Positions 1 to 64,000 of a stretch of 64,000 nucleotides of DNA are shown here, one piece after another (position 1 is the stretch's first letter; every line of letters begins with the position of its first letter). The notes under the pieces are model-generated. The model worked only from the letters and a program-made list of their open reading frames with translations, did not search any database and was not told the origin of the DNA. The DNA is taken from positions 1 to 64,000 of the forward strand of contig JAHEAQ010000018.1 of NCBI GenBank assembly GCA_024642705.1. Direction: 5' to 3'. The position numbers were made by a program, and so were the translations under genes. This stretch comes from Bacteroidota bacterium. GTDB lineage: Bacteria > Bacteroidota > Bacteroidia > Chitinophagales > Saprospiraceae.

Positions 1-2
1 AC

Positions 3-170
3 ACTGAGGATGGAAGTAAAATCTCTGCAAGACCAAGTGGAACTGAACCCAAAATAAAATTCTATATCAGCGTCCAACAAACCATTGAAGGGAAAGAGAC
101 ACTTGCTTCAACCGAAAAAGCATTGGATGAAAAAATCGAAAAAATTATTGGTGAGTTGCAATTTGCATAG
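3..170 (+). CDS. Phosphohexomutase (phosphoglucomutase/phosphomannomutase family), C-terminal end only
   Basis: An open frame enters from the left edge and ends at TAG 168-170, giving about 55 residues. It contains ISARPSGTEPKIKFY, the phosphate-binding loop of domain 4 of the alpha-D-phosphohexomutase superfamily (SGTEP is the family hallmark). The enzyme isomerises hexose 1- and 6-phosphates in the cytoplasm. The substrate (glucose, mannose or glucosamine) cannot be told from this fragment. The frame closes with a charged helix, as expected for the C-terminus of full-length members. The 5' part lies outside the window. Confidence 0.85.
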   Translation, partial: TEDGSKISARPSGTEPKIKFYISVQQTIEGKETLASTEKALDEKIEKIIGELQFA

Positions 171-173
171 ATT

Positions 174-414
174 ATTAAACCCGCATTATGCATTGGGGCT
201 TCGCAATGAGACTTAACATGACGATAAAAAATGAACGAACGATGCAAAGTAATTTTAATGAAATTAAAATAGGGAGAGAACCGACAGAAAACCTGTCGGA
301 AGGGATGGCCTGATTAAATCATAGTTACCACTAAGGTGCATGACCAAAACTTAGTGCAGCGGTATATTTTGCAGTCATTTCCAGTAGGAATAGAATGTCT
401 AATGCGGGTTTAAT
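174..414. repeat. Hairpin-rich element bounded by a perfect 15-bp inverted repeat (MITE-like or structured RNA)
   Basis: ATTAAACCCGCATTA at 174-188 is the exact reverse complement of 400-414. Four further hairpins lie between: 191-195/204-208, 252-259/263-270 (8 bp, 3-nt loop), 281-287/293-299 (7 bp, GC-rich) and 329-335/350-356 (7 bp), plus a small one at 379-382/387-390. No convincing protein frame is present. TTAA occurs at both outer ends and could be part of the repeat or a target duplication. The form fits a non-autonomous transposable element or a folded RNA; the sequence alone does not decide. It fills most of the 350-bp gap between the mutase and the esterase. Confidence 0.6.
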
Positions 415-439
415 CAAATTTTAACCCTTTTAAACATCA

Positions 440-479
440 AAAAAGAGCATGACTATTGCTTAATGGTCATGCTCTTTTT
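440..479. terminator. Bidirectional Rho-independent terminator
   Basis: A 14-bp perfect stem (440-453 with 466-479) has a 12-nt loop, with an A-run on the left and a T-run on the right, so it can act on both strands. It sits between the element at 174-414 and the 3' end of the minus-strand esterase gene. Confidence 0.85.
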
Positions 480-522
480 AGTAAATCATTAATTTAATAG
501 AAACTAAGTCTGAATAAAAAAC

Positions 523-1386
523 TCAATTTTGATGAAAAGTATCACTGACAAAGCTCAGCACAACTGGCAATGATTCCCTCCAATAGGTCCAAGTATGACC
601 TCCATTTCTGACTCTATATTCATGTGGAATTTCTAGTTTTTTCATCTCTATATGAATCAAGCTATTTCCTTCATAAAGAAAATCATCATCTCCGCAATCA
701 ATAAACCATTTTACAGCTCTTTTTTGATCTTCGGGTATATTCTTAACCAATGAAATGGCGTTGTGGTTATCAATATAACTTTGAATTTGATCTTCCGAAT
801 ACTTGTCCAAGTCATTACCTCCAAATCTTTTAAAATCCTCCATATTACGGGGTCCTATATAAGCGCTTAAAGGACAGGCTGAAGAAAACAATTCTGGATG
901 ATGCAAAGCATACATAAAGGATCCTCCACCTCCCATGGAAAGTCCTGCAACTGCGCGATATCTTTTCTCACTTTTGATGCGATAAGTTTTTTCAACATAT
1001 GGCATTAGTTCATTAAAAAAGAAATCCTCATAATTCCAATTGCCATTAATATGGTTAAAATATCCTCTCGTACCAGTATTTGCATCTGGCATAACGATTA
1101 TCATGGGTGTTGCAGAACCATCTTTAATTGCATTATCCGTAATTCTTAATACTTCACCAAATTGCACCCACCCCGTTTGATCATCGCCTGCACCATGAAG
1201 CAAATACAAAACTGGATAAGATCTTTGGGAAGATTCGTAATCAGGTGGAAGATAAATAGCGAATTTTCGCTCACTTTTAAGAATTTCGCTTTTCATTGAT
1301 AGATTATCGAAAACTTTTCCTGTCTGTCCAAAACTTGATATATTTAATGCGAAGCAGAAAGCAACCAATAATAAAATTTTATTCAT
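523..1386 (-). CDS. Secreted esterase, putative esterase (Esterase D/feruloyl-esterase-like) family
   Basis: This is a 287-residue alpha/beta hydrolase with an N-terminal signal peptide (hydrophobic residues 4-18, likely cleaved after SSFGQ). The nucleophile elbow is GLSMGG with Ser150. The acid is probably Asp233 or Asp234 in CGDDDF, and the base is His264 in NGGHTW. This layout matches Pfam Esterase (PF00756), which includes feruloyl and acetyl-xylan esterases and trehalose mycolyltransferases. It probably cleaves an ester on a polysaccharide or other substrate in the periplasm or outside the cell. The exact substrate is unknown. It lies 39 bp downstream of the formate dehydrogenase alpha gene on the same strand and may be read through from it, but no functional link is evident. 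Confidence 0.85.
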   Translation of the reverse strand: MNKILLLVAFCFALNISSFGQTGKVFDNLSMKSEILKSERKFAIYLPPDYESSQRSYPVLYLLHGAGDDQTGWVQFGEVLRITDNAIKDGSATPMIIVMPDANTGTRGYFNHINGNWNYEDFFFNELMPYVEKTYRIKSEKRYRAVAGLSMGGGGSFMYALHHPELFSSACPLSAYIGPRNMEDFKRFGGNDLDKYSEDQIQSYIDNHNAISLVKNIPEDQKRAVKWFIDCGDDDFLYEGNSLIHIEMKKLEIPHEYRVRNGGHTWTYWRESLPVVLSFVSDTFHQN

Positions 1387-1425
1387 AATTTTTTTAATAT
1401 TTAATGTATTATTATTCTAATAAAA

Positions 1426-4158
1426 TCAGCCGTTAACTTCAGCTAATTTTTTAAATTTTCCTTTGCTTTTTCTCAACTTTACGGCAACCACTTTGTATTC
1501 CGGACATAACGCTTCAGAATCAGAAATATCGGAAGTAATATTATTGACCATTATTTCAGGAAAATGAAACGTTGTGCTAAGCACTCCTTTTCGAACCTCA
1601 TCTGTAATTCTAGCTTTTACATCAATCTTCCCTCTTACTGATTCCAAACAAACATAATCTCCTTCATTGATTAGATTTTCTTTCGCATCCTCAGGATGTA
1701 TCATCAAATAATCGTCTTTTAGAATTTCAACATTACCCGTTCTTCTGGTCATTGTCCCACAATTGTAATGTTCCAATTCTCTATTTGTAGTAAGAATGTA
1801 AGGATAATTTACAGAATTCTGCGTCAATTCTTCGCTTTCTTCCCATTCATGAAATTCAAATTTTCCTTTTCCTCTCTTGAATTCTGTTAAGTGCAAAATT
1901 TTGGTATCTGTACCGTCTAATGCAACAGGCCATTGTTTGCCTTGATTTCCCAGTTCTTCCCATTTTATTCCAGCGAAAAAAGGAACAATTTGAGAAATCT
2001 CCTCAAGCATCCCTTTAGCAGAATATTCAGGTTGATGATACCCCATCTTATTCATGATATCCACTATAATTTGTCCGTCAGATTTAGAACCTAGAACAGG
2101 ATTCGTTACTTGGCGAACTGCCTGAACTCTCCTTTCCCCGTTGGTAAATGTACCTTCCTTTTCCAAAAATGATGCTCCTGGCAAAATGACATCAGCATAT
2201 TTTGCTGTTTCTGTCATAAATATTTCTTGAACAATAACTAAATCTGTGCTTTCAAGGGCTTTGATAACCTTTTGTGTATTTGGATCAGTCTGAACCACAT
2301 CTTCACCCATTATCCAAATCACTTTTAATTTTCCTTCAATTCCTGCCTCGAACATTTCTGGGATTTTATATCCAATATGTTTTGGGACTTGAACTCCATA
2401 AAACTGATTGTATTTGTGATTGACTTCATCTTTAGTAACATCCATATAACCTGCTCCTTGATGGGGCTGCACTCCCATGTCTGCGCTGCCCTGCACATTA
2501 TTTTGCCCTCTTAATGGATTGACACCCACTCCTTTTCTGCCAATATTTCCAGTCAATAATGCTAAATTTGCTATCTGCATCACTGTAAAAGTTCCTTGCG
2601 AATGTTCTGTAACTCCTAATCCATGAAATGACATTGCATTTGGCGCAGTGGCATAAGCAATCGCAGCAGCTTTAACTTCATTTCTATCCACCCCTGAAAT
2701 ACTTTCCATTTTATCAATATCAAGAGCTTTGATATCTTTCAAAAAATCATTAAATCCTTCTGTTCGATTGTCAACAAAACTTTCATCGACAAGTCCTTCT
2801 TCAATTATATAATACATCATCATATTAAGCACTGCTACATTTGTTCCAGGTCTTAAAGCAAGATGATGGGTTGCATATCGCGCTATTTCAGTTCGACGTG
2901 GATCAATAACAATTGTTGTCTTCCCTTTCATAGCAAATTGTTTGAATTTTGCTCCTGTAACAGGATGGGCATCAGTAGGATTTGCACCTATAATCATGAT
3001 GCAATCTGCATATTTCAAATCCGCAATTGAATTTGTTGCAGCTCCTGTACCAAAAGTTCTTTGCATGCCTAATGCTGTAGGAGAATGACAAACTCGTGCA
3101 CATCCATCAATATTATTTGTCCCAACTACAGCACGAATAAATTTCTGCATGAGGTAATTTTCTTCATTTGTACATCTGGAAGAGGATATTCCAGCAATAG
3201 AATCAGGACCATATGTTTGTTTTGCAGCATTAATTTTTTCGGCTATATAATCGTAAGCTTCATCCCAACTCACTTTTTCAAGAACACCATTTTTTTTAAT
3301 CATTGGAGAATTCAATCTATCAGGATGATTGTAAAACCTGAAAGCATATCGTCCCTTTAGACAAGTGTGCCCTTGATTCACTTCTGCATCGTATGGCGCT
3401 TGAATACTTAATATTTCACCGTTTAAAGCAGAAACTTCAAGATTACAGCCTACTCCGCAATAAGTGCATATTGTTCGAGTTTTATCGGCAACTTTAATTG
3501 CTTTAGATTGGAAAACATCAGAAATCGCTGAAGTAGGACATGCCTGAGAACAAGCTCCGCAACTCACACAATCAGAATTCATAAATGATTCGTCTATTCC
3601 TTTTACAATGTGAGAATCAAACCCACGTCCAGCCATGCTCAATACAAATTGTCCTTGAACTTCATCACATGCTCGGACACATCTGTAACAATTAATGCAT
3701 TTAGATAGATCCGATGTCATATATGGATGACTTAAGTCTTTTTCTTTATCCCCATGATTTGCCCCTTCTGGATATCTAACTTTCCTTATTCCAACTTGCG
3801 CTGCAACAGTTTGTAACTCGCAATTCCCGTTCACCTCGCAAGTCAAACAATCCAATGGATGATCTGTTAATACCAATTCAATGATATTTTTCCTTAAATT
3901 TCGAATGGATTCGGAATCAGGATAAATAAATTGCCCCTCAGAAATTGGTGAATGGCATGAAGCCAAAGTTTTTGTAATACCATCTTTTTGCAATGCAACG
4001 TCTACACTGCATACTCTGCATGAACCAAACGGTTTTAAATTTGGCGCATCACATAAAGTAGGAACATGTTTTTCTCCTTTATTTCTTTTAATAAATGAAA
4101 GTATGGTCTCTCCTTCTTTTATTTCAAATGGAACATCATTTATATAGGCATATTTCAT
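1426..4158 (-). CDS. fdhA: NAD-dependent formate dehydrogenase, molybdopterin (alpha) subunit
   Basis: This 910-residue protein oxidises formate to CO2 at a molybdenum or tungsten bis-pterin site and sends electrons to the partner diaphorase. Domains in order: a plant-type [2Fe-2S] domain (Cys36, 47, 50, 68), a NuoG-like His-Cys [4Fe-4S] site (His100, Cys104, 107, 113), two ferredoxin [4Fe-4S] clusters (Cys154/157/160/164 and 197/200/203/207), and a molybdopterin oxidoreductase domain with its own cluster (Cys231/234/238/266). The active-site segment ARVCHSP gives Cys357-His358, so this is a cysteine and not a selenocysteine enzyme. The C-terminal 130 residues form the molydopterin dinucleotide-binding domain. 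There is no signal peptide, so it is cytoplasmic. It follows the beta subunit by 16 bp. The sulfur-transfer chaperone FdhD is not in the window. Confidence 0.93.
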   Translation of the reverse strand: MKYAYINDVPFEIKEGETILSFIKRNKGEKHVPTLCDAPNLKPFGSCRVCSVDVALQKDGITKTLASCHSPISEGQFIYPDSESIRNLRKNIIELVLTDHPLDCLTCEVNGNCELQTVAAQVGIRKVRYPEGANHGDKEKDLSHPYMTSDLSKCINCYRCVRACDEVQGQFVLSMAGRGFDSHIVKGIDESFMNSDCVSCGACSQACPTSAISDVFQSKAIKVADKTRTICTYCGVGCNLEVSALNGEILSIQAPYDAEVNQGHTCLKGRYAFRFYNHPDRLNSPMIKKNGVLEKVSWDEAYDYIAEKINAAKQTYGPDSIAGISSSRCTNEENYLMQKFIRAVVGTNNIDGCARVCHSPTALGMQRTFGTGAATNSIADLKYADCIMIIGANPTDAHPVTGAKFKQFAMKGKTTIVIDPRRTEIARYATHHLALRPGTNVAVLNMMMYYIIEEGLVDESFVDNRTEGFNDFLKDIKALDIDKMESISGVDRNEVKAAAIAYATAPNAMSFHGLGVTEHSQGTFTVMQIANLALLTGNIGRKGVGVNPLRGQNNVQGSADMGVQPHQGAGYMDVTKDEVNHKYNQFYGVQVPKHIGYKIPEMFEAGIEGKLKVIWIMGEDVVQTDPNTQKVIKALESTDLVIVQEIFMTETAKYADVILPGASFLEKEGTFTNGERRVQAVRQVTNPVLGSKSDGQIIVDIMNKMGYHQPEYSAKGMLEEISQIVPFFAGIKWEELGNQGKQWPVALDGTDTKILHLTEFKRGKGKFEFHEWEESEELTQNSVNYPYILTTNRELEHYNCGTMTRRTGNVEILKDDYLMIHPEDAKENLINEGDYVCLESVRGKIDVKARITDEVRKGVLSTTFHFPEIMVNNITSDISDSEALCPEYKVVAVKLRKSKGKFKKLAEVNG

Positions 4159-4174
4159 ATTGAAATATTTTTCA

Positions 4175-5833
4175 TTAATTGTTTTTAAAATATGGATCCA
4201 ATTCGTCAGAGAAATAAGCTAATGCATTTCTTACAGGTAATGGTATTCCACCTCCGTGAGCGCAGAGCGACCCTAATTCAAGCGTTGATAATAAATCTGT
4301 AAATAATTTTTTATCTATTTTATAATCTGAATTCATAGCTTTTTCTGATAATTCATGGCCTCGCTTAGTTCCTAATCTACAAGGAAAACATTTACCGCAA
4401 CTTTCATATGCAGCAAAATCAAACAAATGTTTGATAAATTTCATCATTGGAAAATCTTCAGGTATACAAACTACGGATGCATGACCAAGCAAAAATCCAT
4501 TCTGACGAAAAGATTCAAAATCAACGGAAAGTTCTTCAATTTTTGATATTGGAACAATTCCTCCTAAAGGACCACCAATTTGCATTGCTTTAACTGGTCG
4601 TTTGAATCCACCGCCTAAATTATATACTACTTCTTTAAGAGGAGTGCCCATTTCAACTTCATACAATCCCGGATTATTGAATAATCCATCAAGACAAATT
4701 AATTTAGTGCCAGACGATTTTTCAGTTCCAATATTCTTCCAAGCCATCCCTCCGTTTGAAATTATAAAATGTAAAGCAGCTAAAGTTTCGACATTATTAA
4801 CAACTGTAGGTTTATTAAAAAGACCCTGTTGAGCTGGAAATGGGGGCCTAATCCTAACTTCTGGTCTTTGCCCTTCTATAGAATTTATTAATGCGGTTTC
4901 CTCGCCACATATGTATGCACCTTGGGCACGAATTATTTTAAAATCAAAACTAAAAGCAGTGCCCATAATAAATTTCCCAATGAGCCCAAGGGATTTTAGT
5001 TTATCAATTTCTTTCTGAAGGATTATTGCTGCCTCTGGATATTCAGCCCTAATATAAATTACACCATAGCTTGCTTTTGCAACATATCCAGCAATTAACA
5101 TTCCGAACAATACAGAATGAGGTCTTTCTTCTAGTAAGTATCTATCAGAATACGCTCCAGGGTCTCCCTCATCAGCATTGCAAATAATGAATTTTGTTTC
5201 ATTTTCTTCTTTTCGGCAAAATTCTAATTTTAATCCTATAGGAAATCCTGCTCCTCCCCTGCCTCTTAGACCAGATATTTTGATTTCTTCAAGAATTTCA
5301 GCTGAAGGAAATTTCAAAGCCATTTCAAATGGTTTGTAATATTCAGCTACATCAAACATTGGTTCAGTGAGAATTTTTGGCCCTAAATTTCCAACATTAT
5401 ACTTATCTTTTTTTGCAACTTTAGTCTTTGAAAAAATTTGTCCAAAATTCAGTTCATCACTTCCAGAATAGTTATTTCCATTGAACTGGAAGGCATTATT
5501 TTCATGGCATCTACCTAAACAAGTCATATGCCCTATCTCACTTTCTTGAAAATGGTCTTTAATATTTAATAATAATTTGTCCTGAGTACCTGCACACAAG
5601 CAAGCAGTTCCGTTGCAGATGTAAACTTTTTTGCCTTGATTTTCTGGTTTCAAAAAATCATAAAAAGAAGCAGTACCATAAGTATTTGCTTTACCAAAAA
5701 GGAATTCTTTGGAAAGATTTTCGAGATCATGGATAGGTACTGTTCCTGAATCCTGGCTAAGTTTTCCCATCCGGTCAAATAGATTGTCCGCTAATCCCTT
5801 TCTCGATGATAGTTCACTTAAATTTTCTGACAT
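4175..5833 (-). CDS. fdhB: NAD-dependent formate dehydrogenase, diaphorase (beta) subunit: NuoE-NuoF fusion
   Basis: This 552-residue protein passes electrons from the alpha subunit to NAD+. Residues 1-125 are a thioredoxin-like NuoE/FdsG-type domain with [2Fe-2S] ligands Cys73, Cys78, Cys105 and Cys109. Residues 150-450 are a NuoF/FdsB-type flavin domain; the glycine-rich segment GLRGRGGAGFP (188-198) and the NADEGDPGAY motif (219-228) bind FMN and NAD. The [4Fe-4S] site is SCGKCFPC plus Cys524 (Cys479, 482, 485, 524). It is the first gene of the pair, with the alpha gene 16 bp downstream. The fusion replaces the separate gamma and beta subunits of Ralstonia/Rhodobacter-type soluble formate dehydrogenases. 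Confidence 0.92.
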   Translation of the reverse strand: MSENLSELSSRKGLADNLFDRMGKLSQDSGTVPIHDLENLSKEFLFGKANTYGTASFYDFLKPENQGKKVYICNGTACLCAGTQDKLLLNIKDHFQESEIGHMTCLGRCHENNAFQFNGNNYSGSDELNFGQIFSKTKVAKKDKYNVGNLGPKILTEPMFDVAEYYKPFEMALKFPSAEILEEIKISGLRGRGGAGFPIGLKLEFCRKEENETKFIICNADEGDPGAYSDRYLLEERPHSVLFGMLIAGYVAKASYGVIYIRAEYPEAAIILQKEIDKLKSLGLIGKFIMGTAFSFDFKIIRAQGAYICGEETALINSIEGQRPEVRIRPPFPAQQGLFNKPTVVNNVETLAALHFIISNGGMAWKNIGTEKSSGTKLICLDGLFNNPGLYEVEMGTPLKEVVYNLGGGFKRPVKAMQIGGPLGGIVPISKIEELSVDFESFRQNGFLLGHASVVCIPEDFPMMKFIKHLFDFAAYESCGKCFPCRLGTKRGHELSEKAMNSDYKIDKKLFTDLLSTLELGSLCAHGGGIPLPVRNALAYFSDELDPYFKNN

Positions 5834-6208
5834 CTGATTAACTTACATGATTTTTGCTTTTTCTTTCTTTAGTTAAAGGCAAAGTATGAAAATTGCATCG
5901 CTTTAACTTAGTTGCATTTAAAAATACACATTTTTTAGTTAATGGGTTAAAGATTTTAATGAATGTATACCTCAGGAATTGTACTTTTTGCACACCAAAT
6001 ATTTGAAGGTAATTGGGCGGATACCATTCTCTACTGATGCTCACGAAGTAATTTGACCCATAACTTGATACAAATATTTTTGATTTTGTGAAATTTATTG
6101 TGGGTACAAATTGAATTTTACGACAAAATTTGACTAATTAGAATTAAAATCTAAATGAATTAGAAATCCATTTTTTTAGTGAAAAATTAAATTCAAAAAA
6201 TATTTATA
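5834..6208. other. Divergent intergenic region between formate dehydrogenase and GH9
   Basis: This 375-bp AT-rich spacer must hold the promoters of both the minus-strand fdhBA pair and the plus-strand GH9 gene. No exact TAnnTTTG -7 box was found. A near match (CATACTTTG on the minus strand, about 60 bp upstream of fdhB) is one base short. A 68-codon frame inside it has no recognisable features and was not called. Confidence 0.4.
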
Positions 6209-7999
6209 ATGAATATAATTCATGAAAAGGTAAGAATTATTGGGGCATTAGTATTTTTCCTTTACGCTTCAATTTTACACACTCAATCTTCCATAGAAAT
6301 AAGAGTAAATCTCAGAGGTTACCCAAGCGAAATGCCTAAAAAAGCAATGATTTTAAGTAAAGTTGCTTTGAAGAACCCAAAATTGTTGTTAAAAGACGAA
6401 AAAGGGGAAGTTTTGAATGAATTCGATTGTGTGGTACATGAAAAATCTTGGCAACCATTTTCTTATTACTACTTAACAGACTTTTCAGAATTTGAAAAAG
6501 AAGGCAAATATTATTTTGAACTTAAAGACAGTCAAATTATTAGTTCCATTTTCTCCATTGGTGCCTATCCAAAGTGGCAAGAAGATGTAGTTAGTTTCAT
6601 CAGAACACAACGTTGTGGTTACAATCCATATACTAAAGAATTCTGCCACCAAAAAGATGGATTAAGTTTTTTTGGCATTAGGCCTGATTCCAGCCGAATT
6701 GATGCCACAGGTGGATGGCATGATGCTGGTGACCAATTAAAATATCTCATAACCAGCAGCAATACTACTGCGCGAATGCTCATGACCTATCAAATGAGTG
6801 ATAAAATGTTTAAGGATGATGTTGATGCCCGAGGCAATAATAAACCAAATAATTTACCCGATATTCTAGACGAGGCAAAATGGGGACTAGAATGGATTTT
6901 GAAACTTCACCCATTTCCTAATGAATTGTACCATCAAGTGGCAGATGATAGGGACCATCGCGGATTTAAACTTCCTCACGAAGAAAATGCAGATTACGGA
7001 TGGGGACCAAATGAATTTCGACCTGTGTATTTTGCCACAGGACGACCTCAAGGCCTTTCTAAATACCAAAGCCAAGCAACAGGAATTGCAAACCTCGCAG
7101 GTCGATCATCTGCCACGCTTGCTTTAGGATATGAAGTTTTTATCCATTTCAAAGAGTATGAAGTTTTTGCTAAAGTTTGTTTGAAAGCTGCTATGGAACT
7201 CTATGATATGGGAAGAAAACAAGAAGGATTTCAGCAAGGTAATAGTTATGGTGCTCCTTATCGATATGAGGAAAATACATGGGCAGATGATATGGAATGG
7301 GCAGCAGCTTGTTTGTTCAAAATTACAAAAAACAAGCATTTTCTTTACGAAGCAAGAGAGTATTCAAAACTCATCGGGACTTGGTCTTGGATGGAACGAG
7401 ATTCTGCAAGTCATTATGAAATGTACCCTTTTGTAAATATGGGGCATTTTGCTTTATGGGAGGTTGGTTCTTCCAAAGATAAAAAGCAAATGATCGAATA
7501 TTATGAGCATAATTTAGAAAATATCAAAAAAAGAGCAGATCAAAACCCATATGGTGTCGGACATTTATTCATATGGTGTTCAAATAATCTTGCTGCAGCC
7601 GTAGCAACCCAAGCGATGCTATACGAGAAAATGACAGGTACAAAAAAATACCGTTCGCTCATGCAAAATCATGTTGATTGGCTATTGGGACTTAATCCAT
7701 GGAATTCGAGTATGATTACAGAAATACCCGAAAATGCAGATACTCCTGTAGATGTACATATGCCATTTTGGAGAATTAATAAAGAATCCATAAAAGGCAG
7801 TTTAGTGGATGGACCGTTATGGTCTACTATTCACGATAAAATGTTAGGAATCGTTTTGTCAAAACCTGACGAATACCAATATTTGCAGCCGAGTCATATT
7901 AAATACCACGATGATTGGGCAGATTATAGTACAAACGAGCCCACCTTGGATGGATCGGCAGAATTACTTTTAATCTTAACTCAACTAAGCCATGAATAA
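6209..7999 (+). CDS. Secreted glycoside hydrolase family 9 enzyme (cellulase/exo-glucosaminidase type)
   Basis: This 596-residue protein has a signal peptide (hydrophobic 9-21). Residues 28-118 form the Ig-like N-terminal domain of GH9 enzymes (CelD_N), and about 125-596 the (alpha/alpha)6 barrel. The catalytic base segment TGGWHDAGD is at 167-175 (Asp172 and Asp175); the general acid is Glu577 in YSTNEPTLD. GH9 enzymes hydrolyse beta-1,4-glucosidic bonds; a subset are exo-beta-D-glucosaminidases acting on chitosan oligosaccharides. The next gene overlaps by 8 bp and encodes a NodB-fold carbohydrate deacetylase relative, so an amino-sugar substrate is a reasonable inference but unproven. No carbohydrate-binding module and no T9SS tail is present, which suggests a periplasmic location. 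Confidence 0.9.
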   Translation: MNIIHEKVRIIGALVFFLYASILHTQSSIEIRVNLRGYPSEMPKKAMILSKVALKNPKLLLKDEKGEVLNEFDCVVHEKSWQPFSYYYLTDFSEFEKEGKYYFELKDSQIISSIFSIGAYPKWQEDVVSFIRTQRCGYNPYTKEFCHQKDGLSFFGIRPDSSRIDATGGWHDAGDQLKYLITSSNTTARMLMTYQMSDKMFKDDVDARGNNKPNNLPDILDEAKWGLEWILKLHPFPNELYHQVADDRDHRGFKLPHEENADYGWGPNEFRPVYFATGRPQGLSKYQSQATGIANLAGRSSATLALGYEVFIHFKEYEVFAKVCLKAAMELYDMGRKQEGFQQGNSYGAPYRYEENTWADDMEWAAACLFKITKNKHFLYEAREYSKLIGTWSWMERDSASHYEMYPFVNMGHFALWEVGSSKDKKQMIEYYEHNLENIKKRADQNPYGVGHLFIWCSNNLAAAVATQAMLYEKMTGTKKYRSLMQNHVDWLLGLNPWNSSMITEIPENADTPVDVHMPFWRINKESIKGSLVDGPLWSTIHDKMLGIVLSKPDEYQYLQPSHIKYHDDWADYSTNEPTLDGSAELLLILTQLSHE

Positions 8000-8717
8000 G
8001 ATATGTGTATATTTTGCTTTACTTTTCTTTGCATCTTCGATTAATGCCCAACCAATATTCGATAATGAAGGTGCACTTATTAGGTCAGATACCTCAAAGA
8101 AAAAAATTTACCTATGTTTTACAGGACATGAATTTTTTGATGGATTTGATTACGTATTAGCAGTTTTAAAAAAACATAAAATTCATGCTTCTTTCTTTCT
8201 AACTGGAGAATTTGTCAGAAACCATGAAGATTTAGTTAAAACAATCGGTCTGGACGGACACTATATCGGCGCTCATTCTGACCAGCATCTTCTATACTGC
8301 GATTGGTTAAAAAGAGACAGTTTATTATTTTCTCCTAATATAATTAAAGAAGATATTTCTAATAACCTTAAAGCATTGAATGCTTTAGGAATTTATCCTG
8401 ACTATTTTATGCCTCCTTTTGAATGGTACAATAAAAAGGTTGTTGCAATAGCTCTCCAACTAAATCAAACAACAATAAATTTTTCTCCAGGCACTAAGTC
8501 GAATGCCGATTATACTACTCCTGAGATGTTAAATTATGTTCGTAGCGATGTAATCTTGGAAAGTATCTATAATTATGAATCCTTAAATGGTATGAATGGT
8601 TTCCATTTACTTATTCATCCAGGAGTGAGTAATGAAAGAAAAGATAAATTGTATTTCCATTTAGATAGTATTATTAATGAATTAGACGAAAAAAACTATC
8701 AATTCTCTAAATTTTAA
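7992..8717 (+). CDS. Secreted NodB-fold polysaccharide deacetylase-like protein with altered catalytic motif
   Basis: This 241-residue protein has a signal peptide ending near Ala19-Gln20. It aligns with polysaccharide deacetylases (NodB homology, CE4): beta-strand plus motif 1, then HASFFLTGEF (65-74, compare the family ATFFVTG), then motif 2 GAHSDQH with the metal ligands His95 and His99, then motif 3 PPFEW (141-145). Motif 1, normally TFDDG, reads TGHEFFDG (44-51), so the catalytic-base Asp position is His46 and the metal-ligand Asp position is Glu47 in the simplest alignment. The start ATG lies inside the last codons of the GH9 gene (8-bp overlap), so the two are translationally coupled. 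It may be an active variant with a different metal site or a carbohydrate-binding pseudoenzyme. Confidence 0.75.
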   Translation: MNKICVYFALLFFASSINAQPIFDNEGALIRSDTSKKKIYLCFTGHEFFDGFDYVLAVLKKHKIHASFFLTGEFVRNHEDLVKTIGLDGHYIGAHSDQHLLYCDWLKRDSLLFSPNIIKEDISNNLKALNALGIYPDYFMPPFEWYNKKVVAIALQLNQTTINFSPGTKSNADYTTPEMLNYVRSDVILESIYNYESLNGMNGFHLLIHPGVSNERKDKLYFHLDSIINELDEKNYQFSKF

Positions 8718-8783
8718 TGTTTGAAAGTTTATTTCTATTCGATAATGTTATAAATGTTGTATATTTTGAAAAAAGAGGAAAAA

Positions 8784-8822
8784 AAAACGGGAAAGAACAG
8801 ATTTCTCTGATTTTCCCGTTTT
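8784..8822 (-). terminator. Rho-independent terminator of tRNA-Leu
   Basis: Read on the minus strand, an 11-bp stem (8812-8822 with 8784-8794) is followed by a run of at least nine T, beginning just after the tRNA 3' end. The plus-strand reading has only four T, so it may stop the NodB-like gene less efficiently. Confidence 0.85.
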
Positions 8823-8823
8823 G

Positions 8824-8905
8824 TACCCCGAGGGGGAATCGAACCCCCACATCCGAAGATACTGGATTTTGAATCCAGCGCGTCTACCAGTTCCGCCATC
8901 AGGGC
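8824..8905 (-). tRNA. tRNA-Leu (anticodon CAA)
   Basis: The minus strand folds into a class II tRNA. The acceptor stem GCCCTGA pairs with TCGGGGT (one G-U at each of positions 1-72 and 5-68), the D-arm contains CTGGTAGAC, the anticodon stem is CTGGA/TCCAG around loop TTCAAAA (anticodon CAA), there is a long variable arm, and the T-arm is GGGGGTTCGATTCCCCC. The discriminator base is A. The 3' CCA is not encoded (the next bases are CAA). Confidence 0.96.
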
Positions 8906-9011
8906 AATTTACAACTGGGCTGCAAATTTATAAGATTTCTGCTTAAGCAGAAATATTTAACACAATTTAAATAGATTATTTCGAAAATGGCACAAAAAAA
9001 TCCATTCCAAA

Positions 9012-9608
9012 TTACATTTTTGCCATAATTGCAGTGGACAATGCTTTGAAATATTCATTTAATTTATCTTGACCTACAGGATAATTAAAAGCAATGGAGT
9101 ATAAATATTTTACATCTTTTGCAAAATAATATCTTCCTAATTCTTCATTATAAACAGCTTGAAAACCTAGACCTTCAAAATCTTTGTATTTTTTAGGCGG
9201 ATCATTTGGATTCATGCTATTTTCTCCTTCATATTTTTTATTATTTAGGGTAGCTTGAACAAAATCAGGCAATTCATCTGGAAGAGGATTTCTCTGAACT
9301 AATATTAAAACGCCAGAAGCATCATACACTTTATCATTCCATTTATAAAAACAAGAAGCGGTATTACTGCTGCTTCCTCCAGATTTATTTCCATCTGATA
9401 TATCAAGAGATGTGGCATCAATTCCCAAAATGTCCAACATTGTTTTTTCATCAATGATATCGCATGCTACTGGCAGTTTGTCTAAATTTGCTTCTAAAGG
9501 AGCAATTGTAGAATTGGATGGCTTTGAATCATCTGACTTACAACTTGAAATCATATTGATTACTAAAACTGCCATGAGAATGGAAAATAGATGTTTTATT
9601 GTGCTCAT
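9012..9608 (-). CDS. Lipoprotein of unknown function
   Basis: The start at 9608 gives 198 residues beginning MSTIKHLFS, a normal lipoprotein signal; an ATG six codons upstream (9626) is also possible. The lipobox is MISSC, followed by KSDDSK, an acidic +2 region that in Bacteroidota often marks surface-exposed lipoproteins. The mature part has a Ser/Asn-rich stretch (ISDGNKSGGSSSNTAS) and a small domain with VACDIIDEKTMLDILGI and SCFYKW, loosely recalling the DUF3558 layout of a CD...L pair and a later Cys, but this is only a resemblance. It stands alone, downstream of a long non-coding stretch. Confidence 0.65.
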   Translation of the reverse strand: MSTIKHLFSILMAVLVINMISSCKSDDSKPSNSTIAPLEANLDKLPVACDIIDEKTMLDILGIDATSLDISDGNKSGGSSSNTASCFYKWNDKVYDASGVLILVQRNPLPDELPDFVQATLNNKKYEGENSMNPNDPPKKYKDFEGLGFQAVYNEELGRYYFAKDVKYLYSIAFNYPVGQDKLNEYFKALSTAIMAKM

Positions 9609-10157
9609 TGTTTGAATATTTAACATAAGATTATTTCAATTTTTGTGCAAATATAGTGTAACTCCTAAGATATTATATATACAATAAGCTCCAAAAATAT
9701 TATTGTTTTTAAAAAAGCTTATTTGGAAGCTATTTAGTCTTTGAGCCTTTAAAACAGATTTCACATTATATAGTGCATATATTATAGTTAAATCGGCGAA
9801 TTCTCTTTAAGGCGAATGTGTTCAAAGCCATCGGACTTAAAAACTGTGGTTAATATTTTATTTTAATGGTTTTTATTAATCACACCAAACTTGCGTTGTA
9901 CTAGACACTGAGTCACGCTTTCAATAATGAAAAAATTGAACAATCAAATGCAAAAGTCAAAATTGCATATTTTGATTATATGAAATCATTAAGTTTCAAA
10001 CTATTTAACTTGTAAGATTGGAAATATAAAATTACGTTCATTACTTTTAAAATGATTGCTGTTTTTGATTCCATCTTCTCTTGCAATTCCAAAAATCAAT
10101 TTATAATGGCGCATAAACCTAAATTTGAATTTACTACTTTTACAAAAAATTGCATCG
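9609..10157. other. Long intergenic region with hairpins
   Basis: About 550 bp without a credible gene. It contains an 11-bp stem (9845-9855 with 9874-9884, one G-U, 17-nt loop) and a weaker AATAAGCT/AGCTTATT pair around 9684-9727. It must hold the promoters of the lipoprotein (minus) and the PLP enzyme (plus). No tRNA or clear -7 box was found. Confidence 0.35.
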
Positions 10158-11699
10158 ATGTCTTTAGAATTATATTTTCAAAAATTCAAACAAAATATTT
10201 GTGGAAATGAACTCAAAATAATTACTCCACAAGGAGAAAAACCATTGATTTATGCAGATTGGATAGCAAGTGGTCGCTTTTATAAGGAGATTGAAGACAA
10301 AATAAGCAAAATCATTACGCCTATTGTTGCTAATACCCACACTGAAACGAATTATACTGGAACAATCATGACAAAGGCTTATCATGAGTCCAAGGTTATT
10401 ATAAAGAAACACGTTAATGCGAATGATAAGGATGTACTTCTATTTACTGGTTCTGGAATGACTGGAGCAATCAACAAGCTTCAGAGAATTATGGGATTTA
10501 AAGTTTATGAAAGGACAAATACCTATTTGGATTTTTCAGATGATTCGACTTTTTCTGAAGATTTACGAGAACCTGAATACCCAAAATCACAACCTCTAAA
10601 ATTCCAAAAAAATGCCCGGCCAATAGTTTTTATTACACACATGGAACATCATTCGAATCATACTTGCTGGCTTGAAACAATAGTTGACGTAGAAATTATA
10701 AATTCGGATGCTGAAGGATTGGTTGATTTAGATCATTTCGCTTTTTTATTAGAGAAACATAAAGATCGAAAATATAAATTTGCTTCTGTAACTGCTGGTT
10801 CCAATGTCACAGGGATTGTTCCACCTTATCACTTAATAGCAGAAATGATTCATAATTATGATGGATATTGTTTTGTAGATTTTGCTTGTTCTGCACCTTA
10901 TGTTGAAATCAATATGCATCCAAAAGAACCAAAACAAAACCTTGATGCTATTTTCTTTTCTCCACATAAATTTCTAGGAGGACCTGGTACTCCAGGAATT
11001 GTAATTTTCAATTCCTTGTTGTATAAAAACAGAATTCCAGATGATCCAGGAGGTGGAACCGTACTTTATACCAGCCCTTGGACTGTACACGATTACATTG
11101 TAGATATAGAAACTAGAGAGGACGGCGGAACACCTCCTTTCATGCAAGGAATAAGAGCTGCATTAGCTGTTCAGTTGAAAGCCAAGATGGGCACAGCTCA
11201 AATCAAAGAAAGAGAAGAAGAATTATTAGCGTATTTCTTTCATGAATTAGAGCAAATACCTAATATTTCTATTCTGGCAGGAAAACAGAAAAAAAGGCTT
11301 GGAGTATTATCTTTTACTCACGGAGATATCCATTACAATTTGTTTGTAAGATTGTTAAACGACTATTTTGGCATTCAAGTTAGAGGTGGTTGTGCATGCG
11401 CTGGTACTTATGGACATTTTCTTTTCGGTATTGATAAAGATTATTCATTTTCTATTAGAGCTGACATCCTAAATGGAAATAATACAAATAAACCAGGCTG
11501 GATTAGACTTTCCATACATCCAACTTTAAGCAATAAGGAAGCTTTATATATAGTAAATGCTATCAAATCTATTTCTGAAAATCATGTAGAGTGGTCAAAA
11601 GATTATAAGTACATATCGGAAAAAAACGAATTTGCTTACATAGGTGAAAATGGATACAATCAAGATGCACTAGTAGTTGAAGAATTATTCAATTCTTAA
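10158..11699 (+). CDS. Class V aminotransferase-fold PLP enzyme (cysteine-desulfurase-like)
   Basis: The ATG at 10158 gives 513 residues; an upstream TTG frame (10125) adds 11 residues of no family value. The fold-type I PLP landmarks are present: the phosphate-contacting segment LLFTGSGMTGA (94-104), Asp241 in CFVDFACSAP, which pairs with the pyridine nitrogen, and Lys271 in FFSPHKFLGGPG, the Schiff-base lysine. RGGCACAGTYG near residue 410 carries Cys residues in the region where group II desulfurases keep their mobile Cys. It is larger than CsdB/SufS (about 410) and has no SUF or ISC neighbour, so dedicated Fe-S assembly is unlikely. The substrate is unknown. It ends before a strong terminator shared with the convergent propeller gene. 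Confidence 0.75.
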   Translation: MSLELYFQKFKQNICGNELKIITPQGEKPLIYADWIASGRFYKEIEDKISKIITPIVANTHTETNYTGTIMTKAYHESKVIIKKHVNANDKDVLLFTGSGMTGAINKLQRIMGFKVYERTNTYLDFSDDSTFSEDLREPEYPKSQPLKFQKNARPIVFITHMEHHSNHTCWLETIVDVEIINSDAEGLVDLDHFAFLLEKHKDRKYKFASVTAGSNVTGIVPPYHLIAEMIHNYDGYCFVDFACSAPYVEINMHPKEPKQNLDAIFFSPHKFLGGPGTPGIVIFNSLLYKNRIPDDPGGGTVLYTSPWTVHDYIVDIETREDGGTPPFMQGIRAALAVQLKAKMGTAQIKEREEELLAYFFHELEQIPNISILAGKQKKRLGVLSFTHGDIHYNLFVRLLNDYFGIQVRGGCACAGTYGHFLFGIDKDYSFSIRADILNGNNTNKPGWIRLSIHPTLSNKEALYIVNAIKSISENHVEWSKDYKYISEKNEFAYIGENGYNQDALVVEELFNS

Positions 11700-11789
11700 T
11701 TTTTTAATTTAATCAGCCACTAAATTAAATGGGAAATTGATCTTGGTTTAAATTTATTACACCAAAATTTCTATTTCCTACCTAAACAA

Positions 11790-11825
11790 AAAAAAGCCCA
11801 AAACGATGATGTTTTGGGCTTTTTT
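11790..11825. terminator. Bidirectional Rho-independent terminator
   Basis: A 15-bp stem (11790-11804 with 11811-11825; core GCCCAAAAC/GTTTTGGGC, loop GATGAT) has A- and T-runs on either side. It separates the convergent PLP-enzyme and BNR-propeller genes. Confidence 0.92.
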
Positions 11826-11842
11826 ATTCAAATTATTTTGTA

Positions 11843-14800
11843 TTATTCAATTTTAACAGGTTCCAATTTTTCAAACAACTCAAATTTTATGCTGTTAATC
11901 TTTTCTGTGTAGGTTTTCCAATCTTGTTCAATAAATGAATTAATTCCATCAATCACTTTTTGACTTTCAATTGTTGCTGTATTTACTGCATTTTTTGCAT
12001 TTTCACCAGGAATACCCCACGATGATTCAATATAATTTCCAGGTGTTCTCAAAATACTATTTAATTTAGCTGGATCTCTAACGATACCTTTTACCTCCTC
12101 AATTTCAGTATATAAATTCATTAATGAATCAATATGCTTTTTGGTATTCTTGTTTAATTCCTTAATTTCAGCCAATAAACTATCTTTTAAAACAGAGGAC
12201 ATTTTTTCAACCAAATCAATTTTCCCCTTTGCATCCTTCAATTGATCCAATGCTTTTGAAGCAGCGATAACTGTTTTATCATAATCTTTGCTCATTTTAT
12301 TTTTCGCCATCAAATGTGCCTCATTTACTTCAATTCTTGGATCAGACTTGACCACAATATTGGTAGAATCTTTTTCATCTCCATAAGTGATAACCAATTT
12401 ATACGTTCCTGGTAATACTTCCATTCCACCGGACTCCCTTGTTCGTTCTCTTGTGCTAAAGGAAGGATAACTCACTCCTTTTTCGTCTTTGTTCCAATAA
12501 AAATAATTAATTCCTGGTTCAATTTTTTGATTGATAGTTCTAATCGTGTCTCCACTTGAATTCAGAACATACATCGTTGCTTCTTTAGGTTTCTTATCGT
12601 TTTTTGCAGCTATTGGAGATTGTGGTGCTTCTTTCAAATCAGCGGCTTTTGTTTGTGCCATTTTTTCTACCTCCTTACTTTTCTTTTTCGAAGATTTGGA
12701 ATCTTCCATTTTAGCCTCAACTTTTTCTTTTTCCTCCTTTTTTTCTTTCATTTGCCATACAGTTACTTTAGCAGCGGATGTTTTGTTATCTCCAATAAAT
12801 TCTGCTTGGGCAGTAAATCTTATTCCATCGTATGATCTATTACTTGTTTGATATGCGGTAGGAGGCGTAAAAACTGCTATCTTTTTATCGAGGACTTTGC
12901 CATTTGTGGCAGCTATTGCCCTCAATGGTCTAATATCATCCATAATCCAAAAAGCTCTTCCAAAAGTAGCTATTGCAAGATCAGCTTCTCGGTTTTGGAT
13001 GGCAAAATCTCTAATTTGAACCGAAGGAAATCCTTTTTTCCATTTGTTCCAATTAGCACCATAATCAAAAGATACATAAAGCCCATCGTCTGCCCCCAAA
13101 AACAGTAAATTCTCTTCCTCATCATCTTGAATTACAGCACAAACAAAACTATTGACATTAGTTTTATCGGCTAATCTTTTCCATGTCGTTCCAAAATCAG
13201 TAGTATGAAATAAATATGGCTCCCAATTATTTCTTCGAAAATCATTGACTACGACGAAAATTTCCCCTGCATTTTTGTTCGATACTTCTAATCTAGGAAT
13301 CCATCCACCTTGAGGAAAATCAGGAATTTGCGGACTAAGATTGGTCCAACTTTCACCTCCATCTTTTGTTAATTGCAGATTCCCATCATCTGTACCAACC
13401 CAAATAACTTTTTTGTCAACAGGACTTGGAGCTATTGAAATTATTGTGGTATAATTTTCGGCTTGAGTTGCGTCAATTGTCAATCCTCCAGATTCTATTT
13501 GTTTTTGTTTTTCTGGATCATTGGTAGTTAAATCTGGAGAAAGAATTTTCCAAGATTGTCCATTATCTGCTGAATAATGCAGAAACTGGCTACCAAAATA
13601 AAGTCCATTGGCATTGTTTGGCTCGAGCGCCAATGCTGCATTCCAATTGTATCTTAAATACTCACCTTGAGGGTGGACTGGTTTGATAAATGCTGTTCTT
13701 CCAGTTTCCCTATCATAGTATCCTACGTTTCCACCTTGAGACATTGCATAGCCATATCTGCTATTGCCAGGCAACGGCGCGACATCGAACCCATCACCAA
13801 AAAATAATTCCTGCCAATCATTGTTTCGAATTCCACCACTTTTCAACACATATCCTGGGCCTGCCCAAGACCCATTATCTTGCATTCCTCCATAAACATT
13901 GTAAGGAAAATCATCGTCGACATTAACATGGTACATTTGCCCTACTGGAATATTTGCTGCAAATCTCCATGTATTTCCGCCATCTCTTGAAATATTCAAA
14001 CCACCATCGTTTCCATCTAAAATAAAATCAGGGTCTTCTGGGCTAATCCAAAATGCATGATGATCAAGATGAACTGCATTGCTATAATCTGCTATATCCT
14101 CAAATGTCCTTCCTCCATCTTCACTTTTCGAAACATAAGTATGCAAATTGTAAATCCTGTTTTCATTTTTAGGATCTACATAAATCTCTGCATAATAAAA
14201 TGGCCTCCCCCCAATATTTTTTTCAGAAACCAATTTCCATTTTTTGCCTCCATCTATAGACTTGTAAAGTCCATTCACTTTAGCTTCAACCAATGCATAC
14301 ACTATGTTTGGTTTCGAAGCTGAAAATGCTATTCCTATTCTACCTAAATCTCCTTTTGGCAAACCATCTTCATCGGTTTTTTTGACCCAGTTCTTCCCTG
14401 CATCATAAGTTATGTATAGACCAGAACCTTTTCCTCCTGAATTAAAAGTCCAAGGCTTCCTTCCAAATTCCCACATCGCTGCTATAATTTTATTTGGATT
14501 GGATGGATCTACAACCATATCTCCAACTCCAACTTCCTTCCCAACATATAAAGATTTTGTCCAAGTTTCTCCCCCATCAACTGATTTATATACTCCCCTA
14601 TCTTCTGAAGGTCCCCAAGCAGATCCAAGCGCACCTACAAAAATTGTATTTGGATCATCCGCATGAATGACAATTCTGTGAATCAAAATTGTTTTTTCGA
14701 GACCCATTAATTTCCAAGTTACTCCGCCATCAATTGATTTATAAATTCCTCTTCCGCTATTGTGCGAATTTCTTGGATTGCCTTCACCTGTACCAACCCA

Positions 14801-15112
14801 AATTTCAGCAGGATTTTGCTGATTTATTTTTAAAGCACCAATAGAAAGACTTTCCATTTCATCGAACACTGGTGCCCATGAAATACCAGCATTTTCAGAT
14901 TTCCAAACGCCTCCTGACGCTGTTCCTATAAATATTCTTTCAGGATTCGATAAATCTACATCGATTGCTGTTACTCTCCCACTCATTCCAGCTGGGCCGA
15001 TATTTCTTATATTTATTTTTTCTAATTGGCTCATGTCAATCTGTTGTCCTACCATTACGGTATAAATAAATATTTGAAAACTTATCAATATTAAATTTCT
15101 GAATTTTATCAT
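11843..15112 (-). CDS. Large secreted BNR/VPS10-like beta-propeller protein
   Basis: This 1089-residue protein has a signal peptide (hydrophobic 7-22). It contains many Asp-box repeats of the form S-x-D-G-G-x-T-W (SIDGGVTWKL, SVDGGETWTK, SEDGGRTFED, SRDGGNTWRF, TKDGGESWTN), spaced about 50-90 residues through residues 30-740. This is the sialidase/sortilin-type propeller architecture; the catalytic residues of true sialidases are not apparent, so an enzyme activity is not claimed. Residues 790-860 are a Lys/Glu-rich linker, followed by a beta-sandwich-like segment (GGMEVLPGTYKLVI) and a helical C-terminus. Bacteroidota commonly carry proteins of this architecture annotated as glycosyl hydrolases. 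It appears to be a single-gene unit. Confidence 0.8.
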   Translation of the reverse strand: MIKFRNLILISFQIFIYTVMVGQQIDMSQLEKINIRNIGPAGMSGRVTAIDVDLSNPERIFIGTASGGVWKSENAGISWAPVFDEMESLSIGALKINQQNPAEIWVGTGEGNPRNSHNSGRGIYKSIDGGVTWKLMGLEKTILIHRIVIHADDPNTIFVGALGSAWGPSEDRGVYKSVDGGETWTKSLYVGKEVGVGDMVVDPSNPNKIIAAMWEFGRKPWTFNSGGKGSGLYITYDAGKNWVKKTDEDGLPKGDLGRIGIAFSASKPNIVYALVEAKVNGLYKSIDGGKKWKLVSEKNIGGRPFYYAEIYVDPKNENRIYNLHTYVSKSEDGGRTFEDIADYSNAVHLDHHAFWISPEDPDFILDGNDGGLNISRDGGNTWRFAANIPVGQMYHVNVDDDFPYNVYGGMQDNGSWAGPGYVLKSGGIRNNDWQELFFGDGFDVAPLPGNSRYGYAMSQGGNVGYYDRETGRTAFIKPVHPQGEYLRYNWNAALALEPNNANGLYFGSQFLHYSADNGQSWKILSPDLTTNDPEKQKQIESGGLTIDATQAENYTTIISIAPSPVDKKVIWVGTDDGNLQLTKDGGESWTNLSPQIPDFPQGGWIPRLEVSNKNAGEIFVVVNDFRRNNWEPYLFHTTDFGTTWKRLADKTNVNSFVCAVIQDDEEENLLFLGADDGLYVSFDYGANWNKWKKGFPSVQIRDFAIQNREADLAIATFGRAFWIMDDIRPLRAIAATNGKVLDKKIAVFTPPTAYQTSNRSYDGIRFTAQAEFIGDNKTSAAKVTVWQMKEKKEEKEKVEAKMEDSKSSKKKSKEVEKMAQTKAADLKEAPQSPIAAKNDKKPKEATMYVLNSSGDTIRTINQKIEPGINYFYWNKDEKGVSYPSFSTRERTRESGGMEVLPGTYKLVITYGDEKDSTNIVVKSDPRIEVNEAHLMAKNKMSKDYDKTVIAASKALDQLKDAKGKIDLVEKMSSVLKDSLLAEIKELNKNTKKHIDSLMNLYTEIEEVKGIVRDPAKLNSILRTPGNYIESSWGIPGENAKNAVNTATIESQKVIDGINSFIEQDWKTYTEKINSIKFELFEKLEPVKIE

Positions 15113-15331
15113 TTTGGCAAAATTTTGGTTAAAAATAATTGGACTGCAAAATAAAAATTAAAAAAACATTATATAGAATTGAATTTATTCTTATCTGGAT
15201 TCAATATGAATTTAATACAGTTTCATCTAAAACTTTTAGTTATTTATAATAATTTGGCTTTTTTTGATCTTATGAATGTGTGGTCACATTTGACATTAAT
15301 ATTTTTCTAATAATATTTTGAATCATTTGAA

Positions 15332-15362
15332 TTAGTAATCTTACTTTTAAATTCTATTTTTG
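15332..15362 (+). promoter_or_regulatory. Bacteroidota-type promoter, almost leaderless
   Basis: The -7 box TATTTTTG (15355-15362) matches TAnnTTTG, preceded at a 19-bp spacer by TTAG (15332-15335), one mismatch from the -33 TTTG. Transcription would begin within a few bases of the ATG at 15370, so the vWA gene may have little or no 5' leader. Confidence 0.6.
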
Positions 15363-15369
15363 CACGCAT

Positions 15370-17394
15370 ATGCAGTTTGTTTTTCCAAATTTCTTGTGGG
15401 CCCTTTTATTATTGGCAATTCCAATTCTGATTCATTTATTCTATTTCAGAAGGTTTAAAAAAGTTTATTTTACTAATGTTCGTTTCCTGAAAGAAGTAAA
15501 AGAAGAAACTAGTTCAAGGAACAAATTGAAAAACATCCTTATCCTTCTTTCTAGATTACTTGCATTAGCAGCCCTTATTTTTGCTTTTGCTCAACCTTTT
15601 TTACCTTCCAAAGATCAAAAAAATAAAGGTAAAAAAGTAGTAAGTATTTATATCGACAATTCTTTCAGCATGAGCGCAGTAAGCAATGATATTAGCTTAT
15701 TAAACAAAGCAAAACAAAAAGCGCAAGAAATATTGGCTGCATATGGAGAAGATGAGCGTTTTCAGATTCTGAGCAACGATTTTAGTGCCGTTCAACAACG
15801 ATTGTTAACCAAAGAAGAAGCTCTAAATTCCATTGATGAAATCACAGAACGTCCTGAAGTTTATCTTCTTTCACAAGTATTGAATAGGCAAAGACAAGCA
15901 ACAAGCCAAGGAGATTTTACCAACAAAGTATTCTATCAAATATCAGATTTTCAAAAAAATATTACTGACAATTACAACATTAAAGATTCTACTGAACAAT
16001 TGAATTTAATTCCACTTCAAGCCATTCAAGATTTGAACATTTCAATTGACTCTTGTTGGTTGGTTACAAAAGTACCTTTACTTAATCAAACCAATCAGTT
16101 GGTTATTAAACTGACCAATCATAGCAATCAGGATCGTGAAGGTGTTAGACTAAGCATAGTACATAATAATCAAACCAAACCTTTGGGCCTCAAAAATATA
16201 AAAGCTAATTCAAGCATTCTTGATACCGCTAATATGTCTATTATTGAATCTGGATGGAATACTGCTGAAATAAATATTGTTGACTATCCGATTACTTTTG
16301 ATGATAATTATAAAGTTGCATTTAATGTTAAAGATAAAATCAAGGTACTTACGCTAAACCAGAATTCAAGCAATAAGTATATTGACGCTTTATTCAAGGG
16401 TATAGGCTTTATAGAACTTACAAATGAAGCAATTACTTACATTTCATACTCAGAGCTTTCCTCCTACGAATTGATAGTGTTGAATGATATTACCGATTTT
16501 AGTTCTGGTTTAAGTGCTGCTTTGGATGAATATGTAAAAAAAGGAGGAAATTTATTGATTTTCCCAAGTAGAAATGGTGTGATTCAAAATTACAATTCAT
16601 TTTTAAATCAAATGAATGTTAACAATCTGGAAGTTTTTACGGAATTACCCAAAGAAGTTGGAACCATCAATACGGATGAATTTATTTTCAAAGACGTTTT
16701 TGAAAGGAAGAATTTAAATTTGAGGCTGCCTAAAGTTTCAGGCTCATTTAAAATAAAAAGTTTTCAAACAAGGGCTGAAGAAATCTTATTAACCTATCGG
16801 GATGGAAGCAGCTATATGAGTAAATATACTTTTGGGAAAGGTCACGTATATCTATGTAGTGCACCGCTCAATTCTGAATACAATGATTTGGTTCAAAACG
16901 CAGAAATATTTGTTCCAATGATTTTTAAAATGTCAATTTCCTCAGGTGCTGACGCTGCAATTTCTTACACTATAGGTAAAAATAGAATTATAGAAATTGA
17001 AAATGAAAAGGATAATACTGATATTGTCTACAAGGTAATAGGAGAAAATGAATTTATCCCATCCCAATTAACAACAGGAAATCAAGTAATTTTAAATATT
17101 GGCGACAATATAAGTAAATCAGGAATTTATGATGTTTTTCTGAATGAAACATTAATTAAAAAACTTGCCTTTAATTACGATAAATTGGAATCTGAATTGG
17201 ACTATTATATTGCGACAGATTTGACTAATCAATTCGAAGAAGGTACCAATATATTTTCCAATCAAATGGATGGCAACTTTACCCAACTAATAACGGAAAA
17301 AGAACAAGGTCTACCTTTTTGGAAATTATGTATTTTTTTAACATTAATTTTTTTAGCTATTGAACAGCTACTTTTAAGATTTTGGAAAAGCTAA
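15370..17394 (+). CDS. BatA-type membrane protein with vWA domain
   Basis: This 674-residue protein opens with the Bacteroidota BatA N-terminal module (MQFVFPNFLWALLLLAIPIL): a transmembrane helix (8-24), a basic cytoplasmic stretch (27-54) and a second helix (55-77). Residues 88-270 form a von Willebrand A domain with the metal-site motif DNSFSM (Asp96, Ser98, Ser100). Residues 280-640 resemble the class-I glutamine-amidotransferase-like extension seen in such proteins (LIVLNDITDFSSG, GGNLLIFPSRNG), and a final helix lies at about 650-670. The protein probably projects a large periplasmic part. No MoxR or BatB-E gene is adjacent; the following genes are the dihydroorotase-like protein, DUF4199 and GT2, an order I recall from other Bacteroidota. 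Confidence 0.8.
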   Translation: MQFVFPNFLWALLLLAIPILIHLFYFRRFKKVYFTNVRFLKEVKEETSSRNKLKNILILLSRLLALAALIFAFAQPFLPSKDQKNKGKKVVSIYIDNSFSMSAVSNDISLLNKAKQKAQEILAAYGEDERFQILSNDFSAVQQRLLTKEEALNSIDEITERPEVYLLSQVLNRQRQATSQGDFTNKVFYQISDFQKNITDNYNIKDSTEQLNLIPLQAIQDLNISIDSCWLVTKVPLLNQTNQLVIKLTNHSNQDREGVRLSIVHNNQTKPLGLKNIKANSSILDTANMSIIESGWNTAEINIVDYPITFDDNYKVAFNVKDKIKVLTLNQNSSNKYIDALFKGIGFIELTNEAITYISYSELSSYELIVLNDITDFSSGLSAALDEYVKKGGNLLIFPSRNGVIQNYNSFLNQMNVNNLEVFTELPKEVGTINTDEFIFKDVFERKNLNLRLPKVSGSFKIKSFQTRAEEILLTYRDGSSYMSKYTFGKGHVYLCSAPLNSEYNDLVQNAEIFVPMIFKMSISSGADAAISYTIGKNRIIEIENEKDNTDIVYKVIGENEFIPSQLTTGNQVILNIGDNISKSGIYDVFLNETLIKKLAFNYDKLESELDYYIATDLTNQFEEGTNIFSNQMDGNFTQLITEKEQGLPFWKLCIFLTLIFLAIEQLLLRFWKS

Positions 17395-17502
17395 ATGATA
17401 TAAATTATCTATTGAAGAGCATTTGAAGTTATTCATTTTTCTTAATATTGTACTCAGTTGTAAATAAACCGCAAAACCGCTGTTCTGAATTAAAAGTAAG
17501 TG

Positions 17503-18771
17503 ATGAGAATTATACTGAAAAATGCAAAAATTATTGATAGAGCGTGGCAGGGAGATGATAATAGATACGACATCGCTATTAATAAAGGAGTGATCGAAGC
17601 AATAGAGCCTTTATTAAATCTTAAAGGTTATCAGGAAATTTCTTCAGAAAACTTGCATGTAAGTATTGGATTTTTTGACATTGGAACTCAAATAGGTGAA
17701 CCAGGGCTAGAGCACAGAGAAAATATTGAATCCATTTCTGCCGCTGCCGCTGCTGGCGGATATACAGGTATTGCTGCCTTCCCAAATACAGACCCACCAA
17801 TTCATTCCAAATCTGAGATTCAATTTATTGTCAACAATACCGTCCATTATGCAATTGATTTTCATCCAATTGGAGCAATCAGTAAATATTGCAAAGGCGA
17901 CGATATTACAGAAATGATTGACATGCATAAAAATGGTGCAATTGCTTTTTCTGACGGCAAAAAATCAATCCAGAATTCAGGATTGATGCTTAGAGCCTTG
18001 CAATATTCTAAAGCATGTGACGGATTGATTATTAACCATCCTGACGAATCTTTCTTGTCGCTTGATGGTCAAATTCATGAGGGTACTGCAAGTGTGAGTC
18101 TTGGCTTAGAAGGTCTGCCCGACATAGCAGAATCATTGGGATTAATTAGAGATTTGGAGTTGACAAAATATGCAGAAGGTAAATATTGTGCCTACAATAT
18201 TTCTTCTAAGAAAGCAGTAAAAATATTAAAAAATCAAAAAGTCAACGAAAATGAAAATATCTCTTCGACTGTTAATTATTTAAATTTAATTTTTGACGAA
18301 AACGATTTGTTTGATTTTAAAGTTAACTTAAAAGTAAATCCACCGTTAAGATCTGAGTTAGATAAAAAAGCTTTGATTTCAGCCTTAAAAGAAGATTTTA
18401 TAGATGCAATTACTTCGGGACATTTGCCATTAGAAGAAGAACTTAAAAAAATGTCATTTGCTTTTGCTTCTTTTGGGGCGACAGGAATTGAAACTGTTTT
18501 TTCTGCAATTTTGACAAAACTTAACAATATTATAGACTTAGATACCGTAGTTTCAAAATTAACTATTGGGCCTCGCAAAACTCTTGGATTACAAATTCCC
18601 CAAATAAAAATAGGTGAAACTGCCAATCTTTGTTTTTTCGATCCCGATAAAAATTGGACATATTCTGCAGAAAATTGTAAGTCTCGATCTTTAAATTCTC
18701 CATTCTTAAATTTTCAGTTTAAAGGAAAAGTAATCGGAATATTCAATAAAAATAAATTGATTCTTCAATAA
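17503..18771 (+). CDS. Dihydroorotase-like protein lacking metal ligands (Bacteroidota pseudo-dihydroorotase)
   Basis: A GTG immediately before the ATG is in frame; the ATG gives 422 residues. The whole chain aligns with type I dihydroorotase (EPGLEHRENIES, AAAAGGYTG, PNTDPP, VNPPLRSELDK, FGATGIET). The zinc site is gone: canonical DMHVHLREPG reads DIGTQIGEPG (both His replaced by Gly61 and Gln63, and the substrate Arg by Gly65), HVST reads NISS, and TDHAP reads TSGHLP, removing the catalytic Asp. Flavobacteria and relatives carry a second, divergent dihydroorotase with the same losses, so this is probably a conserved paralogue with a structural or regulatory role rather than decay. It belongs to a plus-strand set with DUF4199 (10 bp downstream) and GT2. 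Confidence 0.82.
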   Translation: MRIILKNAKIIDRAWQGDDNRYDIAINKGVIEAIEPLLNLKGYQEISSENLHVSIGFFDIGTQIGEPGLEHRENIESISAAAAAGGYTGIAAFPNTDPPIHSKSEIQFIVNNTVHYAIDFHPIGAISKYCKGDDITEMIDMHKNGAIAFSDGKKSIQNSGLMLRALQYSKACDGLIINHPDESFLSLDGQIHEGTASVSLGLEGLPDIAESLGLIRDLELTKYAEGKYCAYNISSKKAVKILKNQKVNENENISSTVNYLNLIFDENDLFDFKVNLKVNPPLRSELDKKALISALKEDFIDAITSGHLPLEEELKKMSFAFASFGATGIETVFSAILTKLNNIIDLDTVVSKLTIGPRKTLGLQIPQIKIGETANLCFFDPDKNWTYSAENCKSRSLNSPFLNFQFKGKVIGIFNKNKLILQ

Positions 18772-18781
18772 CATAACATAC

Positions 18782-19309
18782 ATGATAAAAACCGAAAATA
18801 TTGGTCTTAAAAATGGGATTCTCTTTGGGGTTGCTTGTATTGGGTTGGGCTTATTACTTTATACAATAGATAAAAAATTATTTTTAGATCCGGTTCTAAG
18901 ACTTGGCTTATCTTTAATCCTTCCCATAATATTCATGCGCAAAGCTGGTTTGGACCAAAAAAAGGAATTGGGTGGATATGCCAATTTCACAGAAGTTTTG
19001 CAACCAATATATTTGTGCCTTATTATTGGTACTTTAGCTTTTTCCATTTTTCAATTTATAGTTATGTCAATGGATTTTGAATTGCTTGAAATTCAGAGAG
19101 AAATTACGCTTGAATCTTTAAAATCACTAAAAAGCCTCTCCAAATTCCCGGAAGAAAGCCTTGCTCAATTTGAAGAAATTACTGCAGAAGATTTGAAACC
19201 TAATCTAAAATCTTTAATGTTAAGTTTGGCAAAAAATTTTATTTTAGGCTTCATAATAGCTGCAATTATTGCTGCAATTGTTAAAAAAGAAAAATTAACA
19301 GTCGAATAG
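18782..19309 (+). CDS. DUF4199 family membrane protein
   Basis: This 175-residue protein has four predicted transmembrane helices (about 12-26, 36-52, 74-94 and 146-166) and an acidic amphipathic segment (98-140) between the third and fourth. The length, the N-terminal hydrophobic segment after a short polar start (GLKNGILFGVACIGLGLLLY) and the position directly before a GT2 gene (1-bp gap) fit the Bacteroidota DUF4199 family. The function is unknown. Its constant association with a polyprenyl-phosphate glycosyltransferase suggests a membrane partner for that enzyme. Confidence 0.75.
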   Translation: MIKTENIGLKNGILFGVACIGLGLLLYTIDKKLFLDPVLRLGLSLILPIIFMRKAGLDQKKELGGYANFTEVLQPIYLCLIIGTLAFSIFQFIVMSMDFELLEIQREITLESLKSLKSLSKFPEESLAQFEEITAEDLKPNLKSLMLSLAKNFILGFIIAAIIAAIVKKEKLTVE

Positions 19310-19310
19310 A

Positions 19311-20261
19311 ATGGACATATCAGTAGTAATCCCATTATTGAATGAAGAAGAGTCGTTGCCTGAACTTTGTTCTTGGATTAAAAAAGTTGCCGTAACGCAT
19401 CAATTGAGTTATGAAATTTTGCTTATTGATGATGGAAGCACCGATCAATCCTGGAATATTATAAAAGAATTGCAAACCAAAGATCAAAATATTCACGGTA
19501 AAAAATTCAGAAGAAATTATGGGAAATCTGCCGCTTTAAATGTTGGTTTTGAAGCTGCTCAAGGTGAAGTAATTATCACAATGGATGCTGATCTTCAGGA
19601 TAGTCCTGACGAAATTCCAGCGCTTTACAAAATGATTATTGATGACGGTTTTGATTTAGTTTCAGGTTGGAAACAAAAGAGATATGACCCCATTTCAAAA
19701 ACGCTACCGTCTAAATTATTTAATGCATTCACTCGAAAAATGAGTGGTATAAAATTGAATGATTTTAATTGTGGTTTAAAAGCTTATAAAAAAGATGTGG
19801 TCAAAAACATAGAAGTTTATGGTGAAATGCATAGATATATTCCTGTTATAGCTAAATGGGAAGGATTTACAAAAATTGGCGAAAAAGTAGTACAACACCA
19901 AGCAAGAAAATATGGCTCTTCTAAATTTACAGGAATGAAAAGAGCTGTGAATGGTTTTCTTGATATCCTCTCTATTTCATTTATTGGCAGGTTCGGAAAA
20001 TCACCTATGCATTTTTTCGGTGCTTTAGGGACATTTTTATTTGCTCTTGGATTTCTTGCATCACTCTACATCGGAGTTTCCAAAATATATCGTTTAAGCA
20101 GAGGGTTGAAAAGCATCTTGGTCACCGACAATCCTTATTTCTACATCGCTTTAACTACTATAGTCATTGGAACAATGCTTTTTCTTGTTGGATTTTTGGC
20201 CGAGTTAATCAATCAAAATAATCCAAAAAGAAGTTATTATAAGATTGAAGAATCCATTTAA
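19311..20261 (+). CDS. Family 2 glycosyltransferase, polyprenyl-phosphate type (ArnC/DPM1-like)
   Basis: This 316-residue protein has a cytoplasmic GT-A domain (1-225) followed by two membrane helices (about 232-256 and 274-300). Motifs: SVVIPLLNEEESL at the N-terminus, LLIDDGSTDQSW (37-48, nucleotide binding), MDADLQDSPDE (91-101, metal-binding DAD), and NCGLKAYKKD. This layout is that of enzymes moving a sugar from a nucleotide donor to undecaprenyl phosphate on the inner leaflet, as for ArnC, GtrB and DPM1. The sugar is unknown. It starts one base after the DUF4199 stop codon, so translation is probably coupled. Confidence 0.88.
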   Translation: MDISVVIPLLNEEESLPELCSWIKKVAVTHQLSYEILLIDDGSTDQSWNIIKELQTKDQNIHGKKFRRNYGKSAALNVGFEAAQGEVIITMDADLQDSPDEIPALYKMIIDDGFDLVSGWKQKRYDPISKTLPSKLFNAFTRKMSGIKLNDFNCGLKAYKKDVVKNIEVYGEMHRYIPVIAKWEGFTKIGEKVVQHQARKYGSSKFTGMKRAVNGFLDILSISFIGRFGKSPMHFFGALGTFLFALGFLASLYIGVSKIYRLSRGLKSILVTDNPYFYIALTTIVIGTMLFLVGFLAELINQNNPKRSYYKIEESI

Positions 20262-20365
20262 TCCTTGATTAGATAAAAAAAATTTATTCCAACCAACGTT
20301 TTCTAACAAAATCTCGTCTTTAAAGAAAAGCAAGTTATTTATTGTATTACATTAAATTAAAAACT

Positions 20366-20755
20366 ATGACCATTAAATATTTATTTCTTTCTCTTTTTTG
20401 CGCGCTAAATATCTTATCATGCTGTGAACATGAAAATGACGACATTAACGAAGATTCAGTTTGTTTTGAGTTTGATCAAAGACAATGTGCATATGACGAA
20501 TGGGCAGAATTAATCCCAATTAGCGATTCTAAAAATGAAAGGCAAATAAAAATGAAAGCATATTTAAAATCGAAAAATATCAATGTTGAAAATGTAAGTA
20601 TCACTCTTGATTTTCATGAGTTTACATGCGAAGCTTGTGGTGTTTGTCCAGAAAGCGACCGTTTTTATGTAAGAATTGACAGGGAAGATAAAACAGCTTT
20701 TCAAGACTTAGATTTGCTGAACGCTGCTGAGGTAGATTGCGAAGATTTCTTTTGA
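20366..20755 (+). CDS. Small Cys-rich lipoprotein of unknown function
   Basis: The ATG at 20366 gives 129 residues with a clean lipoprotein signal (MTIKYLFLSLFCALNILSC), preferred over the TTG start eight codons upstream. The lipidated Cys is followed by CEHENDDINED, an acidic stretch typical of surface-exposed Bacteroidota lipoproteins. The mature domain has a late cluster of cysteines (CEACGVCPESD and VDCEDFF) and a short beta-rich segment. I do not recognise the family. Its 3' end forms a hairpin shared with the convergent polyamine gene. Confidence 0.6.
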   Translation: MTIKYLFLSLFCALNILSCCEHENDDINEDSVCFEFDQRQCAYDEWAELIPISDSKNERQIKMKAYLKSKNINVENVSITLDFHEFTCEACGVCPESDRFYVRIDREDKTAFQDLDLLNAAEVDCEDFF

Positions 20756-20775
20756 ACACAAATTATTTTTGTGTT
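20755..20775. terminator. Short hairpin across convergent gene ends
   Basis: AACACAAA (20755-20762) pairs with TTTGTGTT (20768-20775) over a 5-nt loop, overlapping the stop codons of both convergent genes. It is short and without a strong T-run, so it is at best a weak bidirectional terminator. Confidence 0.45.
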
Positions 20776-22307
20776 GCATTTAATGCAGACCAATGATCCA
20801 GGTAATATTTCATAATTATTGGTTGGTCTAACCTTGAAGCTTCCACATTGGTCCGCTTGACATCTGGCGGAAAATAGAAAATATGTTCAAAACTTTCTTG
20901 CTCTAAATATTTAAGGTTAAGTGTTTCATTAAACTTAAAATCTAACTTTGTATTACTTGCAATATTAAATCCCCAATTTCCGAATGAAGGGACATTTATT
21001 TGATAAGGATAGGTAAATAAAAAACCGCTTTCTTTCAGTCCCTTATCTATACACCAAAAAGCGTTTGGACTTAATTCTGGACTAGTAGCTTGTGTTACAA
21101 ACAACCCATTTTCACTTAATCTATTTTTGATCAAATTGTAAAAGGTAATACTGTATAGCCTGCTTAAACTTTCATTGTTTGGATCAGGCAAATCAGCAAT
21201 GATAAGATCTAGTTGAATCTTATTTTTTATTAGCCATGCGAAAGCATCCTGGTGAATAATATGAACACGAGGATCAGAAAAAGCATCTTCATTTAGTTCC
21301 CTAATCAAAGCAATTTCTTTTGAAATTTTAACAATTTCTGGATCTAATTCTATTAAGTAAATACTATCTACTTCCTTATATTTCAATATTTCGCGTAGTG
21401 CCAATCCTTCTCCTCCACCTAAAATAGCTACTTTAGACAAACCACTAATTTGCATAGCAGGAACATGAACCAATGCCTCATGATACCTATATTCATCTCT
21501 AGAAGAAAATTGGATTGCTGAATTTAAATACATTCTAAATTCTTCTCCATTATTTGTAAGTACAATATTTTGATATGCAGAAGAATCATTAAATATAACT
21601 GGGTGTTTGAAAATTGAATTGTTCCAATATTTGATAAAATCGTTAGCTCTAACCCCTGCTAATATAATTAATGCTGAAATTGAAATTGTAATCAGCCATA
21701 AAATCAAGTCTCTTTTTCCAATTTTCTCAAAGGTGTTTTTAAAAACAATAAAATTTGAAAATCCAATGACAATATTAATGAACCCAAATAACAAAGATGA
21801 TTTATACAAGCCCATAAATGGAATCAAAATAAAAGGAAATATTATTGTGGCAATGAGTGCTCCTATATAATCTAATGTCAATACATCTGAAAGACCATCA
21901 TCATGAATTACTTTGCCTTGCAAAATTCTCGTTAAAAGTGGTACTTCCAAGCCAGTAAGTGTCCCAATAATTATGATTATTCCTAGGATAAAAATATTGA
22001 ATCCTTCTACATCTGCAAATGAAAAATATAAATAACACAGCGGTACTGAAAAAGCTCCAATCAATCCCAATAATATCTCAATCCAAATGAATGAAAATAA
22101 AATATCCTTCTTAAAAAATCGAGATAACCAAGAACCCAATCCCATTGAGGCAAGATAAAAACCTATAATAATTGAAAACTGCTTAACGCTATCGCCAAGA
22201 AAATAAGAAGAAATTGTGCTGATCAATAATTCATAAATTATAGAACACATTCCTACAATTAATGTAGAAAATAAAATAAAGCGTTTATTAAATGAGTTCT
22301 TGTTCAA
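20763..22307 (-). CDS. Membrane-anchored spermidine-synthase-like aminopropyltransferase
   Basis: This 514-residue protein has an N-terminal membrane part of about seven helices (10-220) and a C-terminal class I methyltransferase-fold domain of the spermidine/spermine synthase family. Motifs: DEYRYHEALVH (271-281, compare DEFIYHE of SpeE), VAILGGGEGLALRE (293-306, nucleotide loop), YLIELDPEIV (317-326) and ADLPDPNN (371-378, with the position of the catalytic Asp). The fused membrane and aminopropyltransferase architecture is widespread and poorly characterised. It is transcribed divergently from a small operon with S-adenosylmethionine decarboxylase, whose product is the aminopropyl donor, over only 55 bp. 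Synthesis of a polyamine near the membrane is a well-supported inference; the acceptor amine is not known. Confidence 0.85.
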   Translation of the reverse strand: MNKNSFNKRFILFSTLIVGMCSIIYELLISTISSYFLGDSVKQFSIIIGFYLASMGLGSWLSRFFKKDILFSFIWIEILLGLIGAFSVPLCYLYFSFADVEGFNIFILGIIIIIGTLTGLEVPLLTRILQGKVIHDDGLSDVLTLDYIGALIATIIFPFILIPFMGLYKSSLLFGFINIVIGFSNFIVFKNTFEKIGKRDLILWLITISISALIILAGVRANDFIKYWNNSIFKHPVIFNDSSAYQNIVLTNNGEEFRMYLNSAIQFSSRDEYRYHEALVHVPAMQISGLSKVAILGGGEGLALREILKYKEVDSIYLIELDPEIVKISKEIALIRELNEDAFSDPRVHIIHQDAFAWLIKNKIQLDLIIADLPDPNNESLSRLYSITFYNLIKNRLSENGLFVTQATSPELSPNAFWCIDKGLKESGFLFTYPYQINVPSFGNWGFNIASNTKLDFKFNETLNLKYLEQESFEHIFYFPPDVKRTNVEASRLDQPIIMKYYLDHWSALNATQK

Positions 22308-22362
22308 ATTTTGATTTATCTTTAAACTACAAATGTATTATTAAAATTAAAAGAATATTTCA

Positions 22363-22962
22363 ATGGCTGAAAATTACAATCATAAAGAGGAAAGTTTTTT
22401 TACAAAATATAAATGGTACCTGATTGGACTTGCTGTGTTTCTAATTTACATGATGATTACCAATTCTGAAAATACTCCTGTTAATTCTGAAACAACAGAA
22501 GTGGAACAAACAGAAGAAATTATACCTACAGAAGGTGTGATTACAAAAGTCGCAGAGGTTGAGCCTGAAGTTTTCAAAATTACCAACGAAGAAGTAGTTC
22601 CCACAGTGGATGATTCCAGAGTAATTGCTACTTATTTGGATGGGAAAAGTGATACTTTCACTCTGACTGAAATTGCGGTTATCGATACTACTATAACAAG
22701 TGAGGATAATAATTATAGAAGAAGAAGTGGAATAAGTACCATTGTTCATTATGGACTTATAGGATATATGTTAGGAAGACCTATGGGATACCCAATTTCC
22801 AGAAGTGCTTATTCGAGCAATGATTCTTACAATAGATCTAATAGTGGAAGAACCCAAGTTTCGAGCTCTGCAACGCGTAGAACTGTTTCTACTCCTAAAC
22901 CAACTTCTACAGGCAAAACAGGTTTTGGTTCGGGAAAGTCAACAAAATCATATGGTGGATAG
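22363..22962 (+). CDS. Membrane protein with a Ser/Thr/Gly-rich tail ending in Gly-Gly; possible YgiB/DUF1190 analogue
   Basis: This 199-residue protein has a cytoplasmic start, one helix (17-33), an acidic Glu/Thr-rich stalk (35-85), a short domain (86-115), a basic RRR patch and second hydrophobic segment (120-140), and a low-complexity Ser/Thr/Arg tail ending TGFGSGKSTKSYGG. The codons for the final Gly-Gly overlap the start of the ligase gene by 11 bp. Enterobacterial YgiB and YjfM (DUF1190) occupy the same position beside the YgiC/YjfC ligases and also have Gly/Ser-rich tails, so this may be the functional counterpart. I infer, without proof, that its C-terminal glycine is the substrate of the downstream ligase. 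Sequence similarity to DUF1190 beyond the tail is not obvious. Confidence 0.7.
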   Translation: MAENYNHKEESFFTKYKWYLIGLAVFLIYMMITNSENTPVNSETTEVEQTEEIIPTEGVITKVAEVEPEVFKITNEEVVPTVDDSRVIATYLDGKSDTFTLTEIAVIDTTITSEDNNYRRRSGISTIVHYGLIGYMLGRPMGYPISRSAYSSNDSYNRSNSGRTQVSSSATRRTVSTPKPTSTGKTGFGSGKSTKSYGG

Positions 22963-24118
22963 GGTCATTAAACTTAAACAAATTCCAAAAAAAAATATAA
23001 CTAGAGGAGGTTTTGAATGGTACTTGGAACAAGAATATATTGTTCCTGAAGCTATAATTTTGGAACCTGAGGAAATTGATAATTTTGTTTCTATTGCCGA
23101 TGAAGCTTATGAATTATATTCTGAAGTTACCAATCGAATTATCAATGAAGCAGAATGGGATCATTTTGAATTTCCAGTTGCCATGCGCGAAATGATCCAG
23201 CATAGTTGGGACAGAAAAGATGTTCATCTGATTGCAAGATTTGATCTTTCTGGAGGAATTGAAGGACTACCAGTTAAAGTTTTTGAGTTGAATGCCGATA
23301 CGCCAACAATGTTACCAGAAACTGTAGTATTTCAAAATCTTTTCAAAAATGAAAATAGAAATCCATCCCACAACCATTATAATGATGTAAGAATCGATCT
23401 GGTCGAAACGTTTTTACGACTGCTAAAAGATTTCCCTCAAAGGACCAATACTTTACTTGTTACTTCTCTTGGTCATGAAGAAGATGTGCTTAATGCTCAA
23501 GTTATCGTTGAAATTGCCAAAGAAGCGGGATTTAATGCAGTGTATGCAGATCTTGAAGATGTAGTTTTTGAAGACGATGGTGTATATTTGGATTTTGATG
23601 ACAATTCAGATCAAAAATTTGATTATTTGTATAAAATAGTACCTTGGGAATTCATCATGTATGAAGAACCAGAGTTGTTAGAGATCCTAAGAGACTTACA
23701 ATTTCGTGATAAAGTTTATATCATGAATCCAGCATACACAGCAATTATGCAGTCCAAAGCCATTCTCCCATATTTGTATGCTAACTTTAAGGATGACTTT
23801 ATTTTAAAAAGTACCTTTAGTAAAAACGATTTTGAAGGTGAATCATATGTGAAAAAAGTAATTTTCGGAAGATTAGGAGAAAACATAAAGATTGTGGATA
23901 AATATGGTTCAAAAATAGCCCAAACTGATGGTGATTATGGTGAATTCAAAAATATTTATCAAGCCTTTTCACCACTTTATCAAGATACCGAAGGTAATTA
24001 TTACCAACCTGGAATTTATATCGTTGATGGCAAATCTGCTGGCATTTCTTTCCGAAGATGTGAAAATATTATAGTTGATGAAGATTCAGAATTTATTCCA
24101 CATTTTATAGCTGAATAA
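22952..24118 (+). CDS. Glutathionylspermidine-synthase-like ATP-grasp ligase (YgiC/YjfC type)
   Basis: The start ATG at 22952 (MVDRVIKLKQIP) gives 388 residues; a longer frame from 22805 would run 158 bp into the preceding gene and is rejected. The protein matches the C-terminal synthetase domain of glutathionylspermidine synthase: RFDLSGGIEGLPVKVFELN (96-114) and ADTPTMLPE (115-123), then VPWEFIM, ILPYLYANF, FILKSTFSKNDFEGESYVKK (ATP-grasp lysine/glycine loop) and PGIYIVDGKSAGISFRRC near the C-terminus. The family forms an amide between a C-terminal glycine carboxylate and a polyamine using ATP. The amidase domain of the E. coli Gsp enzyme is absent, as in YgiC. It overlaps the genes on both sides (11 bp before, 1 bp after). 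Confidence 0.9.
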   Translation: MVDRVIKLKQIPKKNITRGGFEWYLEQEYIVPEAIILEPEEIDNFVSIADEAYELYSEVTNRIINEAEWDHFEFPVAMREMIQHSWDRKDVHLIARFDLSGGIEGLPVKVFELNADTPTMLPETVVFQNLFKNENRNPSHNHYNDVRIDLVETFLRLLKDFPQRTNTLLVTSLGHEEDVLNAQVIVEIAKEAGFNAVYADLEDVVFEDDGVYLDFDDNSDQKFDYLYKIVPWEFIMYEEPELLEILRDLQFRDKVYIMNPAYTAIMQSKAILPYLYANFKDDFILKSTFSKNDFEGESYVKKVIFGRLGENIKIVDKYGSKIAQTDGDYGEFKNIYQAFSPLYQDTEGNYYQPGIYIVDGKSAGISFRRCENIIVDEDSEFIPHFIAE

Positions 24119-24468
24119 TGAAGTTCCTAGGAAAACAGTACATTATTGAAATGAAAGAATGCAATGTGAAATTGCTAAATGATCCAGAATTTATTGGCAA
24201 AATAATGTATGAATCGGCTTTAAAAGCTAATGCTACAGTTGTTCAACAGTTTTTTCACCAGTTTTCACCTTTCGGCGTAAGTGGAACAATTGTAATCGCC
24301 GAATCACATATAAATATCCATACTTGGCCTGAGCACAAATACGCTGCTATTGATATTTTTACCTGTAGCGATTCACTCAATGCGGAAAATGCAATAAATC
24401 ATTTGCAGAAATCATTGGAAGCGAAACAGTGCAATACCAGTATGATCCACAGAGGTGAAGTGCTTTAA
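24118..24468 (+). CDS. speD: S-adenosylmethionine decarboxylase (bacterial SpeD/SpeH type)
   Basis: This 116-residue pyruvoyl enzyme decarboxylates S-adenosylmethionine to supply the aminopropyl donor for polyamines. The proenzyme cleavage site is Glu62-Ser63 in IAESHINIHTW; Ser63 becomes the pyruvoyl group, His68 assists processing and Cys83 in FTCSD is the catalytic acid. The length is that of the compact class 1B enzymes. The start codon overlaps the stop codon of the ligase gene (TAATG), so the three plus-strand genes are translationally linked. Together with the divergent aminopropyltransferase it forms a self-contained polyamine module. Confidence 0.95.
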   Translation: MKFLGKQYIIEMKECNVKLLNDPEFIGKIMYESALKANATVVQQFFHQFSPFGVSGTIVIAESHINIHTWPEHKYAAIDIFTCSDSLNAENAINHLQKSLEAKQCNTSMIHRGEVL

Positions 24469-24538
24469 TTTCTATTTTTAATCATAGAGATTATAAATCA
24501 AATTATATAATTTTAACTTTTAATCAACTTTACTAGAA

Positions 24539-26122
24539 ATGTCCACATCTAAATTTCTACTTTTTATACTTTTTTTCTCGATGTTTTCTTGTAAAAATAT
24601 TGATGCTGATATCATTATCAATAATGCTGAAATTTATGATGGAACCGGGAAACCACCGTATTACTCAAGCATTGCTATAAAAGATGGCAAAATTATTAAG
24701 ATTGCTCCCAACCTAACATGTGATCATTGCGAAAAATTAAATGTGGGCGGATTAGCAGTTTCGCCAGGCTTTATTGACCTACATGCGCATTTGGAACCAT
24801 TACCTCTTATTCCAGATGCTGAAAGTGCATTAAGACAGGGTGTAACCACGGCGCTTGGAGGTCCAGATGGATCTTCTCCTTTAAGCCTAGGCAAGTATTT
24901 AGATACCCTCAATCAAATGGGTGTCGGAATTAATGTGGCCTATTTAATTGGTCACAATAGCATTAGAGCTGAGGTTCTTGGTTTAGAAAATAGACCTCCA
25001 ACAGATGAGGAACTTAAGCAAATGATTGGATTTGCTGAGAAAGGTATGGATGACGGTGCATTCGGAATATCCACAGGGTTGAAATACCTACCTGGTGCTT
25101 TCGCTGGAATTGATGAAATTATAGCAATTTCTGCAGCTGTAGGCAAAAAAGGCGGCATTTATACATCGCATCTGAGAGAAGAAGGTTTAGGTCTCATCAA
25201 AGGAGTCCAAGAAGCAATTGATATTTCAGCAAAAGCTAAGATTCCAGTCATATTAACCCATCATAAGGCAATTGGGATGCCAGTATGGGGCTACAGTGTT
25301 AAAACATTATCCATGGTGGACTCCGCGAGAAATGCCGGTCTTGATGTCATGGTGGACCAATATCCATACACTGCAAGTTACACTTCTATATCCGTATTAA
25401 TTCCTGCCTGGGCAATGGAGGGAAATTGGTCTTCAAAGTTTAAAGAAAGATGTGAAGACCCTGAATTGAGGGCTAAGATAAAAGAAGAAATCGTTTTTAA
25501 TATTTTAAATGATCGTGGAGGTGGAGATTTAAAAAGAATTCAAATTGCAAAATTCAATTATAAGCCAGAATTCGAAGGAAAGACACTTTATGATTGGGCT
25601 ATTGCTGAAGGATTATCCCCGACACCAGAAAATGGAGCAGAATTGGTCATTGAAGCCCAACTAAATGGAGGTGGAAGTGCTATTTATCATGCAATGTCAG
25701 AAGAAGATGTCGAAAGAATCATGAAATATCCATTTACAATGATTGCTTCAGATGGTCGAATTACTGAATTTGGTAAAGGATTCCCTCACCCAAGAGCATT
25801 TGGCACATTTCCGCGAGTACTTGGTCATTATTCTCGAGATGAAGGATTTTTTCCTTTAGAAGAAGCAATAAGAAAGATGACCTCACTTCCAGCTGAAAGA
25901 TTAGGGCTCCACAATCGCGGCATAATTAAGAAAGGTGCGACCGCTGATTTGGTTGTATTCAATAAAAAAACTATCAATGATATGGCAACTTTTGAAAATC
26001 CACATCAATTTCCAGTTGGAATTTCTGACGTTATGGTCAATGGAAAATTTGCCATAAAAAATGGGGTATTATCAGAAAAAAGATTTGGAAAAATTCTAAA
26101 AAGCACATTGAAAGAAGAATAA
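24539..26122 (+). CDS. N-acyl-D-amino-acid deacylase family amidohydrolase (lipoprotein)
   Basis: This 527-residue protein has a lipoprotein signal (FSMFSC, Cys18), placing it in the envelope. The amidohydrolase core has the metal motif SPGFIDLHAHLE (His82 and His84), then LTHHKAIG, DQYPYTASYTS, MIASDGRITEF, which carries the late Asp, and the C-terminal beta-sandwich return KKGATADLVVFN. It resembles D-aminoacylase and N-acyl-D-glutamate deacylase, which hydrolyse N-acylated D-amino acids such as might arise from cell-wall turnover. Substrate specificity cannot be read from sequence. It lies 70 bp after speD on the same strand and may or may not be cotranscribed. Confidence 0.85.
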   Translation: MSTSKFLLFILFFSMFSCKNIDADIIINNAEIYDGTGKPPYYSSIAIKDGKIIKIAPNLTCDHCEKLNVGGLAVSPGFIDLHAHLEPLPLIPDAESALRQGVTTALGGPDGSSPLSLGKYLDTLNQMGVGINVAYLIGHNSIRAEVLGLENRPPTDEELKQMIGFAEKGMDDGAFGISTGLKYLPGAFAGIDEIIAISAAVGKKGGIYTSHLREEGLGLIKGVQEAIDISAKAKIPVILTHHKAIGMPVWGYSVKTLSMVDSARNAGLDVMVDQYPYTASYTSISVLIPAWAMEGNWSSKFKERCEDPELRAKIKEEIVFNILNDRGGGDLKRIQIAKFNYKPEFEGKTLYDWAIAEGLSPTPENGAELVIEAQLNGGGSAIYHAMSEEDVERIMKYPFTMIASDGRITEFGKGFPHPRAFGTFPRVLGHYSRDEGFFPLEEAIRKMTSLPAERLGLHNRGIIKKGATADLVVFNKKTINDMATFENPHQFPVGISDVMVNGKFAIKNGVLSEKRFGKILKSTLKEE

Positions 26123-26165
26123 AATAATTAAGGTCTTCCAGTTGGAAAGTTTATTTTGCAATTAC

Positions 26166-27440
26166 CTATTCCATTTCAAGAATTGCTTTAGCATAATTGC
26201 TCCAGCTCATTTCTTTCGTCTTCTCTCTCACATTGTCAGGATTTAGTGGGTGATCCAGAAATTTGATCATCACATTGGCCATATCATCTATATCTTCCGC
26301 CTTAGCTAAATAACCATTATAGCCATCATCAATTGTTTCTGGAAAATGGCCCACATTGGTGGCTAGCAAGGGAACCTGAAAATTATAACTCAGCGATTCA
26401 ATTCCAGATGGTGTAGCATACTCGTAAAAAAGGATTGCAGCATCACAAGTTTGAAAATATTTATGAACATCTTCATTAGGAACAAACTCATTAACAAGCA
26501 TGATTTCGTCTTCAAGACCTAATTCATGGATCAATTCTAGTGGATTATAGTCTTTTTCATTGCTAGATTTGGCAAGAAATATTTTTTTGGCCATTCCGAA
26601 CAAAAAATTCTTAACTTTTGTAGAAAACTTATCTTGAGATAGAGTATTCCAAAAAGATTCCCCACATATCATGAAAGTAACATCATCTCTTTGATCTGAG
26701 ACTTTTTTGAAAGCCTTAATCGCATTGTGTAAACCTTTGTATTTTCGTATAAATCCAAAAAATAAAAAAGCGTTTTTCTTAATATGATGTTCAGATTTGA
26801 AGGCCTTCACATCGAAATCAAGTTTTGGCTCAAATAAATCATATATTGGATGATACAATTTAATTACATTTTTATCCAAAGGATCTGAACTTCGCTCCCC
26901 AGTTTCAGAAACAAACAATTTCTTAGCAGGAAAGAGTTCTTTGAATTCATCAATGGTTTTATAAGCATGGGTAATATAGGTATCTGCATACCTAATTCCA
27001 ATCTTTGTAAACCATTTATCGAGGCTACTTGACTCCTTTTGTATTACAAAATGCAAATCAAAGATAACTTCAATTCCACCATTCCTTCTAATCCTTCGAG
27101 CAATCTTTCCCATAGGAAGACCTTGTATAGCAATAGCCCATTGAAAAACAACAATGTCAGGATCTAAATCAATAATGTATTTTGCAGTTTTTTTCCAGGA
27201 ACCAGGTCTGTTATAATCAGTAATGTATTTTACTTTAACATCTGTACCTTCTAGAAAGTCAAGTTTGCTTTTTTTATCTACAAATTCTCTTGGAACAATA
27301 GAAGGATATTGATTGGTCCATGAAACAATATGTACATCCACCCCAACTATTTTATCCAATGCTTTGGCTAAAGATGTATTGTAATTTGAAATTCCACCTT
27401 TAAATTTTGGACCAGGACCGAAACATACAATTCTTTTCAT
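26166..27440 (-). CDS. GT4-family glycosyltransferase
   Basis: This 424-residue GT-B fold protein has an N-terminal acceptor half starting KRIVCFGPGPKFKGGISNYN (glycine-rich loop 1) and a C-terminal donor half with FLFFGFIRKYKGLHNAIKAF, EFVPNEDVHKYFQTCDAAILFY and YATPSGIESLSYNFQVPLLATNVGHFPE, the E-x7-E-like signature region of GT4 retaining transferases. It probably adds a sugar to a lipid-linked or surface glycan in the cytoplasm. It is the second gene after the epimerase (3-bp gap), which may supply its activated sugar. Confidence 0.85.
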   Translation of the reverse strand: MKRIVCFGPGPKFKGGISNYNTSLAKALDKIVGVDVHIVSWTNQYPSIVPREFVDKKSKLDFLEGTDVKVKYITDYNRPGSWKKTAKYIIDLDPDIVVFQWAIAIQGLPMGKIARRIRRNGGIEVIFDLHFVIQKESSSLDKWFTKIGIRYADTYITHAYKTIDEFKELFPAKKLFVSETGERSSDPLDKNVIKLYHPIYDLFEPKLDFDVKAFKSEHHIKKNAFLFFGFIRKYKGLHNAIKAFKKVSDQRDDVTFMICGESFWNTLSQDKFSTKVKNFLFGMAKKIFLAKSSNEKDYNPLELIHELGLEDEIMLVNEFVPNEDVHKYFQTCDAAILFYEYATPSGIESLSYNFQVPLLATNVGHFPETIDDGYNGYLAKAEDIDDMANVMIKFLDHPLNPDNVREKTKEMSWSNYAKAILEME

Positions 27441-27443
27441 GAA

Positions 27444-28484
27444 TTATTTTTTCCTATTTACGGCAGCATCATACATTCGCTTCATTCCTTCTTCCATAGA
27501 AATTTTTGCTTCCCAGCCCAAATTTTCTTTAACCCAATCCATTTTGCAATATCTAGAATGAACGCCAACTGGCTTGTCTAATAAAGTTTTTATTGCTGGA
27601 TTATAACCCGCTATTTTTGACAATACCTCAATGATTTCTAGAAATGTTGTAAGCCTTCCCATTCCTATATTTATTGCTTTACCATCTGAAATATTATCCA
27701 TCGCAACTAAAATGCAATCCAATACGTCATCAATATGCACAAAGTCTCGGCCTTGTTTCCCAGTCCCCCAAACAACCATTGGATTCTCTCTGTTCGCAAT
27801 TCTTTGAGCAATTGCTGGAATAGGATAAGTTAAATCTTGATCTTCTCCATAACCAGAAAAAGGTCTAATACATGTCACTGAAACTCCATAATATTCAGCC
27901 GCAATTTTTGCCAAGTATTCTCCTGTTAATTTTGACCAACCATACGTCATATCTGGTTGCCCCATATTATTGAAATCAATATCAGTTTCTGAAAGGGCAA
28001 TTGCATCCATTTCAGTCTGCAAACTTACTGGATAGGCAGCACTTGAACTTGGATACAATGCTCGACTTGGTTTGTGTCTACAAATCCAGAAGAAAAATTC
28101 AGCATCAATACTGAGATCAAGAGCAACCATCATGGGATCTCCGTCAATTACTGCCCTTCCACCAACTATGGCAGCAAAATGGAAAACATCAGAAAACTTC
28201 TCAAAATCAAGACCATAAGTTTCTTGAATGTATCTATCATTATCTGTCATTTTCCTCAATAGAAACCTAAAATCATCTTTTAAGAATAGCAACCTCCCAT
28301 CGTCACCAAAGATTTCAATGTCTTTATTATTTCCTGTTTTCTTTTGAGTCAACCATTCCTTTGGATGCTTTCCAACTAAAAGGTTGTCAATAAAAAGTAT
28401 GTAATCATTTGTCGTTTCATAAAGCCTTCTCACCATATTTTTTCCAACAAATCCGCATCCACCTGAGATTAAATGTATTTTCAT
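27444..28484 (-). CDS. NAD-dependent sugar epimerase/dehydratase (extended SDR)
   Basis: This 346-residue Rossmann protein has the dinucleotide motif SGGCGFVGKNM (7-17), SSSAAYP (146-152, active-site Ser region) and YGWSKLTGE with catalytic Tyr181 and Lys185. NIGMGRLTTFLEI and CIRPFSGYGEDQD are typical substrate-side segments of nucleotide-sugar epimerases of the UDP-glucose 4-epimerase/GDP-mannose 3,5-epimerase group. The exact nucleotide sugar is not decided. The gene precedes a GT4 gene by 3 bp, so the pair makes and uses one activated sugar for a surface glycan. Confidence 0.87.
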   Translation of the reverse strand: MKIHLISGGCGFVGKNMVRRLYETTNDYILFIDNLLVGKHPKEWLTQKKTGNNKDIEIFGDDGRLLFLKDDFRFLLRKMTDNDRYIQETYGLDFEKFSDVFHFAAIVGGRAVIDGDPMMVALDLSIDAEFFFWICRHKPSRALYPSSSAAYPVSLQTEMDAIALSETDIDFNNMGQPDMTYGWSKLTGEYLAKIAAEYYGVSVTCIRPFSGYGEDQDLTYPIPAIAQRIANRENPMVVWGTGKQGRDFVHIDDVLDCILVAMDNISDGKAINIGMGRLTTFLEIIEVLSKIAGYNPAIKTLLDKPVGVHSRYCKMDWVKENLGWEAKISMEEGMKRMYDAAVNRKK

Positions 28485-28587
28485 TATTTTTTACTTTTGT
28501 ATTTCAATATTTACAAAATTATAAATTAATGTAATATGAATGAGGTTATGAAAAAATAAATGACTGAATTGTTATAATTAGGTTTTA

Positions 28588-29847
28588 TCATCTGCGTTGA
28601 GCAGTAATAAATACATCTATATTATCAGGTCGATCATTAACATATTTCAATCTAATTAATCCATTTCCATCCAAATCAATCACCGCAGGAATAGAATTTG
28701 AAGTTAAAAACCAACCTGGAGGTAAAATTACAGTATTTCGATTTCTCCCAAAACTTCTATCCCAAACCAATTGCCCATCATAAATATCATACCTATTGGG
28801 GTCAGTGTAAGTTTCAGTAATTCTCAACCTTTTAGACTCGCCTTCTTTAACTGGATCAAACCAAATAGCAACAACTTCGGTTTCTTCTGAAAATTCATCC
28901 CCTAAATCTATTCCGCGATCAATTATTTCTCTTCCTTTTAATTCTTCTACTGTTAAATTTTCTCCCGTATCCAATAAAACTGCTGAAGGATTGCTTGCCT
29001 TACTTCCAGCTCGAACAACATTAATATATCGATCCATACCTATTGCTGTCTCTGTATAATCATGATATAATTTAAAGGAATGAGTTTCTGGTTGCTGTAA
29101 AAAATACACAATGTCTCTATTTTGAAATGCGCGTTCTTCAAAAGTCCAACCAGCTCGAATTTTAGAGCTATTTCTTCCAGAACCAGAACCGTCAAATTTA
29201 TAGGCATTGCCTTTAGGAGGAGTAATCCTTTTGCCAGGTGACAGTTTTCTTGCTTTTATCAATAAAGGAACTGCTTGTGGTCCAGAATTCATAAAACTTA
29301 TTTTAACCTGTCCTTGTTCGGTTAATTGAACTTGTGATGGGTAATTGCATTCGACCAATTCATAGTTTTCAGGAAGTACAACACTATTTCTTTCGATACC
29401 AAGTGTTCTAGAAAAAACGATAGTGCCTTCTTCGATAAAATAACTTGCGGTATCTAAATAGGTTTTATCAATCCTTATCCTTGATTGTCCATCTTTAGGA
29501 ATAACTCTGGCTAGTTTGATTTGCAGATACTCGTCTTCTTCCGAAGCATTTTTCAGCCCATTTTTGATTGCTTCACTCCCATCCACTATTTGCCATTTTA
29601 GCAATTTCCCACTGTACAGATCGATAACTTCATGGATTTTGTGTTCACTCCCTTTCCTCAAAGTATTCCAATAATAATCAGCACCAGAACTTGTTGCACT
29701 GACGTCATAGATAATCCTGAAAGATTGAGTTTCTGGAGACAATAATTCATATCTGGTATAACTGTCTGTCTGAGTTTGCTGACCAAATAGATCGCATACT
29801 ATCGTTAGAAAAAAGAACAAAAAATTAAACTTATTCATCTTATACAT
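28588..29847 (-). CDS. Secreted protein with two copies of an unknown domain
   Basis: This 419-residue protein has a signal peptide ending about FGQQ (residue 24); an ATG three codons in (29838) is an equal start candidate. Residues about 30-200 and 250-419 are an internal duplication: SPETQSFRIIYDVS aligns with QPETHSFKLYHDYT, SFMNSG with KYVND, and SRTLGIERNSVVLPENYEL with DRSFGRNRNTVILPPGWFL. A short Gly/Ser/Lys linker joins the copies. I do not recognise the domain; it is beta-rich, with a repeated RI(R)I-x-[KE]TY-x-D segment. The upstream sugar genes on the same strand are 100 bp downstream of it, so cotranscription is possible. Confidence 0.7.
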   Translation of the reverse strand: MYKMNKFNFLFFFLTIVCDLFGQQTQTDSYTRYELLSPETQSFRIIYDVSATSSGADYYWNTLRKGSEHKIHEVIDLYSGKLLKWQIVDGSEAIKNGLKNASEEDEYLQIKLARVIPKDGQSRIRIDKTYLDTASYFIEEGTIVFSRTLGIERNSVVLPENYELVECNYPSQVQLTEQGQVKISFMNSGPQAVPLLIKARKLSPGKRITPPKGNAYKFDGSGSGRNSSKIRAGWTFEERAFQNRDIVYFLQQPETHSFKLYHDYTETAIGMDRYINVVRAGSKASNPSAVLLDTGENLTVEELKGREIIDRGIDLGDEFSEETEVVAIWFDPVKEGESKRLRITETYTDPNRYDIYDGQLVWDRSFGRNRNTVILPPGWFLTSNSIPAVIDLDGNGLIRLKYVNDRPDNIDVFITAQRR

Positions 29848-30096
29848 TTACGTGAAATCCTAATATAGATATTAAAAAATTACATTCATACTTTATAGCT
29901 TTGCTAATGCAATTAAAAATCTGAACTTTGGATAAAGAATAAAATTTTCTTAATGTTTGAACTAAAAAAATAATTTTCAAATATGCAATTTATTTAACAT
30001 TCGTTTAATAAACAAAAGGTAACTTCCAAATAATCATCATCAATTTTTAAAATTCAAAATGTTTAAATTTACTCTTCCAAAATATTAATTTTTCAA

Positions 30097-30699
30097 ATGA
30101 TCAGCAATGCCGATATTCTTTCAAAATACAAAATAACCAAAAATTGGACTTTATTTCTTGACCGGGATGGAACAATAAATAAGCTGTTGGTGGATGATTA
30201 TGTAAAGTCGTGGGAGGAATTTCAATTTATTGAAGGAGCATTAGAGGCAATTCCAATTTTGAATAAAATTTTTGATTTAACGCTAATTGTTACCAATCAA
30301 CAAGGTGTAGGCAAAAACTTAATGACAGAAAAAGCGTTAAGAACAATTCATGTCCAAATGTTAGAAGAAATAACACTTAATGGCGGATACATAGATGAAA
30401 TATATTATTGTCCAAATCTTGAAAAAGAACTTTCTGAATATAGAAAACCAAATACTGGAATGGGAATACAAGCTTTAAGTGATTTCCCAAAAATAAATTT
30501 TTCAAAATCAATAATGGTAGGTGATGCTCTAACGGATATGCAATTTGGCAAAAACCTAGGCATGAAAACAGTACTGCTTTCAAAAGATCATGCCAAATTG
30601 AAATCGGAATTAACACCATTAATAGATATAAAAACTACGGATTTGGCTAGCTTTGCTCAGGAAATTTTAGAATCTATCGTAAAAGATAAATTTCATTGA
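30097..30699 (+). CDS. HAD-IIIA phosphatase, GmhB-like (D-glycero-D-manno-heptose bisphosphate phosphatase family)
   Basis: This 200-residue HAD enzyme has motif I FLDRDGTIN (20-28; nucleophile Asp22, acid Asp24), motif II VTNQQGVGK, the family Cys-containing loop EIYYCPN (one Cys only, lacking the full zinc set of E. coli GmhB) and motif IV VGDALTDMQFG. The family removes the 7-phosphate of heptose bisphosphate or acts on histidinol phosphate. With no other heptose genes nearby, and with a glycan pair upstream, a role in sugar-phosphate metabolism is likely but the substrate is open. Confidence 0.8.
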   Translation: MISNADILSKYKITKNWTLFLDRDGTINKLLVDDYVKSWEEFQFIEGALEAIPILNKIFDLTLIVTNQQGVGKNLMTEKALRTIHVQMLEEITLNGGYIDEIYYCPNLEKELSEYRKPNTGMGIQALSDFPKINFSKSIMVGDALTDMQFGKNLGMKTVLLSKDHAKLKSELTPLIDIKTTDLASFAQEILESIVKDKFH

Positions 30700-30766
30700 G
30701 AAATTAAATAAGAATAAAGTACACATTCATTAAATCATAACAAGAAAAAGATAGGCAAAATAGAAA

Positions 30767-31156
30767 ATGAAAAGAACAAATATTTCAACAGGAACGGAAT
30801 GGGAAAGAAAAGTGGCTTATTCCAGAGCGGTAAAAGTTGGTAATACAATTGAAATAGCAGGAACAGTTGCTAGCAATGGTACACAAGCTGTTCATATCGG
30901 TGATCCATACAACCAAACGATATTTATACTTAATAAAATCAAAGATTCTCTAGAAGTATTAGGAAGTTCTCTTAACGAAGTCGTCAGAACTCGTATGTTT
31001 GTGACCAACATTGAATTATGGGAAGAAGTAGGATTGGCTCATGGAAAAATTTTTTCTGGAATTAATCCTGTTACCACAATGGTAGAAGTTTCGAGTTTGA
31101 TTCATTCAGATTATATGGTAGAAATTGAAGCTACCGCAATTATGTCGAATAGATAA
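30767..31156 (+). CDS. RidA family protein (reactive enamine/imine deaminase fold)
   Basis: This 129-residue protein of the YjgF/YER057c/UK114 family shows the typical order: VGNTIEIAGTVASNG (early strand), VVRTRMFVTNIELWEEV with the key Arg of RidA enzymes, INPVTTMVEVSSL and the final VEIEATAI strand. Canonical RidA hydrolyses 2-aminoacrylate and related imines formed by PLP enzymes. The paralogue groups differ in activity and this one cannot be assigned beyond family. It sits between gmhB-like and queE on the same strand. Confidence 0.88.
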   Translation: MKRTNISTGTEWERKVAYSRAVKVGNTIEIAGTVASNGTQAVHIGDPYNQTIFILNKIKDSLEVLGSSLNEVVRTRMFVTNIELWEEVGLAHGKIFSGINPVTTMVEVSSLIHSDYMVEIEATAIMSNR

Positions 31157-31184
31157 TTCCAAAAAAATAATTAAAAAGTATTAA

Positions 31185-31817
31185 TTGAAAAAGTACGCTG
31201 TTAAAGAAATATTTTATACCCTTCAAGGAGAAGGAGCGCATTCGGGTCGTCCTGCAATATTTTTACGATTCAGCGGATGTAATCTTTGGTCTGGGCGAGA
31301 AGAAGATAGGCACAAAGCAATTTGTAAATTTTGTGATACTGACTTTTGGGGAACAGATGGATACAACGGAGGGAAATTTAAAGCCAAAGAACTAGCGCAA
31401 AAAGTCAATGAAATGTGGCCTGAGGATTCTGATTTTAAGTATATTGTTTGTACAGGGGGGGAACCATTACTTCAGCTTGACGAAACACTAATTAAAGAAT
31501 TGCATAAACAAAATTTTGAAGTTGCAGTTGAAACCAATGGAACTATTGAAATTCCTCCTGGCATAGACTGGGTATGCATGAGTCCAAAAGCTAATACAGA
31601 CATTTTAGTTACTTCTGGAAATGAAATAAAAATAGTGTATCCACAATTAGGAATTGATCCAAAAAAATTTGAAAAATACAATTTCCAACATTTCTATTTG
31701 CAACCTATGGACAGCCCAGAACAAGAAGAAAACACGCTTCAAACCATCATTTACTGCAAACAAAATCCGCAATGGCGAATCAGCCTTCAAACGCACAAAA
31801 TTCTTGGCATAGCCTAA
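31185..31817 (+). CDS. queE: 7-carboxy-7-deazaguanine synthase (queuosine pathway)
   Basis: This 210-residue radical-SAM enzyme converts carboxy-tetrahydropterin to the deazaguanine core of queuosine. It begins KKYAVKEIFYTLQGEGAHSG, the family start. The cluster motif is Cys32-x14-Cys47-x2-Cys50, the long-spaced QueE variant, followed by DTDFWG and TGGEPLLQ, the SAM-binding region. The start is TTG: the codon directly before it is TAA, so no upstream start exists. Other queuosine genes (queC, queD, queF) are not in the window. Confidence 0.92.
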   Translation: MKKYAVKEIFYTLQGEGAHSGRPAIFLRFSGCNLWSGREEDRHKAICKFCDTDFWGTDGYNGGKFKAKELAQKVNEMWPEDSDFKYIVCTGGEPLLQLDETLIKELHKQNFEVAVETNGTIEIPPGIDWVCMSPKANTDILVTSGNEIKIVYPQLGIDPKKFEKYNFQHFYLQPMDSPEQEENTLQTIIYCKQNPQWRISLQTHKILGIA

Positions 31818-31827
31818 ATATTATCAA

Positions 31828-33093
31828 TTAAGCTTGGGCCATTTCTTTTAAAGCAGACACAAAAACATCCAATTCTTCGGTTGTTGTATATATATTGGGA
31901 GTAATTCTGCATCCGTGAACCCCAGCACCATCTATTGCGACAGTCCAAATTTTATACTTTTCCATTAATGTAGAAGCAAGCTCCGAAGGTTTTAATTTAG
32001 AAATTCCCACATTAGCAATTCCGCATGAACGACCAATGTCTTCTGGTGTGTTTAAAACAATATTTTCTATGTTTCTAACTTTATCAGACCAATACCTTTG
32101 CAAATACCTCAATCTTTCTTCTTTCTTTTCTGGTCCAATTTTTAAATAATAATCTATTGCATTTGAAATAGCTAAATCAGTATACACAGGATGAGTCCCT
32201 GTATGTCCTAACTTTGTTACATCATCATCAGCCTTCCCCCATTCTGCCAACAAAGGCCAAACATTGACAGCTTTTTCTTTTTTCACATATAGAAAACCAC
32301 TTCCAAGAGGTGCACTCAACCACTTATGCAAACTCGTGCCGTAATAGTCACAATCCAATTCTTTTACATCAAATTTTATATGCGCAAATGCATGGGCTCC
32401 GTCAACCATGACATCAACTCCCTTGCTATGCGCCATATCACATATCTTCCGAATAGGTAATATATGACCCGTAATATTTATCATGTGACATACCATTAAG
32501 AGTTTTGTTTTGGATGTGATAGCGTTTTCGTAAATGGAAACTATCTCTTCGTCGGATTGAGGGTGCAAGGGAACCGAAACTATGTTGTTTTTAACTCCAT
32601 ATCTGCGGCTTACCAATTTGAATTGATTCAGCATCGCTCCATAATCTTGTTCGGCCATTACTGCTTCATCTCCTTCTTTCCAATCTATACCTGATATTAT
32701 GGTATCCAAAGATTCAGTCGTATTCCTTGTTAACACAATTTCATTTTCATTGCAACCTAATACTGAAGCCAATTTATCTCCAACTGCTTTTTTATTTTCC
32801 AATTGGACCGTTCGCATATAATAGGAACCTTGAAAATTAACTTCTCTTAAATGTGCGATTTGATGCTCCATTGTTTCTATCGGCAAAAAACAATAATACC
32901 CGTTTTCAAGATTGATATAATCATTTTTTAAGGAATAACCCTCTCTGATTTTTAACCAAAAGTCCTCATTGCTTGCTAATTCTGAAGCATTTGAGTCTTG
33001 ATAATCAGCTAAAACCAAATCTAATTTGTTCCACATGGTTGTTGTTCCAATGCTCATTATAGAAAAATTTCGAAGAAACGCTCTTTTGTCCAT
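31828..33093 (-). CDS. Class V PLP enzyme, isopenicillin-N epimerase-like
   Basis: This 421-residue protein has a short hydrophobic N-terminus after MDKRAFLRNF, a twin-arginine-like but imperfect (Lys-Arg) export signal, so a periplasmic location is possible. The PLP site comprises RNTTESLD (123-130, phosphate contact), VDGAHAFAH with Asp231, and SLHKWLSAPLGSGFL with Schiff-base Lys257. The family includes isopenicillin-N epimerases and related aminotransferases; no antibiotic genes are nearby, so the substrate is unknown. It ends 10 bp from queE in the convergent direction. Confidence 0.78.
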   Translation of the reverse strand: MDKRAFLRNFSIMSIGTTTMWNKLDLVLADYQDSNASELASNEDFWLKIREGYSLKNDYINLENGYYCFLPIETMEHQIAHLREVNFQGSYYMRTVQLENKKAVGDKLASVLGCNENEIVLTRNTTESLDTIISGIDWKEGDEAVMAEQDYGAMLNQFKLVSRRYGVKNNIVSVPLHPQSDEEIVSIYENAITSKTKLLMVCHMINITGHILPIRKICDMAHSKGVDVMVDGAHAFAHIKFDVKELDCDYYGTSLHKWLSAPLGSGFLYVKKEKAVNVWPLLAEWGKADDDVTKLGHTGTHPVYTDLAISNAIDYYLKIGPEKKEERLRYLQRYWSDKVRNIENIVLNTPEDIGRSCGIANVGISKLKPSELASTLMEKYKIWTVAIDGAGVHGCRITPNIYTTTEELDVFVSALKEMAQA

Positions 33094-33344
33094 ATTATTA
33101 TTGTTTGAAGACGACTAATATAACAAATTCTGCCATGTATTTATCAAGTAATTTTGGATTTTACATTATTTTAAGCCTTAAAAGATTACGTATTTATGAA
33201 TAAAATATATAAGCTTTCGCAGTAAACTTGTCACTTTGAATTTGGAGACATGGACACCTAAGCTTATCTTCACTAAATAAATCAAAACTGTTGAGTATAA
33301 TTTAAAGCCACTTAACAATTGAAAAACTAACGCAAAGAACAACT

Positions 33345-35564
33345 ATGAATGCAAAAAAACTAATTGCAAAACGCCTTGTTTGGGCTTTTCTTTTACCTTT
33401 CCTTTTTATAAATACTGGGTATTCTAATGACTCCGCGCTTGAAAATTGCGAAGAAGAAGATGTAGTTTTTCAGATTTATTGTCCAGAAACCGCATGGATT
33501 ACCTGTGGAGAAGAACTTTGGGATTTAGAATGGCTTGGGAATGCCTATTACCATGATTATAGTGGAAAGCATGATGCTGGAGAACCAATTGTCAAATATT
33601 ATTTGAATGATTGTAATATTGGTTACATCACAAGATCTTGGAGCGTTGCAGATTATAACAATGTTTGGCATAAATGTAGCCAAAAAATATATGTTCAAGG
33701 AAATTACTTCAACTACAACTCCATTAAATGGCCTAAAAATATTGAACTTGTAGGTTGTAATCCTGGCACAAAACCTGAAGATCTTCCATATGGAAAAAAT
33801 CGCCCAACATGGTCTGACCAAGGAGCTACTTGTTCGAAAATTGGTTACAATTACCATGATAATGTTTACGTTTATGGGCCAGGATGTTACGAAATTATAA
33901 GAACTTGGAATGTAGTTGATTGCTGTAATTTTAACCCTTATTACAATACTGGTATTTGGTCTTGGAATCAAAGAATTACGGTAACTTCGACTGGAACTAC
34001 ACCTTCTGTATGGGTGCCTTATAGCGCTACAGGTGTTACAACCAATTGTGAAAAAGTGCAGGTTGATATTCCGCCTATAGAAGTTAAAGATGGATGCGAA
34101 GATCAATACATCATTACAAATAATTCTCCTTATGCAACAAAAGGAGGAGCAGATGCAAGCGGTAAATACCCAGTTGGTGTAACCAAAGTAAGATTTATGG
34201 TAAAATACAATTGTTGGGAAACCAAATTCTATTACTTGGATGTGAAAGTTACCGACAATTCTACACCAGTTCCATATTGTTATTACGGATTAGCAATACC
34301 TTTTATGGGAATTGATACGGATGATGATGGTATAATCGATGATGGAATGGTAGAAGTTTGGGCATCAGATTTAAATGCGGGATCTTACCATCCATGCCGA
34401 CCTAATGAAAAATTAAGATTTTCATTTTCTTCAGATCCTAATGACAATGTACGAGTATTTAATTGTGAAGATGTTGGAGAAAAAAAATTGGAAATATGGG
34501 TAACAGATGAATTAGGAAAACAAGATTATTGCGGCACTTATATCAAACTTCAGAATAATGGTGCCAATATACCAGATTGTCAACCTATATCAGATGCTAG
34601 AATTTCAGGATCAATTTCTAGTGTTTTTAACAATACAACAGATTTGATGCTTGAAGTTAAAAGTACCTATGAAGGAATGGTATTTGATACTAGTTACATG
34701 ACGCAGGAGGTTGTATCTGTAATTGATAGCGCTGTTGGCAGCAATGGTAAATTAACCTATTATTATGGAATTGAGGAAGTGAACACAGCTATTTATGATA
34801 CAACACACACAAATAAAGATTTTGAATTGCCAGTAACAGAAGGAACCTATCAACTTGATGATTTGGAATTAAATGAAGACTATGTTTTAATTCTAAAAAA
34901 TGAATCTAATTCACTTGAATTTATTGATACACTTGACGTGCAATTTTTAGAAGCATACCTAAATGGCCAAATTGAAATGACGATGTACCAAAAAATGGCT
35001 TCAGATCTTAATCACGATCAAATGATTGATATCAGCGATTTGGAATTATTGAATAAATTTGTCGAAGGCAGCATTGCCTCTTCTGAAATTGATTTATCAT
35101 GGGTAACATTCGATCCTAATTATAAAATGACAATTCCAAACAACTTTGATATCGGAAGTTATCCAGTATCTAAAAAAGTTGAAATTAAAAACCGAAATGC
35201 ATCAGGCATTGATTTAGTTATTTTTCAAATGGGAGATTTGACAAATGAATCAATCCAAGGAAAATTATATGCTAATGACATTGTTTCACTAAGAAATATT
35301 AATGCTTTTAAACTTGAAAGCCTTGCACCAAATCCATTTACAAATAGTACAAGTTTCAAAATAACAAATGACAAACTCCAAGACATCACTTTGGAACTTT
35401 ACAACATTAATGGGAGCAAAATATTAACAAAAATTGCAACCCTTGACAAAGGAAGACAAATCTTAACTGTTGAAAGCGAAGAGTTAACAAATTCTGGAAT
35501 ATATTTTTATATTTTAAAGTCCAAAACAGGTTCAAGTCAAGGAAAGTTGATTTTGATAAAGTAA
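33345..35564 (+). CDS. Type IX secretion substrate with dockerin-like motif
   Basis: This 739-residue protein has a signal peptide (residues 9-27). The N-terminal 300 residues are rich in Cys, Trp, Tyr and Asn (for example CPETAWITCGEELWDLEW), giving a disulfide-rich beta domain of no recognised family. Acidic metal-binding segments follow: DTDDDGIIDDG near residue 325, and SDLNHDQMIDISDLELL near residue 560, which has the spacing of a type I dockerin/EF-hand repeat (a single copy). The last 80 residues form a type A T9SS sorting domain (LAPNPFTNSTSF, then LYNINGSKI and SGIYFYILK). It is therefore predicted to be exported across the outer membrane and attached to or released from the surface. 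Confidence 0.85.
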   Translation: MNAKKLIAKRLVWAFLLPFLFINTGYSNDSALENCEEEDVVFQIYCPETAWITCGEELWDLEWLGNAYYHDYSGKHDAGEPIVKYYLNDCNIGYITRSWSVADYNNVWHKCSQKIYVQGNYFNYNSIKWPKNIELVGCNPGTKPEDLPYGKNRPTWSDQGATCSKIGYNYHDNVYVYGPGCYEIIRTWNVVDCCNFNPYYNTGIWSWNQRITVTSTGTTPSVWVPYSATGVTTNCEKVQVDIPPIEVKDGCEDQYIITNNSPYATKGGADASGKYPVGVTKVRFMVKYNCWETKFYYLDVKVTDNSTPVPYCYYGLAIPFMGIDTDDDGIIDDGMVEVWASDLNAGSYHPCRPNEKLRFSFSSDPNDNVRVFNCEDVGEKKLEIWVTDELGKQDYCGTYIKLQNNGANIPDCQPISDARISGSISSVFNNTTDLMLEVKSTYEGMVFDTSYMTQEVVSVIDSAVGSNGKLTYYYGIEEVNTAIYDTTHTNKDFELPVTEGTYQLDDLELNEDYVLILKNESNSLEFIDTLDVQFLEAYLNGQIEMTMYQKMASDLNHDQMIDISDLELLNKFVEGSIASSEIDLSWVTFDPNYKMTIPNNFDIGSYPVSKKVEIKNRNASGIDLVIFQMGDLTNESIQGKLYANDIVSLRNINAFKLESLAPNPFTNSTSFKITNDKLQDITLELYNINGSKILTKIATLDKGRQILTVESEELTNSGIYFYILKSKTGSSQGKLILIK

Positions 35565-35580
35565 AACTTGATTCTTGCAC

Positions 35581-35619
35581 AAAAAAAATCTCAGAGCAAA
35601 AACTCTGAGATTTTTTTTT
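35581..35619. terminator. Rho-independent terminator
   Basis: A long stem (35581-35596 with 35603 onward; core ATCTCAGAG/CTCTGAGAT) with a 6-nt loop and nine T follows the T9SS gene by 16 bp. The A-run on the left also allows termination from the right. The remaining 287 bp up to the nuclease-helicase gene are AT-rich and hold no gene I can support. Confidence 0.93.
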
Positions 35620-35906
35620 CTTTCTTTTGACTTATTTTTCGGGTTACAACAAAACCTAGGGCACATTATAAAAAGCATAATAGCTATTATAAATATATTT
35701 GCGTTTAATTCATTTAAGTAAAATATTATTGCATTAATAATAAGTTTAAGTTAAAGTCTTAGGTGATTGAATTTGAAAAATAGGATATTAACAAATCTCC
35801 TAAAATCTTAATTTAAAGGACAAAAGGAAATATGAATTGTGTCTGAAAAGAATACTTTTTCTATTTTTCAATTCCAAAAAAAATTATAGCACTTTATATC
35901 AAATTT

Positions 35907-38900
35907 TCAAATTTCAAATCTTTTACTTTTTAAGACTATTTTTCTATAGACTTCATTTTTATTCATTATTCCCTCATTCCCAAGAACGATAATTTGCTCT
36001 CTGCTTCTTGTGAGTGCCACATTTATTTTTCTGTCGATACCATCTTCTGATAAATTCACGAGCTGCTTCAATTGACTTTCAATATTCAAGCACATTGAAA
36101 GAATGATTATATCTTTTGCTCCTCCTTGATATCTTTCAACTGTATCCACATTAATTCTTTCCTTAATTCCTAACTCATTTATTGCAGATAGTATTGCAGA
36201 AATTTGAGCTCTATAAGGGGTTATTACTCCAAGTTTATTTTCTGAATATTTTATTTTATTAATTTCGAATAATTCCAAAATACTTTTAACCAGCAAAGCC
36301 GTTTTTGTTGCTTCATCATTATTGGTTTTGAATGTAATTGAATCTTCATCAATTAAAGTTGGAATATAAATCATTCTATCTTTTGATAGAACCTCAAATC
36401 CTGTATTAGATTGTTTATAAAGCTTGGTTTTTTCATCAAGTCTTTCAATATTAGGAATAATGCTCAATATTCCATTGTAAAAATGATCATTTACAAAGTC
36501 CATAATCTGTTTGTTCATCCGACCTTGTTGGGTTAACTTTCCAATTGCCCAATACCAATTTCTATCCAAGCATCGTTTGTACATTCTTTCGAAAAGTGAA
36601 TTCCTCCTATCATTCAATCGAATTGAAATCAATTGAGTATCTTCTACCCTGCTCTCATCTTCCCTTTGTAAAACAATAGCAGGCAATTGGTTATGATCAC
36701 CAATAAGAATAAACTTTTGGGCAAAGGAAAGTAAACCAACTAATTGCGGTTCTAATATTTGCGAAGCTTCATCAACTATAATCGTATTAATATTAATTAG
36801 AGAAAATATTTCTTTCTTCCCTTGAATTGAAGCTACAGTTGAAACAATAATTTTTGAATTCTGAAGCAAATCCAACAACTCATTACGATTGTCAATATCT
36901 TGAAGTTTTGTCACTAATAAGTCATTGACAAATTTTTCATTGGTGGAATATCTCGACCCTATTCTAAAATATTTATTTGTTATTCCATTGCCAATTCTTG
37001 AAATTGCTTCACATATTTCATCAACTGCGCGATTCGTATATGCCAAAACAAGAATTTTATCCTCTGAATTAAAAAAATGATATTTCAAATAATGGTAAAG
37101 CATAATGCTTGTTTTCCCAGTACCTGGAGGACCCCACAACAAATAATATTGAGTGGCATTGATCATTTCCTTTAATACTTTGTCTTGCTCAAAGGTCATC
37201 ACTTCCCGATCAATTTCTAAATCTTTTGTTTTTAAAGGTTGCAAAGGTGCCTTTCGGCCAAGAATCATTTCTTGAAAATCCTTAGATGTATTGATGAATC
37301 TAAAAAGTTCTTGGTACATCGTATTAAACCCATGATCCAAATGATCATGTTCCAGATGCCATTGTACTTTTCCCTCAAAAACAAGAATACTATTTTGTTT
37401 ATTTCTAAGTCTTACTTTGACATACTCAGAATCTAACTCAATAATTGAACATTTAAAAATTTGATTTCTAAGAACAGATTCATTTCCAGCATTATAAGGA
37501 TACAAAACGCCCAAATCCCCTATTCTAAAATTTGCATTTATTGCCGTTTGACTAGTTCGCCTAAATTGCAAATTGGTATGATCTTTTTCACTTTTAATTT
37601 CTACAATGTCTAATGCATTCAGAACTCTGAAATTCTCAATTTTTTCGTTCATTTCATCTAACCAAAGTCCAGCCAGCCCACTATTACGTTCTAATCCATA
37701 TTCACCAGTTTTGGATAGTATTTGTTCTCTGGCAACGAATCCACAAAAAGCATTAAAGTACTTTTTAGTCAAACCTCCAATTGACGAATAGGCGTTTTGA
37801 AATACCTCTATATCCCTTTTTGCAAATCCATCTGATTTGATATATTCTGAATTAATATAATTGAAAATCTGATCATTTTGGACATCAACATCTGCCAGCA
37901 AGTAATCAATTTCAACTAGCTGATTTCTTAACTTTATTGCTTCCTTTTGCTGTAGTTTAATTGGTGGCGCAAATCTTAATGAATCTGAATTTTGGCTACT
38001 GTATAAAATAAAACTTGAAATTTTCAACTTGCCTTCATTCACTGAATCTAGCAAAAGATCATAAAGCAAAGTTTGGACATAGTGATTGATATTAAGACCG
38101 TAGGAATTTGCTTTGAATGGCTTTCCGCTTTTTAATTCAATAATCTTGGCTTCATTGCTATTTTCTATTGATGTGAATAAATCTAATCTTCCTTGAATGC
38201 CATATTTTGGCGCATAAAAGGATGGTTCAAGAAAGCTGTTTGATTGGTTGATATTGTGAATTGAAAATTGATTTAAGATCGTATCTCTTATAGAATAAAA
38301 ATGCTTTTTTAATGTTGAAATGACATCTTTTATTTCGTTGTCGTCCATCATTGCAAATCCTAATGGGCTTAACTTGAATGTATTTTTTAATAAGGATTTG
38401 AAAGTTACTTCTGGATCATTAAATAATTCATCGAGGAAATAATTAGCAGTATTTCCTATAATTAAATATTTATTCTGGATTACAGGTATAAACTTTTTTA
38501 TAAAATAAAACAATGGATTGCTTTCATTGGGTTTAAAGCACTCCGAAATAGTGGTTATATCTACAAGGAAATCAGGCTCAAATACTATTTTATTTGGCAA
38601 ATAACTTTCATCCTCTAATATTTCAATTTGCTCCAAATGCAGAATAAATGGAAACTTATTTCGTCTTTTAATGAATCTTAAAAGGGAATTGTAATCATCA
38701 TTTTTACCAATAACATTTAATCTGATTTGAATTTCAGCTTCTGGCGAAGATTCATTGAAACCAACAAGTACATCATCTTCTGCATTACAACTAAATACAT
38801 GAATTCTGGCGAAGTTTAAACTATCAACTCCAAGCTTTTGAATTTTTTCTTTATAATTTGGAACAACATAAAGTTCCTTTATTTTGCCACTTAAAGTAAT

Positions 38901-39224
38901 TTGTTCTATTTCTTGAATTAGCCCAATTAAGACATATTTAGCAATTTGATATTTTTCTTCATTGCTATTATTTTTATCTAATAATTCTATCTGTTTTCTG
39001 TGAATGTGGCTAAAAAAAACAAGCCTTTTTGATATTTTAAACTTTAAGCATAAATAAGATATTTTTGTAAACAATGTAGTGAAATGCAATTGTTCAGATT
39101 CTAACAATTGCTCCATATACAAATCTAACATGGCAAAAATTGCCTTTATTTTGTCATAATAAGATCTAGATTCTTTATCTATCCTTATTAATTTTAGGAG
39201 CAATGAATTACTAATTGAATCCAT
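35907..39224 (-). CDS. Dna2-like nuclease-helicase: PD-(D/E)XK domain fused to SF1B helicase
   Basis: This 1105-residue protein has an uncharacterised N-terminal region (1-330), then a RecB/Cas4-type nuclease segment with GRLDLF and, about 20 residues later, IELKSGK (roughly 340-370; Asp plus Glu-x-Lys). The helicase follows: Walker A WGPPGTGKTS (about 695), Walker B IIVDEASQI (about 815), LIGDHNQLPA (motif III), VERYQGGAKDIIIL (motif V) and NVALTRSREQIIV (motif VI). The order nuclease then UPF1-type helicase matches eukaryotic Dna2. The four-Cys Fe-S cluster typical of Dna2 and Cas4 is not visible. It starts on the stop codon of glycerate kinase (1-bp overlap). A role in DNA repair is most likely; defence is possible but lacks defence neighbours. 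Confidence 0.82.
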   Translation of the reverse strand: MDSISNSLLLKLIRIDKESRSYYDKIKAIFAMLDLYMEQLLESEQLHFTTLFTKISYLCLKFKISKRLVFFSHIHRKQIELLDKNNSNEEKYQIAKYVLIGLIQEIEQITLSGKIKELYVVPNYKEKIQKLGVDSLNFARIHVFSCNAEDDVLVGFNESSPEAEIQIRLNVIGKNDDYNSLLRFIKRRNKFPFILHLEQIEILEDESYLPNKIVFEPDFLVDITTISECFKPNESNPLFYFIKKFIPVIQNKYLIIGNTANYFLDELFNDPEVTFKSLLKNTFKLSPLGFAMMDDNEIKDVISTLKKHFYSIRDTILNQFSIHNINQSNSFLEPSFYAPKYGIQGRLDLFTSIENSNEAKIIELKSGKPFKANSYGLNINHYVQTLLYDLLLDSVNEGKLKISSFILYSSQNSDSLRFAPPIKLQQKEAIKLRNQLVEIDYLLADVDVQNDQIFNYINSEYIKSDGFAKRDIEVFQNAYSSIGGLTKKYFNAFCGFVAREQILSKTGEYGLERNSGLAGLWLDEMNEKIENFRVLNALDIVEIKSEKDHTNLQFRRTSQTAINANFRIGDLGVLYPYNAGNESVLRNQIFKCSIIELDSEYVKVRLRNKQNSILVFEGKVQWHLEHDHLDHGFNTMYQELFRFINTSKDFQEMILGRKAPLQPLKTKDLEIDREVMTFEQDKVLKEMINATQYYLLWGPPGTGKTSIMLYHYLKYHFFNSEDKILVLAYTNRAVDEICEAISRIGNGITNKYFRIGSRYSTNEKFVNDLLVTKLQDIDNRNELLDLLQNSKIIVSTVASIQGKKEIFSLININTIIVDEASQILEPQLVGLLSFAQKFILIGDHNQLPAIVLQREDESRVEDTQLISIRLNDRRNSLFERMYKRCLDRNWYWAIGKLTQQGRMNKQIMDFVNDHFYNGILSIIPNIERLDEKTKLYKQSNTGFEVLSKDRMIYIPTLIDEDSITFKTNNDEATKTALLVKSILELFEINKIKYSENKLGVITPYRAQISAILSAINELGIKERINVDTVERYQGGAKDIIILSMCLNIESQLKQLVNLSEDGIDRKINVALTRSREQIIVLGNEGIMNKNEVYRKIVLKSKRFEI

Positions 39225-40354
39225 TATTTATGATTGATAATTTCCAAAGCCCATTTTTTAGAATTTCTAAATAGTTTTTTCCTAGTTTCATGGACATTGA
39301 TAGTTTTAGGAGAACTTTTATATAATGAACTAATTTTACCATATCCCATTCTCAAAATATCTTTCTCACTTAGCGACCTTACAGCAGATACAAGCCAAAG
39401 TGGCTTATTATATTTATCAGCAACAATTTTTATTTGCGAAATCATTTTTCCTTGAAAACTTTGAAAGTCAATATGTCCTTCTCCAGTAATGATGATGTCC
39501 GATGATTGTATTTGCATTTCTAACCCTGAAATTTCAGATAGTACTGCAAATGCACTTTTTAGTTGACCATCCAGAAAAAAATAGCCGCCAGCTCCAATAC
39601 CACCTGCAGATCCTGATCCTTTTATTTCTTGTATATTTTTACCTTTTTTTTCTTGTATTATTCTACCTAAATTGATCATCCCAAGTTCCAATAATTCTAT
39701 CTGTTCATCATTTGCCCCTTTTTGCCTTGCATATACAAAAGAAGCTCCTTGCTCTCCAAAAAGCGGATTTTCAACATCACATGCAATGGTAAATTTACAT
39801 TTACTTAGTCTTTTGTGAACATTATTTTCATCGAAGAAATGAATATATTTAACATCTTTTGCAATAGGTCTTTCGATTTTTCTTTTATCTAAATAAAATT
39901 CAAAACCTAAACCAGCAGCCATTCCAACACCACCATCGCAAGTTGCAGAGCCTCCCAGAAATAAATAAATGTTTTCAACCCCTTGATCAAGGGCATGAGC
40001 AATCATTATGCCTAACCCATATGAACTAGAATTGTAACAATCTGGGTCTCTATTAATGATTTCTATACCTATCACCTTTGCTGATTCAATAAAAGCAGTA
40101 TTATTTTTATGATCAATAAGGTAGGAGGCTCTAATTGGTTTCAAAAAAGGATCAAAAGTATAACAAGTTTTTACTTCAGTCTCAATAAATCTGTCTATCA
40201 CATCCAGACTTCCTTCCCCTCCATCGGCAAAGGGAAATGTTGTAATTTCGAATTCATCCTGATAATAATTGAATCCATCAGCAATGATCTTCGAAACTTC
40301 AACAGCACTTAAACTATTTTTAAAACTGTCAGGTACTATCAGTATTTTTTTCAA
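39224..40354 (-). CDS. Glycerate kinase (GlxK/GarK family)
   Basis: The frame has no ATG upstream; the family start MKKILIVPDSFKNS corresponds to TTG at 40354 with GGAG three bases before, giving about 376 residues (an outer TTG at 40393 is less likely). Motifs: PFADGGEGSLD (ADP/substrate side), FLGGSATCDGGVGMAAGLG (glycine-rich), IKGSGSAGGIGAG and TGEGHIDFQSFQGK. The enzyme phosphorylates D-glycerate, giving 2-phosphoglycerate in the characterised members of this family. It overlaps the nuclease-helicase gene by one base, an unusual pairing of metabolic and DNA genes. Confidence 0.88.
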   Translation of the reverse strand: MKKILIVPDSFKNSLSAVEVSKIIADGFNYYQDEFEITTFPFADGGEGSLDVIDRFIETEVKTCYTFDPFLKPIRASYLIDHKNNTAFIESAKVIGIEIINRDPDCYNSSSYGLGIMIAHALDQGVENIYLFLGGSATCDGGVGMAAGLGFEFYLDKRKIERPIAKDVKYIHFFDENNVHKRLSKCKFTIACDVENPLFGEQGASFVYARQKGANDEQIELLELGMINLGRIIQEKKGKNIQEIKGSGSAGGIGAGGYFFLDGQLKSAFAVLSEISGLEMQIQSSDIIITGEGHIDFQSFQGKMISQIKIVADKYNKPLWLVSAVRSLSEKDILRMGYGKISSLYKSSPKTINVHETRKKLFRNSKKWALEIINHK

Positions 40355-40628
40355 TATCTCCACATCTTTTAAGTTGTTTGCTGAATATAACAAAAGTTTT
40401 ATAAAAGCTATAAAATTTAGATTTTACACTTCCTAATTTTTAACTAAACTCATTAATCTAAAAAATAATTGATCCAAGGTGTTTTGATAATATATTTTAG
40501 GATTTTATCTATTATCAAGTTATTTATGAAAGGTAAACTTAGAAATAAATCCTATTTTGCATGTTTGGTCCAGCTTTTTTTAATAGTCAAGTTGAATGCC
40601 AATTAAAAAAATATATAAGGTCGAAGAG

Positions 40629-42878
40629 ATGAATATAAAATTGAAATTTTCTTTTTTTGCAGGACTTTTTGCGATATTGATATCCTGCTCTCCTAATTAC
40701 GATGAGCCTATTTTAGATCTTTCTTCTATGCAATTATTAGATCAGGATTTAGAAATCTCAATAGTTGCTTCTGAGCCGTTAATCATTGCCCCAATTGCAA
40801 TTGATTTTGATACTAAAGGAAGAATCTGGGTTGCAGAAATGCAAGACTATATGCCTGATATTGACGGTGCTACAGAAAACATTCCTAAAGGGCGGATATT
40901 GATTCTTGAAGATTATGACAATGATGGTATTATGGACCATTCCAAAATATTCAAAGATAAGATTCATCATCTTAGATCTATAAGACTTTTTAGCGATGGC
41001 TTGTTGTATGCGGATGACAATAAATTGTATTTCGTATCAATAAAAAATGATCTCCCCCAGAAAATTGAAACAATTGATTCTCTATACGCAGTTGGTGGGA
41101 ATGTTGAACATAAAGCAAATGGGTTGCTAAAAAATATTGATAATTGTTTTTATAACGCAAAGAGCAATTCTCGGTATTGCTACAATAACCAGGCTTGGAA
41201 GAAAGAGCCAACCAGTTTCAGAGGCCAGTGGGGAATTACAACGGATGAAAATGGCCGTTTATATGCTAATTCCAATTCGAATTTTCTTTTTGGCGATCAA
41301 TTTCTTCCAAATACTTTAATAAAAAATAAATATTTAATAAACCCAGAAGAACTCACATTCGATATAATCAGAGATAGATCTATAAAACCGATACACGCTA
41401 CTTCAGTTAATCGTGCTTATCAAGAAGGAGTTGTAGATTCTCTTGGCAGATTAAAAAAAATCACTTCGGCTTGTGGGCCGCATATTTTTCAATCTGATGC
41501 TTTGGGTATTGATTATCAAAATGCAGCTTTCATATGCGTTCCAGAAGCAAATCTTATTAAACATTTAATTTTTGATCCTCAAAGTTTCAAGCAAGAAGCT
41601 AAGTTTGCAAATCAAACCCAAGAATTTTTGGCCAGTAATGACGAAGGATTTAGACCAGTAAATATTTGCTCGGGACCAGATGGCTCACTTTTTATAGTGG
41701 ATATGCACAGAGGAATTCTTCAGCACAAAACATATATGACTCAGTTCCTTAGAAACGAAACCTTAGAGAAAGGACTTGATACGATTATAAATTATGGTAG
41801 AATCTTAAAAATTAAAAGCAAATTATATAATACCGCTCTTAATGCTTACAATTTTGAAAATGAACAAAATTTACTTGAACAATTAGGTTCCAATAATGCA
41901 TGGATTAGAAATAAATCTCAAGAAATCCTAATTAATTTGGAATCAAAGACATTAGATAAAGCTCTCGAAAAAATACTTTTTAAAGGCAATAAAATTGAAA
42001 AATTACACGCACTTTGGACTTTAGTTGGTAGACAAAGCCTTCCGTCAAATTTTGCTTCTGAAATTACAATAAATGAAGATCCATGGTTAATAGCCAATTA
42101 CATAAAATCTTTAGATGGGTATTATAATCCTTTGAAAAAGACTGAAATTTTAGATTTATTTAAGAAATTTTCGAAATCAAATAATGAAATAGTTTTGAAT
42201 CATTTATTGACTTCTTTAAGTCTTATTAAAATGGAATTTCCAAAAGAATTCAATGTTTTATTAAGTGAAATTATGAATAAAACGGACATAGAGATTTTAC
42301 CCAATGCAATAATTACTGCTTTCCCATCTGGGGAACTTATGGATACTTTAACCTGGGAAAATTCTAATTATTCCAATGTGCTTTTGTTGAATAAAAAAGT
42401 CAGTGAAGTAAATGAAAATGTGAACAAGAAGAAAATGAACTTTATATATGATGAAATTAAAGCCTCCGATCAAATTAGTAAGAGTGGAATTTCATTGTAC
42501 AATTCGAGCTGTTCTCCATGTCATGGTTTCGGAGGGAATGGCATTAATGCATTGGCACCATCCTTAGTTAAAGGTAAGCTTGTAAACTCAAATAAATCCA
42601 TTGTCCCGCTCATTATTATTAATGGTCTTCATGGCGAAATAACGGTAAATAATGAAAAAGTATCTTTTGCTTCAGAAATGCCTAAATTTGAAAAAGGTTC
42701 TAAATTAAGCACCAGAGAAATAACAAAAATCACAAATTACATTTATAATGCCTTCCGAGAAGACATCGTACGAGTAAATGATAGTCTCGTAGACGAACTC
42801 ATTTTAAAATATGGCCAAAAAAATGAAATGTGGACAGAGTCTTCTTTATTAAATTTATTTCCTTCTGAAAATAAATAA
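40629..42878 (+). CDS. Lipoprotein with PVC-type propeller (putative membrane-bound dehydrogenase) and C-terminal cytochrome c
   Basis: The ATG at 40629 gives 749 residues with a lipoprotein signal (LFAILISC); a frame 11 codons longer is not needed. Residues 30-400 match the N-terminal domain of the Pirellula/Verrucomicrobium-type putative dehydrogenases (IAPIAIDFDTKGRIWVAEMQ and DGLLYADDN), a propeller. Residues 410-560 look like helical repeats. The C-terminus is a class I cytochrome c with one heme site CSPCH (Cys628, Cys631, His632) and a likely Met ligand in SEMPKF. It probably oxidises a sugar-type substrate in the periplasm. These proteins are often found beside sugar dehydrogenases or sulfatases; here it stands alone. 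Confidence 0.83.
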   Translation: MNIKLKFSFFAGLFAILISCSPNYDEPILDLSSMQLLDQDLEISIVASEPLIIAPIAIDFDTKGRIWVAEMQDYMPDIDGATENIPKGRILILEDYDNDGIMDHSKIFKDKIHHLRSIRLFSDGLLYADDNKLYFVSIKNDLPQKIETIDSLYAVGGNVEHKANGLLKNIDNCFYNAKSNSRYCYNNQAWKKEPTSFRGQWGITTDENGRLYANSNSNFLFGDQFLPNTLIKNKYLINPEELTFDIIRDRSIKPIHATSVNRAYQEGVVDSLGRLKKITSACGPHIFQSDALGIDYQNAAFICVPEANLIKHLIFDPQSFKQEAKFANQTQEFLASNDEGFRPVNICSGPDGSLFIVDMHRGILQHKTYMTQFLRNETLEKGLDTIINYGRILKIKSKLYNTALNAYNFENEQNLLEQLGSNNAWIRNKSQEILINLESKTLDKALEKILFKGNKIEKLHALWTLVGRQSLPSNFASEITINEDPWLIANYIKSLDGYYNPLKKTEILDLFKKFSKSNNEIVLNHLLTSLSLIKMEFPKEFNVLLSEIMNKTDIEILPNAIITAFPSGELMDTLTWENSNYSNVLLLNKKVSEVNENVNKKKMNFIYDEIKASDQISKSGISLYNSSCSPCHGFGGNGINALAPSLVKGKLVNSNKSIVPLIIINGLHGEITVNNEKVSFASEMPKFEKGSKLSTREITKITNYIYNAFREDIVRVNDSLVDELILKYGQKNEMWTESSLLNLFPSENK

Positions 42879-42981
42879 ATATATTTTGATTAATTTAGGA
42901 ATGTATTTCAAATAAAGTAAACATTTATTTTTACAATTAGCTTTTTAATACGTTTGATATACTAGAAAACCCTATTATATT

Positions 42982-44238
42982 TTGAAGTCATTCCTATGTG
43001 TAGTATTACTGTTAATATTTCCGTTGATTTGTATTGCTCAATTTCCGGGTTTAGATTTATTACGAGGAAAAAAATATATTGAAGTACCATTCGAATACAA
43101 TCAAGGATTTATTGTACTATCCGTAGATTTCAATAGATTTTTACCCCTAAAGTTTATTTTCGATACTGGTGCTGAGAATACCTTAATTTTAAAAAAAGAG
43201 ATTACAGACTTACTAGGCTTAAAATATACCAAAAAAATTAGTTTAATAGGTTCGGATATGAGTTCAACAATTTTTGCTTATATCACTAGAAATGTAGCAT
43301 TGAAATTTGAAAACAGTGGCACTTTTTTACAAGATATCCTTGTGTTAGAAAATGATTTAAACAATTTGGATCAATTGACCGGCATGAATATCGATGGCAT
43401 AATTGGAGCGAATGTATACAAAAATTTAGTAGTCGAAATAAATTATAAGAAATCTCACATAAGATTTCATAATCCTCAATTTTACAAGTCACCAGGCAAA
43501 GATTATGATGAACTTGATATTGAAATTAGAAAAAATAAACCCTACGTAAGATGTGTTACTAGTGTAGGCGAAAATGATAGTATAAAGATTAATTTGTTAT
43601 TGGACACTGGAGCTGCTTTGAATTATCTTTTGCATGAAAATACACATCCTGATATTGATCTGCCTCAATATATTATCCCAGGAAATATTGGGACTGGAAT
43701 CGGAGGTAATTTGAAAGGTTATTTGGGAAAAGTTAATTATCTTCAGTTTGGAAAATATCAATTCAACAGCATTACAACAAGCTTTCAAAATCTTGACGAA
43801 AGTATTTTGGATAACACTCAATATATACGAAATGGGCTTTTGGGAAATAAAATATTAGAAAGATTCCATTTAATAATTGATTATCCAAAACAAAAAATTT
43901 ATCTCAAATCAAGAAGATGGATGTTTTCAAAACCATTTAACTATGATAAAAGTGGTTTAATAATTTTTGCAATTGGAAGAAATTTTGACAGGTATTATAT
44001 TAAAGGTGTTATTGAAAATACTCCTGCTGATAAAGCTGGGCTACAGTCTGGAGACTTTATTATCAAATTCAAGGGATATCCAACCAAATACCTTTCTTTG
44101 GAAACCATTACAAGTACACTTGCTCGAAAACCTGGCAAAACGATAAGAATGGTTGTAGTTCGAAACGGTGAAAAAATCAAGAAAAAATTCAAGCTAGAAG
44201 ATTTCTTAGAAAAAAATATCGAAACTCATCCCAAATAG
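42982..44238 (+). CDS. Secreted retropepsin-like aspartyl protease with PDZ domain
   Basis: This 418-residue protein starts at TTG; no other start lies in frame, and residues 1-20 form a good signal peptide (MKSFLCVVLLLIFPLICIAQ). There are two aspartyl-protease halves: FIFDTGAENTLIL (Asp61) and LLLDTGAALNYLL (Asp208), each followed by a hydrophobic-glycine segment (IDGIIGANV and RNGLLGNKI). Residues 325-405 form a PDZ domain (VIENTPADKAGLQSGDFIIKF). The pair of DTG sites in one chain gives a pepsin-like single-chain active site. The protease probably acts on peptides in the periplasm. It ends 66 bp before the rplU gene. Confidence 0.86.
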   Translation: MKSFLCVVLLLIFPLICIAQFPGLDLLRGKKYIEVPFEYNQGFIVLSVDFNRFLPLKFIFDTGAENTLILKKEITDLLGLKYTKKISLIGSDMSSTIFAYITRNVALKFENSGTFLQDILVLENDLNNLDQLTGMNIDGIIGANVYKNLVVEINYKKSHIRFHNPQFYKSPGKDYDELDIEIRKNKPYVRCVTSVGENDSIKINLLLDTGAALNYLLHENTHPDIDLPQYIIPGNIGTGIGGNLKGYLGKVNYLQFGKYQFNSITTSFQNLDESILDNTQYIRNGLLGNKILERFHLIIDYPKQKIYLKSRRWMFSKPFNYDKSGLIIFAIGRNFDRYYIKGVIENTPADKAGLQSGDFIIKFKGYPTKYLSLETITSTLARKPGKTIRMVVVRNGEKIKKKFKLEDFLEKNIETHPK

Positions 44239-44240
44239 TC

Positions 44241-44271
44241 TTTGAAATACAAAAGATTAAAGTTATCTTTG
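44241..44271 (+). promoter_or_regulatory. Promoter of the rplU-rpmA operon
   Basis: TTTG (44241-44244), a 19-bp spacer and TATCTTTG (44264-44271) match the Bacteroidota -33/-7 consensus exactly. Transcription should start a few bases later, leaving a leader of about 25-30 nt before the L21 ATG. This also shows that the longer TTG frame beginning at 44242 cannot be the L21 start. Confidence 0.85.
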
Positions 44272-44304
44272 CAGTCCAATTTTAAGAAGTTAATAAAATC
44301 GCAC

Positions 44305-44616
44305 ATGTTTGCAGTAGTTACAATAGCAGGACAGCAGTTTAAAGTTGAGCAAGATCAAGAGATATTTGTTCATAAATTAGATGCTAATGAAGGAGATCAA
44401 TTAAATTTTGATCAAGTTCTTCTTATCACAGATGGTGATTCTACATCCGTCGGAACTCCAGTGGTTAAATCAGCATCAGTAGGTGCAACAGTTCTAGAAC
44501 ATGCTAAAGGAGACAAAGTAATTGTCTTCAAGAAGAAAAGAAGGAAAGGTTATAAAGTGAAAAATGGTCATAGACAATCTTTCACAAAAATTAAAATCAA
44601 TTCCATTTCAGCATAA
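44305..44616 (+). CDS. rplU: 50S ribosomal protein L21
   Basis: The ATG at 44305 gives 103 residues starting MFAVVTIAGQQFKVEQ, the standard L21 start; the frame could be read back to 44242, but that crosses the promoter. The body contains VHKLDANEGD, DGDSTSVGTPVV and the C-terminal KKKRRKGYKVKNGHRQSFTKIKI RNA-contact tail (basic). L21 binds 23S rRNA in the large subunit. It precedes the L27 gene by 19 bp, the usual order. Confidence 0.97.
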   Translation: MFAVVTIAGQQFKVEQDQEIFVHKLDANEGDQLNFDQVLLITDGDSTSVGTPVVKSASVGATVLEHAKGDKVIVFKKKRRKGYKVKNGHRQSFTKIKINSISA

Positions 44617-44635
44617 TTATAAAATTTAAAATATC

Positions 44636-45265
44636 ATGGCACATAAAAAAGGTGTAGGTAGTTCAGATAACGGTAGAGATAGCAAAAGTAAAAGACTTGG
44701 CGTAAAATTATTCGGCGGTCAATTAGCAAAAGCTGGGAATATTATTGTTCGTCAAAGAGGAACTAGGTTCCATGCTGGAGAAAATACCTATTTAGGGAAA
44801 GATTTTTCGTTGCATGCGAAAGTTGATGGAATCGTTACATTTACCAAAAGAAGAAGTGATAGAACTTTTATTAGTATTGTTCCTTTGGATGCTCAAGTAG
44901 AAGAAAGACTTGATGTTCCAGTTAAAAAAGTAACAGTAACTGAACCAAAAGCAGTAATTGAGACTGAGATAGCGCCAAAAACTGAAACTAAAGCTGAATT
45001 ATCTGCAGAAGAAAAAGAACACGCTAACAAATCACTTTTGGATACCATAGGTATTGGATCTGAAGAGTCAAAAGATGATCTTAAAAAAATTAAAGGTGTA
45101 GGTCCAAAATTAGAAGGTGTGCTTAATTCTTTAGGTATTTTTTCTTTTGTTCAAGTAAGTAAAATGACACAAAAAGAATACGATATAGTGGATAGTTTGA
45201 TGGACTCTTTTAAAGGCAGAGCGGAAAGAGATGATTGGGCTGGTCAAGCCAAAGATCTTATGTAG
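44636..45265 (+). CDS. rpmA: 50S ribosomal protein L27 with C-terminal helix-hairpin-helix extension
   Basis: Residues 1-86 are complete L27 ([20 protein letters not shown], then [16 protein letters not shown] and [10 protein letters not shown]). L27 lines the peptidyl-transferase centre. The protein continues to 209 residues, whereas L27 is normally about 85-95. The extension has a charged Thr/Glu/Lys linker (87-145) and a helix-hairpin-helix-type domain: [20 protein letters not shown] (147-166), a hydrophobic helix and the ending [12 protein letters not shown]. Similar HhH tails occur on some Bacteroidota ribosomal proteins (L21 in particular, from memory). No frameshift is seen, so the extension is read in frame with L27. 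Confidence 0.93.
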
Positions 45266-45288
45266 AATAATTTCAATAATTAATATAG

Positions 45289-45324
45289 AAATCACCTAAA
45301 TTCATTTTTGGGTGATTTTTTTTT
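45289..45324 (+). terminator. Terminator of rplU-rpmA
   Basis: AAATCACC (45289-45296) pairs with GGTGATTT (45311-45318) around a 14-nt loop, followed by T to 45324. It lies 23 bp after the L27 stop codon. Confidence 0.88.
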
Positions 45325-45429
45325 GTGCATTATTATAGTCTATTTACATTAGTGTCCACATCTAAGGATTAATTTCAAAATCCTAAACTCAAGTATTCCC
45401 TTCCTAGGATCCTAAAATCTTCAAACAAA

Positions 45430-46200
45430 TCAAATTCTTTCAATTTCATTGTTTTTTATCCATGCTACAGTACCATCTTCTAATTTTATTTTTAAGAAAT
45501 CATTTATCTGATCAAGAATATAAACTTTAACACCTTCATTAATTTTTTCAACTTCTTTACTATTTTCCTCTGCTCCTAATCTTAATGTCGTATTATCTTG
45601 CATAACTATTGCAACATCTTTCCTTTGTATCTCAAAATTTCTTGAATATGAAAATCCTGCAAAAATCAAAGAAAATACTAACATGCCAATAATAATTCCT
45701 ATAATATACGATTGGTGCAAACCTATTCTTAATCCTTTAATCAGGAAAAAGTAAACTAAAACTACCATGGTTAATAAGAAAAATATATGCATGAACAGCC
45801 AGAAAGTTGCTGAACCTAACATAACAATAGTTTCATACCATTTTAATAAGAAAAATTTTGGTAGTGAAGTAATTTCACTTTGTACACTTTCTTTTACAAT
45901 TTTTAAATTATGATCAATAGATTTATTAAACGGATCCAGCCTTTGAGCTCTTTCTAAATATAAAATTGATTTAGATATATTTTTATCCTGAAAATAACTC
46001 AACCCAAGGTTGTGGTACAATGAAGATGAAGAAAAACCGTTTTGAACCAATTCTTCAAATAAATCAATTGCTTCCTTATAATTTTGATTTTCAAAAGCTT
46101 CTATGCCTCTAATTTCTATTTTCTTGGAATCATCCTTATCAATGGCTGAAATTTTACATATTACCCCAATTGTCAATATTAATGAAAGTAAAATTTTCAT
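45430..46200 (-). CDS. BatE-like membrane protein: TPR plus SH3 domain
   Basis: The ATG at 46200 gives 256 residues with a signal peptide (MKILLSLILTIGVICKISA); the longer frame overlaps the OstA-like gene and is rejected. Residues 27-105 contain two TPR-like units (EAFENQNYKEAIDLFEELV and LYHNLGLSYFQDKNISKSILYLERAQ). Two transmembrane helices follow (130-153 and 164-183), then an SH3-like domain (190-256; LRLGAEENSKEVEKINEGV). This is the layout of BatE in Bacteroides aerotolerance operons; no MoxR, BatA or BatB gene is beside it, although a BatA-like gene is present at 15370. It lies 31 bp downstream of the OstA-like gene. Confidence 0.8.
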   Translation of the reverse strand: MKILLSLILTIGVICKISAIDKDDSKKIEIRGIEAFENQNYKEAIDLFEELVQNGFSSSSLYHNLGLSYFQDKNISKSILYLERAQRLDPFNKSIDHNLKIVKESVQSEITSLPKFFLLKWYETIVMLGSATFWLFMHIFFLLTMVVLVYFFLIKGLRIGLHQSYIIGIIIGMLVFSLIFAGFSYSRNFEIQRKDVAIVMQDNTTLRLGAEENSKEVEKINEGVKVYILDQINDFLKIKLEDGTVAWIKNNEIERI

Positions 46201-46231
46201 TTCTAGTTTATTTCTGCTTTTAATATTTTCA

Positions 46232-48025
46232 TTATAGTTCCTTTGCATTCTTAGGCCGTTTACCATCTTGCCAGTTAAATCCCTCTAAAAAATCATTTGG
46301 ATCAACATCTTTTATGGGTATCATATTTGAGTTTACATTTAAAAAGAAAAATATATCCTTTAACTCATTCTCTTTAAAAGTAAAGCTCATTTTACTACAA
46401 ATCGATTTATTCATTCCTACATATGCATCTACTTCATCTAACATGAAATAAATGGACTCTGCATTTCCGTCGACTGACATAGAATCTATTACTCCTTCAA
46501 CAAAAAAAACTTCAATTAATTTTCCTTTTATTTGATTAAAATAAATTGAATCTTTTGTATTAATGATAAAACCCTTCTGCTTTAGTTTTATCTTATAAAT
46601 TTCTTGATTTTTTAGAAATATTTCAATTGTATCTGCACTAAATTGTGAAGAATCAGCCCAAATAACAGGAGAATCATACATGGAAATCAAACTATCGGTT
46701 GTATTGAAACTCATTGAATCACATTGTGCCTGCATATTAGATTTGTATAATTTTACATTATAATATGCATTTAATAAGGTCACTGAATTAAGTGAATCTT
46801 TAATTTCATTGCTCACTAAGGTATCTGCTCTTAAGAACAGACTGTCCCCATCCAATAAAGTATATAATAAAGGTCTAGTCCCATCTGGATTAAATGCTTT
46901 AGAATAATTAGAATCTTTTTTATAAAACATCGCTTCACTTTCTATCGTAGTATGGGAACTAGTGTCAATGGCTATGACATTTCCATATGCTACTCCCAAA
47001 TCAACCTCGTCAATGAATTCAATACTATTTGCTGTTAGAATTGTAGTTGAATCAATTATTGTAGATCTTCCTTGGCTAGAAAATGATTCCGTCTTCCCAT
47101 CATATTTAATTCTTTCCCCAACAATGCTTCTGTCCTTTTCTTTATAGAATGCATCACCAATTAGCTCCGTTTGCTCACTTTCTTCAAAATAAATAATTGT
47201 ATCTGCTTTGGCAAACTTTTCCTCTTCAGAATACCTTGCTTTACCCGCAAGTGTGACTATCTTAAGTTTGGCGTCATATTTTATTAAGTCTCCAAGCGCA
47301 GTCTTCTTATCCTGAATATATTGAGCATTTGTTCTGAACTCGGCCAGTTCATTTTCCATATCATAGAATCCGTCTTCACAATAAATTTTTGATTCTTTTT
47401 GATCAATTCGTGTCGGAGCAATAAAATGAGCAATATCCAAATCGCTATCATAAAACAAAGAATCTGTCCAAAGTTTAAAATCATCATTCTCGATGGTTAC
47501 TTTTTGATAGAATTTAACATGTTTTTCGTTAACAAAGTACTTTCCCACCAAGCTTTTAATCTCTGAATTCTCATTTTTCAAAAGTGCTCCTTTAGTATAG
47601 CTTCCTATTTTTGTACCTAAATCATACAATAAAAATTCTGTGAATAATTTTTGATTCTCATTTTGGAGAATAACATTTCTAAAAAGTTGGGCTTGCTTTG
47701 TATTTCCATCATAAATTAAGGAATCCGCAAAAACATTAATGGTATCATTTTGAACAATTACCACATTTCCAAATGCAGTTAACTGATTTCCCCTTAAAAC
47801 AGCCTTATCACAATACATAAATGTGCTATCTTGCAAAAATCTAACATTTCCATTCAAGTATCGTATGAATTCATTTTCAATATTGACAAATCTTGCATTA
47901 TCAGCATTTTCTACTATGATTTTAGAAGCTGCGGTAGAATCTTGCTTTTCTTGAGCCTCTATTTTTGAAATAGATCCAATAAGGAAAATTAAAATCAATA
48001 TTTTTTTCAATAAATCTATTTTCAT
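46232..48025 (-). CDS. OstA-like (LptA-fold) envelope protein
   Basis: The ATG at 48025 gives 597 residues; a TTG one codon earlier is ignored. It has a signal peptide (8-25). The body repeats the OstA/LptA beta-jellyroll signature with Asp-Ser-x-x-x-x-x-D/N steps (for example VRFLQDSTFMYCDKAV, VVIVQNDTINVFADSL, VILQNENQKLFTEF) along most of the chain. In proteobacteria LptA bridges lipopolysaccharide across the periplasm. In Bacteroidota the long OstA-like proteins, found in most genomes, are presumed to do the same or to bind lipid. It heads a two-gene unit with the BatE-like gene. Confidence 0.85.
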   Translation of the reverse strand: MKIDLLKKILILIFLIGSISKIEAQEKQDSTAASKIIVENADNARFVNIENEFIRYLNGNVRFLQDSTFMYCDKAVLRGNQLTAFGNVVIVQNDTINVFADSLIYDGNTKQAQLFRNVILQNENQKLFTEFLLYDLGTKIGSYTKGALLKNENSEIKSLVGKYFVNEKHVKFYQKVTIENDDFKLWTDSLFYDSDLDIAHFIAPTRIDQKESKIYCEDGFYDMENELAEFRTNAQYIQDKKTALGDLIKYDAKLKIVTLAGKARYSEEEKFAKADTIIYFEESEQTELIGDAFYKEKDRSIVGERIKYDGKTESFSSQGRSTIIDSTTILTANSIEFIDEVDLGVAYGNVIAIDTSSHTTIESEAMFYKKDSNYSKAFNPDGTRPLLYTLLDGDSLFLRADTLVSNEIKDSLNSVTLLNAYYNVKLYKSNMQAQCDSMSFNTTDSLISMYDSPVIWADSSQFSADTIEIFLKNQEIYKIKLKQKGFIINTKDSIYFNQIKGKLIEVFFVEGVIDSMSVDGNAESIYFMLDEVDAYVGMNKSICSKMSFTFKENELKDIFFFLNVNSNMIPIKDVDPNDFLEGFNWQDGKRPKNAKEL

Positions 48026-48050
48026 CAATAATTAAACGTCTAATAAAAAT

Positions 48051-49193
48051 TTATATGTTCTCAGAAAGCAACAAATCTGCTGCTTTACTTCCGACTAAAG
48101 TACCCAAAGCAATTCCCATCCCTCCTAATCTTACCGCTAAAATAATATGTTCCGAATATTTTTTAATAATAGGGTTTTTTACATTCCCAACTCCCATAAT
48201 CCCACTCCATTGAAACTCAAATTTAAAATCCGGCGAAATACCTAGTTTTTGATGCACAAATTCTTTAAGATGATCCAAAATTTCGTCAGTTAAATCCAAT
48301 TCTGTAGTTGTTTCATTGAGCTTCGCAATGTTTCTTGCCCCACCTATAAGCAATCTTTTACCAATATTTCTAAAATATATATAGCCTTTATCGTAATGAA
48401 AACAAGCCTTCCAATCCAAATTTGGAATTTCTTGCGTAACTAAAACTTGATTTCTGGCTGGTAACAAATTAATTTCAGGAAAGATATGTTTTGTGAATCC
48501 ATTCGTGCACACCACTGCATATCTACTTTTTATTATAAAATTGCTAGATGTAATATTGACCATTCCATTTTCTTCAAAAATTTCTTTGATCTCATGCCCC
48601 ATAAGAAATCTAATGCCAAGTTTCGACGCAATGTTATACAATGTTTGAATCATTTTACCAGGATTAATTTGACCCTCATATTTGTTGTAAATGTTAAAGT
48701 CAGCAAAACCAGGAAATGGAAAATCTAATTTTTCCCTAGCTTCAAACGTATCCTTGAATCCTATTTTGTCATAAATTCTTGCATTCAAAAAACGAATATA
48801 TTCTTTATAGGTGGATAGGTTATCATCCGCCTTATCAAAGAGTTCGAAAGAGCCTGTATTTTCATATGCCATGTTTTGATCTCCTACTCTTTTTCTTAAC
48901 ATATCGAGACCCAATTTCCTATCATTTAGCAATTGAAATACATCCTCTTCAGAACTAGTTTCCAAGTCATCAATTAATTCAGTTACGCTACCAAAACAAG
49001 CGAAACCAGCATTTCTTGTGCTGGCTCCCAATGGAAAAGAATTCCTATCAATTACCATAATGTCTAATCTGGAATTATTTTCTTTTAAAGTAATTGCAGT
49101 ATTTATGCCCACAATTCCTCCGCCAATGATAGCAATATCTGGGTACTTTAAAAAAGTTTCAGATTCCCAGTAACTCACATTGAATTTTTTCAT
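48051..49193 (-). CDS. FAD-dependent oxidoreductase (DAO family)
   Basis: The ATG at 49193 gives 380 residues. The FAD-binding motif is IIGGGIVGINTA with an acidic second strand (VIDRN). A flavin-linked motif GASTRNAGFACFGSVTELI follows, resembling the glycine-oxidase/sarcosine-oxidase group. The C-terminal WSGIMGVGNVKNP and AVRLGGMGIALGT segments complete the FAD fold. Enzymes of this family oxidise amino groups of small amines or amino acids. The substrate is unknown. It is 23 bp upstream of the OstA-like gene on the same strand. Confidence 0.83.
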   Translation of the reverse strand: MKKFNVSYWESETFLKYPDIAIIGGGIVGINTAITLKENNSRLDIMVIDRNSFPLGASTRNAGFACFGSVTELIDDLETSSEEDVFQLLNDRKLGLDMLRKRVGDQNMAYENTGSFELFDKADDNLSTYKEYIRFLNARIYDKIGFKDTFEAREKLDFPFPGFADFNIYNKYEGQINPGKMIQTLYNIASKLGIRFLMGHEIKEIFEENGMVNITSSNFIIKSRYAVVCTNGFTKHIFPEINLLPARNQVLVTQEIPNLDWKACFHYDKGYIYFRNIGKRLLIGGARNIAKLNETTTELDLTDEILDHLKEFVHQKLGISPDFKFEFQWSGIMGVGNVKNPIIKKYSEHIILAVRLGGMGIALGTLVGSKAADLLLSENI

Positions 49194-49348
49194 AAACAAA
49201 TATATAGTAAAGAAAGTGTTTTATGGAATTATCAGAAATTCAAATTTGTTGAATACTTTAAAAAATAATAGAATTCAGTATTTTTACATTCATTTATCTA
49301 TTTAGTTAAATTCTAATATAATTATTTCACCAAATTTTACCATCAACA

Positions 49349-49783
49349 ATGATACAACGTATTCAAAGTATTTTTCTTTTCCTCACATCAATTAGCTTTT
49401 GGGGTTTGTTTGGTCTTCCATTAGCGAATAGCGATATCGAAATGGCTGGGTTATTTTCAGATCAATTGTATAATATTTTCGATAACCCAATATTAATAGC
49501 ATTGGCTACTATTGGTGGTATCTTAGCGATTGCCACTATTTTTCTATTTAAAAATAGACCCTTGCAAAAAAAATTAAACTATGTCAATATTACATTGGCA
49601 ATTTTATTTATCATCGTAGCACTATTACTAGTTATACAAGATACAGATTCAGGTGTAAATGGAGATATATCTGAGGGATATGGATTGGGATTACCAATTT
49701 TTGTTATTATTTTCTCACTTTTTACTAATAGGTACATCAATAAAGATGATAAATTAGTAAAATCTATGGACAGATTAAGATAA
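49349..49783 (+). CDS. DUF4293 family membrane protein
   Basis: This 144-residue protein starts MIQRIQSIFLFLTSIS, the characteristic DUF4293 beginning, with four transmembrane helices (about 6-24, 47-66, 76-96 and 108-127) and a short basic tail (KDDKLVKSMDRLR). The family is restricted to Bacteroidota and has no known function. It appears to be a monocistronic unit, divergent from the FAD oxidoreductase. Confidence 0.85.
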   Translation: MIQRIQSIFLFLTSISFWGLFGLPLANSDIEMAGLFSDQLYNIFDNPILIALATIGGILAIATIFLFKNRPLQKKLNYVNITLAILFIIVALLLVIQDTDSGVNGDISEGYGLGLPIFVIIFSLFTNRYINKDDKLVKSMDRLR

Positions 49784-50164
49784 AAGTTTTTTATGGACAA
49801 TTGCTCCCTTTCTATAAATTTCCAATACGATTTTTGTGCACTTAGAAGCTAGTTTCAATTAGTGGTTAAAATAATAGAATTTTCGGATGAATCGTATTTG
49901 CAGCAATCGAAGTTAAGTGAAATTAATTTTAATAATATCTAACTAACATTGAAGTTATTTCAAAACATCATTGTTTTTATATCCTTTTAAAGGAAATTGT
50001 TCAATAAAAAAATCAAGATAAATCGGAGTACTAATTTAAAATAAGAGGAATTAAATAGTTAAAATTTAATTCCTTTGAAGAAATGGACTTTATATTTAAT
50101 AGCATAAAAAAAAGCTTAATGATTGAATCATTAAGCTTTTTTTAAAAATTGTATCTTGTGAAGA
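49784..50164. other. Convergent intergenic region with two hairpins
   Basis: About 380 bp between convergent genes. A 10-bp stem AGGAATTAAA/TTTAATTCCT (50046-50055 with 50065-50074) precedes the strong terminator at 50106-50143. No open frame or tRNA is visible. A short RNA made from this region is possible but has no promoter support. Confidence 0.4.
50106..50143. terminator. Bidirectional Rho-independent terminator
   Basis: A long near-perfect inverted repeat (AAGCTTAATGATT / AATCATTAAGCTT) has A- and T-runs on the two sides, so it can serve both DUF4293 (plus) and the ExbD operon (minus). Confidence 0.9.
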
Positions 50165-50632
50165 CTAGTTGCTTCTTGTTTTTGCAGAATAATTCACTTT
50201 AAGTTGATTCGCTTTTCTCAAAGCCAATTTTACATCCCCCACAATTCCCATAGTTACTTCACCGTCCACTTTTAAAGAAGATGAAATACTAGGTCTTTGA
50301 TTTTCAGGAACCGTAATTTTATGATTTTCCAAGAACAATGGAATTTCTTCAACTGAAGCAAATTTGTCTCCCAATTGCATCTGCGGACTTGTTCCATATA
50401 AAGCTTGCCATTTTTTCATTGGCCTACCTATATAAATATAGTTAACCAAAGATTTTTTCTCAAGCTTTGTTAACTCAGTTGCTGAAGGAGTATTTACACT
50501 AACCATCAGTTCAGCATCTCGCAATACAGTTACAACCATAAAAAAGAAAAGCAACATGAATATAATGTCCGGCAGCGAAGCTGTCGAAATAGCTGGCATT
50601 TCTTTTCCTTTTTTACTAGCAAATTTACCCAT
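50165..50632 (-). CDS. ExbD/TolR-family biopolymer transporter, second copy
   Basis: This 155-residue protein has a short basic start, one membrane helix (about 18-38) with SLPDIIFMLLFFFMV containing the proton-carrying Asp, and a periplasmic domain. ExbD/TolR works with ExbB/TolQ to turn proton flow into mechanical energy for TonB or Tol functions. It follows a second ExbD by 23 bp. The two paralogues differ greatly outside the helix, as in many Bacteroidota operons, so they may have different partners. Confidence 0.92.
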   Translation of the reverse strand: MGKFASKKGKEMPAISTASLPDIIFMLLFFFMVVTVLRDAELMVSVNTPSATELTKLEKKSLVNYIYIGRPMKKWQALYGTSPQMQLGDKFASVEEIPLFLENHKITVPENQRPSISSSLKVDGEVTMGIVGDVKLALRKANQLKVNYSAKTRSN

Positions 50633-50655
50633 TTGTTAATTGTTTTAAATGTATA

Positions 50656-51198
50656 TTAATTTTCCTCCCCAAAATTAGTTGGTTCCGCTTCTGAAATAAC
50701 TAAAGGCAATTCACTTCGAATCTCATTCTGCTGAGCAGAAGTACAAAATTCTAAATTTTTACCATGCCTTTTATTGGCTAATTCATCTCGTAGCTCATTA
50801 TATGCAGCCTTTAATTCATTATAGACTTGCAAATACGTATTGTATTTAGTACCTCTATCATTTTTAAGAGAAACGATCGCTTTGGTCGGCGTTTCAGCCA
50901 TATTAGGCATTCTATCCGGATTAGAAATAAATATTTTCGTATTTTTTCTCAAATCCTCCAGCCTCATAGGTTCTCCCCGTACCAACAATTGGTTTTCTGC
51001 ATTAACAAGCACAGAATATACATTCCTTGTGTTCATTTTTTGCGTCTCAGGAGGTTCTGATGACCACGGTGGAAGTTTAACTAGCACCCCTTTATCTTCA
51101 ACAATAGTAGTAGTTACTAGAAAGAAAATAAGGAGTAAGAAAGCTATATCAGCCATCGAACTCGCATTAATTTCAGGTGGTTTTCTTCGTCCAGCCAT
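50656..51198 (-). CDS. ExbD/TolR-family biopolymer transporter, first copy
   Basis: This 180-residue protein has a basic N-terminus (MAGRRKPPEINASSMAD), one membrane helix (17-35; MADIAFLLLIFFLVTT with the conserved Asp) and a periplasmic domain of about 140 residues ending in an acidic tail. It lies between a small membrane protein (5-bp gap upstream) and the second ExbD. It belongs to the proton-driven ExbB-ExbD motor. Confidence 0.93.
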   Translation of the reverse strand: MAGRRKPPEINASSMADIAFLLLIFFLVTTTIVEDKGVLVKLPPWSSEPPETQKMNTRNVYSVLVNAENQLLVRGEPMRLEDLRKNTKIFISNPDRMPNMAETPTKAIVSLKNDRGTKYNTYLQVYNELKAAYNELRDELANKRHGKNLEFCTSAQQNEIRSELPLVISEAEPTNFGEEN

Positions 51199-51203
51199 AA
51201 TAA

Positions 51204-51683
51204 TTATTTAAGTGCGTTTCGTAATTCAGAAAAAAGCCAAATTATCAATGATATTCCTAATAATGCTCCAGTGGTATTTATACTTGCTGTTATGAATCTG
51301 CTGACATTATCACTTATTGAAAAAACATCTGCAAGTTCAGCTAACTTTCCAACCTCATCAGGTTTTGCTATACCATAGAAAATTGCGAACATAACTAATA
51401 TAAGTCCTACTCCTAACAGTACTTTTTTAGAGCTTCCAAAATCTCTAAACAAACCCATTAAGGCAAAAACTCCGAATACTAAAAAAGCAGCTATAACAAT
51501 TAATGCAATTGCTGCATATATGCCGAAGTTAAAAATGTCTGTTTGAATAAGGGCTTCATTTGACATCTGGGAAATATCTCTGTCTTTTATTCCCATAAAT
51601 ATAATAAGGGCAAATAAAACAGATAATCCAGCGCCTACAATAAACGCTAAAGATTGCCCTTTGCTTATTAAAAATTTATACAT
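51204..51683 (-). CDS. Small polytopic membrane protein within the ExbB-ExbD operon
   Basis: This 159-residue protein has four hydrophobic helices (about 10-31, 49-74, 87-106 and 136-153) and very short loops. I do not recognise a named family. Its place between the ExbB and ExbD genes (19 and 5 bp gaps) implies that it works with, or stabilises, the motor complex. No catalytic motif is visible. Confidence 0.75.
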   Translation of the reverse strand: MYKFLISKGQSLAFIVGAGLSVLFALIIFMGIKDRDISQMSNEALIQTDIFNFGIYAAIALIVIAAFLVFGVFALMGLFRDFGSSKKVLLGVGLILVMFAIFYGIAKPDEVGKLAELADVFSISDNVSRFITASINTTGALLGISLIIWLFSELRNALK

Positions 51684-51702
51684 AATAAATTATTTCTTTA
51701 GA

Positions 51703-52428
51703 TTATTTAAAAACCTTGTTCTTAGCCAAAACATCAACTATGCTAAGTGATGCCGCTTCCATTTTTCCAGTAATACTGTCTATTTTGGAAACAATGTAAT
51801 TGTAAAAAATCTGTAAAATAATTGCCACTACAAGTCCAAATACAGTTGTTAATAAGGCCACTTTAATACCACCTGCAACTACTGCTGGTGATAAATCTCC
51901 AACTTCTGCGATTTTATCAAATGCTTGAATCATACCAATTACCGTACCCATGAATCCTAACATCGGAGCAATGGCGATAAATAATGAAATCCAAACTAAC
52001 CCTTTTTCTAACATTCCCATTTGAACTGATCCGTAAGAAATAATAGCTTTTTCAACTGCTTCTGGTCCATCACTGATGTTCTTTAATCCTTCATGTAACA
52101 CACTTGCTGTTGGACCAGGTGTTGACCTGCAAATTTCCTTAGCACCTTCTAAATCATTGTCAGCTAATTTTTCATCAATACTTGATAATAACTTGTCAGT
52201 ATTAGTTGTGGCAAGATTTAAAGTAATGATTCTCTCAATACAAAATGCCAATCCTAAAATTAGACAAACAAGAACTAAAGTCATAAACTTCCAATCTCCT
52301 TCAATGAAATATTGTTTCAAAGTTTGGAGAGCACCTCCCTCATCAGAAGCACCTTGTGCAATAACCTCGAATGCTCCAAAATAAGAAGCAAACATGAAAA
52401 CTGCTAATAGAACAAATAATTTGCGCAT
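51703..52428 (-). CDS. ExbB/TolQ/MotA-family proton channel
   Basis: This 241-residue protein has an N-terminal hydrophobic helix (5-24, a possible signal), then a helix at about 48-70 (LVLVCLILGLAFCIERI), and the two conserved helices around LFIAIAPMLGFMGTVIGMIQAF (about 152-173) and GGIKVALLTTVFGLVVAIIL (about 187-206). This is the channel unit of the ExbB-ExbD motor. It is the first gene of a four-gene minus-strand operon. The TonB gene is not in the window. Confidence 0.92.
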   Translation of the reverse strand: MRKLFVLLAVFMFASYFGAFEVIAQGASDEGGALQTLKQYFIEGDWKFMTLVLVCLILGLAFCIERIITLNLATTNTDKLLSSIDEKLADNDLEGAKEICRSTPGPTASVLHEGLKNISDGPEAVEKAIISYGSVQMGMLEKGLVWISLFIAIAPMLGFMGTVIGMIQAFDKIAEVGDLSPAVVAGGIKVALLTTVFGLVVAIILQIFYNYIVSKIDSITGKMEAASLSIVDVLAKNKVFK

Positions 52429-52516
52429 AATCTTAATCTTTTTGGTTTAACGTAACATAATTAAAAATAGAAACTCTAAAAATATAAATAAAAAAGGAAT
52501 CTCATAATTTTTTTTG

Positions 52517-52604
52517 CGGAGAGTGAGGGGTTCGAACCCTCGATACCCTTTTGGAGTATACACGCTTTCCAAGCGTGCGCCTTCGACCACTCGGCCAACT
52601 CTCC
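52517..52604 (-). tRNA. tRNA-Ser (anticodon GGA)
   Basis: On the minus strand, the acceptor GGAGAGT pairs with ACTCTCC, the D-arm contains CCGAGTGGTCGAAGG, the anticodon stem is CACGC/GCGTG with loop TTGGAAA (anticodon GGA), there is a long variable arm (TATACTCCAAAAGGGTATC), and the T-arm is GAGGGTTCGAACCCCTC. The discriminator is G, as expected for Ser. CCA is not encoded. Confidence 0.97.
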
Positions 52605-53033
52605 TAATGTTTTTTGACCTCGAAGTCAACCCACATATTCATTATTAAGAAGATACTCCCTGACAATGTTTATATTATAGATTACAATTAAATTTAATGT
52701 CGTTTCTTGTTATAGAAAATTATAGTCTTTACTATAATATATTTAATCAACTTGGCACAATATTATAAATAAATCAAATTTTTCAAAATTTTATTTAAGC
52801 TTTACAAAAGATTTCACATTTTTTCTTCCAAATAAGCCTTTTTTTGAAAAACCTATAATATTCGCAAAAGATAGTTTTTTATTTTTTATCGGAAAAATAA
52901 AAACCAATTATTATTACTTTCTATCCAAAAAATAAAATAATTGAGGAATAAAACAATCCTTAAAAATACAACTCAAAACTTAAGAATTCAAATTGCTTAT
53001 TAAATTATCTACTTACTTAGATTATTTAATTCT
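52605..53033. other. AT-rich intergenic region, no gene seen
   Basis: About 430 bp of low-complexity A/T-rich sequence between tRNA-Ser and the TatD gene. No open frame, tRNA or clear hairpin was found. It presumably carries the tRNA promoter. Confidence 0.4.
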
Positions 53034-53804
53034 TTATTTTGGCGTGCCATACAATTTAAATGCATTAGCAGTGGTCATTTCTTGCACTTTCTCTAACTTT
53101 ACTTCCAGAGTTGTTGCAAGCTGATCCGCAATAATTGGAATATAATTACTTTGATTCCTTTTACCTCGGAATGGAACTGGAGACAAGTATGGGGCGTCTG
53201 TCTCTAAAACCATCATTTCCAAAGGTAACAATTTTATATTTTCTTTTACACCTGAATTTTTATAAGTTATTATTCCACCAATTCCAATCAAAAAACCCAA
53301 GTCCCTTATTCGCATTCCTTGATCATGCGTCCCATTGAAACAATGGAAAATACCATTCAAATCACCTTTTTGTAATTTCTGAACCATGTTTATTGTTTCG
53401 TCTAAAGAATCTCTTGAATGAATTACAAAGGGTAATTTCAAATCTCTAGCCCATTCTATTTGAATTTCAAAAGCTTCTAATTGTTCTTTATAGAATGTTT
53501 TATCCCAAAATAAATCAATTCCAATTTCTCCTACTGCACAGAATTCTGAAGTTGCTAGGTATTTTTCAGCAATCGATAACTCCTGTTTATAATTCTCTTT
53601 TATGGAACAAGGATGGATACCCATCATCGGGTGCATGATCTCTTTATAATCTTCTGTTATACCCATAAGTGATTCAATGCTCGATGAATCAACATTAGGG
53701 AGATAAACATGTTCGACTTCTGCCTCTACCATTAATTCTACTACCAGATCAATATCTTCTTCGAACTCTTCTAAATATAAATGCGCGTGTGTATCTATGT
53801 ACAT
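53034..53804 (-). CDS. TatD-family metal-dependent hydrolase
   Basis: This 256-residue TIM-barrel protein has DTHAHL (His6 and His8), VGEIGID, FVIHSRDS, FHCFNGTHDQG and LETDAPYLSPVPFRGKRN, the ordered metal-binding motifs of TatD/YcfH DNases. TatD proteins act as 3'-5' exonucleases on DNA and in RNA processing. It is in the opposite direction to, and divergent from, RNase HI with a 56-bp gap. Confidence 0.92.
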   Translation of the reverse strand: MYIDTHAHLYLEEFEEDIDLVVELMVEAEVEHVYLPNVDSSSIESLMGITEDYKEIMHPMMGIHPCSIKENYKQELSIAEKYLATSEFCAVGEIGIDLFWDKTFYKEQLEAFEIQIEWARDLKLPFVIHSRDSLDETINMVQKLQKGDLNGIFHCFNGTHDQGMRIRDLGFLIGIGGIITYKNSGVKENIKLLPLEMMVLETDAPYLSPVPFRGKRNQSNYIPIIADQLATTLEVKLEKVQEMTTANAFKLYGTPK

Positions 53805-53860
53805 TCTTAAATAATATATGTCACGAAAATAACATTATATTGAGCAATAAAATGGATTAA

Positions 53861-54493
53861 ATGGCAATTAAAAAGAAATTTTATGTGGTATGGCAGGGAA
53901 ATAATCCAGGAATTTATGAATCTTGGGAAGATTGTCAAATCCAAATTAAAGGTTTTCCACAGGCAAAATTCAAGTCTTTTCCCAATCAAGATGAAGCGAT
54001 TAAAGCTTTTAGGGGAAAATTTTCAGATCATATCTCTAAAAGTAAACCAACAATTAAGGCCTCAATAAATTCATCTAAATCACAAATTTTAAAAAATACC
54101 TGGTCTGTTGATGCTGCTTGTTCTGGCAATCCTGGAAAAATGGAATACCGAGGAGTAGAAACTGATTCCGGAAATGAAATTTTTAAGCAAGGTCCATTTG
54201 AAAATGGCACAAATAATATTGGAGAATTTCTTGCTATTGTTCATGCTTTGGCACTTTTGAAAAAAATTGGCGACAATTCCAAAACTATTTACACAGACTC
54301 AAAGACAGCTATCTCTTGGGTGAAAAATAAAAAAGTTAAAACCTTACTTAAAAAAGATAAAACAAATGAAATAATTTTTGACTTGATCGACAGGGCTTTG
54401 AAATGGTTAAACTCCAACTCTTACAATAACAAAATCATTAAATGGGAAACTAAATCTTGGGGAGAAATACCTGCGGATTTCGGGAGAAAATAA
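53861..54493 (+). CDS. rnhA: Ribonuclease HI with N-terminal hybrid-binding domain
   Basis: This 210-residue protein has residues 5-50 as the RNase H1 N-terminal domain (FYVVWQGNNPGIYESWEDC), found in eukaryotic and some bacterial RNase H1 proteins and used to bind RNA-DNA hybrids. Residues 78-210 are the catalytic domain with Asp84 (VDAACSGNPG), Glu122 (NIGEFLAI), Asp146 (YTDSKTA) and Asp206 (IPADFGRK). It degrades the RNA strand of hybrids. It converges with peptide deformylase (14-bp gap). Confidence 0.93.
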   Translation: MAIKKKFYVVWQGNNPGIYESWEDCQIQIKGFPQAKFKSFPNQDEAIKAFRGKFSDHISKSKPTIKASINSSKSQILKNTWSVDAACSGNPGKMEYRGVETDSGNEIFKQGPFENGTNNIGEFLAIVHALALLKKIGDNSKTIYTDSKTAISWVKNKKVKTLLKKDKTNEIIFDLIDRALKWLNSNSYNNKIIKWETKSWGEIPADFGRK

Positions 54494-54507
54494 ATGAATA
54501 TAAAAAA

Positions 54508-55062
54508 TTAGTTTTTAAATTTCATTCTATAATCTGGACTTACATTTCCTTTTTTTATAGCTTCTAATTTTCTCTTCAGCAACTTTTTTTTCAACGGCTT
54601 CAAATGATCAATAAATAATACACCTTCAATATGATCATACTCATGCTGAATTACTCGAGCATTTATGCCATCAAAAGTTACTTGATGTTTCTCAAAATCT
54701 TCATTAAGATATTCGATGGTTATTGTTTCTGGACGAACGACGTCTGCCCTAATTAAGGGTATGCTAAGACATCCTTCTTCATATGCCTTTTCTTCTCCAG
54801 AATCCTCAATTTTTCTTGCATTTATAAAAACTTGTTTTAAACCGTCTGCTTTTTCTTCTTCGTCTCTAATTTGAATTGTATCAATCATAAACAACCTAAT
54901 ATTTTGGCCAATTTGTGGAGCAGCTAAACCAACACCACTAGCTTCATACATTGTTTCCCACATATTATGGATTAACTCTTTCAATCCTTCAAAATTTGGA
55001 TCAATATCTTCGCATTTATTTTTAAGGACTTGCTGCCCGTATGCATAAATTGGTAAAATCAT
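54508..55062 (-). CDS. def: Peptide deformylase
   Basis: This 184-residue metalloenzyme has motif 1 GVGLAAPQIG (43-52), motif 2 EEGCLSIP (metal ligand Cys98) and motif 3 QHEYDH (His140, Glu141, His144). It removes the formyl group from nascent proteins. It overlaps RuvX by 4 bp (ATGA type), so the two genes form an operon, a common arrangement in Bacteroidota. Confidence 0.97.
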   Translation of the reverse strand: MILPIYAYGQQVLKNKCEDIDPNFEGLKELIHNMWETMYEASGVGLAAPQIGQNIRLFMIDTIQIRDEEEKADGLKQVFINARKIEDSGEEKAYEEGCLSIPLIRADVVRPETITIEYLNEDFEKHQVTFDGINARVIQHEYDHIEGVLFIDHLKPLKKKLLKRKLEAIKKGNVSPDYRMKFKN

Positions 55063-55469
55063 ATCCCTTCTAAATATCTTTTGATAAGAACTACAGCACT
55101 TACCTGATCAACAAGTGCTTTATCTCTCCTTTTCTTTTTTTTGGTTCCAGCATTGAAAATTATATCTTTTGCTTCTGTTGAACTAAATGATTCGTCTACT
55201 TTTACAATTGTAATTGCAGGAAAAAGTTTTGCAAAAGTAATTAAAAAAGTCTTTATTTTATCAGTTAGGTATGTTTCAACTCCATTTTTATGCGTAGGCC
55301 AACCAATGATCAATAGTTCTACCTCTTCTGTGGCAAGGTAAGTATTAAGAAAATTTATCAATGATTCAGGGGAGACAACTGCCAATGGATTAATCGAAAT
55401 TTGCAAAGAATCTGTGACTGCTATACCGCATCTTTTATTCCCGTAGTCAATACTTAATAATCTTCCCAA
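55059..55469 (-). CDS. ruvX: Holliday junction resolvase / pre-16S rRNA nuclease YqgF
   Basis: This 136-residue protein of the YqgF/RuvX family starts MGRLLSIDYGNKRCGIAVTD (Asp8 of the RNase H fold), continues with ELLIIGWPTHKNG and VDESFSS, and ends with KRRDKALVDQVSAVVLIKRYL. It processes the 5' end of 16S rRNA and has been proposed to act on Holliday junctions. It is upstream of def, with the start codons overlapping. Confidence 0.95.
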   Translation of the reverse strand: MGRLLSIDYGNKRCGIAVTDSLQISINPLAVVSPESLINFLNTYLATEEVELLIIGWPTHKNGVETYLTDKIKTFLITFAKLFPAITIVKVDESFSSTEAKDIIFNAGTKKKKRRDKALVDQVSAVVLIKRYLEGI

Positions 55470-55560
55470 TTTAGTGATGATCTAAAATTTATAAACCGAC
55501 ATTTTGTTTAGAATTGAAATTGTGGTAGGATTAATATTAATAAGATGATAAACATAAATT

Positions 55561-56046
55561 TTAATCTGGTATTATACCATAATAGGACCAATCCAAACCT
55601 GAAGGCTGCGCATATTTACTTACTACTTCTTGGACCTTATTTTCTCTTATTGTAATATATCTATGAAGACATCGTCTTCCAACTTTTTCTGCAAACTTAA
55701 CTAATTGCTTTCTTTGACTTTCATCTTTGACAGGTGGTATTACAAACCTGCTACCCATATCTGTTACACGAGCTCCAATTGACTTCATATAATATTTAAA
55801 ATCCGCATAATCAGGATTTACATAATACATTTCAACATCTGCAATATATTCGAATTCTTTTGCGAGTTTGCTTAATTTCAAAGCAAAATTATTATTCATA
55901 ACTGCAACATAGAAAACTGCTACATCACCAGAAGATTCAATTTGCTTGCATGTGTTTGCCAAAATTCTATAATCCAATTTCAAAGAATCTTCTATTGATT
56001 CTTCATAATTAAATTCTTTTATCGTAACACCAAAAATATGTCTCAT
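55561..56046 (-). CDS. Small cytoplasmic protein of unknown function
   Basis: This 161-residue protein has no signal or membrane helix. It starts MRHIFGVTIKEFNYEESI and has an alpha/beta pattern (VAVFYVAVMNN, DVEMYYVNPDY, RFVIPPV), then a basic RRCLHRYITIRENKV and an aromatic ending (GLDWSYYGIIPD). I do not recognise the family. It is the last gene of the envelope cluster, 25 bp after the lipoprotein, and could be a regulatory or assembly factor; no catalytic motif is seen. Confidence 0.6.
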   Translation of the reverse strand: MRHIFGVTIKEFNYEESIEDSLKLDYRILANTCKQIESSGDVAVFYVAVMNNNFALKLSKLAKEFEYIADVEMYYVNPDYADFKYYMKSIGARVTDMGSRFVIPPVKDESQRKQLVKFAEKVGRRCLHRYITIRENKVQEVVSKYAQPSGLDWSYYGIIPD

Positions 56047-56071
56047 GAAGTATTGTTAAAGAAAAATATTT

Positions 56072-56551
56072 TTACAATTCTTCATCATCTGGATACATCT
56101 TACTTTCCAAAATATAGAATTTTTCTTTGTATTCAGGATTCTTTTTGCACTTATTAAAAATTGGATCATTAGCCCATTCAATCAACTTTTTCATTACTTC
56201 ATCTTTATCTGTCCCTTTTACAAATTGATCTACAAGTTTTCCATACTCTTCTAATATACTTTCGCAATCCTTTCCTAGATTTGGACTTTCTTTTAGTTGT
56301 TCTTTTAGAATTTCTTTTTTCTGCTCAATTACTTTCGCTTGGTCAACTGTCACTGACTTCATATCCACTTCAACTTCATTTCCAACTGCACCTTCTGTCA
56401 TTGCTGCTTCTGCTTCTGCTTCTGCAAGCTGTTGAGCAATATAATCTTCTGCGATATCTTCAACTGAAGCATCCGATGGTTTATCTGATTTACAATTGCT
56501 AAAACCAATTATTAAAATTAAAAAGCAAAAAAATATCAATTGTTTTTTCAT
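56072..56551 (-). CDS. Lipoprotein with acidic, helical body, unknown function
   Basis: This 159-residue protein has a lipobox GFSNC followed by KSDKPSDAS, an acidic lead. The mature part is a long Ala/Glu-rich helix (EDYIAQQLAEAEAEAAMTEG), then a Lys/Glu-rich helix and a C-terminal domain with two Cys (KDCESILEEY and NKCKKNPEYKEK). Family not recognised. It is 9 bp downstream of the ABC permease, so it is probably a partner of the transporter. Confidence 0.6.
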   Translation of the reverse strand: MKKQLIFFCFLILIIGFSNCKSDKPSDASVEDIAEDYIAQQLAEAEAEAAMTEGAVGNEVEVDMKSVTVDQAKVIEQKKEILKEQLKESPNLGKDCESILEEYGKLVDQFVKGTDKDEVMKKLIEWANDPIFNKCKKNPEYKEKFYILESKMYPDDEEL

Positions 56552-56560
56552 AAAAAAAAT

Positions 56561-58084
56561 TTATCTATTATAAATTAGATCTCCTGGAGTTTTTAATAAT
56601 GTTTTTGAAATGGTTCTTTGTGATGTAATTAAAGCAGTTAATATAATGATAATAATAGCTAGTAATATTTTATAATTAAAAACATCAAAGTAACTATTGT
56701 TAAAAATTTGTTCTTCTATCAAATCCCATATACCACATAGAACAAAAGCAATTATGATTGAAATACTTATGAACGTAAATATAATTTTCAAATATGAACT
56801 AATTAAAAAATTATTATTCAATCCAAAGGCTTTCAAGGTTCCTAAATTCATCTTAATTTTCTCCAAATGCGTCCTAAGCAAACTATTCACATAGAATACA
56901 ATACTTAGTATACTGAATCCGAATAAAATAAAAGAAATGAAACTGGTAAGTTTTGATACCAAAGCAAAATTTTCCTTCTGCTCCACTTGATCCATACTAA
57001 TCTCTACCTGATACTTTGTATCCATATAATTCTTAAAATCCCTAACTTTATCTAATTTGTTAAAATTAAAAGATAAATAATAAGGATCATCAATGCCAAA
57101 TTCACTACCAACATTACATTCCCACCTTGTAAATCTACTAAAAGGAATGGTTGAATTTTCAGTCAAGACTTTAAAAATGGTATCAATTTTTTCAGGTTTA
57201 TAATAATCACCAAAATAAACTGTAATGATATCCTGAACAAAATCAATTTCAGTAACTAAAGTATCTTTGTCAATTGATTGAACACCATAATCCTTTAATG
57301 CAGTTTTAATACTTTGTTCAACTTCATCTTTGGAATCTGTGTTAACTAATAATTCAAGCCTATTTGTAGTTGATGTATTTAAGAAATTGGTTTGATCAAA
57401 AGGGCTGAAAATTAATCTATAAAAATGTGATGAAACAACAACATCCACCAAATTTGGTAACTCTTTCACCACTGAAATTATTTCGGGATAAATAATGTAA
57501 TTCTCTATTTTAATTGGAATTTTTTTAACTCCTTTGATATTTTCATATCCTAAAGCAATTAAAGTAGATTCTTTAACGATAACTCCACATTTGTCAACAT
57601 CTAATTCACCTGCACCAGAGTAACTGTAACCAGAAACCACATTACCTTTATCAGCATGCAATATTTCAGTCAATAGATTATCATTTAAATCAATTGTTCT
57701 CAATTTTCGATTAAATTCTTCTCCAGTATTTTTATTTACAAATGGGCAGTACTCAATATTATACTCTCCAATATTATTAAGCAAAAATTTTGATTTTAAT
57801 GAATCTATTTCTAAATCTTGCTGAATTCGTGGCACTTTTTGTCTATAACTTGGCTTTATTTCCAAATTTACCCAATTAGTAAAAGGATCATCCATTTTCT
57901 CTTTTAGATAATTTATTCCTCCAATTGCATAACCAAGAGCCAAAAAAGTAATCCCAAGAATTACGGTAAGTGTTACAATGCCACTTCTGGATTTTCCAGT
58001 CAATTCATTGTATTCATTAAAAATAAATAGGTTCTGAAAATCACCTTTTATATTTAATAAAATTGATATTATCTTTCTAATCAT
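56561..58084 (-). CDS. FtsX/MacB-type ABC transporter permease
   Basis: This 507-residue protein has an N-terminal membrane helix (about 38-57), a large periplasmic domain (about 60-380) and three C-terminal helices, the FtsX-like layout (LTSFISFILFGFSILSIVFYV, then IIFTFISISIIIAFVLCGIW and ILLAIIIIILTALI). MacB and LolC/E transporters use this fold to push lipoproteins or peptides out of the inner membrane rather than to import. The ATPase gene is immediately upstream (7-bp gap). Confidence 0.85.
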   Translation of the reverse strand: MIRKIISILLNIKGDFQNLFIFNEYNELTGKSRSGIVTLTVILGITFLALGYAIGGINYLKEKMDDPFTNWVNLEIKPSYRQKVPRIQQDLEIDSLKSKFLLNNIGEYNIEYCPFVNKNTGEEFNRKLRTIDLNDNLLTEILHADKGNVVSGYSYSGAGELDVDKCGVIVKESTLIALGYENIKGVKKIPIKIENYIIYPEIISVVKELPNLVDVVVSSHFYRLIFSPFDQTNFLNTSTTNRLELLVNTDSKDEVEQSIKTALKDYGVQSIDKDTLVTEIDFVQDIITVYFGDYYKPEKIDTIFKVLTENSTIPFSRFTRWECNVGSEFGIDDPYYLSFNFNKLDKVRDFKNYMDTKYQVEISMDQVEQKENFALVSKLTSFISFILFGFSILSIVFYVNSLLRTHLEKIKMNLGTLKAFGLNNNFLISSYLKIIFTFISISIIIAFVLCGIWDLIEEQIFNNSYFDVFNYKILLAIIIIILTALITSQRTISKTLLKTPGDLIYNR

Positions 58085-58091
58085 TTTGGCA

Positions 58092-58919
58092 TTATTTCGT
58101 TAAAATGTCACTAATCAAAGCAATGGGATTTTCCAATACTTCACCATCCTTTTTCCAATTTGTCCCATCATTTACAAGATAGAATTGTTGATCGAAGCTA
58201 CCGTGTATATGGTCGCCACTGCCGTTCTTGGATAAAAGTAATATAATGTCTGCAAAAGATAATGCTAGATCGATATCATGTGAAACAATAATTCCTGTCC
58301 TATTATGATCTGAAAGGTTCTTTTTCAATATTCTCATTAATTTATGACCTGTATCCCTGTCCAAATTTCCTGTTGGTTCGTCACCGAAAAGAACATTAAA
58401 ACCTGCAATTATTGCTCTCACAAAAGCTAATCTTTGTCTTTGCCCACCTGAGAGTTCTTGAATTTTTCGATCAAATAATTCGGTTTCTAAATTCAATTTT
58501 TTCATCACATCAAGCACTTTTTCTTTCACTTCTTTCAATCCTTTTCCCTCTATCAACATGCTAATACACATATTTTCGCCTGCGGTAAAATTTGGCATTA
58601 AGTTCGTGTTCTGAAAAATAAAGCTGAAATGATCATTTCTAAATTTTGAAAGTGCTTGATTATCGCGCTCCCATATATTTTTAATCTCTTCAAATTCGCT
58701 TCCGTTATTAAACTTAATGGATGTTTCGGGAGTAACGTTAATGGTCCTGTTCATTAACCCAAGGGTTTCAATTAGAGTACTTTTTCCAATTCCTGAAACG
58801 CCTAAGACAAAAACAAGCTTGCCCCTCGGAATTTTTAATTCAGGTATCCGCAAAACTGTAGTACCTGGAATGTATTGACATTCCAGGTTCTTTATATCAT
58901 AAATCAATTCTTCACTCAT
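58092..58919 (-). CDS. ABC transporter ATP-binding protein (LolD/MacB group)
   Basis: This 275-residue protein has Walker A GVSGIGKST (40-48), Q-loop FQNTNLMPNFTAGEN (102-116), signature LSGGQRQRL (156-164), Walker B VLFGDEPTGNLD (176-187) and His214 of the H-loop. The signature and the DEPTGNLD string are those of the LolD/FtsE/MacB class. The C-terminal 50 residues are an extension (GDHIHGSFDQQFYLV and NWKKDGEVLENP) of no recognised type. It powers the adjacent FtsX-like permease. Confidence 0.92.
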   Translation of the reverse strand: MSEELIYDIKNLECQYIPGTTVLRIPELKIPRGKLVFVLGVSGIGKSTLIETLGLMNRTINVTPETSIKFNNGSEFEEIKNIWERDNQALSKFRNDHFSFIFQNTNLMPNFTAGENMCISMLIEGKGLKEVKEKVLDVMKKLNLETELFDRKIQELSGGQRQRLAFVRAIIAGFNVLFGDEPTGNLDRDTGHKLMRILKKNLSDHNRTGIIVSHDIDLALSFADIILLLSKNGSGDHIHGSFDQQFYLVNDGTNWKKDGEVLENPIALISDILTK

Positions 58920-58965
58920 TCTAAAAGTTGGTTTGCATCATTTACATCAAACAAAAAGAAAATTC

Positions 58966-61485
58966 CTAAAGGGTATATTCTACTGGAATCCAGAAATAGG
59001 TGTTATCCGCAGTAGTATATGAAAATTCATATCTGTCGCCAAGTCTGAAAATACTTTCCAAACCATCTAATTTTGTTAAGATATTTTGTATCAATTTACC
59101 CAATTCATCTTCACCCATTTGTCTAGGATTCAGAATGTTTCCAATCTTGACATCCATACCTTCACCTACAACAAGACCTTCACCTTTTATCCCTTGCATT
59201 ATAGCTCTCAATTCGTCTATAGAAGTACCTTCCACATCTTTTCTAGAAATCCCAGCATTACCCGTAAATTGTTTGATTAGTTCTGTGAATGTTAAAAACA
59301 AAGCTTCTCTCTGTTGGTCAGGAGAACCATCGCTTGCTTGTGCAAGTTTTTTAAGTGTTCTAATATAATCTTTCAAATCCTCCTTAGGCATGAACATAAC
59401 ATAAGACATAGCAGGATTAACTGCACCTCTAACATTTTTTGCTAAATATATTTCTCTATACAAGTGGAATTTCTGGTCAATAATTTTTTTAAGATCCTCT
59501 TCGCTAAAGCTCTTATTATCTTTTCTTTTTTGAATTAATCTATAAATTTCCCTTGCAATTGCTGGTTCCCATGCCCCTGAACTTTGTTCTAAATCAATTG
59601 GATCACCTCCATTAGTAATCTTGGACATTTTCTCCCAAAGTTTATCTACAAAAGATTGGACTTCAATTGTGGTAGCTTCAAGAAAATCTTGTAACTCTTT
59701 TGGAGAAATCTCAGCATTTCTTTCGGGCTTATATAATTTTCCCACATTAGGTCCTCCTGACATTTCTATAATTGCCCCTTCGTCTAAATCTGGCATGGAT
59801 GGATTGATAGTTGTAGTCCCAGGAAAATATTCGGTTATACCAGAATATTTTTTTTGCTGTTGTTTTGACGCTTCTACAATTATTGATCTACCAATTCTAG
59901 GATAAGTATCATAAGACCTACCACCTAGGTTACTGCATTGAATGGATATTAAATGGGCATTAATTTTAGCAAGGTTTTCTTGAATTTCATCAGTACCAAC
60001 GTAAGTTTTATCATTGGAAGATTCTGCAGCTAGCTTTCTGGCATTATCAAATTTATAATCTCCACTGTTGCCAATTACAAATATTATGTTTGTATGATTA
60101 TCAGAAAAATTACCTTTTAACAACATTTGGTTCATTCCATAATAAAGAGCGGTATAATCATCATTATCATGCCATTGATCAAATTCTGCTTGATTGATAA
60201 AATTTATAACTTTTGCTTTATCATTCACTAATGGTTGTATTTCGAATAGTTTGTTCACTTTCTCCTCTGGAGTATCTCTATATACCGCTGCACCATAACG
60301 AATATTAACTTCATCTGAAAAATTCCTTTCAATATTTTCAATGGTATTTAAAATTGACTGTTTATATTTTGCCAATTGACGGGTACCCTCAATCATGAAA
60401 AATATATTGTAATTATCTCTTGCACTACTGCTCTCCTTAACTCCTTCCACCATTCCAGAATAATCAACTTCCGTCACGCTGCTATTCACAAGATCCTTCA
60501 TTGATTTTGTGGTGATCTCCCCAATAGCTCCAGACATAAAAGAATTGGGATAGTTCTTTAACATTGGAAATCGAACAACAGATCCTTTAAACCTTCTAGG
60601 ATTAGAATTCGCCAATTTATTTGGCTCTATTTTAATTGGGTCATTGTCCCAAGCTTTTTGATCTTCAATAATTGTTCCTGTCCTTGCATATCCATCTGCT
60701 CCGCCAATATCAGTAAACCCAATCACTCTTAAATTTGGTTTTTCTAATCTTTCTGTAAATGCATTTTGATCAAAGTTCGGCTCTAAAGCAATTCGAGTAT
60801 TCCAATCTGCTGCTTTATTTCTCGCCACCCAACCAATGATAACACTTTCTACCCTTGAAGAATTTACCAAAGATTCTTTTCCCAATAAATACCTATCATT
60901 TTCTTTTTTATAGACAAAATAAAATTCGTAAATCGTTTTTTTATCTGCTATCTTATTTGTGAGTGGTCCAGAATAAATTTGGGCAAAATCTTTAGAATCC
61001 TCACGCAGAATCCTTTCAATATCTTGAACTTTGTTCAATAAAAAAGCCTTTTTATGTATTCTCGTAATTTCATCGACCAGTCCTGAAGTCCATAAAAGCA
61101 TTTTATCTTTAGGAACCCAACCATAATCTTTGTTCATTTTCGAAATTTTCAAGCCCGAAGTTCTTGCTTTAACGATATGCACCCATTCGTCTTTTTCATC
61201 CACTACGTAAAAATAGTCTTTGAAAGAAAGCGTTTCCAAAACACCACTTTTGTCATCAGGTTTGTTATAAGTTGGATTCTCATCTCTATCTGAAACTACA
61301 ATCCACGGTTGATCTTTGCTGTATTTATCTTTTCCATTTTGGAACCTGATATAATCTTCTTTTGCAGCAAAATCAATGGGTCTATCAAATTTCAAAGGTT
61401 TTCCCATAATGCTACTTTGGGAAAAAGTAAAACTAAAAGATCCACAGAAAAAAGTTAGAACTAGAAAAATTTTAATTGCTCTCAT
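58966..61485 (-). CDS. Large secreted protein with SH3-like regions and degenerate vWA domain
   Basis: This 839-residue protein has a signal peptide (5-23). Residues 60-135 contain an SH3-like unit (VLETLSFKDYFYVVDEKDEW and DYGWVPKDKMLLW), and residues 185-235 a second similar segment (IIGWVARNKAADW). Residues 355-560 look like a vWA domain (NIFFMIEGTRQ, VNIRYGAAVYRDTPEEK, NIIFVIGNSGDY); the MIDAS motif DxSxS is replaced by EGTRQ, so metal binding is doubtful. The C-terminal third is helical and ends TYFWIPVEYTL. It resembles vWA proteins linked to Bacteroidota type VI secretion (TssR-like), but no core Tss gene is visible, so the assignment is weak. The ABC genes follow 46 bp downstream. Confidence 0.65.
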   Translation of the reverse strand: MRAIKIFLVLTFFCGSFSFTFSQSSIMGKPLKFDRPIDFAAKEDYIRFQNGKDKYSKDQPWIVVSDRDENPTYNKPDDKSGVLETLSFKDYFYVVDEKDEWVHIVKARTSGLKISKMNKDYGWVPKDKMLLWTSGLVDEITRIHKKAFLLNKVQDIERILREDSKDFAQIYSGPLTNKIADKKTIYEFYFVYKKENDRYLLGKESLVNSSRVESVIIGWVARNKAADWNTRIALEPNFDQNAFTERLEKPNLRVIGFTDIGGADGYARTGTIIEDQKAWDNDPIKIEPNKLANSNPRRFKGSVVRFPMLKNYPNSFMSGAIGEITTKSMKDLVNSSVTEVDYSGMVEGVKESSSARDNYNIFFMIEGTRQLAKYKQSILNTIENIERNFSDEVNIRYGAAVYRDTPEEKVNKLFEIQPLVNDKAKVINFINQAEFDQWHDNDDYTALYYGMNQMLLKGNFSDNHTNIIFVIGNSGDYKFDNARKLAAESSNDKTYVGTDEIQENLAKINAHLISIQCSNLGGRSYDTYPRIGRSIIVEASKQQQKKYSGITEYFPGTTTINPSMPDLDEGAIIEMSGGPNVGKLYKPERNAEISPKELQDFLEATTIEVQSFVDKLWEKMSKITNGGDPIDLEQSSGAWEPAIAREIYRLIQKRKDNKSFSEEDLKKIIDQKFHLYREIYLAKNVRGAVNPAMSYVMFMPKEDLKDYIRTLKKLAQASDGSPDQQREALFLTFTELIKQFTGNAGISRKDVEGTSIDELRAIMQGIKGEGLVVGEGMDVKIGNILNPRQMGEDELGKLIQNILTKLDGLESIFRLGDRYEFSYTTADNTYFWIPVEYTL

Positions 61486-61488
61486 TTT

Positions 61489-63006
61489 TTAATTTAATTT
61501 ATAGAAAAAGCCAAGTTTTATGCTCGCGTAATAAGGGTTAGCACCTTTAAAATAATCTTCAAGTATACTAGTTTTAGCAACTTCTGAATTGTTATCAAAT
61601 AATTGTCCCAAATATGCATCTGATGTATTATTTACAGCTGTCAAAGATAAAACATTATACCATAAGTTGAATCCTATTTCAATTCCGTAATTAAAACTGA
61701 TATCGTATTGGTAGGTTGGTGATAATTGAATTCCTAGACCGAAGTTACTCGTTGTCGTTACAGTATTATCTTCAAAATTAAAATCACTTCCAATATTATA
61801 TTTTGCAAGTCTTGCCTCCCCGTCTGGTGAAGCTTTAATTTGATCAATGGATGGAAAATGCTTGCTATTAGGAATTATAACTCCCGTAGGATTACCTTTT
61901 GTTTTCCCTGAAGAAGATAAGGAGTAACTAGGCACAGCACTGATGTCAAAAAATATTCTAGAACTAAAAGTTCTATTCAATCTCATTGTAATGCCTATAG
62001 GAACGTCGACAGTAATTATATTTATATTTTCAAGCGACTCATCGACCCCATTTATAGTTAGCACTCCTTGTAAAGGTTTTCCATCTTCAACATTATAAAC
62101 TTGGGGTGAAGCGCCATTTTTGAAAGCTTTTGTATATTCTGATTCTGCTTTCTGATCAGCAGTTAAACTAGAATTATCAAAATTATTAAAACTAGTCGCT
62201 AAAGAATGTTGCTGTGCACCGACACCAAAATGCCACCACAAAGCTTCCTTTGTGTTCAACGCCTTTCGAAATAGCAATTGGGCACCTAAAGTTGATGCAG
62301 ATGTCGACGTTAATTCTCCAAAATTACCACCGAATTCATTAGGTGCTCCTACAATAAAACCACCTAAGCCGTAGAAAAAATTAGCTGCAACATATGAACT
62401 TGTTTTAACTCTTTTTGCAGCTTCTTGTCCTGTTATGGATTGGATTTTTGCAGAAGTTAAATCATAGTCTGGCATATCAATTTTTACGTTTAATTTATAT
62501 CTTCTTCCATCTCCAAATTTTACTGGAAAATTATCTTTATCTAATCCTACATAAACTATCTTATCTATATCTAATTCTGCTACATAAAAACCACTTTCAT
62601 CTTTTGAAATGGAATTCAAATATGCATTTTCAATATCAAATTGCACCCCTTCTTCTTGCATGAATTGAAAAACATTATTTGCATAAACAGCATATTCTAT
62701 GTTTGTAGGTTTATTAGCGATATCTTCATAAACACGAGCAGAACCAGAAAACAAACTAATAAAAGTTGTATATTTTTCTTCGTCAAATACCTCGTTATTT
62801 GGATCCCAAAAACTGGCTACATTATAATAATTGTTCATGACTTGCTTTACGACTGTAATAATCTCGCTTTTGGTAGTTTCAGATACCTCAGAGGATATCG
62901 CTGCACCATCAGTAATTATTGTCATTGTTCTTTGAGCTTTAACATTTTGAAGCGTTAAAAAAAGAAAACTTGCAATAAGTAATAAATAATGTCTATTTGT
63001 TTTCAT
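61489..63006 (-). CDS. Secreted outer-membrane-type protein sharing a domain with the adjacent lipoprotein
   Basis: This 505-residue protein has a signal peptide (8-24). Residues 30-180 contain a domain seen again in the next upstream gene: FISLFSGSARVYEDIANKP and YAVYANNVFQF match NSLFLDNANVYNDYLWKP and AKVYADEVYIY. Residues 190-505 are beta-strand-rich with alternating polarity and end in LGFFYKLN, typical of an outer-membrane barrel. It lies 3 bp before the vWA gene. The role is unknown; the gene order suggests that it anchors or receives that protein at the outer membrane. Confidence 0.65.
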   Translation of the reverse strand: MKTNRHYLLLIASFLFLTLQNVKAQRTMTIITDGAAISSEVSETTKSEIITVVKQVMNNYYNVASFWDPNNEVFDEEKYTTFISLFSGSARVYEDIANKPTNIEYAVYANNVFQFMQEEGVQFDIENAYLNSISKDESGFYVAELDIDKIVYVGLDKDNFPVKFGDGRRYKLNVKIDMPDYDLTSAKIQSITGQEAAKRVKTSSYVAANFFYGLGGFIVGAPNEFGGNFGELTSTSASTLGAQLLFRKALNTKEALWWHFGVGAQQHSLATSFNNFDNSSLTADQKAESEYTKAFKNGASPQVYNVEDGKPLQGVLTINGVDESLENINIITVDVPIGITMRLNRTFSSRIFFDISAVPSYSLSSSGKTKGNPTGVIIPNSKHFPSIDQIKASPDGEARLAKYNIGSDFNFEDNTVTTTSNFGLGIQLSPTYQYDISFNYGIEIGFNLWYNVLSLTAVNNTSDAYLGQLFDNNSEVAKTSILEDYFKGANPYYASIKLGFFYKLN

Positions 63007-63078
63007 ACAAATTTGTTTTTAATTCTAGTCTAATTCTATTTATAAGATTGATTTCTATTATTTCAATCTAAACAATTA

Positions 63079-63711
63079 TTATAATTTGCCTTCTGCAGGC
63101 AAAATATCCATGATTTTTGCCCAATTATCTTTTGACGAAACATAAAACACAAAATCTAATTCATATTCTATAGGTTCATCATAATTCAAAACCTCATTGT
63201 CTAAGTTTAAAATCGAATACATTCCTTTCTTAGCTCTAAAAACATATCTGAATGTATTATACGAAATATCAGTGCCATCAACAGTTGGCGACATTGATTC
63301 TAACTTTAAACTATAGAATCTATTCAAAACATTTTCTTCAAAGTCTACCTTTAGACCTTTGAGTTTATGGTATATATAAACTTCATCAGCATAAACTTTT
63401 GCGCTCACCATTTTTGGTTTCCACAAATAATCATTGTAAACATTTGCATTATCCAAAAACAATGAATTAAAATTTGCCACAGTTTCTGAAGTTACTCTTG
63501 AATTACTATCTTGAAAACTTGAATACTCCATGTACTTTTCAAAACAATCATGCATCAACTTTCTATGATGCAAAAACCGCCTACTCATTTCTTCTTCAGA
63601 AACCTTTTCCATCCCAGAAATTTCCTTTTGCTCTATTGGAATACTTTTACAAGCACCTGCAAATAATATAGCAAAAAGTATATTTCCTAGAAAAAATCTA
63701 TTTACAATCAA
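63079..63711 (-). CDS. Lipoprotein with the domain shared by the downstream outer-membrane protein
   Basis: This 210-residue protein starts at TTG 63711 two bases after the stop of the upstream gene; the signal ends LFAGAC, giving a lipidated Cys21. The mature domain aligns with residues 30-180 of the 505-residue neighbour (FNSLFLDNANVYNDYLWKP, then AKVYADEVYIYHKLKGLKVDF). It has no barrel. The two proteins therefore look like a soluble lipoprotein and a barrel-anchored version of one binding domain. The domain family is not recognised. Confidence 0.65.
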   Translation of the reverse strand: MIVNRFFLGNILFAILFAGACKSIPIEQKEISGMEKVSEEEMSRRFLHHRKLMHDCFEKYMEYSSFQDSNSRVTSETVANFNSLFLDNANVYNDYLWKPKMVSAKVYADEVYIYHKLKGLKVDFEENVLNRFYSLKLESMSPTVDGTDISYNTFRYVFRAKKGMYSILNLDNEVLNYDEPIEYELDFVFYVSSKDNWAKIMDILPAEGKL

Positions 63712-63713
63712 AT

Positions 63714-64000
63714 CTACTTTGCTATAATTGTTTTAATAATTTCCCTTTTCCCGTATTCGTTGCTTATCATAATAAAGTATAACCCTTCATTAAGGGTACT
63801 TAGTTCCATGTCAATTATAGAAGTATTATATAGTTTATTCACTTTTGAATTCTGAACTTTTTGGCCAATGTCATTCAATATTGTTACATTATACAAGCCA
63901 CGATAACTGCCATTAAGTTCCAATCTAAAATTTCCATCACTCGGATTAGGCATTATATTCATTGAAAAATCATCTTCTTCTGCCAAACTCAATCCTGGTA
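63714..64000 (-). CDS. Type IX secretion substrate, C-terminal sorting domain only (5' end outside window)
   Basis: The frame runs in from the right edge with no stop (the upstream codons in view are Gly and Pro), and ends at TAG 63714-63716. The visible 95 residues are a type A T9SS sorting domain: NIMPNPSDGNFRLELNGSY, then VTILNDIGQKV and LNEGLYFIMISNEYGKRE. The mature protein is unknown. The stop lies 2 bp from the next start, so it is the upstream visible member of the envelope cluster. Confidence 0.85.
   Translation of the reverse strand, partial: PGLSLAEEDDFSMNIMPNPSDGNFRLELNGSYRGLYNVTILNDIGQKVQNSKVNKLYNTSIIDMELSTLNEGLYFIMISNEYGKREIIKTIIAK

Follow-up and report, generated by a model that had tools for sequence, protein, structure and literature searches.

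What does an ATP-grasp ligase act upon when its gene overlaps that of a membrane protein ending in Gly-Gly and lies among polyamine biosynthesis genes? This question is raised by a four-gene cluster in the window, that is, the whole stretch of 64,000 nucleotides analyzed, for which an initial annotation had proposed that the ligase places a polyamine on the C-terminal glycine of the neighboring protein. We consider it rather probable that the ligase is a dedicated modifier of this tailed envelope protein, joining a polyamine to its C-terminus for presentation at the envelope. According to the ORF coordinates, TM-SpeE on the minus strand is separated by 55 bp from the tailed protein, the GSP_synth ligase, and SpeD on the plus strand, which bears out the gene arrangement initially described, including the overlap of the Gly-Gly codons with the ligase start. 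The features are as follows.

20763..22307, minus strand: TM-SpeE, with an N-terminal membrane region and a spermidine-synthase-like domain (PRK03612 and Spermine_synth matches)
22308..22362, no strand: divergent intergenic region of 55 bp (ORF coordinates)
22363..22962, plus strand: tailed envelope protein, the predicted substrate, with an N-terminal hydrophobic anchor (sequence, hydrophobicity, family A1)
22921..22959, plus strand: C-terminal tag GFG-SGKSTKSYGG, the GFG starting 13 residues from the end (sequence; family-wide spacing mode of 13)
22954..22959, plus strand: terminal Gly-Gly codons, the predicted modified C-terminus, overlapping the ligase start (ORF coordinates)
22952..24118, plus strand: YjfC/YgiC-type ATP-grasp ligase of 388 aa without an amidase domain (GSP_synth; YjfC fold match; invariant residues)
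24118..24468, plus strand: SpeD, AdoMet decarboxylase (TIGR03330; sole match in its own genome)

The TM-SpeE ORF comprises 514 codons, with TTG listed as its start. The tailed protein ends in GFGSGKSTKSYGG, and its last two codons, GGT GGA (22954-22959), overlap the ligase start ATG GTG GAT (ATG at 22952). Among 52 picked window ORFs of at least 90 aa, it is the only one that ends in Gly-Gly. Two named Portibacter genomes (L031 and L032) also have these four genes in one cluster.

The ligase matched GSP_synth (PF03738) with 286.2 bits (cut-off, 29.3) over residues 14-386, corresponding to the whole protein. Its best fold match was YjfC (7uk6; Z 47.9, rmsd 2.2, 371 aligned residues), and other matches were Gss (2ioa; Z 45.1), YgiC (7uk8; Z 41.8), and trypanothione synthetase (Z about 35). 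The PF03738 score and the YjfC match confirm the GSPS-like ATP-grasp ligase of the initial annotation; by sequence and fold, the enzyme is of the YgiC/YjfC type, and peptide-spermidine ligation is its predicted activity. Residues R96, D98, E112, N114, T117, T119, K269, K302, and R368 are invariant in the family and all intact in the window ligase; by analogy with Gss, we presume that R96, D98, E112, N114, K269, K302, and R368 have catalytic roles. No amidase domain was found in the 388 residues of the protein, in which only GSP_synth exceeded its cut-off. The identity of a bifunctional glutathionylspermidine synthetase/amidase was rejected given the missing N-terminal amidase and a PRK10507 score of 112.6 bits (cut-off, 882).

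The two flanking enzymes were assigned with similar clarity. TM-SpeE matched PRK03612 (NCBIfam) with 565.9 bits (cut-off, 472) and Spermine_synth with 136 bits (residues 273-455), and it was the strongest of three Spermine_synth matches in its own genome (139.1 bits; the others scored 31.2 and 25.5). By score, it is a membrane-fused polyamine aminopropyltransferase (PRK03612). SpeD, the single match in its own genome, reached 131 bits with AdoMet_dc and 138.5 with TIGR03330 (B. subtilis type; cut-off, 75.65), and with PRK03612 and TIGR03330 above their cut-offs, the spermidine-synthase-like membrane enzyme and AdoMet decarboxylase noted initially stand. In the same genome, nspC gave no match over its cut-off, and a 467-aa SpeA-like protein remained under its own. 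Among the 46 genomes of the window's order that have a ligase, at least 28 carried a TM-SpeE relative in the ligase flanks, which differed in length. According to the portion of PMC11237479 consulted, modules of membrane SpeE and AdoMet decarboxylase possibly aminopropylate other substrates, so the neighboring SpeE is only a candidate maker of the conjugated polyamine.

In a rival reading, the tail is still ligated, but to a small amine that is not a polyamine, for example an amino acid or an amino sugar. Where the window ligase has Glu380, the alignment shows Arg in both YgiC and YjfC of E. coli, and the amine may therefore differ from that of E. coli; in addition, no relative of the window's SpeD or SpeE was found in 11 kb around three other loci (L150, L156, and L157). 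However, SpeD, TM-SpeE, or homospermidine synthase adjoin the ligase in much of the window's order and in a phage, and the two E. coli ligases are reported, in sources available in part, as peptide-spermidine ligases, in agreement with their RefSeq product names, which renders dated the earlier statement that this ligase type has no demonstrated substrate. We therefore regard an amine other than a polyamine as unlikely.

The tailed protein itself matched DUF1190 (PF06693) only below the cut-off of 22 bits (13.5 bits, E 0.09) and solely over residues 125-196, and 9 of 19 members of its family, A1, matched it at E values up to 1 (best, 3e-5). Profile comparison detected no similarity between the ectodomain of this family and DUF1190. 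Like YgiB and YjfM, the protein has a C-terminal GFG-type tail with a tiny end. The comparison with DUF1190 that had been suggested initially hence upheld the type of tail, whereas score and ectodomain similarity were under the cut-off or undetectable. Since HHalign comparisons of tails were weak, with probabilities of 0.4-14% for the last 60 residues of the window family against other partner types and of 13.9% for the DUF1190 tail against the window-family tail alone, the case for a shared tag is made by the motif, its spacing, and the terminal residue. The structural model of the tailed protein was poor (mean pLDDT, 42.5), with usable helices only at residues 17-33 (N-terminal) and 124-136. 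A PDB sequence search returned a single chance-level match (E 0.95), and the plasmid collection contained no match to this partner.

The neighborhoods of 166 distinct ligases were compared, most of them from Bacteroidota genomes and viral contigs; plasmid records and E. coli contributed 21. At 149 of these loci, the ligase has a linked partner whose tail is rich in Ser, Gly, and Arg and, as a rule, contains GFG about 13 residues from the end. The loci are related, so that pairing counts are not independent; 133 of the partners were found by searching their last 45 residues for a G[FYW]G motif at any position. No linked partner was found for 17 ligases, five of which are plain misses (L019, L075, L099, L111, and L231). 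The motif started 10-17 residues from the end in 117 of 149 partners, as compared to 1 of 1,000 background ORFs, and its spacing had a mode of 13 across partner families. When the motif was disregarded, 115 of the 166 loci had a gene whose end lies no more than 60 bp from the ligase start, and 92 of these genes ended in Gly, Ser, or Ala, including 49 with Gly-Gly. The recurrence of this pairing of enzyme and tag across several phyla of bacteria, and among phages as well, suggests a possible widespread modification of surface proteins.

The last residue was Gly in 84 partners, Ser in 47, Ala in 13, Glu in 4, and Leu in 1 (n = 149). The initial annotation had named loss of the terminal glycine with retention of the ligase as evidence against it, and precisely this was observed in 65 of the 149 partners. 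A strict terminal-Gly rule is consequently ruled out, and the rule is a tiny C-terminal residue rather than Gly-Gly. Thus, of the reading in which a polyamine is put on a C-terminal Gly, the conserved pair, the tag spacing, and the polyamine neighbors held, whereas the requirement for Gly did not. The class of terminal residue tracks ligase relatedness, with 26 changes against a mean of 48.8 and a minimum of 41 in 500 shuffles. The tail might instead be a docking handle that recruits the ligase, which would make a small peptide-polyamine used or carried by the envelope protein. Co-occurrence of ligase and tag and a near-constant motif spacing would be expected of a docking motif too, and a published proposal for phage Motura assumes glutathione as the ligase substrate. 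We nevertheless judge docking alone improbable, as it leaves unexplained the Gly, Ser, or Ala at the end of 144 of 149 partners and the tag end that all five inspected phage YgiB homologues retain, as Gly-Gly, in phages without a ligase.

Modification of the tail by the ligase also agrees with genome-wide distributions. Family A1 was detected in 36 of 298 genomes of the order, and the ligase was present in all 36. A search of the phylum with A3 gave matches in 10 of 395 genomes, and the six strong ones all had the ligase, whereas the four weak ones (E 4e-6 to 1e-3) had neither ligase nor tail; because no more than 11 first-look candidates per genome were scored in profile searches of this kind, absence is not absolute. 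Three genomes maintain the pair with the genes far apart, the partners ending in Gly-Gly (G442), Ser-Gly (G249), and Ser-Ser (G591). Tail and ligase thus form a conserved pair that co-occurs in genomes, and the C-terminal tag model is supported. There is little probability that the Gly/Ser/Arg tail acts alone in the envelope, with the ligase as a co-regulated polyamine stress gene that has another substrate: tails are indeed of low complexity and positively charged (net charge above zero in 145 of 149), and both genes occur in PspA-type stress operons according to the published text consulted, but the invariable presence of the ligase with A1 and the pairs of distant genes argue otherwise.

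Gly-Gly ends were found in 81 of 149 partners and in 4 of 1,000 background ORFs. That they are a nucleotide-level artefact of ribosome binding or start-codon overlap for the downstream ligase can practically be dismissed, since, despite the overlap in the window and a higher frequency in overlapping partners (27 of 33) than in those ending 0-60 bp before the ligase (22 of 56), they also occur in 21 of 40 partners more than 60 bp upstream, in 11 of 20 downstream of the ligase, and in all 5 of the phage YgiB homologues inspected, which retain the tag although their phages lack a ligase. These counts rule out a Shine-Dalgarno sequence or overlap as the whole cause, and the overlap may add to Gly-Gly ends because overlapping partners show them more often.

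A lipobox pattern fits 87 of 133 full partners; none was seen in the window protein. A second strongly hydrophobic segment was present in only 11 of 113 partners, which gives no general support to the idea that another membrane helix brings the tail back into the cytosol. As judged from these sequence features, the partner tail probably ends outside, and the ligase, which needs ATP, is presumably cytosolic; modification would therefore have to precede export.

For the favored reading, in which the ligase modifies the tail, we propose the following course, for which we infer the tail as natural substrate, the amine used, the timing relative to export, and the purpose. The ligase would recognize a tag in which arginine or lysine is followed, about 13 residues before the C-terminus, by a GFG-type motif, and phosphorylate the C-terminal carboxylate with ATP. 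The activated C-terminus would then react with a primary amine of a polyamine, so that an amide bond holds a cationic tip. Within the window's order, the amine may be provided by SpeD and membrane SpeE, or lengthened by them, through aminopropyl transfer. Once modified, the protein, anchored in the membrane or by a lipid, would display its covalently attached polyamine at the envelope, where it would most likely counter stress or stabilize the membrane. More tentatively, and at somewhat less than an even chance, YgiC/YjfC-type ligases may cap envelope proteins with a polyamine at the C-terminus as a widespread modification. A portable tag on unrelated ectodomains would direct it, made up of Arg or Lys, a GFG-type motif, some ten residues that are small or basic, and a final Gly, Ser, or Ala. 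Phages would supply tagged lipoproteins of their own, some with ligase and polyamine synthase and others relying on the host ligase. If true, bacterial envelopes would carry polyamines as a modification of their proteins, which phages share and which, in E. coli, is linked by operon to PspA-type stress genes. The tag makes the question of the natural substrate of YgiC/YjfC testable.

Among known systems, Gss (E. coli b2988) uses a C-terminal Gly as the site to which it couples spermidine. The window ligase shares the ATP-grasp synthetase fold with Gss and with trypanothione synthetase (Z about 45 and 35), but Gss has an amidase domain and DSAS, whereas the window ligase lacks the amidase and has DTPT at the aligned position. 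YgiC is without Gss activity according to a 2025 paper, seen in part, that cites Sui 2012. In a control of the E. coli gss neighborhood, pitB was on one side, and the stretch examined ended at gss. In phage Motura, one cluster contains homospermidine synthase, a weakly DUF1190-like protein, the ligase, and DUF350. The PspA/DUF350/DUF1190/ATP-grasp stress operons described in PMC11237479 likewise combine an ATP-grasp ligase, as in the window, with DUF1190 and DUF350, and related envelope-stress operons contain membrane SpeE and AdoMet decarboxylase, as does the window; DUF1190 is treated there as a metal-chelating lipoprotein, and the text examined does not mention the C-terminal tail. The conjugation of spermidine to SUMO and ubiquitin, as far as covered in the part of PMC12270671 consulted, resembles the proposed product in placing a polyamine on a protein C-terminal Gly-Gly, but it is eukaryotic and made by E1/E2 enzymes rather than by an ATP-grasp ligase; for SUMO, the mass gain reported for the spermidine amide is about 127.15 Da. 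In the open-access literature searched, mostly at listing level, we found no description of the tail as a ligase substrate and no natural substrate named for E. coli YgiC/YjfC. The closest systems are YgiB-YgiC and YjfM-YjfC of E. coli, whose pairing, cited initially, was confirmed: the DUF1190 partner, ending in RGGFG...SMGG or RGGYG...HWGG, directly precedes a GSP_synth ligase of the same fold as that of the window. Compared with these pairs, the window operon adds SpeD and TM-SpeE, and its partner is under the DUF1190 cut-off, with no lipobox seen. Peptide-spermidine ligase activity of YgiC and YjfC has already been reported in the sources partly available, and the tag points to a substrate candidate in the same operon.

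The initial annotation had placed a gene for a spermidine-synthase-like membrane enzyme 55 bp away from three overlapping, divergent genes, and the ORF coordinates bear out this layout:

20763-22307, minus strand: TM-SpeE, a membrane region fused to a spermidine-synthase-like domain
55 bp: intergenic gap between TM-SpeE and the tailed protein
22363-22962, plus strand: tailed protein, overlapping the ligase
22952-24118, plus strand: YjfC/YgiC-type ATP-grasp ligase, overlapping the tailed protein and SpeD
24118-24468, plus strand: SpeD (AdoMet decarboxylase), overlapping the ligase

The tailed protein, which is the predicted partner and substrate of the ligase, has a hydrophobic anchor; no lipobox was seen in it, and its likeness to DUF1190 is weak and confined to residues 125-196.

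To collect comparable loci, we searched Bacteroidota genomes at the level of the phylum (32 of 395 with a ligase match) and of the order (46 of 298), "order" being the search collection's own grouping; the window's two named relatives are Portibacter, assigned to Saprospirales by NCBI. Further loci came from a genome collection (2), E. coli K-12 (2), plasmids (19 of 158 matching records, chosen for spread, including one record each for Actinomycetota, Deinococcota and Cyanobacteriota and two for Bacillota), phages (3 of 130 matching records) and putatively viral contigs (80 of 100 relatives). Merging ligases identical across a 200-residue stretch left 166 distinct enzymes, namely, 74 from Bacteroidota, 21 from plasmids or E. 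coli, and 71 from phages or viral contigs. A tailed partner on the same strand within 1.6 kb was present for 149 of them (64/74, 19/21 and 66/71, respectively). Most partners (133) were recognised because their last 45 residues contained G[FYW]G and their end was rich in Ser, Gly, Arg, Lys, Thr or Ala; 16 were added by eye out of relaxed hits.

These partners share a characteristic C terminus. The last residue was Gly in 84, Ser in 47, Ala in 13, Glu in 4 and Leu in 1, and 81 of the 149 ended in Gly-Gly, as compared to 4 of 1,000 distinct other ORFs of at least 100 amino acids from the same loci. The last G[FYW]G mostly started 11 to 15 residues before the C terminus (mode 13), and a motif at 10 to 17 residues from the end was observed in 117/149 partners versus 1/1,000 background ORFs. 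The terminal residue was no criterion in picking the 133 motif-found partners, which ended in Gly (78), Ser (40), Ala (10), Glu (4) or Leu (1). A motif-blind check considered any gene whose end lay no more than 60 bp from the start of the ligase (present for 115 of the 166 ligases, none for 44, locus edge for 7); 92 of these 115 genes ended in Gly, Ser or Ala, and 49 in Gly-Gly. The partner counts are phylogenetically non-independent. Mapped on a FastTree phylogeny of the ligases, a Gly versus any other end required 26 changes (shuffled mean 48.8, minimum 41), indicating that the end tracks ligase relatedness but that repeated switches have occurred, most of them between tiny residues. The four Glu-ended partners, all on viral contigs (L174, L188, L208 and L222), carry GGE (three) or VGE (one) after the usual tail, reminiscent of Pup, which ends in Gly-Gly-Glu.

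Gly-Gly ends occurred at every position relative to the ligase: in 27/33 overlapping partners, 22/56 located 0 to 60 bp upstream, 21/40 more than 60 bp upstream, and 11/20 located 3' of it. Partners far from the ligase ended in Gly-Gly (G442), Ser-Gly (G249) or Ser-Ser (G591). Genome G526 has two Gly-Gly partners on a contig other than that of its ligase, but the ligase starts 67 bp from the end of its own contig, so the genes may still be linked; in L141 (contig 11 of this genome), tailed partners stand as a tandem pair, each ending in SSGG. By tblastn, 130 phage records match YgiB. All five homologues inspected, picked for variety among these records, had a Gly-Gly end and an RGGFG or RSGFG motif, and no GSP_synth match was obtained in the five records with a search that detected two ligase-bearing phages. 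These five phages (L265-L269, of Erwinia, Klebsiella, Xanthomonas and Citrobacter) thus carry a YgiB-like lipoprotein with the full tag but no ligase. The host may supply the ligase to such phages; E. coli possesses it, as seen in the control of the phylum search.

Among the 17 ligases that lack a linked partner are three whose partner lies at a distance (L012, L103 and L106), six in loci truncated at a contig or locus boundary (L098, L102, L107, L177, L191 and L201), one with an annotated DUF1190 gene extending past the locus edge (L074), a broken ligase (L146) and one with a rich neighbour left out of the partner count (L203). No linked partner was found for the remaining L019, L075, L099, L111 and L231, three of which score low against GSP_synth (35.6 to 75.6 bits). 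Other arrangements were also noted. L074, a Roseomonas plasmid, carries two tandem GSP_synth ligases followed by DUF350 and DUF1190 genes. In a distant GSP_synth clade of about 46-71 bits (L021, L022, L024, L028, L029 and L110), the neighbour is a 459- to 482-amino-acid protein with GFG or SFG further from an end that is Gly-Gly, Ser-Ser or Ser-Leu; a membrane-like protein of roughly 285-305 amino acids lies on the opposite flank of the ligase in L021, L024, L028 and L029. In a Bacillus subtilis plasmid (L078), NADAR and macro-domain genes are neighbours of the ligase and of a small tailed protein whose last residues are GFGG.

The window's partner family (alignment A1, 19 rows) matched 36 of the 298 order genomes, all among the 46 with a ligase. 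Nine of the ten other ligase genomes contained a partner resembling a second type (A3). In the tenth, G534, the ligase has in-frame stops and no tailed partner was found, possibly reflecting joint decay or a sequence error; the broken ligase (L094/L146) is flanked by TM-SpeE and SpeD relatives. Another ligase (L053, G395) has one in-frame TAG and adjoins an intact partner ending in Gly-Gly. A1 tails from 35 genomes (all but G475) ended in Gly-Gly in 31 and in Gly-Ser or Ser-Gly in 4. HHalign detected no relation of the A1 ectodomain to A3, DUF1190 or phage partners (probability 1-4%), and the last 60 residues compared weakly with other partner types (0.4-14%). Common to the types are thus the motif itself, its distance from the C terminus and the terminal residues, through either descent or convergence.

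Polyamine genes are frequent nearby. TM-SpeE relatives occurred in the fetched flanks of at least 28, and SpeD relatives of at least 24, of the 46 order genomes with a ligase, both counts being lower bounds because flank lengths differ. The window SpeD is the sole match within its genome and the window SpeE the sole strong one; a SpeA-like protein scored below its cut-off, and a profile search for nspC returned nothing over cut-off. Membrane SpeE fusions reportedly make no spermidine. In Achromobacter phage Motura, the ligase and a DUF350 gene are accompanied by a homospermidine synthase (as annotated) and by a lipoprotein-like protein that ends in SAGG and reaches 20.9 bits for DUF1190, slightly below the cut-off of 22. 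We propose that the product of the small gene between synthase and ligase is the ligase's substrate. The Motura synthase and ligase had already been noted in a study that proposes glutathionylhomospermidine as product. The PSP paper (PMC11237479) raises the possibility that such modules aminopropylate other substrates.

Taken together, ligation of a polyamine to the partner tail is the best reading and a reasonably probable one, although the weak match between tail profiles makes it slightly less likely. The C-terminal carboxylate of the tail would be activated by ATP and then attacked by a polyamine amine. Topology is the main difficulty: of the 133 full partners, 87 fit the lipobox pattern and few contain a further strongly hydrophobic segment, whereas the ligase presumably resides in the cytosol. 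Modification would therefore have to precede export or accompany it. A specific prediction that is easy to test follows from the tag and from how widely it occurs; no publication stating it turned up in the literature searched.

The window ligase is a member of a known family. GSP_synth was the only domain over cut-off, and a domain search found no amidase domain. An AlphaFold model (mean pLDDT 90.2), whose input combined the window enzyme with two Portibacter sequences and 27 relatives from viral contigs, matched E. coli YjfC best (Z 47.9), followed by glutathionylspermidine synthetase/amidase (Gss, ~45) and YgiC (41.8). R96, D98, E112, N114, K269, K302 and R368 are invariant across the ligase alignments (30 rows of A5 and 13 of A2); after Gss, we take them to be putative ATP-, magnesium- and acid-substrate-binding residues. 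The window enzyme has Glu380 where YgiC and YjfC have Arg, so it may use a different amine. In RefSeq, these two E. coli enzymes bear the product name peptide--spermidine ligase, and one paper, citing Pederick 2023, terms them peptidylpolyamine synthetases.
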